Under the pieces are notes generated by a model that was not told where the DNA came from, did not search any database, and saw only the letters and a program-made list of their open reading frames with translations. From positions 1-22,752 of IMG/VR virus record IMGVR_UViG_3300033182_000555: 22,752 bases of DNA, one strand, 5' to 3'. The position numbers were made by a program, and so were the translations under genes. This document shows positions 1-22,752 of this stretch, in pieces (positions within the stretch are counted from its first letter, which is position 1; each line of letters starts with the position of its first letter). The DNA comes from a virus.

Positions 1-722
1 AATATATATCTTGCAATTAACGCATGTCCTTCCTTATTTGGATGAACATCAGTTTCTGATTCTACATTATTATTTGCTATTTTATTAAATGGTAAATCTA
101 AATAATTACTTGTGTCTATTTCGTTTACTAACATCGTTAAAAAGTCTAAATTTACCGATTCGTCTGCAAAACTGTTTCTTTTAATTAATTCATCATTATC
201 ACGATACTTTAAAATGTGCCATGGCGCACAATTATCTTCAAACATACACCCGTAAAGCACTTTAGTAAACTTTCTTTTTTTCAAAAACTCCTGCAGTGTT
301 AGAGTATAATGAATTTGCTTCATTAATATATCCTCTTCACTAAAAATATTATGTATATGAAACATGGACGGATCTTTTGCTTTTATAAAATTAATAGTGT
401 CATCATCTAAGTTTTGCATTCTGTCGTCGAGCACACTTCGATGTGGCTGTTGTTGCACATACCCTACATTAGGTAGAAACCATTCGAATCTAGTATAGTT
501 AGTCCACTGAATAACTATTACCCAATTCTCTGGATCATCTACGTTGCTAAGATACTCCATAGATCGTCTAATGGTGCGATAGTTACTAGAACCTCGCCAA
601 GCATCATTAACTACTAGTTCAAACTTATCTTCTAGTTGATGCGGCCAGGCAAAAGAACATTTATCATTATCAAAATCTTTGTGTCCGTGGGTAAAACTAC
701 AGCCATTAGTGTATAATTTCAT
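1..722 (-). CDS. SGNH/GDSL-type hydrolase-like protein (3'-partial, runs off left edge)
   Basis: I translated this from the ATG at 722-720. The frame stays open for 240 codons to the window edge. SGNH-family blocks are visible: GCSFT with the candidate nucleophile Ser9 (block I), Gly44 in RGSSNY (block II), Asn75 in QWTNYTR (block III) and Asp225-x-His227 in DVHPNKEGH (block V). The family comprises esterases, lipases and carbohydrate deacetylases, so an acyl or acetyl hydrolase acting on a host or virion glycan is plausible; the substrate is unknown. There is no signal peptide. The start lies 5 nt downstream of a GATAAATA late-promoter octamer (728-735) and no Shine-Dalgarno (SD) sequence is present. 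It diverges from the gp14 gene. The family call rests on motifs only. Confidence 0.75.
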   Translation of the reverse strand, partial: MKLYTNGCSFTHGHKDFDNDKCSFAWPHQLEDKFELVVNDAWRGSSNYRTIRRSMEYLSNVDDPENWVIVIQWTNYTRFEWFLPNVGYVQQQPHRSVLDDRMQNLDDDTINFIKAKDPSMFHIHNIFSEEDILMKQIHYTLTLQEFLKKRKFTKVLYGCMFEDNCAPWHILKYRDNDELIKRNSFADESVNLDFLTMLVNEIDTSNYLDLPFNKIANNNVESETDVHPNKEGHALIARYI

Positions 723-727
723 GTAAA

Positions 728-735
728 TATTTATC
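728..735 (-). promoter_or_regulatory. T4-type late promoter octamer GATAAATA
   Basis: GATAAATA on the minus strand is followed by 5 nt (TTTAC) and the ATG of the SGNH-like gene. T4 late promoters use TATAAATA at about -13 to -6, so the predicted first transcribed base is the A of ATG. Confidence 0.6.
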
Positions 736-782
736 GGACATTTTTGCACAACTATTTTTAATTTGAATATGAAGAAAGAAGT

Positions 783-790
783 GATAAATA
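783..790 (+). promoter_or_regulatory. T4-type late promoter octamer GATAAATA
   Basis: GATAAATA on the plus strand lies 7 nt before the ATG of the gp14 gene. It forms a divergent pair with 728-735 in a 75-nt intergenic region. It probably drives the gp14-gp15-Nudix operon. Confidence 0.6.
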
Positions 791-797
791 GTACATT

Positions 798-1856
798 ATG
801 CCAAAGTTAAGTTTATGGAACCCAGTTAAAACGAATGATTTCAACTTTATCGATAGAATAGTTGGGGAGCACATCTACGCAGGTGGAACCGGCGTACATG
901 TACACAAATACATAGGTATACAGGACACAGAAGCAACCGGGGATCCTACAAGACCGGGCGGTCCAGGCGGTGGAGAAACATACATACAAGATGTGCTGTT
1001 TTTAGAAAACAGAGACCGCAAATACGACACAAACATATACGAATTACGTGGGCAATATAATTTAGGCGATAATGATTCGTTTGACTTAACACAATTCGGT
1101 ATGTTTTTAGCCAACGATACTCTTTTCATGAACTTTCATATCGAAAGTATGGTCGAAGCAATAGGACGTAAACTTATGCCGGGTGATGTTTTAGAACTGC
1201 CCCACTTACGTGATGATTTATTATTGAACAGTGATGAAGCAATAAACAGATTTTATGTGGTTACAGATGGTAGCAGACCAGCAGAAGGTTATGACCCTCG
1301 TTGGTGGCCTCATTTGTGGCGTGTCAAGTTAGGCCCAATAACAGATTCTCAAGAATACAGAGATATACTTGGCACTGGTGAAGAAGAGGGAGATCTGCGT
1401 AATCTTATTAGCACTTATGCTGATGAAATTATAATTAACGATAAATTATTAGAACAGGCAGAAAACGATGTTCCTTTTGATTCACAGACTAGAGCAAAAG
1501 CACATTTATATGTCGACGAAAATGCTAAAGGTAAGGCTGGGATAGGATTTGGAGGAGGAGATGGTCTTCCACCTAACGGAGTCAGCATCGTAGGTAGTGG
1601 CGAAACTTTTCCTATAAGTGGTGTTAACAACGGAGATTACTTTTTGCGTACAGATTTTTCACCAAACAGACTTTTTCAAAAGAGTGGAAACCGTTGGTTA
1701 AAAGTTGAAGACGATTCTAGAGGAACATGGGCCGCGGCGAACAGAATACTAACAGGCTTTATTAATAACGATAATCTTGTTTCCCTAGAAGACGGCGAAA
1801 CAATTAATGAAAAAACAAATTTAAGCAAGGTTGTAAAACCTAGGACAGATAACTAA
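798..1856 (+). CDS. 14: Neck protein, T4 gp14 family
   Basis: This 352-aa protein resembles the gp14-type neck proteins of marine T4-like phages. The recognisable core (about residues 80-195) includes ELRGQYNLGDND, FGMFLANDTLFMNFH, GRKLMPGDVLELPHLRD, RFYVVTDG, WWPHLWRVK and DSQEYRDILG. A later segment, about residues 275-305, has YFLRTDFSPNRLFQKSGNRW. In T4, gp14 helps form the neck that closes the filled head and joins it to the tail. It is longer than T4 gp14 (about 256 aa), with a Gly-rich insertion near residues 50-60 (GDPTRPGGPGGGE). It lies just before the gp15-like gene, which starts inside its stop codon (TAATG), the T4 gene order. It is probably expressed late. Assignment is from remembered family sequence, not a search. 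Confidence 0.85.
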   Translation: MPKLSLWNPVKTNDFNFIDRIVGEHIYAGGTGVHVHKYIGIQDTEATGDPTRPGGPGGGETYIQDVLFLENRDRKYDTNIYELRGQYNLGDNDSFDLTQFGMFLANDTLFMNFHIESMVEAIGRKLMPGDVLELPHLRDDLLLNSDEAINRFYVVTDGSRPAEGYDPRWWPHLWRVKLGPITDSQEYRDILGTGEEEGDLRNLISTYADEIIINDKLLEQAENDVPFDSQTRAKAHLYVDENAKGKAGIGFGGGDGLPPNGVSIVGSGETFPISGVNNGDYFLRTDFSPNRLFQKSGNRWLKVEDDSRGTWAAANRILTGFINNDNLVSLEDGETINEKTNLSKVVKPRTDN

Positions 1857-3205
1857 TGGCAGGTAAAAATTTAGATTATTGGTATGACGAGCAAATTAAA
1901 AGATATTTGCTACAAATCATTCGAGTCTTTTCGCATTTTAAAGTTAAAGAAAATACTAAGAATGGTGTTAAACTTAATCGTGTGCCTGCACGTTATGGTG
2001 ATATCAGCAGAATGGTTGCAAGCATTTTAAGAGGTAATAGCGAAAATGTTATCAATAGTGCGCCATTTATCAGTGTAACAATAGGCAGTGTGCAAGTAGC
2101 AAGAGACAGAACACATGAACCTTATCTAGTAGATACTAGTCAAGTTGCTGAAAGAGAGTGGGACCGAGAAGCAAAAACATACACCAGCAATCAAGGAAAT
2201 TTGTATACTACACAGAGATATATGCCAGTTCCGTATAATATGACTATAAGTGTTGATATATGGACTACAAATACTGATACTAAATTGCAAATTTTAGAAC
2301 AAATATTTGTTTTGTTTAATCCTAGTCTACAACTACAACAAAATGATAATCCTCTAGATTGGACTAGTGTGTTTGAGCTTGAACTTACTGATATTCAATG
2401 GAGCAGTAGAAGTATTCCTGCTGGTGTAGATGAATCATTAGATATTGCCAACTTGCAGTTTGCTGTTCCTATTTGGATAAGTCCTCCAGCCAAAGTTAAA
2501 AAACAAAGTATTATACAAACAATCATTGCTGACGTACATGCTGTTAAATCGTTAGACGGTTTAAATTTTGACAGTGCATACTATGATTTCTTTGGCGACA
2601 TAGAAGATACTGCAGAAATAGTTGTTACTCCTAATGATTATCATTTACAAATAGACGGCGCAAATGCAGTACTGTTAGATAATGCCGATAGAGGACAAAA
2701 TTGGAGTGATCTTATAGAAATGCAGGGATCGCTATCAGAAACTAGCAAACTTAAATTAAATATATCATCTGACAGCGATTCAGAATTAAATTTAATTACT
2801 GGTAGAGTAACAGTAAATCCTATAGATCCTACTAAACTAATTTTTAATTTAGACACAGATACACTTCCGTCTAATACATTAGACGACATAATTAAAATAA
2901 TCGATCCTAGAGCAAACCATCCAGGTGATGGAACTTTAGATAATGCAGATATCGGCCAACGATATTTAATTACCGAAACCCTTGATGCAGATGCATGGCC
3001 CAATTGGGGTATTGATGCAGGCGAAAGCGATATAATAGAATACAACGGAACCAATTGGACTGTAGCATTTGATGCTAGTGCTATAAGTACTAATCAGTAT
3101 GTAACAAATTCATACACTAACAAACAATACAAATGGGACGGTTCCAGTTGGATTAGTAGCCACGAAGGTGTATATCGTCCAGGGTTTTGGAGAATTTCTT
3201 TTTAA
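1856..3205 (+). CDS. 15: Tail completion / sheath-stabilising protein, T4 gp15 family
   Basis: This 449-aa protein has a gp15-like N-terminal half. YWYDEQIKRYLLQIIRVFSHF corresponds to the T4 gp15 opening (a YNSSFRRY-like helix), then LNRVPARYGD, ISVTIGSVQVARDRT, PVPYNMTISVDIWT, ILEQIFVLFNPSLQLQ, and the insertion-domain end LQFAVPIWISPPAKVKK. T4 gp15 forms the terminator hexamer at the top of the tail tube and sheath and contacts the neck. The protein is much longer than T4 gp15 (272 aa). The extra C-terminal part, about residues 230-449, is acidic, with a WDGSSW-like beta segment near the end. The ATG overlaps the gp14 stop (TAATG), and the Nudix ATG overlaps its own stop in the same way, so all three are probably translationally coupled. 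Confidence 0.85.
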   Translation: MAGKNLDYWYDEQIKRYLLQIIRVFSHFKVKENTKNGVKLNRVPARYGDISRMVASILRGNSENVINSAPFISVTIGSVQVARDRTHEPYLVDTSQVAEREWDREAKTYTSNQGNLYTTQRYMPVPYNMTISVDIWTTNTDTKLQILEQIFVLFNPSLQLQQNDNPLDWTSVFELELTDIQWSSRSIPAGVDESLDIANLQFAVPIWISPPAKVKKQSIIQTIIADVHAVKSLDGLNFDSAYYDFFGDIEDTAEIVVTPNDYHLQIDGANAVLLDNADRGQNWSDLIEMQGSLSETSKLKLNISSDSDSELNLITGRVTVNPIDPTKLIFNLDTDTLPSNTLDDIIKIIDPRANHPGDGTLDNADIGQRYLITETLDADAWPNWGIDAGESDIIEYNGTNWTVAFDASAISTNQYVTNSYTNKQYKWDGSSWISSHEGVYRPGFWRISF

Positions 3206-3636
3206 TGACGGTAACAGCGGCGGGCGTAGTATTTTTAGCCAAGGACACCGGAAGGTGTATGTTACAACTACGTGACTCAGATAAAAAGTTTAATCATACT
3301 TGGGGATTTTGGGGTGGCCTTATTGATAAAGGCGAAACACCATATGAATGTATTGTCAGAGAATTAGACGAAGAAATAGGATTAGTGCCTGAATTACAAA
3401 AATTAAATCCAATAGACGTTTATCAAAGTAAAGATAAAAATTTTTACTACTACAGTTTTGTATATGTAGTTGAGGAAGAATTTATGCCTCCTAAGTTAAA
3501 CGGAGAAAGTGCAGGATATGCATGGGTTAATATCGGGCAATGGCCTAAACCTCTTCATAATGGTGCTCACATAACACTAAACAAAAACGGCGGCACCGAA
3601 AAACTGCACACTATACTAAGCATTCATAACGAATAA
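3205..3636 (+). CDS. Nudix hydrolase (MutT-like)
   Basis: A 143-aa protein if it starts at the ATG overlapping the gp15 stop (TAATG); an in-frame TTG at 3187 is also possible but less likely. The complete Nudix box GX5EX7REUXEEXGU is present: Gly38, Glu44, then R52-E53-L-D-E56-E57-I-G59-L. The acidic residues bind Mg2+ and catalyse hydrolysis of a nucleoside diphosphate linked to another group. The substrate cannot be read from sequence; oxidised dNTPs, ADP-ribose, capped RNA and nucleotide-sugars are all within the family. Size is typical for a single-domain Nudix enzyme. It sits at the end of a structural operon, so it should be expressed late. Its stop codon lies inside the next promoter motif. 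Confidence 0.9.
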   Translation: MTVTAAGVVFLAKDTGRCMLQLRDSDKKFNHTWGFWGGLIDKGETPYECIVRELDEEIGLVPELQKLNPIDVYQSKDKNFYYYSFVYVVEEEFMPPKLNGESAGYAWVNIGQWPKPLHNGAHITLNKNGGTEKLHTILSIHNE

Positions 3637-3639
3637 ATA
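3632..3639 (+). promoter_or_regulatory. T4-type late promoter octamer AATAAATA
   Basis: AATAAATA overlaps the Nudix stop codon and is followed by 5 nt (ATAGT) and the ATG at 3645. No SD sequence precedes that gene. Confidence 0.55.
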
Positions 3640-3644
3640 ATAGT

Positions 3645-4280
3645 ATGAGCAACGGAGAAATAATAGATTTCAACGTCTTGCGAATACAGAACGAGCTCGA
3701 TAAGTATCAGCGAACAAAAACTATCCCACACACAATTTTAGAAGGCGTTTACGATATAGAAGAAATTAAATCAATCTATATTAGTAAACTTCCTCCTAAA
3801 TATAAAAAAATTGCAAACAAATTAATAGAAGATTACTATAGCCAAATACAAACAAACATAGAAAAACTTAAAGTTACATTGCGAAATGAATACTTTAAGA
3901 CAATGTCTTCTTTGGCTACTGAAAAAGATAGTTTTAAATTTGCTAACTTACAGACAAAATACAGAAATAATATAAACCCTGTAAGAGCACTGTATTATGA
4001 GACTAGAGAAATCATGCGATCTTACAATCCAACCAATGAACATCATGTTTGGTTGAAAAGTCTTGTGACTGACACATCTTACAATAATATTATTTTAGAT
4101 GCTCTTGCTAAAGATATTGCTAAACTAGAACGTATTGTAAAAAGATATTATTACCCTATTGTTCACAACACAAAAAATATTCCGTTAGAACTAGTTCATG
4201 CTAAGACCACTATAAAAGATTTTAGATTTTATTACGATACATTTAAGAATGTTAAACAATGGGATTATTACGAAGAATAA
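3645..4280 (+). CDS. Unknown 211-aa phage protein
   Basis: I do not recognise this protein. It is Lys-, Tyr- and Ile-rich, looks almost wholly alpha-helical, and has no signal peptide or membrane segment. Features include LPPKYKKIANKLIEDYYSQI (about 49-68) and a Tyr-rich C-terminus ending KQWDYYEE. The ATG follows an AATAAATA octamer by 5 nt, with no SD. It is the last plus-strand gene and overlaps the convergent oxygenase gene tail-to-tail by 13 bp (4268-4280), with no terminator visible between them. A structural or assembly role is possible from position alone, without other support. Confidence 0.7.
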   Translation: MSNGEIIDFNVLRIQNELDKYQRTKTIPHTILEGVYDIEEIKSIYISKLPPKYKKIANKLIEDYYSQIQTNIEKLKVTLRNEYFKTMSSLATEKDSFKFANLQTKYRNNINPVRALYYETREIMRSYNPTNEHHVWLKSLVTDTSYNNIILDALAKDIAKLERIVKRYYYPIVHNTKNIPLELVHAKTTIKDFRFYYDTFKNVKQWDYYEE

Positions 4281-4822
4281 TCGTCTGTTGCAAAGAAAAA
4301 ATTAATAGTGATTCTATGCTTTGATTTTGACTTTTCTCCTGCACTGTGAAAAGACATCGGTGATACAGGAAATAGTAATAATTGTCCTGGGTTGCCTCCA
4401 TATTCAACACCTTCAGCATTTTCATCTACATGCAAATGTGTGCCGAATATTTTTTCATTATCAGCATATAATATTCCTCTAACAGGAATAGCAAATTTCC
4501 CATCATAGTTATAATCATTGTGGCAAACTAATTCAGAGTTTAGATCGAACATATTTGTAGATAATCTCAATTGAGTACATTTAGTTCCCCACAAAGTGTT
4601 TATTTTATCTAATAAAATTTTATCATAAACTGATATAATCTCTTGTGCAGGATGAAAATTTACACTATTAAATTCTTTAAATTTTTGTTTAATTTGTATA
4701 GAACCTACATAACTGTCGTATACTTCTTTTATAAAATAGGGGTCTACGAAGTCGTCTATGAGAATATGTTCCCATGGATCATAACTTATATTTTCTTTTT
4801 TAATTTCGTTATATTTAATCAT
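4268..4822 (-). CDS. 2OG-Fe(II) oxygenase (prolyl-4-hydroxylase-like)
   Basis: This 184-aa protein carries the non-haem iron facial triad: His101-x-Asp103 (HND in LVCHNDYNYDGK) and distal His159 (SFHSAG). Arg170 in HRITINFFF suits 2-oxoglutarate binding. Surrounding strands (GILYAD, THLHVDE, GQLLLFP) fit the double-stranded beta-helix fold. Such enzymes couple 2-oxoglutarate and O2 to hydroxylation of a protein or small molecule, and related genes are common in marine T4-like phages. The target is unknown. The gene starts one base after the stop of the upstream cyclase gene (TAA-T-ATG), so the two are probably co-transcribed and translationally coupled. Confidence 0.85.
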   Translation of the reverse strand: MIKYNEIKKENISYDPWEHILIDDFVDPYFIKEVYDSYVGSIQIKQKFKEFNSVNFHPAQEIISVYDKILLDKINTLWGTKCTQLRLSTNMFDLNSELVCHNDYNYDGKFAIPVRGILYADNEKIFGTHLHVDENAEGVEYGGNPGQLLLFPVSPMSFHSAGEKSKSKHRITINFFFATDDYSS

Positions 4823-4823
4823 A

Positions 4824-6896
4824 TTATTTACTTGTTGCTATAAATACGCCATTCCAGTCTGCAGGCAAATCCTGTGTCTTCTGGAACTCGCAACGCTCAA
4901 TCCACATGTCATAATACGCATCCATTTTACCATCAAACTCGCCTTTGAGCTGTTTGCAAAAATGTATTGCCGTATCAAAACTTTGATTACGATAGCACTC
5001 GTGCATTTTATCGTGCTGTGGTTGTATAGCGGGCCAATTGGTGGTTTCCCAAGCATAGTCCCATGTGCTTAACACTGTGTAAATAGTGATGCCCACACTC
5101 TTGCCTTTTACTGCCAAATCATCCACTTTGAGATAAAAGAACTCGTCATAAGTTTCGTTGTAGGTATTTTCGCCTACTAAAAGTAAACAACCGTATTCTT
5201 TACACTTAGATTCAATTCGTGCGGCTGTGCTAACAGCGTCTCCCAAAACGTCATAGGAGTGTCTCGATGTAGAACCCATTTCCCCAAGATAGCCCAAGCC
5301 AGTATTAATGCCAGCCCCCATACCAATGGGTGGTCTGCCTTCCGCAGTAATTTTTTCATTGAAATCCTCCACTGCTGTTAACATATTTAATCCGGTCATA
5401 ACTGCTGAGTGTGCATGACGTGGGTCGTCATTGGGTGCATTGTGTACATGCATGCTGGCATCGCCTATGTATTTGATAATCATACCGTCTGCATCAAGCA
5501 CAGGTTTTGTAATAGCATCCATGTAACCGTTCATCAACTTCGTGAGTCCTTGTACATCATCACCAAAACTTTCGCCCAGTGGTGTAAAGCCACGTAGGTC
5601 TGAAAAACAAATACTGATTTCTCGCTTCATGCCTTCCTTGATCAGTGCAGGGTTTTGTTGAAGCATACGCACAACTGTAGGTGAGCAGTACCCTGCAAAC
5701 TGCTTTTCAATTTCCTGTTTAAGTTTGAACTGTATCCAAAAGTTATTAAAAGAACTTTGTGTGAATATCAAAAACGCACTTAGTGCAGGAAATGTAGCAT
5801 CAAATAAAAGAAGGTTAGCGGTATAAGAATGTACAGTATAATGCACAATAGACCCTATAATGCACACTGTAGTAAACAATCCTGCCCATATAGGTAACTT
5901 GTATATTGCTAATGCTATTAAAATCATAGCACACAGGGCGCCTAAGAGCTCGTATAACGCACTTAATTCATTTCGCTGTATGTTTGATCCATCTATAAAA
6001 TTTTGTAGCATGTGTGCTTGTATATGCTGTGGTAGAATGTTGCCTCTCGGTGTGGGTACCGGATTGGCAACACCTTCTGCACTTACACCCACAATAACAA
6101 ACTTTCCGCCCAAGTCAGGCAGTTCACTCGCATCTACATATTCGTATTCTTCAAATGTATTGTTGAAACGAATATAGGCTGTTCCATCAGGCTGTGTAAC
6201 TATAGGTTCGAAAGGAGGCACAGCAAATTCTTGTACACCTATTTCACTTGTCTTTAACATATAACTTGGCTTTTGCGTATATGTACGCAACATCTCAATA
6301 GCAAACGAAGGATATATTTTACCTTCTACATTTATTGCTAATGGATATGTTCTGGTTTGATTATCTGGTTGTGGTGCTGATGCTATAACACCAATGCCTT
6401 CAGCCGACTTTTCGAGTTCTGAAATATTTACGACGAGATTTGGCCAACTTAGCAAGAAGTCTGTCGGGCTCGAAGGTCCTATCGTTGCCGTTCCAATGTG
6501 AGGGCCTGAACTCCTCACTCCTCTGGCGGAGGGTGTCTGGCTTAAAACGACTCCGTTCTCGTTTATCCAACTCGATAAAATCGGATCGCCTCCAAACCTG
6601 TCCGGTTCCGGAAACATAAAATTCAGCCCTATAATGCCCCCATTCTGTGTTCTCAAATCGCTTATCAGTTGAGCAAAGTTCTGTCTCGGCCATGGCCATT
6701 GCCCCCATGTTTGTAAACTGCGTTCGCCAATGTTTATTACCACAACTTCGTTGCTTTTTTTAACTTCGTCTAATTGTTGTAAGTAATCAAATGTCTGTGA
6801 TCTCAGACTTTGAAGTGGTATAGGATCAGCAACTCTCAGAGCCGCAAGTAACACAATAGTGATGGCAACGGCCCATCCGCTGTATAACCATTTCAT
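4824..6896 (-). CDS. CHASE2-domain class III adenylate cyclase, membrane-bound
   Basis: 690 aa. Order: an N-terminal membrane segment (about 8-24), a CHASE2-type extracytoplasmic sensor (about 25-310; LRSQTFDYLQQL, VVVINIGERSL, WPWPR, GGKFVIVGVSAEG), membrane segments within about 313-380, a short helical linker, then a class III cyclase domain (about 425-610). Catalytic features: metal Asp433 (FSDLRGFT) and Asp479 (KYIGDA), adenine-selecting Lys475 and Asp549 (SYDVLGD), transition-state Arg560 and phosphate Lys598 (VKGKS). The usual transition-state Asn is Ser556 (GDAVSTAARIES). The expected reaction is ATP to cAMP at the inner membrane, gated by an external signal. A C-terminal tail of about 80 aa is unassigned. 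AATAAATA lies 5 nt before the ATG. Phage-borne copies are unusual; it was probably acquired from a bacterium. Activity is unproven because of Ser556. Confidence 0.9.
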   Translation of the reverse strand: MKWLYSGWAVAITIVLLAALRVADPIPLQSLRSQTFDYLQQLDEVKKSNEVVVINIGERSLQTWGQWPWPRQNFAQLISDLRTQNGGIIGLNFMFPEPDRFGGDPILSSWINENGVVLSQTPSARGVRSSGPHIGTATIGPSSPTDFLLSWPNLVVNISELEKSAEGIGVIASAPQPDNQTRTYPLAINVEGKIYPSFAIEMLRTYTQKPSYMLKTSEIGVQEFAVPPFEPIVTQPDGTAYIRFNNTFEEYEYVDASELPDLGGKFVIVGVSAEGVANPVPTPRGNILPQHIQAHMLQNFIDGSNIQRNELSALYELLGALCAMILIALAIYKLPIWAGLFTTVCIIGSIVHYTVHSYTANLLLFDATFPALSAFLIFTQSSFNNFWIQFKLKQEIEKQFAGYCSPTVVRMLQQNPALIKEGMKREISICFSDLRGFTPLGESFGDDVQGLTKLMNGYMDAITKPVLDADGMIIKYIGDASMHVHNAPNDDPRHAHSAVMTGLNMLTAVEDFNEKITAEGRPPIGMGAGINTGLGYLGEMGSTSRHSYDVLGDAVSTAARIESKCKEYGCLLLVGENTYNETYDEFFYLKVDDLAVKGKSVGITIYTVLSTWDYAWETTNWPAIQPQHDKMHECYRNQSFDTAIHFCKQLKGEFDGKMDAYYDMWIERCEFQKTQDLPADWNGVFIATSK

Positions 6897-6901
6897 ATTA
6901 A

Positions 6902-6909
6902 TATTTATT
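6902..6909 (-). promoter_or_regulatory. T4-type late promoter octamer AATAAATA
   Basis: AATAAATA overlaps the stop codon of the upstream 353-aa-frame gene. It is followed by 5 nt (TTAAT) and the cyclase ATG at 6896. There is no SD. Confidence 0.55.
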
Positions 6910-7954
6910 AGATTTTTGCTTTAGACATGCTTAACTGACAGAATACCTCTGACGGTCTAGCAGTGCTAGGAACAACACTGATACTAAACGACCCGTAATG
7001 GCCTTGTTGCTTGAGGGTTACAAAATCATCACCGGATACACACATGCCGGCTTTTAGATTAGGGAAGTTAATGCTTAACAATCCATCCCAACCATATTCT
7101 TTTTTGTATAAGTTAAAGTTGGCTTTACCGTATAACAACTCTGCTTGTTGCGGATCATCTTGCATAAATGCTTCAACAAATGGTGCTGGTTCTGAAAACA
7201 AATTACCGTACCATTCAGTTAATAATTTTTGTCTTTGCTGTTTCTTTTCAGGGTCACTGAGAGGTAAATCATTGGCTATGTATCTAACAAAGTTTCCTAT
7301 ACCTAATCCTTTGCTAGTTTTTAAATGTTCTTCTATACTAGGTAATTGTGACCAATATTTTGCGGCTACTTTATTACTAGGTCCGCCTTCGCCTAATCTA
7401 CCACCACCTGATGTTGTTTCTGCTTTTACTTCTAATTTTCCAAAACCTTCTACATCTAAATCGCCCTCAGATGTTCTCAATTGAATTTTATTACTGAGCA
7501 TTGCAAGAGCATACTCACCGGGACCTTTTTGCTTTTTACCTGCGCCTAGTTCTGCCATTGCTTGGAACACTTTTGTTGCTGTTTCATCTCCGGCAAAAAA
7601 GTCTCGCACACTGCTTACACCAGGTTTAACCAAAGTCGCAACATCTACAACATTGCCTGATTCTAGTTTGGTTAAAAAGTCATTAATTTTTTTGTAATCA
7701 ACATCAACATTAAAAATTATTGTGGTAAGTTTTTGTAAAAGTGGTTTTAAATTAAAATTGTCGTCTGAAACAGGAACTGCAAATGCAGTAGCAATTTTGT
7801 TTGAAAGTCCTTCGTTATTAAGAATTACATAAATTCTATCTAACAATTTAGCATCTTCTTTGTTTTCTGCTCGTAAGCCACTAACAGCCGCAATAATTTC
7901 TTTTTTTGCTGTTGCCGGATCTGCATATTCTGGTAAAAATTCTTTAGCTCTCAT
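6908..7954 (-). CDS. Unknown protein with a PD-(D/E)XK-like nuclease motif
   Basis: I chose the ATG at 7954 (MRAKEFLPEY, 348 aa) because it lies 5 nt after a GATAAATA octamer; an in-frame TTG at 7969 would add five residues. The N-terminal half looks helical. The centre has GPGEYALAM with Glu147, then Asp165 in SEGDLDVEG and Glu175-x-Lys177 in KLEVKAETTSGGGR. An acidic helix residue, then Asp, about nine residues, then E-x-K is the signature order of PD-(D/E)XK nuclease folds. This could be a DNA-processing enzyme or a virion protein with that fold; I have no family name for it. No signal peptide or membrane segment is seen. Its stop overlaps the promoter of the cyclase gene. Confidence 0.7.
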   Translation of the reverse strand: MRAKEFLPEYADPATAKKEIIAAVSGLRAENKEDAKLLDRIYVILNNEGLSNKIATAFAVPVSDDNFNLKPLLQKLTTIIFNVDVDYKKINDFLTKLESGNVVDVATLVKPGVSSVRDFFAGDETATKVFQAMAELGAGKKQKGPGEYALAMLSNKIQLRTSEGDLDVEGFGKLEVKAETTSGGGRLGEGGPSNKVAAKYWSQLPSIEEHLKTSKGLGIGNFVRYIANDLPLSDPEKKQQRQKLLTEWYGNLFSEPAPFVEAFMQDDPQQAELLYGKANFNLYKKEYGWDGLLSINFPNLKAGMCVSGDDFVTLKQQGHYGSFSISVVPSTARPSEVFCQLSMSKAKI

Positions 7955-7959
7955 ACAAC

Positions 7960-7967
7960 TATTTATC
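7960..7967 (-). promoter_or_regulatory. T4-type late promoter octamer GATAAATA
   Basis: GATAAATA is followed by 5 nt (GTTGT) and the ATG at 7954. It overlaps the stop codon of the upstream secreted-peptide gene. Confidence 0.55.
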
Positions 7968-8187
7968 AAATCCTTCTACAGTTGCGTTTGGCTCTTTGCG
8001 AAAATTCAAAATCGAATGTGATATCTGGTTCAGGTAGAGTTAGTATGAATTCGTTAGTTACACTATCTATAGTTTCTTGACTGTAAGGTGCATGAAAACC
8101 TATTTTAATTGCATGTTTTTGCTGAGGACTTAATGCAAGTGCGTTAATAGAAAAAAGCGACAGTATTAAAAATACTGCCGCTTTCAC
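7966..8187 (-). CDS. Small secreted protein, 73 aa
   Basis: It begins with GTG at 8187-8185, 10 nt after an AAGGAG SD. The first 18 residues are a classic signal peptide (MKAAVFLILSLFSINALA, cleavage before LSPQQ), leaving about 55 mature residues with an acidic, Pro/Phe-rich middle (LPEPDITFDFEF) and a basic end (RAKRNCRRI). I do not recognise it. It starts one base after the end of the -1 frame extension of the upstream lipoprotein gene, so its translation may depend on ribosomes that have shifted frame. A periplasmic role in lysis or envelope modification is only a guess. Confidence 0.65.
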   Translation of the reverse strand: MKAAVFLILSLFSINALALSPQQKHAIKIGFHAPYSQETIDSVTNEFILTLPEPDITFDFEFSQRAKRNCRRI

Positions 8188-8188
8188 C

Positions 8189-8305
8189 TTATTCGCACTC
8201 CTTTGGATTTTCAGAACAATATTTTTTAATTTGTTGTATTAACATTTTTATATCGCTCTCATTGCCTGCCTTACTCTCCTTGCGACGGGAGAATAGGCTT
8301 AGTCC
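8189..8305 (-). CDS. -1 frame extension of the lipoprotein (candidate programmed frameshift product)
   Basis: From the slippery site the -1 frame is open for 38 codons after the slip (GLSLFSRRKESK..., ending YCSENPKECE) and stops at TAA 8191-8189. That is one base before the GTG of the next gene. It has no own ATG/GTG start except an internal ATG 18 codons from the end with no good SD. The encoded segment is charged and helical-looking and has two Cys. Fused to residues 1-90 of the lipoprotein it would give a 128-aa protein. The open frame exactly fills an otherwise empty 110-nt gap, which supports it being coding. An unrecorded extra A in the A6 run would also fuse the frames. Confidence 0.55.
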   Translation of the reverse strand, partial: GLSLFSRRKESKAGNESDIKMLIQQIKKYCSENPKECE

Positions 8306-8311
8306 TTTTTT
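8268..8311 (-). promoter_or_regulatory. Candidate -1 programmed ribosomal frameshift signal
   Basis: In the lipoprotein frame (CCA AAA AAG GAC TAA) the heptamer A_AAA_AAG lies at 8311-8305. A 6-nt spacer follows (8304-8299, including the stop). Then comes a stem of 11 bp: 8298-8288 pairs with 8279-8268, with one bulged A at 8271, one G-T pair and an 8-nt loop CGTCGCAA. This is the classic arrangement of bacterial -1 signals such as dnaX. No T-run follows the stem, so it is not an intrinsic terminator. The loop and 3' arm contain an SD-like AAGGAG, so a translation-initiation role is an alternative. Confidence 0.6.
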
Positions 8312-8574
8312 GGAGCGTCTTGCAGTTCATCGGTTTGTTCATCGATTTCATCGCCTATAGTTGTAACAACACCTTGAGTTACCTCTGCTGTTGTTGCTAC
8401 TACATCAGACACATCTTCTAAAACTGCTCCACTTACTGTGCTAACAGCCTTAACAGATCCGTCTATAACGCCTGTTGTGAACTCTTTACCACCTTCAATC
8501 ACTGCTCCAACTGAGGCACATGACGGTAGTAAAAATATACCAAGGATTGCAAGAATACTGAGTGTACATCTCAT
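8299..8574 (-). CDS. Small outer-membrane-type lipoprotein, 91 aa
   Basis: The start is well supported by GGAG 6 nt before the ATG. Residues 1-18 form a type II signal peptide with lipobox LLPSC (lipidated Cys19). The mature part (about 72 aa) is rich in Val, Ala, Thr, Asp and Glu in an amphipathic, repeat-like pattern (GVIDGSVKAVSTVSGAVLEDVSDVV), ending acidic (DEIDEQTDELQDAPKKD). It may be an envelope-inserted helix or a spanin-like outer-membrane component, but I recognise no family. The last codons contain the slippery site, so a longer 128-aa form may be made. A late-promoter octamer (8640-8647) and two leader hairpins precede it. Confidence 0.8.
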   Translation of the reverse strand: MRCTLSILAILGIFLLPSCASVGAVIEGGKEFTTGVIDGSVKAVSTVSGAVLEDVSDVVATTAEVTQGVVTTIGDEIDEQTDELQDAPKKD

Positions 8575-8589
8575 ATTCTCTCCTTATAA

Positions 8590-8633
8590 AACAGTAAGCC
8601 AACTGCTATACTGTTGTAGGCTTCCTTGCCTAC
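8590..8633 (-). other. Two adjacent hairpins in the lipoprotein 5' leader
   Basis: On the minus strand, the first hairpin is GTAGGC-AAGGAA-GCCTAC (8633-8616, 6-bp stem). The second immediately follows: AACAGTA pairs with TACTGTT (8615-8609 with 8596-8590, 7 bp, 12-nt loop) and is followed by TTTAT and the SD. With the octamer at 8640-8647, the predicted transcript would start right at the first hairpin, which could protect the 5' end. A weak terminator for read-through from upstream is an alternative. Confidence 0.45.
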
Positions 8634-8941
8634 ATTATATATTTATCGACTATTCCAGCATGATCAAAAAATTCAGGTGCTGGCATTGGAGTGAATATGG
8701 GATCTGGATTTGAGTTGATTCTTATCATTTCAAATGTGTAGTGATCCATCATGTAACCACATTCTTCACAGAGATATACATAATAGGCTATCATTCCTAA
8801 CATCAGTGTCAAATAAAAGAAATAAGGAAATACCAGACTGACTTGTACATACAGCATGCCATATGCAATATGTAATCCGCCTCGCAGTCGTTGGGTGATG
8901 TATTTGTTGAACAGTTCGTCGAGTTTGTTAGGGTCGTCCAT
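8630..8941 (-). CDS. Small membrane protein, 103 aa
   Basis: It starts at the ATG at 8941 (a GTG just before it is also in frame), inside the end of the upstream 45-aa ORF, which suggests coupled translation. A hydrophobic stretch of about 30 residues (about 28-58: GMLYVQVSLVFPYFFYLTLMLGMIAYYVY) forms one or two membrane segments. A CEECGY motif follows, with three Cys-type/acidic residues close together, then a soluble tail of about 40 aa rich in Pro and Met. It is not recognised. The size and membrane topology would suit a holin or envelope modifier, but nothing specific supports that. The gene's last codons overlap the GATAAATA octamer. Confidence 0.6.
   Translation of the reverse strand: MDDPNKLDELFNKYITQRLRGGLHIAYGMLYVQVSLVFPYFFYLTLMLGMIAYYVYLCEECGYMMDHYTFEMIRINSNPDPIFTPMPAPEFFDHAGIVDKYIM
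8640..8647 (-). promoter_or_regulatory. T4-type late promoter octamer GATAAATA
   Basis: It lies inside the last codons of the 103-aa gene, about 66 nt upstream of the lipoprotein ATG. Unlike the N5-ATG cases, the gene it serves has a structured leader and a strong SD. Confidence 0.5.
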
Positions 8942-9065
8942 CACTGTGATACATGAGGTCGTATCCTATCTCGATACTGTGAACTGCTAATTGTATAATT
9001 GATATGGCTATCAGCAGTGTGAGCAACATAGCACAGATTTTAAGCCACTTGATCATATGTTTCAT
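8928..9065 (-). CDS. Small single-pass membrane peptide, 45 aa
   Basis: ATG at 9065-9063, stop TAA at 8930-8928. It begins MKHMIKWLK, followed by a hydrophobic helix (about 10-28: ICAMLLTLLIAISIIQLAV) and a short polar tail ending HSDGRP. The 3' end overlaps the start of the next gene by 14 bp. It sits directly behind a sigma70-like promoter, with the -10 hexamer ending 7 nt before the ATG, so its mRNA could be nearly leaderless. The peptide's layout (basic N-terminus, one membrane segment) is typical of small phage membrane effectors; function unknown. Confidence 0.5.
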   Translation of the reverse strand: MKHMIKWLKICAMLLTLLIAISIIQLAVHSIEIGYDLMYHSDGRP

Positions 9066-9080
9066 GTATTATATAATACA
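9065..9080. repeat. Perfect 16-bp palindrome TGTATTATATAATACA
   Basis: It covers the -10 hexamer of the sigma70-like promoter and runs to the ATG. It may be an operator for a dimeric repressor or simply a consequence of AT-rich sequence. Confidence 0.45.
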
Positions 9081-9101
9081 CGAAATGTATGTTTTTGTCA
9101 A
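9073..9101 (-). promoter_or_regulatory. Sigma70-type promoter TTGACA-N17-TATTAT
   Basis: The minus strand carries a perfect -35 (9101-9096), the optimal 17-nt spacer and a -10 with one mismatch (9078-9073). It starts inside the 37-nt gap after curlin-like 2. The predicted start lies at or just before the ATG of the 45-aa gene, so the downstream block could be read early by host polymerase. Confidence 0.6.
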
Positions 9102-9102
9102 C

Positions 9103-10014
9103 CTATTGACCTTGTGTTATTGATATTGAACAACCTCCTGCTGTTTGACAGTCTTGTGTGAGTGAGTATGATTGTGCTGTTCCACCTTGTTGAAGCATGT
9201 ATAATGTTGTAGCATACGAACCAGTTAGTGATACTGTGGCATTATGACCAGCACTTCCAATTTGTATCATATCAACATCATTGTAATCATTATTGATGGT
9301 TAGACTGAGTGACTTGTCTACATTGTTTTCTTGTCTTGTGTAAACATCATTGTAATCACCATAGATGTAAGTGATATTTGTATGTTCGTGTCCTGAGTTA
9401 TTAGATCGTTGACTTCCTAAAAATGTGTTGTTCGAGCCATGAATATCCAGTCGTGTAAAATGGCCACCATATTCATAATCGTCTATTGCTAATACTACAC
9501 CTCCACTTGTGACATGATATCCTTGATAAAAATCTACATCATTTGAATCTCCATATATATGAAATTCAAATCTATCGCCACCACATGTAGACTGATTACA
9601 TGTCTGTACAATGTTTAAATCATTATAATTACCATCTAAATCACCTCCCCAACTATACCCACTCCCCCATATAGTGGTGTAACCAACATAAGCACCATGG
9701 CCTTCTTGATAAATGTTTACATTATTTGTTGAACCGCCTACAGAAAAATCAACATCATTGTTGTATCCTATTTGTTGGATGTCCAATGAAAATGTAGCAC
9801 TGCTACTAGGATTTTTCACTGTGGTAGTGTTGTTATATCCTGCTTGTAGCAAATTTAAAGTTAAGTTGTCACCTTGTTGTTCTATGCTTATTTCGTTGTC
9901 GTTTGCCTGTGATGGTAAACTTAATAATAAAAACATACTCAATAAGGTATAACCAATCCATAACAATGGTGTATCACTGGGTTTCATATTTTTTAATTTT
10001 TTCTCTATGTTCAT
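9103..10014 (-). CDS. Curlin-like secreted repeat protein 2
   Basis: 303 aa. The ATG overlaps the FecR-gene stop (ATGA), supporting this start. The signal peptide has a long polar start and a hydrophobic core (about 17-33), with cleavage after SQA (about 37). The mature protein opens DNEISIEQQGDNLTLNLLQAGYNN, matching the Q-x-G-(x)-N pattern of curlin (CsgA/CsgB) amyloid repeats. Degenerate repeats continue (QQIGYNNDVDF, DLDGNYNDLNI, IYGDSNDVDF, IYGDYNDVYTR, INNDYNDVDMIQIG), ending LQQGGTAQSYSL and ITQGQ. Likely exported through CsgG and assembled at the cell surface. Two Cys pairs (TCNQSTC, DCQTAGGC) are unlike classical curlins. It is paralogous to curlin-like 1 in the N-terminal repeat. 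Confidence 0.8.
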   Translation of the reverse strand: MNIEKKLKNMKPSDTPLLWIGYTLLSMFLLLSLPSQANDNEISIEQQGDNLTLNLLQAGYNNTTTVKNPSSSATFSLDIQQIGYNNDVDFSVGGSTNNVNIYQEGHGAYVGYTTIWGSGYSWGGDLDGNYNDLNIVQTCNQSTCGGDRFEFHIYGDSNDVDFYQGYHVTSGGVVLAIDDYEYGGHFTRLDIHGSNNTFLGSQRSNNSGHEHTNITYIYGDYNDVYTRQENNVDKSLSLTINNDYNDVDMIQIGSAGHNATVSLTGSYATTLYMLQQGGTAQSYSLTQDCQTAGGCSISITQGQ

Positions 10015-11177
10015 TCTTGTACTATAGTAATATATATTCCGCTACAGGAGTTTAAGCATATAAGACTTTCTCCCAAATCGGTATCAATTATATTTATCCT
10101 TGCTTCGGATCCTTTTGCAATCTTTAAACTCACATAATTATTACTTTCTCTTAACATCAATACACTGTCTGCAACATCTGGTATAATATTAAATTGATTA
10201 TCTTGCTGTAATCCAAAATTCCTATCTACTAATCTATCTGGGCCTGTTTGCTCTTCTCTTACTGCAAGTGCATCTGCTTCTTCTATTATGTCTAATAAAT
10301 CTGTTAAAAAATCAACTTCTAAAAAATTGATGTCCAATTCTGTGAACTCTAGTTCTTTTTCTGTTTGCGAATCTAGATCTTCGTATTCTAAGAAATCGAT
10401 ATCAAGCCCATTAAAATCTAATAGTCCACCGTCACCTTTTAACTCTTCTACTTGTTTGTTTTTGGCTTCAGTAATTTCTTTTGGTTCACTCACAATAAAC
10501 ATATTATCTATTTGATTGATATCCAAGTTTACCAGTGTAACCGGATTTGTTGGTGCTGTTTCAAACGTGCTTACCATTACTGCCTGATATGCTTCTTCTA
10601 ATAATACAGTGCCACCATCATTAGTAACACTTATGCTACCGCTAGGCCTACATCCTTCTTCCAGTTTAACTTTATCGTCACAATTTGCATCTGGTAACAA
10701 TATAACTAAACTTCTACCCAGTTCATCCACTGTGGTAGTAAAATCTGTTCCCCTAATACCTATACTGGCAGTAGGAGTTTGTATTTGAATATTTTCTTTT
10801 GGTACTAGACCCAATCTGCCTGTAGCAAACCTTGCTGTACCTTGTGCAAAATTTAGTGCCATTTTGCTGTTACTTGGGTTAGGGTCGTAAACATACTCGT
10901 TTATTTCGATTATTGTGTGTTCTGTTAGAGAAACTTGCGTATCGTCTATAAATTTTATTTTTAAGCGGCCGTTTTCGGTTTCTACATTATCTAAACTCTG
11001 AACTCCTGCATTTAGTTCTGCTAATAACTGTTCTCCAGAAGTTCTTGTAATGTTACCCGGTTTCCCGCTTTGTTCAAAAACGCCGCCGATTTGAGCGGCG
11101 GCGTACATATTACTTGAAACAGTTAGTACTACCGCTAACAAAAACTTAATCTTTTTGCTGAATACTAACTGACGCAT
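10011..11177 (-). CDS. Secreted FecR-domain protein
   Basis: 388 aa from the ATG at 11177 (an in-frame GTG at 11183 is possible). A basic start and hydrophobic core give a signal peptide ending near SNMYAAA. The FecR-like beta domain spans about 60-165 and includes NGRLKIKFIDDTQVSLTEHT, NFAQGTARFATGRL and IQTPTASIGIRGTDFTT. An insertion with two Cys (DANCDDKVKLEEGC) and a long acidic, Leu/Asp-rich region (about 240-315) follow, then a C-terminal part with another Cys pair (LICLNSC). FecR domains bind partners in the periplasm or on surfaces; here the protein has no anti-sigma transmembrane context. It may organise or nucleate the curlin-like proteins, but this is inference. Its 5' end overlaps the curlin-like 1 gene by 32 nt and its 3' end overlaps curlin-like 2 (ATGA). 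Confidence 0.85.
   Translation of the reverse strand: MRQLVFSKKIKFLLAVVLTVSSNMYAAAQIGGVFEQSGKPGNITRTSGEQLLAELNAGVQSLDNVETENGRLKIKFIDDTQVSLTEHTIIEINEYVYDPNPSNSKMALNFAQGTARFATGRLGLVPKENIQIQTPTASIGIRGTDFTTTVDELGRSLVILLPDANCDDKVKLEEGCRPSGSISVTNDGGTVLLEEAYQAVMVSTFETAPTNPVTLVNLDINQIDNMFIVSEPKEITEAKNKQVEELKGDGGLLDFNGLDIDFLEYEDLDSQTEKELEFTELDINFLEVDFLTDLLDIIEEADALAVREEQTGPDRLVDRNFGLQQDNQFNIIPDVADSVLMLRESNNYVSLKIAKGSEARINIIDTDLGESLICLNSCSGIYITIVQE
10091..10098 (-). promoter_or_regulatory. Possible internal late promoter octamer GATAAATA
   Basis: It lies inside the FecR gene, 76 nt before the ATG of curlin-like 2. It could give extra transcription of that gene, but chance occurrence in AT-rich coding sequence is likely. 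Confidence 0.25.
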
Positions 11178-11949
11178 TTTCACTGTCTATGTCTAAATTT
11201 ATAACGCCTTTACATGCTGGTGTACAAGTTGATGTCATGCTTTGAGTAAACTGGAAATCTCCGTCACTGCCATCTAGCACAACTGTTAAACTATGTCCAT
11301 CATTGCCTGTTTGTGAGGTTGCAAAAGCATTGTCGCTTCCTGTGATATCAAAGTTCCAAACTGCATTAGATACATCTATTGCTATGCCTGACATAGAACT
11401 TGATCCTGTGCAGTTAGTTCCGCATGTGTCACCTACTCCGGCGGCGGCCCAAACCTTGTTATTAGTAAAACTGTTTGTAAAATCATTTCTATCACCTAGT
11501 ATTACTAAATCAAAATTGAGATACTCCGCTGTGGAAGAACCGCCCACATCCATATCAAAAATGTTTGAACTTCCTTGTATATCAACCAACATATCTGCGT
11601 AATCAGAGCTACCTGTAGCACCAAAGTTCAAATCCCAAACGTTAGAGTCGCCTAACTGATAAAAATCTAAAACTGTACTACCGCTACCATCTAAAACCCA
11701 ACTACCAAACATGTCATTGTTATTACCGTCTTGAATTATATCTATGATTAAATTCGAACCAGTAATTGTTAAATCTGTCGACTGTGTACTGTCTCCTGAC
11801 AATGTATTTCCATATCCTGCTTGTAAAATTGTCAATGTAAGATTGTCACCAGTTTGATCTAATAACACTTCGTTATCATCGGCAATAACATTCAATGATA
11901 TGAACGTAAAAGCGAAGACATTTAGTAAAAATTTATTTATTGTCTTCAT
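11146..11949 (-). CDS. Curlin-like secreted repeat protein 1
   Basis: 267 aa, with a signal peptide (cleavage after VIA, residue 23). The mature start DNEVLLDQTGDNLTLTILQAGYGN has the curlin Q-x-G-x-N spacing and is nearly the same as in curlin-like 2. Further degenerate units follow (IIDIIQDGNNNDMF, LDFYQLGDSNVWDL, VDIQGSSNIFDM, LVILGDRNDF, DITGSDNAFATSQTG, FQFTQSMT), ending SENASVSIQQKD. Probably a surface amyloid or amyloid-like fibre subunit exported by CsgG. Cys pairs DTCGTNC and TCTPAC occur in positions similar to its paralogue. The start overlaps the csgG stop region by 17 nt, so it is translationally coupled. Repeat degeneracy is greater than in E. coli CsgA, so fibre formation is unproven. 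Confidence 0.8.
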   Translation of the reverse strand: MKTINKFLLNVFAFTFISLNVIADDNEVLLDQTGDNLTLTILQAGYGNTLSGDSTQSTDLTITGSNLIIDIIQDGNNNDMFGSWVLDGSGSTVLDFYQLGDSNVWDLNFGATGSSDYADMLVDIQGSSNIFDMDVGGSSTAEYLNFDLVILGDRNDFTNSFTNNKVWAAAGVGDTCGTNCTGSSSMSGIAIDVSNAVWNFDITGSDNAFATSQTGNDGHSLTVVLDGSDGDFQFTQSMTSTCTPACKGVINLDIDSENASVSIQQKD

Positions 11950-12991
11950 TTATTTCTCCAATATTGGTGTCAGACTCTGTTGGATTATCATCTGACGTAT
12001 TATCTAGAAGAATTCTCTTCCATAAAGGATTATTTGATTGAGTGTTTGTAGTGTCATCCGCGTCCGAAAGCACTATGTTATTGTTACCTTTTAAACTGAA
12101 CCAATATGCTTGTTCTTGTTCAAGCACTAAATCATCCCAGTTTTCAGGGTAAACAATTTTCCAAAAACCTCTTTCATCACCTTGATATATAAGTTCTAAC
12201 ACTGCGGCTTCGATTGCTGATCTAACTGCATATGTTACACTTTCATTCTGTGTCATTCCGCTCTCTAGCTCTAACAACTGAGTATCCATATCTAAGAATC
12301 TAAATACATCTCCTGCTGTTCCGCTACTTAATACGGTCTTGCTTGTTTGGACATTTAATATCACTTCACCGGTGAGTGTGCTTACCGCTCTAAGTGAAAT
12401 TGTTACACTGTCCCTTCGATACTGATTTGTTAAACCAATACCTAAATATCTTGCACCCACGCCTCCTGTTTCTATGTTGGTATCGTATCCTACAACACCT
12501 CCTTCTAATATCATTCCTGCAAACAACATGGGTTGCAATTCTTGAAAATCTTCTAAGCCTGCTTGTTTTGCGGCTTCTGCTCGAGTACTTCGAACTATTT
12601 GCCTTTCTCTAACTAGATTATCTAATCCTAATCCTCTTTCTACAACTCTAAACCAAGTACCCTTTGGATCTGAACCAGCACCTGCGGCTTTTAGTGCATC
12701 TACTAATAAACTTTTTGCATCTTGCGTAACTGCTGTTGAAAAAGTTGCTACCCCATCTTGGCTTTTACGTTGGCCGGTACCGTCTACAAAATTATAAACT
12801 GCAACCACAGGCATTGTTTCTGCAGGAGGTAAGTATCTTAATTTTTGATAAGTAGGCAATTCTACTTTCATAGGTTCGGTAATACACTCTAAATAATTAG
12901 ATTCGCAGAATTTATCACCAGGAATTGCAACACTTGCACAACCAGTAAATAAAATACTACACAACGATGCTAGGGATATTTGTTTTAACAT
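11933..12991 (-). CDS. csgG: CsgG-like curli secretion channel (outer-membrane lipoprotein)
   Basis: 352 aa, with lipobox LFTGC (lipidated Cys18). The CsgG core is clear: YLPPAETMPVVAVYNFVDGTGQ, FSTAVTQDAKSLLVDALK, WFRVVERGLGLDNLVRERQIVR, LFAGMILEGGVVGYDTN, TGGVGARYLGIG, NQYRRDSVTISLRAVSTLTGEVI, TSKTVLS, GDVFRFLD, AVRSAIEAAVLELI and ERGFWK. CsgG forms a nonameric outer-membrane pore that secretes unfolded curlin. The C-terminus is about 75 aa longer than in E. coli, Asp/Asn/Thr-rich and probably disordered. In the constriction loop, Phe56 of E. coli aligns with Phe, but Asn55 becomes Thr and Tyr51 is not kept. The ATG overlaps the csgF stop (TAATG). No csgE is seen. Confidence 0.95.
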   Translation of the reverse strand: MLKQISLASLCSILFTGCASVAIPGDKFCESNYLECITEPMKVELPTYQKLRYLPPAETMPVVAVYNFVDGTGQRKSQDGVATFSTAVTQDAKSLLVDALKAAGAGSDPKGTWFRVVERGLGLDNLVRERQIVRSTRAEAAKQAGLEDFQELQPMLFAGMILEGGVVGYDTNIETGGVGARYLGIGLTNQYRRDSVTISLRAVSTLTGEVILNVQTSKTVLSSGTAGDVFRFLDMDTQLLELESGMTQNESVTYAVRSAIEAAVLELIYQGDERGFWKIVYPENWDDLVLEQEQAYWFSLKGNNNIVLSDADDTTNTQSNNPLWKRILLDNTSDDNPTESDTNIGEINEDNK

Positions 12992-13554
12992 TAGCCGCCT
13001 GATATATTTCCTATGCCAATTGGTATTTCTATTTCAGTTATAGTACCATCTGGGTCTACAATAGTCAACTTAATAACTTCTAATCCATCAGCATTAGTAA
13101 GTATTTGGTATGACACATTATTACCTTCAATAGTAAAAGCACCGTCAGTTGATCCTGTACAAGTAACTACAGTTGCAGGATCACAAAACATGCTATCGAC
13201 TAATCCTTTAGAAATTTGTGAGTAAATTCTACTTTCTAAGTTTCTTATAAACTTGTTTATAGTTGAGTTTTCTTCAGCCCTTTCTGCGGCTTTGAGTGCC
13301 GCTTCTATATCACTTTTAATTTTATCTTTACGACTTTTTTCTTGATTTTCTATAGTTAAATAATGTGCGCCTGTGCCTACACCACTGAAACTTGGATTTT
13401 TAAATTTATGCACTATTTCAGATGCCATTGTCAAAGGACTCATAAAAAGTAATCCTAAAAACAATCCAAACACAAATGCTTTCAATAAATCTTTTCCTTT
13501 CCATATTCCTGGGCCAATTTGACTTTTGAGTAATGCCCAATCTTTGCTATTCAT
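12991..13554 (-). CDS. csgF: CsgF-like curli assembly factor
   Basis: 187 aa. GGAG lies 8 nt before the ATG. After a polar N-region of about 25 residues and a hydrophobic segment (FVFGLFLGLLFM), cleavage is expected after TMA (residue 44). The mature start SEIVHKFKNPSFSGVGTGAHYL matches the E. coli CsgF N-terminus (FQFRNPNFGGNPNNGAFLL), the part that inserts into the CsgG pore. The segment IRNLESRIYSQISKGLVD matches the CsgF helix, and the C-terminal beta region (IEGNNVSYQI, IKLTIVDPDGTITEIEIP) fits as well. An extra helical stretch (about 70-105) and a Cys pair (FCDPATVVTC) are additions. It should cap CsgG and couple secretion to fibre assembly. It is coupled to csgG. Confidence 0.9.
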   Translation of the reverse strand: MNSKDWALLKSQIGPGIWKGKDLLKAFVFGLFLGLLFMSPLTMASEIVHKFKNPSFSGVGTGAHYLTIENQEKSRKDKIKSDIEAALKAAERAEENSTINKFIRNLESRIYSQISKGLVDSMFCDPATVVTCTGSTDGAFTIEGNNVSYQILTNADGLEVIKLTIVDPDGTITEIEIPIGIGNISGG

Positions 13555-13568
13555 ACGTTATCTCCATA

Positions 13569-13679
13569 TTATAATAGTATTAGTCCTATTACAAACCCTA
13601 TATTCAGTCCAATCGAACATACTAAAATAAAATCTTTGTTAAAAGAGTAAGGCACTAGTTCAACTGTATTGTGTTTCAT
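13569..13679 (-). CDS. 36-aa membrane peptide
   Basis: The ATG (13679-13677) overlaps the stop of the 101-aa gene as ATGA; the stop is at 13571-13569. It begins MKHNTVELVPYSFNKD and ends with one hydrophobic segment (FILVCSIGLNIGFVIGLILL). The ATGA coupling and the fit between its neighbours argue that it is a real gene. Function is unknown; it may assist the export complex in the inner membrane. Confidence 0.5.
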   Translation of the reverse strand: MKHNTVELVPYSFNKDFILVCSIGLNIGFVIGLILL

Positions 13680-13981
13680 TTTGTGTCCTTTTTTACTTTT
13701 ATTTTTAAATCTTCTATAATTTTTTGTTGCTCTGCCGCTTTGATAATTTTTTCTTTTGCTCTATATTCTAAAACAACATTTACTTTTTGTTGTAAACGTA
13801 TCATATCTTGATCTAGCATTCGAGTTTTATCAATTACTCGAATTAATGCAATATGCATTTCTTCTAATGCTGGATCTATTTTTTCGCCTATAAAATTCCA
13901 AATAAAATATACAAAATATCCTAATCCCACTGACATCACAATAGGAAATCCGAAATCGCTAATAAATCCTGCAATATCCAT
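13676..13981 (-). CDS. YvrJ-like small membrane/coiled-coil protein B
   Basis: 101 aa. A short N-terminal membrane segment (about 5-28; ISDFGFPIVMSVGLGYFVYFIW) is followed by a long charged helix predicted to form a coiled coil (about 35-101). The DFGFPI start resembles the small YvrJ-type phage proteins. Its layout parallels the neighbouring protein A (DVGAPIAGSIVMAFF, then a coiled coil), so the two are probably distant paralogues. Such proteins are often near lysis or tail genes, and a holin-like or i-spanin-like role is possible but unproven. The ATG overlaps the upstream stop (TAATG). Confidence 0.7.
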   Translation of the reverse strand: MDIAGFISDFGFPIVMSVGLGYFVYFIWNFIGEKIDPALEEMHIALIRVIDKTRMLDQDMIRLQQKVNVVLEYRAKEKIIKAAEQQKIIEDLKIKVKKDTK

Positions 13982-14167
13982 TATGCTACCTGAATGTTTT
14001 CAATTTTAGTTAAATCTATTTTGCGTAAAAACACCGTACCATCTGCATTTACAAATGCCATAAATCCATCACTAGGCAAAATATCTAATTGCTCTGCCGT
14101 TAATTCATCATCAAACATAATACTACCGTACGGTTCTACACTAAAATAAAAATTCAGCAAACAACAT
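13981..14167 (-). pseudogene. Small gene with a broken frame (about 61 aa), +1 shift at TTT-TAG
   Basis: A well-placed SD (AAGGAG) lies 8 nt before the ATG at 14167, but that frame stops after eight codons (MLFAEFLF, TAG 14143-14141). The +1 frame is open from before that point through SVEPYGSIMFDDELTAEQ... to a TAA overlapping the next ATG (13983-13981). The span of 187 nt is one base too many for a continuous gene. Either a single extra T sits in the T-rich stretch (assembly error or mutation), a +1 programmed shift occurs at TTT_TAG, or translation starts at TTG 14160 without an SD. The protein after the break looks real (FMAFVNADGTVFLRKIDL). Function unknown. Confidence 0.5.
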
Positions 14168-14168
14168 A

Positions 14169-14465
14169 CTAATCTCTCCTTGCATCAACTTTACCATCTT
14201 CCACAAAGTTTTCTGCTCTAGAAATTCTTTCAGTATCTGGTTTTAACTCAAGAGCACTGCTTACCAATAAGTCGATCTTCATCATTTCATTGCTCATTGT
14301 GGTTGCACGATTCTCTAAACTTTTACAAAACATTGTTAAAGTTTTTACTTGCTCTACAATACCATCAAGGATTTGCTTAATTACCATAAAGATAAAAAAG
14401 GCCATAACGATTGACCCTGCAATCGGAGCGCCGACGTCGGCGATTAGTTGAAAAATTTCTTCCAT
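14169..14465 (-). CDS. YvrJ-like small membrane/coiled-coil protein A
   Basis: 98 aa from the ATG at 14465; a GTG at 14471 is also in frame, but it lies in a predicted leader stem. Layout: MEEIFQLIADVGAPIAG, a membrane segment (about 14-32, ending FFIFMVI), then a helical, probably coiled-coil region (about 33-80) with the sequence KTLTMFCKSLENRATTM. It is the first gene of the curli operon, about 60 nt downstream of a GATAAATA octamer and right after the terminator of the fibre operon. There is no SD. It looks paralogous to protein B. Function unknown; a holin-like or secretion-accessory role is conjecture. Confidence 0.65.
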   Translation of the reverse strand: MEEIFQLIADVGAPIAGSIVMAFFIFMVIKQILDGIVEQVKTLTMFCKSLENRATTMSNEMMKIDLLVSSALELKPDTERISRAENFVEDGKVDARRD

Positions 14466-14467
14466 AA

Positions 14468-14501
14468 ACACACTTTGTTTGTTGCTGTTACTTTAGTGTG
14501 T
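14468..14501 (-). other. Leader hairpin just before the first curli-operon ATG
   Basis: ACACACT (14501-14495) can pair with AGTGTGT (14474-14468), a 7-bp stem with a 20-nt loop, ending 2 nt before the ATG at 14465. It could limit initiation. Confidence 0.35.
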
Positions 14502-14523
14502 GCTGTGTTACTCTCTACAGTTG

Positions 14524-14531
14524 TATTTATC
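14524..14531 (-). promoter_or_regulatory. T4-type late promoter octamer GATAAATA (curli operon)
   Basis: It lies between the fibre-operon terminator (14546-14571) and the first gene of the curli operon, 58 nt before its ATG. It is the only clear promoter for the nine-gene block down to 9103. Confidence 0.6.
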
Positions 14532-14545
14532 TTTTTGCATAGCAC

Positions 14546-14571
14546 AAAAAAAGGGCACCAAGTGCCCTTTT
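14546..14571 (-). terminator. Rho-independent terminator after the 1074-aa fibre gene
   Basis: GGGCAC and GTGCCC (14553-14558 and 14562-14567) form a 6-bp GC-rich stem with a 3-nt loop, extended by A-T pairs. On the minus strand it is followed by seven T (14552-14546). It starts about 20 nt after the fibre stop. T-residues on the other side could make it partly bidirectional. Confidence 0.9.
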
Positions 14572-14591
14572 AATGTTTTTGTAAATTTGAT

Positions 14592-17500
14592 TTACATTAA
14601 GTTAACTAAAACTTCGATAACTGCTTCACCGCCTTCGCTTGAACCAATTGCTTTACCAAGTATTCTACCTGGTGCCGCATTGTTATCTGCTTTAGCATGA
14701 CCTGCTGTACCTGAGCTGACCATTAAGTCACCTTTGTTTACAGGACCAATAACTTTACATGGTACCCTTCCACAAAGTGCAACCGCTACACCATCTGCTT
14801 CATTGTTCATTAAGTATGCTGGATCAGTTGAAACAACACCTGCTACTGCATGATAACTATCTTTGTCGCATGCTGTAACTTCTGCATCACCACCAAAACA
14901 TACTACTGTACCTGGTTCGTAATCTGCATCACTTGCATATTTCTCAGCCAAGTCCGCGTATGTTGCTTGTGTTGCTGTTGCGGTAATTGTACCTGCCGCA
15001 AAGTTACCACTTGCATCTCTGGCTACAACTTTACTTGCTGTATTAGTAGTTGTTGCGTCAACACTTACACTATCTGCCGCTACAGTAATATATGAACCTG
15101 CGCCAACATTAATTGTTCTACTTGCCGCAATAGTACCACCACCTGTTAAGCCATCACCTGCTGTAATACTCACACCTGAGTGATCAATGTGTTCGTTAGC
15201 AACATAGCCACTTAAACTGTGGATGTCGATAGCACTGTCATCTGTGCTGATAGCACCAGTTGAGCTGTTATAAGTAATACCTGTACTACCAGTAAACAAT
15301 GCTCTAATTTCTGAGTTTGTTGTTTCGATAGTATCAGCATTTACAGTAATACCGTATCCTGAACCTACGTTAAGTGTAACACTGCCGCTGGTGCCGCCTC
15401 CGGTTAAACCGTTGCCTGCTGTAACACCAGTGATGTCACCAACATTAGTTGTATAACCATAACTGAGAATTTTATCTTCAATGGCTGCTGATGTCATTAA
15501 TGAAGAGTCATTGTTACCAAATGCTTCAGCACTTGTTTGTATTGCTGAACCTGCAAATTCGCTAACTGTTAAGCCGCTAACTGCAAGTGAAACAGTACCA
15601 CTAGTACCGCCACCTGTTAGACCAGTTCCTGCTGTAACACCTTCAATGTCACCTGCATCGTTAGTAAAACTGATTTCACCTGTTGATGAATTATAACTTA
15701 AATCACCACCTGCACTAAACAAACCTCTAATAAATGAGCTCGAAACCGTTGCATCAATTGCGCCGTTGCCAGCATCATCATATGTGAAAGAAATACCAGT
15801 GTGCGAACCGTTTGTTACTATCTGTCCACCAACAACGTCTTGTACTCTTTCGGTTGTGTGATAAAGATTTGTACCTTCACTTAAATCAGTTGTGCTGTGG
15901 TTAGCAATACTTGAAACAGTACCAGTTACGTTACCAGTTACGTTACCAGTTACGTCACCTGTTAAGTCACCTGAAATAGATGAAAAAGTAACACTGTCAG
16001 ATGTGCCAACTGCCTGGCCAATGCTGATTGACCCGCTACTAATAGAAACACCTGTGCCGCCGCTAAAGTGAGCTCTCACCTCTACCGCACTTGGACCTGT
16101 GTAAGTGATAACACCAGTTGCACTATCGTATGATAATGAACCGTCACCACCTGCATCTGTAACACTGATTGCACCTCTATAGTCACTGTTACCAGGACCT
16201 GTGTATGCAATTACACCAGTACTTGATGTATATGATAAACTTCCGTCTCCAGTTGAAGTTGCACTTATAAGTGCTCTTGCTGTAGAGTCTGTAAGCATGT
16301 CTTGGTATGTAGAGCCGTCATTAGTAAACTGCCATACATCAGAGGTTTCGTCCCACTGTAAAGTAACATCAGCACTTGATCCTCTATTAACACTAAAGCC
16401 AGCATTTTCACTAGGTGCGCCACTTGCATCTCTGTTTAATTCAATAATGCTGTCTGCTAAAGAAGTAACACTAGAGTTTACAACTGTTTGTGTACCACTA
16501 ATTGTAACGTTACCAGTGAACACTGCATCATCGCTAAATGTTTTTTGACCTGCAATGCTTTGAGAACCACTTGTTCTTACAACTGTGCTGTCAACTGCTA
16601 CTGCATTTGCCTCAACACTAATACCGTCTCCTGCTCCAACATTAAGTGTCCTTGTTGTAGTTAGGTCGCCGCCGCCAGTTAAACCGTTGCCTGCTGTAAC
16701 TTCTACAGTGCTGTGATCAATGTGTTCGTTAGCAACATAGCCACTTAAACTGTGGATGTCGATAGCACTGTCATCTGTGCTGATAGCACCAGTTGAGCTG
16801 TTATAACTAATACCAGTACCAGCACTAAAGTGTGCTCTTACTTCACTAGCACTTGGACCAGTGTATGTAAATGTACCAGTTGCACTATCATAAGCAAAAC
16901 TGCCGTCGCCGCCTGAATCAGTTGCACTGAAGTGTGCTCTTACTTCACTAGCACTTGGTCCTGTGTAGTCAATTACACCTGAAGTGCTGTTGTATGTTAA
17001 ACTGCCGTCACCACCATTATCTGTTACACTGATAGCACCACGTGCTCTAGCATTTGTATAATACTGGTTAACTGCACCTTCTGTGATATCATCTGTATCA
17101 CCACTTAATTCGCTCAACGCATCTTTGGTAGCAATTTGTGCGTCAACGTATGCTTTAGTGGCCGCGTCTTGTGCCGCAACTGGATCATCAACATTGTTGA
17201 TATTATTGTTGTTCATGTTAATATTAGCAGTAAATTTAATTGGTGCGCCACCTGCTTGAGAAATAACTTTACCTGAACTTAAAACAACGTTTGATTTAAG
17301 TTGGATTTCACCACCGGATTGAATTTCAACGTCACCGGTGCCAGTTGTTAAAATGCTAATATTTTGGTTTGTGTCGGCACTAAATTGAATAGTACCTGAG
17401 TTATCAGACAACACCTGCTGTCCGTTAACGTAAAGAGATCCTGGACCTACAAATACGTCTTTCCATACATTTGTAGCACTACCTAAACTATATGTATTAT

Positions 17501-17816
17501 TAGCACTTGGTTCTAAGTTTGCACCCCAACCTGTGCCACCTGCTGTTTGGTCGAAATATGCTACATCGACGTTAATTGTTGCATCGCCACTAGTAGCACC
17601 ACCTGTTAAACCTGTACCAGCAACAACGGCTGTAATATCTGCGCCGCCTAATGCTGTAACTGACGATTCTGTTGCAAGTGGATAACCACCTGCTGTGCTA
17701 CCATCGTGGACAACAACTGTGTTCTTGGTGGTATCGATCGTAATCTCACCAGCCAAACCTGTGAAGGTACTATGTTGGGCAGTAGTACCTCGTCTTCTTT
17801 GAATTGCTGTTGCCAT
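14592..17816 (-). CDS. Large tail fibre-like protein, 1074 aa
   Basis: Starts MATAIQRRRGTTAQHSTFTG, the common 'IQxRRGT' fibre N-terminal motif with a GEITIDTTKNTVVVHDGS segment. The middle (about 60-930) is low-complexity Gly/Ser/Thr/Asp beta-repeat sequence with recurring units such as GLTGGG(T)SG, YTGPSASEVRAHFSA, GDGSLTYNSTTGVI-like blocks and NVTGNVTGTV. The last about 122 residues form a distinct domain (YADLAEKYASDADYEPGTVV, GVVSTDPAYLMN, ALCGRVPCKVIGPVNKGDL) shared with the fibre at 20588. It likely forms an elongated trimeric fibre that contacts the host. A promoter octamer and palindrome precede it (17861-17868, 17831-17846), AGGGGA serves as SD, and a terminator follows. Contains a 94-bp exact repeat. 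Confidence 0.85.
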   Translation of the reverse strand: MATAIQRRRGTTAQHSTFTGLAGEITIDTTKNTVVVHDGSTAGGYPLATESSVTALGGADITAVVAGTGLTGGATSGDATINVDVAYFDQTAGGTGWGANLEPSANNTYSLGSATNVWKDVFVGPGSLYVNGQQVLSDNSGTIQFSADTNQNISILTTGTGDVEIQSGGEIQLKSNVVLSSGKVISQAGGAPIKFTANINMNNNNINNVDDPVAAQDAATKAYVDAQIATKDALSELSGDTDDITEGAVNQYYTNARARGAISVTDNGGDGSLTYNSTSGVIDYTGPSASEVRAHFSATDSGGDGSFAYDSATGTFTYTGPSASEVRAHFSAGTGISYNSSTGAISTDDSAIDIHSLSGYVANEHIDHSTVEVTAGNGLTGGGDLTTTRTLNVGAGDGISVEANAVAVDSTVVRTSGSQSIAGQKTFSDDAVFTGNVTISGTQTVVNSSVTSLADSIIELNRDASGAPSENAGFSVNRGSSADVTLQWDETSDVWQFTNDGSTYQDMLTDSTARALISATSTGDGSLSYTSSTGVIAYTGPGNSDYRGAISVTDAGGDGSLSYDSATGVITYTGPSAVEVRAHFSGGTGVSISSGSISIGQAVGTSDSVTFSSISGDLTGDVTGNVTGNVTGTVSSIANHSTTDLSEGTNLYHTTERVQDVVGGQIVTNGSHTGISFTYDDAGNGAIDATVSSSFIRGLFSAGGDLSYNSSTGEISFTNDAGDIEGVTAGTGLTGGGTSGTVSLAVSGLTVSEFAGSAIQTSAEAFGNNDSSLMTSAAIEDKILSYGYTTNVGDITGVTAGNGLTGGGTSGSVTLNVGSGYGITVNADTIETTNSEIRALFTGSTGITYNSSTGAISTDDSAIDIHSLSGYVANEHIDHSGVSITAGDGLTGGGTIAASRTINVGAGSYITVAADSVSVDATTTNTASKVVARDASGNFAAGTITATATQATYADLAEKYASDADYEPGTVVCFGGDAEVTACDKDSYHAVAGVVSTDPAYLMNNEADGVAVALCGRVPCKVIGPVNKGDLMVSSGTAGHAKADNNAAPGRILGKAIGSSEGGEAVIEVLVNLM
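15180..15273 (-). repeat. 94-bp exact direct repeat within the fibre gene, copy 1
   Basis: Identical to 16713-16806. Both encode a segment including STDDSAIDIHSLSGYVANEH in the same frame. Identity at synonymous positions suggests recent duplication or gene conversion. Confidence 0.9.
16713..16806 (-). repeat. 94-bp exact direct repeat within the fibre gene, copy 2
   Basis: Identical to 15180-15273, 1533 bp apart (a multiple of three, so recombination between copies would keep the frame while removing 511 codons). Confidence 0.9.
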
Positions 17817-17830
17817 TTTATAATCCCCTA

Positions 17831-17846
17831 TTAATTTGCAAATTAA
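17831..17846. repeat. Perfect 16-bp palindrome TTAATTTGCAAATTAA
   Basis: It lies in the 5' leader of the 1074-aa fibre gene between the late promoter octamer and the SD. It could be an operator or an RNA hairpin with a short loop. Confidence 0.45.
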
Positions 17847-17860
17847 AATAGTATATGAAC

Positions 17861-17868
17861 TATTTATC
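17861..17868 (-). promoter_or_regulatory. T4-type late promoter octamer GATAAATA
   Basis: It lies 44 nt before the ATG of the 1074-aa fibre gene, just after the stop of the 455-aa gene. Confidence 0.6.
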
Positions 17869-17870
17869 TA

Positions 17871-19238
17871 TTATTTTAGAATCCACTCTTCTAAGTCATC
17901 ATTTACGTTTCTGACTTTAATCCAGTTCGGATTCATAAATTGTCCTTTAAAAACTGTTGTTCTGCCCACTAGCAAAACCACAGCCCATTTTCTAGTAAGT
18001 CTGTCTATATAATCTCTGTTTTTATCGAATGCCAAGTTCACATAAGGAACTTGAAAATCATCACCGTTTTCGTCTGTTTCATAAATTACAGCATTGTCCG
18101 GTAATGCGAAATCACTTTTTAAAGATTCTAAATAGTAACTGTGTAGCATGCCTACATCATCTTCCCATTCTACAATCTTAGTTTTTTGTTTTTTAATTTT
18201 CTTAGAATCATCTAAAAAAAACTTGTTTGTATAACTCCAACCTGCATTGCCTATGAACGCGGCATCACTACTTATGACGCCTAAAATATCATCGCCTTCA
18301 TCTGCAATTTGCAGTTGTCCATTTTCAGTTAATGTTACTGTAAGCCCGTTTCTGTTTTCGTCTTTAGGATTACCATCTGCCCATTCAAACAGTTCTGCAT
18401 AACCTGTTTTATTACTTAGAAAACTTTGATCACTGTATGCTGATCCTTCGCCATCAATTTTAAAAACATCTATACCTGGATCACCGTTTTTATGTGCATC
18501 TGTTGTAACTTGAAATGCATTAAATCTTTTACTTGGTAAACTGCTTGTAGAAAGATTTATTAAATTGTTTGAAAATTGTTTACTGTTAGTAAAAATGTTT
18601 AATGCATCTTCATCATAATTAGGTTGATATATAGTTGCTCTGCTTTTGGTTTTATCTTTGTTTAATCCTATAATTAAACTGCCGTCACTGGTAACATTAA
18701 ATCCTTGTCTATTCTTACGACTCAATGCTCTAAAACTAAATGTTTTTTCGTCATCGCCATCGCCTTCAACAATAACACCTCTGGTACTTCCATCGCCATT
18801 TGTTGGTATAGGTGCTTCACTTGAATACACTGCTCTAAAGTGGGCACTGCCTACTCCAAAACTTCTAGGTGCTTTTAGTCCGAATCCTATTGCTCCGCTT
18901 TTACTTGCTGTGAACAATGCTTTATCCCTTTCACTAATTACAAGCCCATCTAAATCACTTGTAATGTTATATTCTTTTGTTCCGATTAATTTTAATTCAC
19001 TTCTACTAATACTAGCATCTGCTTTGGCTTGTGTTTCTTCCACATGCTCTTTTTTCTTTAATTCGAATTCAACTTCTTTTTTAATTTCTTCTCGGAGTAA
19101 ATCCATATCTACCCAAGCATCGGTTTGTTCAGGAGCAGAAAATTCTATGTTTAATAATGCTTCCTGCAACTGTTCTTGTACTTGCTGTTTAACAAGTTCT
19201 TCTACTGTAGGTTCTGTTTTTTTCTTTGCTCTAGGCAT
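17871..19238 (-). CDS. Fibre/tailspike-like protein with C-terminal Peptidase_G2-like domain
   Basis: 455 aa. A basic start (MPRAKKKTEPT) and a charged coiled coil (about 10-75) are followed by a beta-rich middle with fibre-like repeats (DGSLIIGLNKDKTKSRATIY, NAFQVTTDAHKNGD). From about residue 280 the C-terminus has GYAELFEWADGNPKDENRNGLTV, then ILGVISSDAAFIGNAGWSY. This matches the Peptidase_G2 (intramolecular chaperone/autoprocessing) domain found at the end of phage tailspikes such as phi29 gp12, where it assists trimer folding and is then cleaved. The ATG follows AGGAAA by 8 nt. It lies 14 nt after the 410-aa gene in one operon. Self-cleavage here is not shown by sequence alone. Confidence 0.75.
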   Translation of the reverse strand: MPRAKKKTEPTVEELVKQQVQEQLQEALLNIEFSAPEQTDAWVDMDLLREEIKKEVEFELKKKEHVEETQAKADASISRSELKLIGTKEYNITSDLDGLVISERDKALFTASKSGAIGFGLKAPRSFGVGSAHFRAVYSSEAPIPTNGDGSTRGVIVEGDGDDEKTFSFRALSRKNRQGFNVTSDGSLIIGLNKDKTKSRATIYQPNYDEDALNIFTNSKQFSNNLINLSTSSLPSKRFNAFQVTTDAHKNGDPGIDVFKIDGEGSAYSDQSFLSNKTGYAELFEWADGNPKDENRNGLTVTLTENGQLQIADEGDDILGVISSDAAFIGNAGWSYTNKFFLDDSKKIKKQKTKIVEWEDDVGMLHSYYLESLKSDFALPDNAVIYETDENGDDFQVPYVNLAFDKNRDYIDRLTRKWAVVLLVGRTTVFKGQFMNPNWIKVRNVNDDLEEWILK

Positions 19239-19252
19239 GTGTGTTTCCTGTG

Positions 19253-20485
19253 TTAAGCACTTATAACTGCTCTATCTTGTATCCTTCTCCAATTAGTGCC
19301 ATCGCTGAATGCCATTGTGGCTCCACCTGTTTCGTTAGTTACATAAATCATTTGTCCTGGTTGTGCGGCACTTGGGACTGTTGCTACTGTATAACTATCA
19401 CCAGTAGGGCCATAAATTTCGTTTAAATATTCAAAATCACCGCTGATCGCTGTTTCTGTGACTGCACCATAATCTATTGTCATATTTGCTGATGCTGTGA
19501 TTAGCCCGTAATCTGTAATTGGTTCAAATAAAACACCACTTACTACACCCGAACTTATGCTCTGTGAAGTAACATTGCCCAGTGTTATGTCGCCGGTTAA
19601 TTTGGCATCTATGGCACTATTTGCTCTAGCATCAGTGTAATATAAATTGGTTGAGCCTTCTGCTAAATCATCAGTGTTGTTATCACCTAAATCAACTTTG
19701 TTTGCACTGTCTGATTTTGAAATTCTGTTTTGCGTTTTAGTTTCAAATTTACCAGTTGATCCTTTTCTTAAAACAACTGCATCGGCACCATCACCTAAGT
19801 GTATTTCATCTACAACAAGTTTTCTTTTTACACTGCTGTTTGCACTATCAGTAAAGTCAACTTCATTGTCTGCATTAATACTGATTTTAGTTGTGCCTAA
19901 TGTGATTGTGCTACCACTTAAAAATAAATCATTCCATCTTGCTGTATCACTACCTAAATTATAAGTTACATTAGCACTTGGTATTATATTACCGCCCACT
20001 GTGGTTGTGCCACCTTGTACTTTGAATACTTCTGATGTGTTGTTTGCTGAATAAACTTTAAAAATAGGGTCAGAGCCGCTACTGCTGTTGTCTCTGACCC
20101 TTAACTGTGTTGCTGACCCGTTGGTATGGCTGACATCGAGATAGGCTCCACTATGTTTTAAACTTGGGTTAGTTCCTAGTCTAAGGCTTCCGTTTACAAA
20201 TAGTTTATCATTTGAACTGGTTGAACCGATGCTAACAGTGTCGTTGCTACTGTCTACAAATAGTGTACCTGAATCAACGTTTAGTTCTTTAAGTGTAGAA
20301 CCTATACTTTTCCATTCACTGCCAGAATATACCTCAATAGTGCTATTTGCACTATTCAACCATAAATCGCCAGATGAAAGATTAGAACTCGGTTGAGTTC
20401 CTGTAGAAATTTTTGTTCCATTGGTACTTTTGCCGATCTGAAACTCAGATTGCGTGGTACCCTTAAAGTTACCAAATATTGCCAT
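19253..20485 (-). CDS. Tail fibre/adaptor-like structural protein, 410 aa
   Basis: Starts MAIFGNFKGTTQSEFQIGKS and continues SSGDLWLNSANSTIEVYSGSEWKSIG, a common fibre opening domain. Beta-rich segments follow: DTVSIGSTSSNDKLFVNG, then NVTYNLGSDTARWNDLFLSG, which is also seen in related form in the 1074-aa fibre (NNTYSLGSATNVWKDVFVG). LAEGSTNLYYTDARANSAI resembles both large fibres. The C-terminus (GQMIYVTNETGGATMAFSDGTNWRRIQDRAVI) is a short domain typical of phage fibre tips. The start has GGGGA 5 nt upstream and a 75-nt leader with a strong hairpin. It probably joins or forms part of the host-recognition fibre. No enzyme motif is seen. Confidence 0.75.
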   Translation of the reverse strand: MAIFGNFKGTTQSEFQIGKSTNGTKISTGTQPSSNLSSGDLWLNSANSTIEVYSGSEWKSIGSTLKELNVDSGTLFVDSSNDTVSIGSTSSNDKLFVNGSLRLGTNPSLKHSGAYLDVSHTNGSATQLRVRDNSSSGSDPIFKVYSANNTSEVFKVQGGTTTVGGNIIPSANVTYNLGSDTARWNDLFLSGSTITLGTTKISINADNEVDFTDSANSSVKRKLVVDEIHLGDGADAVVLRKGSTGKFETKTQNRISKSDSANKVDLGDNNTDDLAEGSTNLYYTDARANSAIDAKLTGDITLGNVTSQSISSGVVSGVLFEPITDYGLITASANMTIDYGAVTETAISGDFEYLNEIYGPTGDSYTVATVPSAAQPGQMIYVTNETGGATMAFSDGTNWRRIQDRAVISA

Positions 20486-20523
20486 TTTGTCCCCGGTCAG
20501 TTCAGATAGTTGTAAAACTACTG

Positions 20524-20541
20524 TCTAGGAGAAGCCTCCTA
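20524..20541 (-). other. Leader hairpin CTAGGAG-GCTT-CTCCTAG
   Basis: A perfect 7-bp stem with a 4-nt loop, 39 nt before the ATG of the 410-aa gene. The 5' arm and loop hold AGGAGG, an SD-like sequence hidden in the stem. It overlaps a 14-codon leader ORF (MTRRLLLDSSFTTI) that begins just before it. Confidence 0.55.
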
Positions 20542-20559
20542 GTCATCTTCCGTTAATAG

Positions 20560-20567
20560 TATTTATC
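20560..20567 (-). promoter_or_regulatory. T4-type late promoter octamer GATAAATA
   Basis: It lies 21 nt after the stop of the partial fibre and 74 nt before the ATG of the 410-aa gene. It likely drives the 410-aa and 455-aa genes. Confidence 0.6.
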
Positions 20568-20587
20568 AAAAAGAGTAAAATAGTGTG

Positions 20588-22752
20588 TTAAACAACTATT
20601 TCTATAACACCTTCGGTACCGTCAAAGGATTGAAGTGCTTTACCGACCATGCAACTAGCACTCACAAAATGTGGCTGGTCGCTTGATTCTGCAAAACCTG
20701 GTCTGTTTGATGTGATTAATACATCACCTTTTTTGACTGGGCCAATAACTTTACAAGGTACTCTACCTCTCAATGCTACTGGTAATCCACTGCTTTCATT
20801 GTTCATTAAGTATGCAGGTTCTGTTGATATAACACCTGCTACTCTATAATCATTATGTTGACTGGTAACTGTGATTTCTTTTTCGCCGCCAAATACAACC
20901 ACCGTACCTGGTTGATATTCAACATCAGATTCATATTTTTCTGCTAAGTCAGCATATTGTGCTTGCGTTGCGGTTGCTGTAATTGTGCCAGCGGCAAAAT
21001 TACCACTGCCATCTCTGGCTACAACTTTATTAGCAGTATTAGTGGATGTAGCATCTACAGCCACATCATTAGCATTTACATTGATATAAGAACCTGCACC
21101 AACTGCTAATGAACCGCTAGTTGTAACAGTGCCAGTTAAACCTGCTCCGCCACTTACGCTTGTTACTGTACCAGTATTACTGGTCCAACCCAAGTTGTTG
21201 TTAAACTCACTGAGATCAACGTCTGCGAGCAACATACGGTTATATGTAGAGCCTCCGAATCCAACAATCATGTCATCTATGGTACCGTCTAATGCTGTTG
21301 TGCTAACTGATAATTCGGTTAGATCTAATGCTAGTGTTACATTACCACTTGAGCCGCCCCCACTTAAACCAGTACCTGCTGTAACACTTTCTATATCACC
21401 AGGACCTCTGGTATAAGAGATAACACCTGTACCGCTATCATAACTTAAATCGCCCGAAACACTGATTAAGCCTCTTACTTCACTGTCTGTACGCTCTGTG
21501 AAGCTCATTACTCCTGTTGTGCTGTTGTAACTAATATCACCGCTTGCACTGATTAAGCCTCTTACTTCTGCATCAGTTCTTTCTGTAAAACTAATTACAC
21601 CGGTTGTGCTGTTGTATGATAAATCACCGCTTGCACTGATTAAGCCTCTTACTTCACTGTCTGTACGCTCTGTGAAGCTCATTACTCCTGTTGTGCTGTT
21701 GTAACTAATATCACCGCTTGCACTGATTGCACTTCTTGCCCTTGCGTCAGTAAAATATAGTGCAGAACCTTCTGTTAAATCTCCAGTGGTAAATGCACTC
21801 ATATCTACTTCAATATCATTTGCATTTACAGTTATGCCTGTACCGGCACCTACGTTTAGAATTGCTGTTCCTGATGTAGCACCACCTGTTAAACCAGCAC
21901 CTGCTGTTACCGCGGTGATGTCGCCGCTCTGTCCAGTAATTGTGATAGTACTACCGCTGTGTGTTACAGTGATACCTGCAGAACCTTGGAATGTTAATAG
22001 ATCGTTACTAGATATGTCAACGTTGCCTGCAGTTGCAGTAGTAAATCGCCATTTGTTATAATTATCTGCACTAGATGTAAATACACCTGTTCCACTGTTA
22101 TAACTTAGTGTACTGCCGCTTGCACTAAAATAACCTCTAACTTGACTTTGTGACACACCCGAATAAGTAAATGCACCTGTTGCAGAATTGTAACTAAATG
22201 TTCCGTCACCACCGCTGTCTACAGCACTAAACGCTCCACGTATTGCAGTAATATTACCGTCTATAGATATTACATTACTTACAACATTTGATGTTGTGTA
22301 TATTCCATTATCAATACTTCTAATAAAATATTGTGTTGTATTATTACCTTGTAGTTGGCTTCCTGCTAAAACATCTATACCTGTTCCACCAACATCAACA
22401 CTTTCTACTGTGCCTGTAATACCTGTTGGAGTGAGGGTATATAACGTTCCACTTAAATTTGCTTTAACCTCTGTACCGTCTACAAAAATACTGTTATTGG
22501 CCGTTCCTGCAACTGTTGGAATCGAAAACTGATCGGTGACATTTACTTCACCTGTAAATGTTTTTGCGCCTGCAATACTTTGATCTTCAGTTAAGTCAAC
22601 TTGTCTGGAAAAACTTAGTTGTCCTGAACCGTTTGTTACCAATGCTTCGTTAGAATTACCATCTGCTGTAGGAAGTTTATAAGCATCAGATATTGTAACT
22701 GATTGATCGTTGTAAAGTACTATACTGTTGCCTGTGCCACTAAAAGAACCAT
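20588..22752 (-). CDS. Large tail fibre-like protein (5'-partial, runs off right edge)
   Basis: The frame is open without a stop to the window edge (about 720 codons visible), including upstream residues YKLPTADGNSNEALVTNGSG, a common fibre phrase. The TTG at 22642 is therefore not the real start. The body is Gly/Ser/Thr-rich beta repeat with 29-residue tandem units (GLISASGDLSYNSTTGVISF, then TERTDAEVR) and GLTGG(A/G)(T/S)SG motifs. The last about 120 residues (YADLAEKYESDVEYQPGTVV, GVISTEPAYLMN, ALRGRVPCKVIGPVKKGDV) form the same C-terminal domain as in the 1074-aa fibre. Probably a host-contacting fibre and a paralogue of that protein. No terminator follows, only a promoter octamer at 20560-20567. 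Confidence 0.85.
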   Translation of the reverse strand, partial: GSFSGTGNSIVLYNDQSVTISDAYKLPTADGNSNEALVTNGSGQLSFSRQVDLTEDQSIAGAKTFTGEVNVTDQFSIPTVAGTANNSIFVDGTEVKANLSGTLYTLTPTGITGTVESVDVGGTGIDVLAGSQLQGNNTTQYFIRSIDNGIYTTSNVVSNVISIDGNITAIRGAFSAVDSGGDGTFSYNSATGAFTYSGVSQSQVRGYFSASGSTLSYNSGTGVFTSSADNYNKWRFTTATAGNVDISSNDLLTFQGSAGITVTHSGSTITITGQSGDITAVTAGAGLTGGATSGTAILNVGAGTGITVNANDIEVDMSAFTTGDLTEGSALYFTDARARSAISASGDISYNSTTGVMSFTERTDSEVRGLISASGDLSYNSTTGVISFTERTDAEVRGLISASGDISYNSTTGVMSFTERTDSEVRGLISVSGDLSYDSGTGVISYTRGPGDIESVTAGTGLSGGGSSGNVTLALDLTELSVSTTALDGTIDDMIVGFGGSTYNRMLLADVDLSEFNNNLGWTSNTGTVTSVSGGAGLTGTVTTSGSLAVGAGSYINVNANDVAVDATSTNTANKVVARDGSGNFAAGTITATATQAQYADLAEKYESDVEYQPGTVVVFGGEKEITVTSQHNDYRVAGVISTEPAYLMNNESSGLPVALRGRVPCKVIGPVKKGDVLITSNRPGFAESSDQPHFVSASCMVGKALQSFDGTEGVIEIVV
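21460..21728 (-). repeat. Tandem 87-bp (29-aa) repeats in the partial fibre gene
   Basis: About four units encode variants of GLISASGDxSYNSTTGVxSF plus TERTDxEVR. The stretches 21460-21554 and 21634-21728 are identical over 95 bp, while the unit between them differs at several synonymous sites, which suggests unequal exchange or conversion between alternate units. Confidence 0.85.

Follow-up and report, generated by a model that had tools for sequence, protein, structure and literature searches.

We report a phage lipoprotein gene whose 3' end very probably carries a programmed -1 ribosomal frameshift. The gene lies on a 22,752-base IMG/VR fragment, analyzed over its whole length and referred to here as the window. 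Comparison of homologous loci supports a slippery site, a spacer, a stem-loop, protein coding in the -1 frame, evolutionary maintenance of the arrangement and repeated swapping of the heptamer. The heptamer, 6-nt spacer, 11-bp stem and open -1 frame that a previous sequence-only reading of this DNA had proposed are all present in the window (Table 1).

Table 1. Elements of the candidate frameshift site in the window.
Feature	Coordinates	Strand	Basis
Zero-frame lipoprotein gene, 91 aa	8299-8574	-	Open reading frame; stop TAA at 8301-8299
Slippery heptamer A_AAA_AAG	8305-8311	-	In zero-frame register; A_AAA_AAG or G_GGA_AAG in 99/107 loci
6-nt spacer GACTAA, zero-frame stop inside	8299-8304	-	Sequence; first stem begins at +6 or +7, that is 6 or 7 nt past the heptamer, in 18/29 clusters
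Putative stimulatory stem-loop, 11 bp, one bulge	8268-8298	-	Fold; covariation among 10 distinct relatives
Predicted -1 frame extension, 38 codons, stop at 8191-8189	8189-8304	-	Purifying selection in the -1 frame

The window gene ends in ..GAC GCT CCA AAA AAG GAC TAA. Upon a -1 slip, reading would restart at the last base of the heptamer (8305) and proceed through GLSLFSRRKESKAGNESDIKMLIQQIKKYCSENPKECE, whose C-terminal end is YCSENPKECE, to a TAA that lies one base from the GTG of the next gene at 8187. The predicted long product therefore counts 90 + 38 = 128 amino acids, in agreement with the earlier proposal of 91-aa and 128-aa proteins with 90 residues in common. Predicted junction peptides of the long form are ..DAPKKGLSLF.. 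and ..DAPKKGLSLFSR. At the RNA level, positions 8315-8255 fold at -17.5 kcal/mol (z -2.3), a value equalled by 3 of 200 shuffles. By inspection, the family consists of putative bacterial-type lipoproteins with a signal peptide and a lipobox ending in an invariant Cys. The window protein carries the lipobox-like sequence LPSC, and Cys19 and most of CASVGAVIEGGK are invariant in 19 aligned members.

IMG/VR was scanned with either the lipoprotein or the -1 extension as query, yielding about 300 loci that a profile search and de-duplication brought to 107 distinct loci. The extension-only query recovered divergent members missed by the lipoprotein query, and in nearly all of these the lipoprotein gene again closes with a slippery heptamer, its frame offset by one from that of the extension. 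An in-register heptamer located 0 or 1 codon before the zero-frame stop, together with a -1 extension, is found in 99 of the 107 loci: 82 have A_AAA_AAG (52 directly before the stop and 30 one codon before) and 17 have G_GGA_AAG, all directly before the stop. The extensions of these 99 loci are 31-74 aa long with a C-x3-P-x2-C motif at or near their end. Of 310 distinct open reading frames of at least 150 aa from the same loci, only 1 shows a heptamer of this kind within 0-1 codons of the stop, and the arrangement in the homologues thus exceeds chance. AAG invariably forms the last codon of the heptamer, even though 79% of the lysine codons in these genes are AAA. A second in-register A_AAA_AAG in the window (13694-13688, minus strand), located close to where a 101-aa gene ends and followed by about 40 open -1 codons with an ATGA overlap, is kept in 1 of 34 relatives; we attribute it to chance and it serves as a negative control.

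Homopolymers are error-prone in assemblies, and the site could represent a continuous long gene that lost a base in its A run, whether as a broken gene or through a sequencing error. The probability of this explanation is practically negligible: many metagenomes contributed the 99 distinct loci that share this frame relation, which use two different heptamers and conserve the zero-frame stop, and a continuous long gene is seen in none of the 107 loci. The A run itself, about which the sequence-only reading had kept a reservation, recurs across many independent contigs and is genuine.

The alignment of homologous loci that had been proposed as a check finds the heptamer kept, or exchanged for another efficient one, throughout the 99 loci. 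On the lipoprotein tree, which is built on few columns and leaves many forks unresolved, the distribution of the G heptamer needs about seven changes, with at least three forced by well-supported branches. The two heptamers have been interchanged repeatedly, a pattern best explained by selection for ribosomal slippage. We also considered transcriptional slippage, in which RNA polymerase adds or drops an A within the run so that mixed mRNAs encode both proteins. In its favor, runs of six or seven A are present at the site in 82 loci, and transcriptional slippage is known at A runs longer than 7 (PMC3711429). Against it, the run is short. Moreover, the 17 loci that use G_GGA_AAG have no run above three and carry the same -1 extension; the lack of a long homopolymer for RNA polymerase in this heptamer argues against polymerase slippage, and the recurrent stem at a 6-7 nt spacing suits a ribosome. 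Transcriptional slippage is therefore a very unlikely source of the two proteins.

To characterize this stem, RNA folding was scanned in 29 clusters (identity below 70%), with 36-nt windows placed around the heptamer. The mean folding z reaches -2.4 at offset +5 from the heptamer and is mostly 0 to -0.5 away from it, where the lowest value is -0.76 at +60. Stems of differing sequence recur in the homologues at one 6-7 nt spacing, bearing out the stem predicted for the window. Among relatives in the same group as the window, pairing is retained in 97.3% of cells, and both sides have changed in three pairs; the covariation score is reached by none of 500 shuffles, the structure having been derived from one of these sequences. 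Another group of 24 loci has a common long-range stem of 10-12 bp whose arm begins exactly at +6: there, GCTCATTCTTT pairs with an arm beyond a 35-68 nt loop, with compensating changes. In the LLEAMM group the stem is weak by single-sequence folding (z about -1). The scan, the covariation and the long-range stem together place an RNA structure downstream of the heptamer, within the spacing of about 5-8 nt expected for a bacterial -1 site; it is weaker in the LLEAMM group. A Shine-Dalgarno (SD)-like motif upstream of the heptamer occurs in 22.5% of 80 loci versus 4.4% at control positions, with none evident in the window; as a general part of the signal, an SD-like upstream stimulator is not clearly supported.

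Across 209 pairs of extension DNAs with 70-99% identity, the -1 frame has a dN/dS of 0.26; over 31 disjoint pairs the value is 0.19. The same DNA scored in the zero frame gives 1.02. The excess of synonymous changes has a binomial p of 2e-35 over these 31 pairs, which are disjoint but not picked on a tree. All 84 distinct extension DNAs contain stops in both other frames. This pattern of substitution indicates protein-level evolution of the extension, with purifying selection confined to the -1 frame. A Met codon precedes the motif in 57 of the 84 distinct extensions, 25 of them with an SD-like sequence upstream, and in the window an ATG opens MLIQQIKKYCSENPKECE. Internal initiation could thus add a product in some loci. 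That the -1 frame is instead a separate small gene translated from its own internal start is extremely improbable: 14 of the 99 loci lack an ATG, GTG or TTG before the motif, and the heptamer and stem would be left unexplained. In addition, constraint is as strong in the heptamer-proximal half of the extension as in the distal one (0.21 and 0.18, respectively), and an internal start would not explain this.

Counting against the frameshift reading, 4 of the 107 loci are altogether without an extension. These loci (L023, L025, L026 and L050) also lack the heptamer, a joint absence that speaks for the frameshift reading, and have a terminator-like hairpin after the stop. Close kin of L023-L026, namely L027-L029, have both heptamer and extension, so site and extension were lost together there. 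Four other loci (L125, L127, L242 and L252) have GAA AAG AAG TAR in place of the heptamer, which is replaced by GAAAAGAAG ahead of the stop. Their extension has the same motif but lies in the +1 (equivalently -2) frame, and their stem (GCTCATTCTCT/AGAGGATGAGC) stands at +5, one base closer. Changes in this extension number 6 synonymous and 5 non-synonymous on 33 and 141 sites, and 10 and 10 on 34 and 143 sites, so that it too looks constrained by purifying selection. The four loci sit in two places on the tree, a distribution that may be due to recombination. One possibility for the mechanism is that the P-site tRNA-Lys shifts from AAG two bases back onto AAA. To our knowledge, a +1/-2 site of the GAA_AAG_AAG_TAR kind is not known from the literature. 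A broader proposal, that frameshifting sets the ratio of plain to tailed lipoprotein and that recoding changed direction within the family, is plausible but falls a little short of probable; if true, a -1 site would have given rise to one that shifts by +1 or -2.

According to the preferred reading, a -1 ribosomal frameshift, ribosomes on the lipoprotein mRNA would meet A_AAA_AAG while a stem-loop stands 6 nt downstream. Some of them would re-pair one base back and read the 38-codon extension, and the remaining ribosomes would terminate one codon later to give the 91-aa lipoprotein. The 128-aa form would keep this lipoprotein's anchor and helix and add a C-terminal helix containing C-x3-P-x2-C. 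Structure prediction gives a helical extension, with high confidence in its C-terminal half, and a helical zero-frame protein with low confidence (pLDDT 60). Both forms would share the lipid anchor, and slippage would fix their ratio. Slippage in vivo is inferred, as is how often it would occur. The lipoprotein is presumably located in the outer membrane, a disulfide probably forms within the extension, and the ratio of short to long form likely matters. Our guess is that the long form has a binding partner in the periplasm, which its extra helix could dock, for example the DUF5658-like product of the neighboring gene.

In 45 of 103 loci, the gene that follows codes for a secreted protein of about 160 aa that is weakly DUF5658-like (below the Pfam cut-off). 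DUF5658-like neighbors carry YCDNNPPEC or, often, YCDNNPELC (e.g., L121:2139-2603 and L130:2101-2577), and the spacing in both equals the C-x3-P-x2-C of the extension's YCSENPKEC; a shared partner is a lead and no more. In the window, the downstream 73-aa gene (7966-8187, minus strand), previously described as encoding a secreted protein, consists of the N- and C-terminal parts of the approximately 160-aa DUF5658-like protein of relatives with the middle missing, apparently an in-frame internal deletion. A strong intrinsic-terminator-like hairpin (8185-8153, minus strand) covers the start and signal-peptide codons of this gene, and L001-L003 have a similar hairpin of different sequence at the same place. 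The suggestion that frameshifting couples translation to the next gene is plausible in the window's sub-group only, where the extension stop abuts or overlaps the next start (e.g., L001-L008); elsewhere a terminator follows the extension, so coupling is not the general purpose.

The lipoprotein gene is single-copy on each of 12 long contigs, six of which carry a T4-type major capsid protein; the remaining contigs may be fragments. Its neighbors in the window are a curlin-like gene on one side and a CHASE2-cyclase gene on the other, within a CsgF-CsgG-curlin-FecR-curlin-cyclase operon. The type VIII secretion set of CsgF, CsgG and two curlin-like proteins, with FecR and the CHASE2 nucleotide cyclase, occupies 4824-13554 on the minus strand. 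In another large group, genes for a UvsX-like recombinase, a DNA polymerase and a helicase (named by inspection) are found close to the lipoprotein gene, whose role is thus not tied to curli. Queries with four divergent members found no relatives in 50,697 phage records (tblastn), and scanning 84,980 species genomes of bacteria and archaea twice also found none. A weak match in HTVC008M (E 1e-4) falls inside a 687-aa frame at the tape-measure gene and was taken as chance. Pfam and PHROGs gave weak chance matches only, none credible; together with the lipoprotein signal, this led us to reject identity as a tail assembly chaperone.

The pelagimyophages HTVC008M and Melnitz have a curli-related (type VIII secretion) operon (PMC7029224). 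The window shares this gene order for CsgF, CsgG, the curlin-like genes, FecR and the CHASE2-cyclase. Unlike in these two isolates, where the lipoprotein gene was not found, the window operon includes it; in other lineages the gene is placed elsewhere. The pelagimyophage paper (PMC7029224) makes no mention of a lipoprotein or a frameshift. The sequence-only reading had known of no frameshift in a lipoprotein gene, and a literature search likewise found no phage lipoprotein case in the available text of a frameshifting review and tool papers or in other openly accessible journal articles.

The family is a further widespread phage gene family apparently dependent on frameshifting, here in uncultured T4-like marine phages, and ordinary annotation overlooks the C-terminal quarter to third of its proteins. 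With about 100 natural variants comprising two interchangeable heptamers, many unrelated stems at one spacing, joint losses and an apparent change of direction, it offers a natural experiment on the evolution of recoding signals.

Most of what is known of frameshifting in tailed phages comes from tail assembly chaperone genes, and G_GGA_AAG is phage lambda's own G/GT slippery site. Like lambda G/GT and other tail chaperones, the family is a phage gene in which the -1 product is a C-terminal extension, and 17 of its loci share the lambda heptamer. Unlike the chaperones, to which it has no homology, it encodes a membrane-targeted lipoprotein, has a stem and adjoins the curli/cyclase operon or replication genes. 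The closest parallel to the window signal is E. coli dnaX (tau/gamma), in which A_AAA_AAG and a downstream hairpin give two products with a common N-terminus (PMC3711429). The heptamer and hairpin recur here, and two such products are predicted. The family departs from dnaX in that the predicted -1 product exceeds the zero-frame product in length, the stop of the zero frame falls 0-1 codon past the heptamer, an SD-like stimulator upstream does not appear to be general and a phage lipoprotein is encoded. Taken together, the signal is canonical, of the dnaX or lambda G-T type, and what appears new is the gene family and the class of product, pointing to a known mechanism in a new setting.
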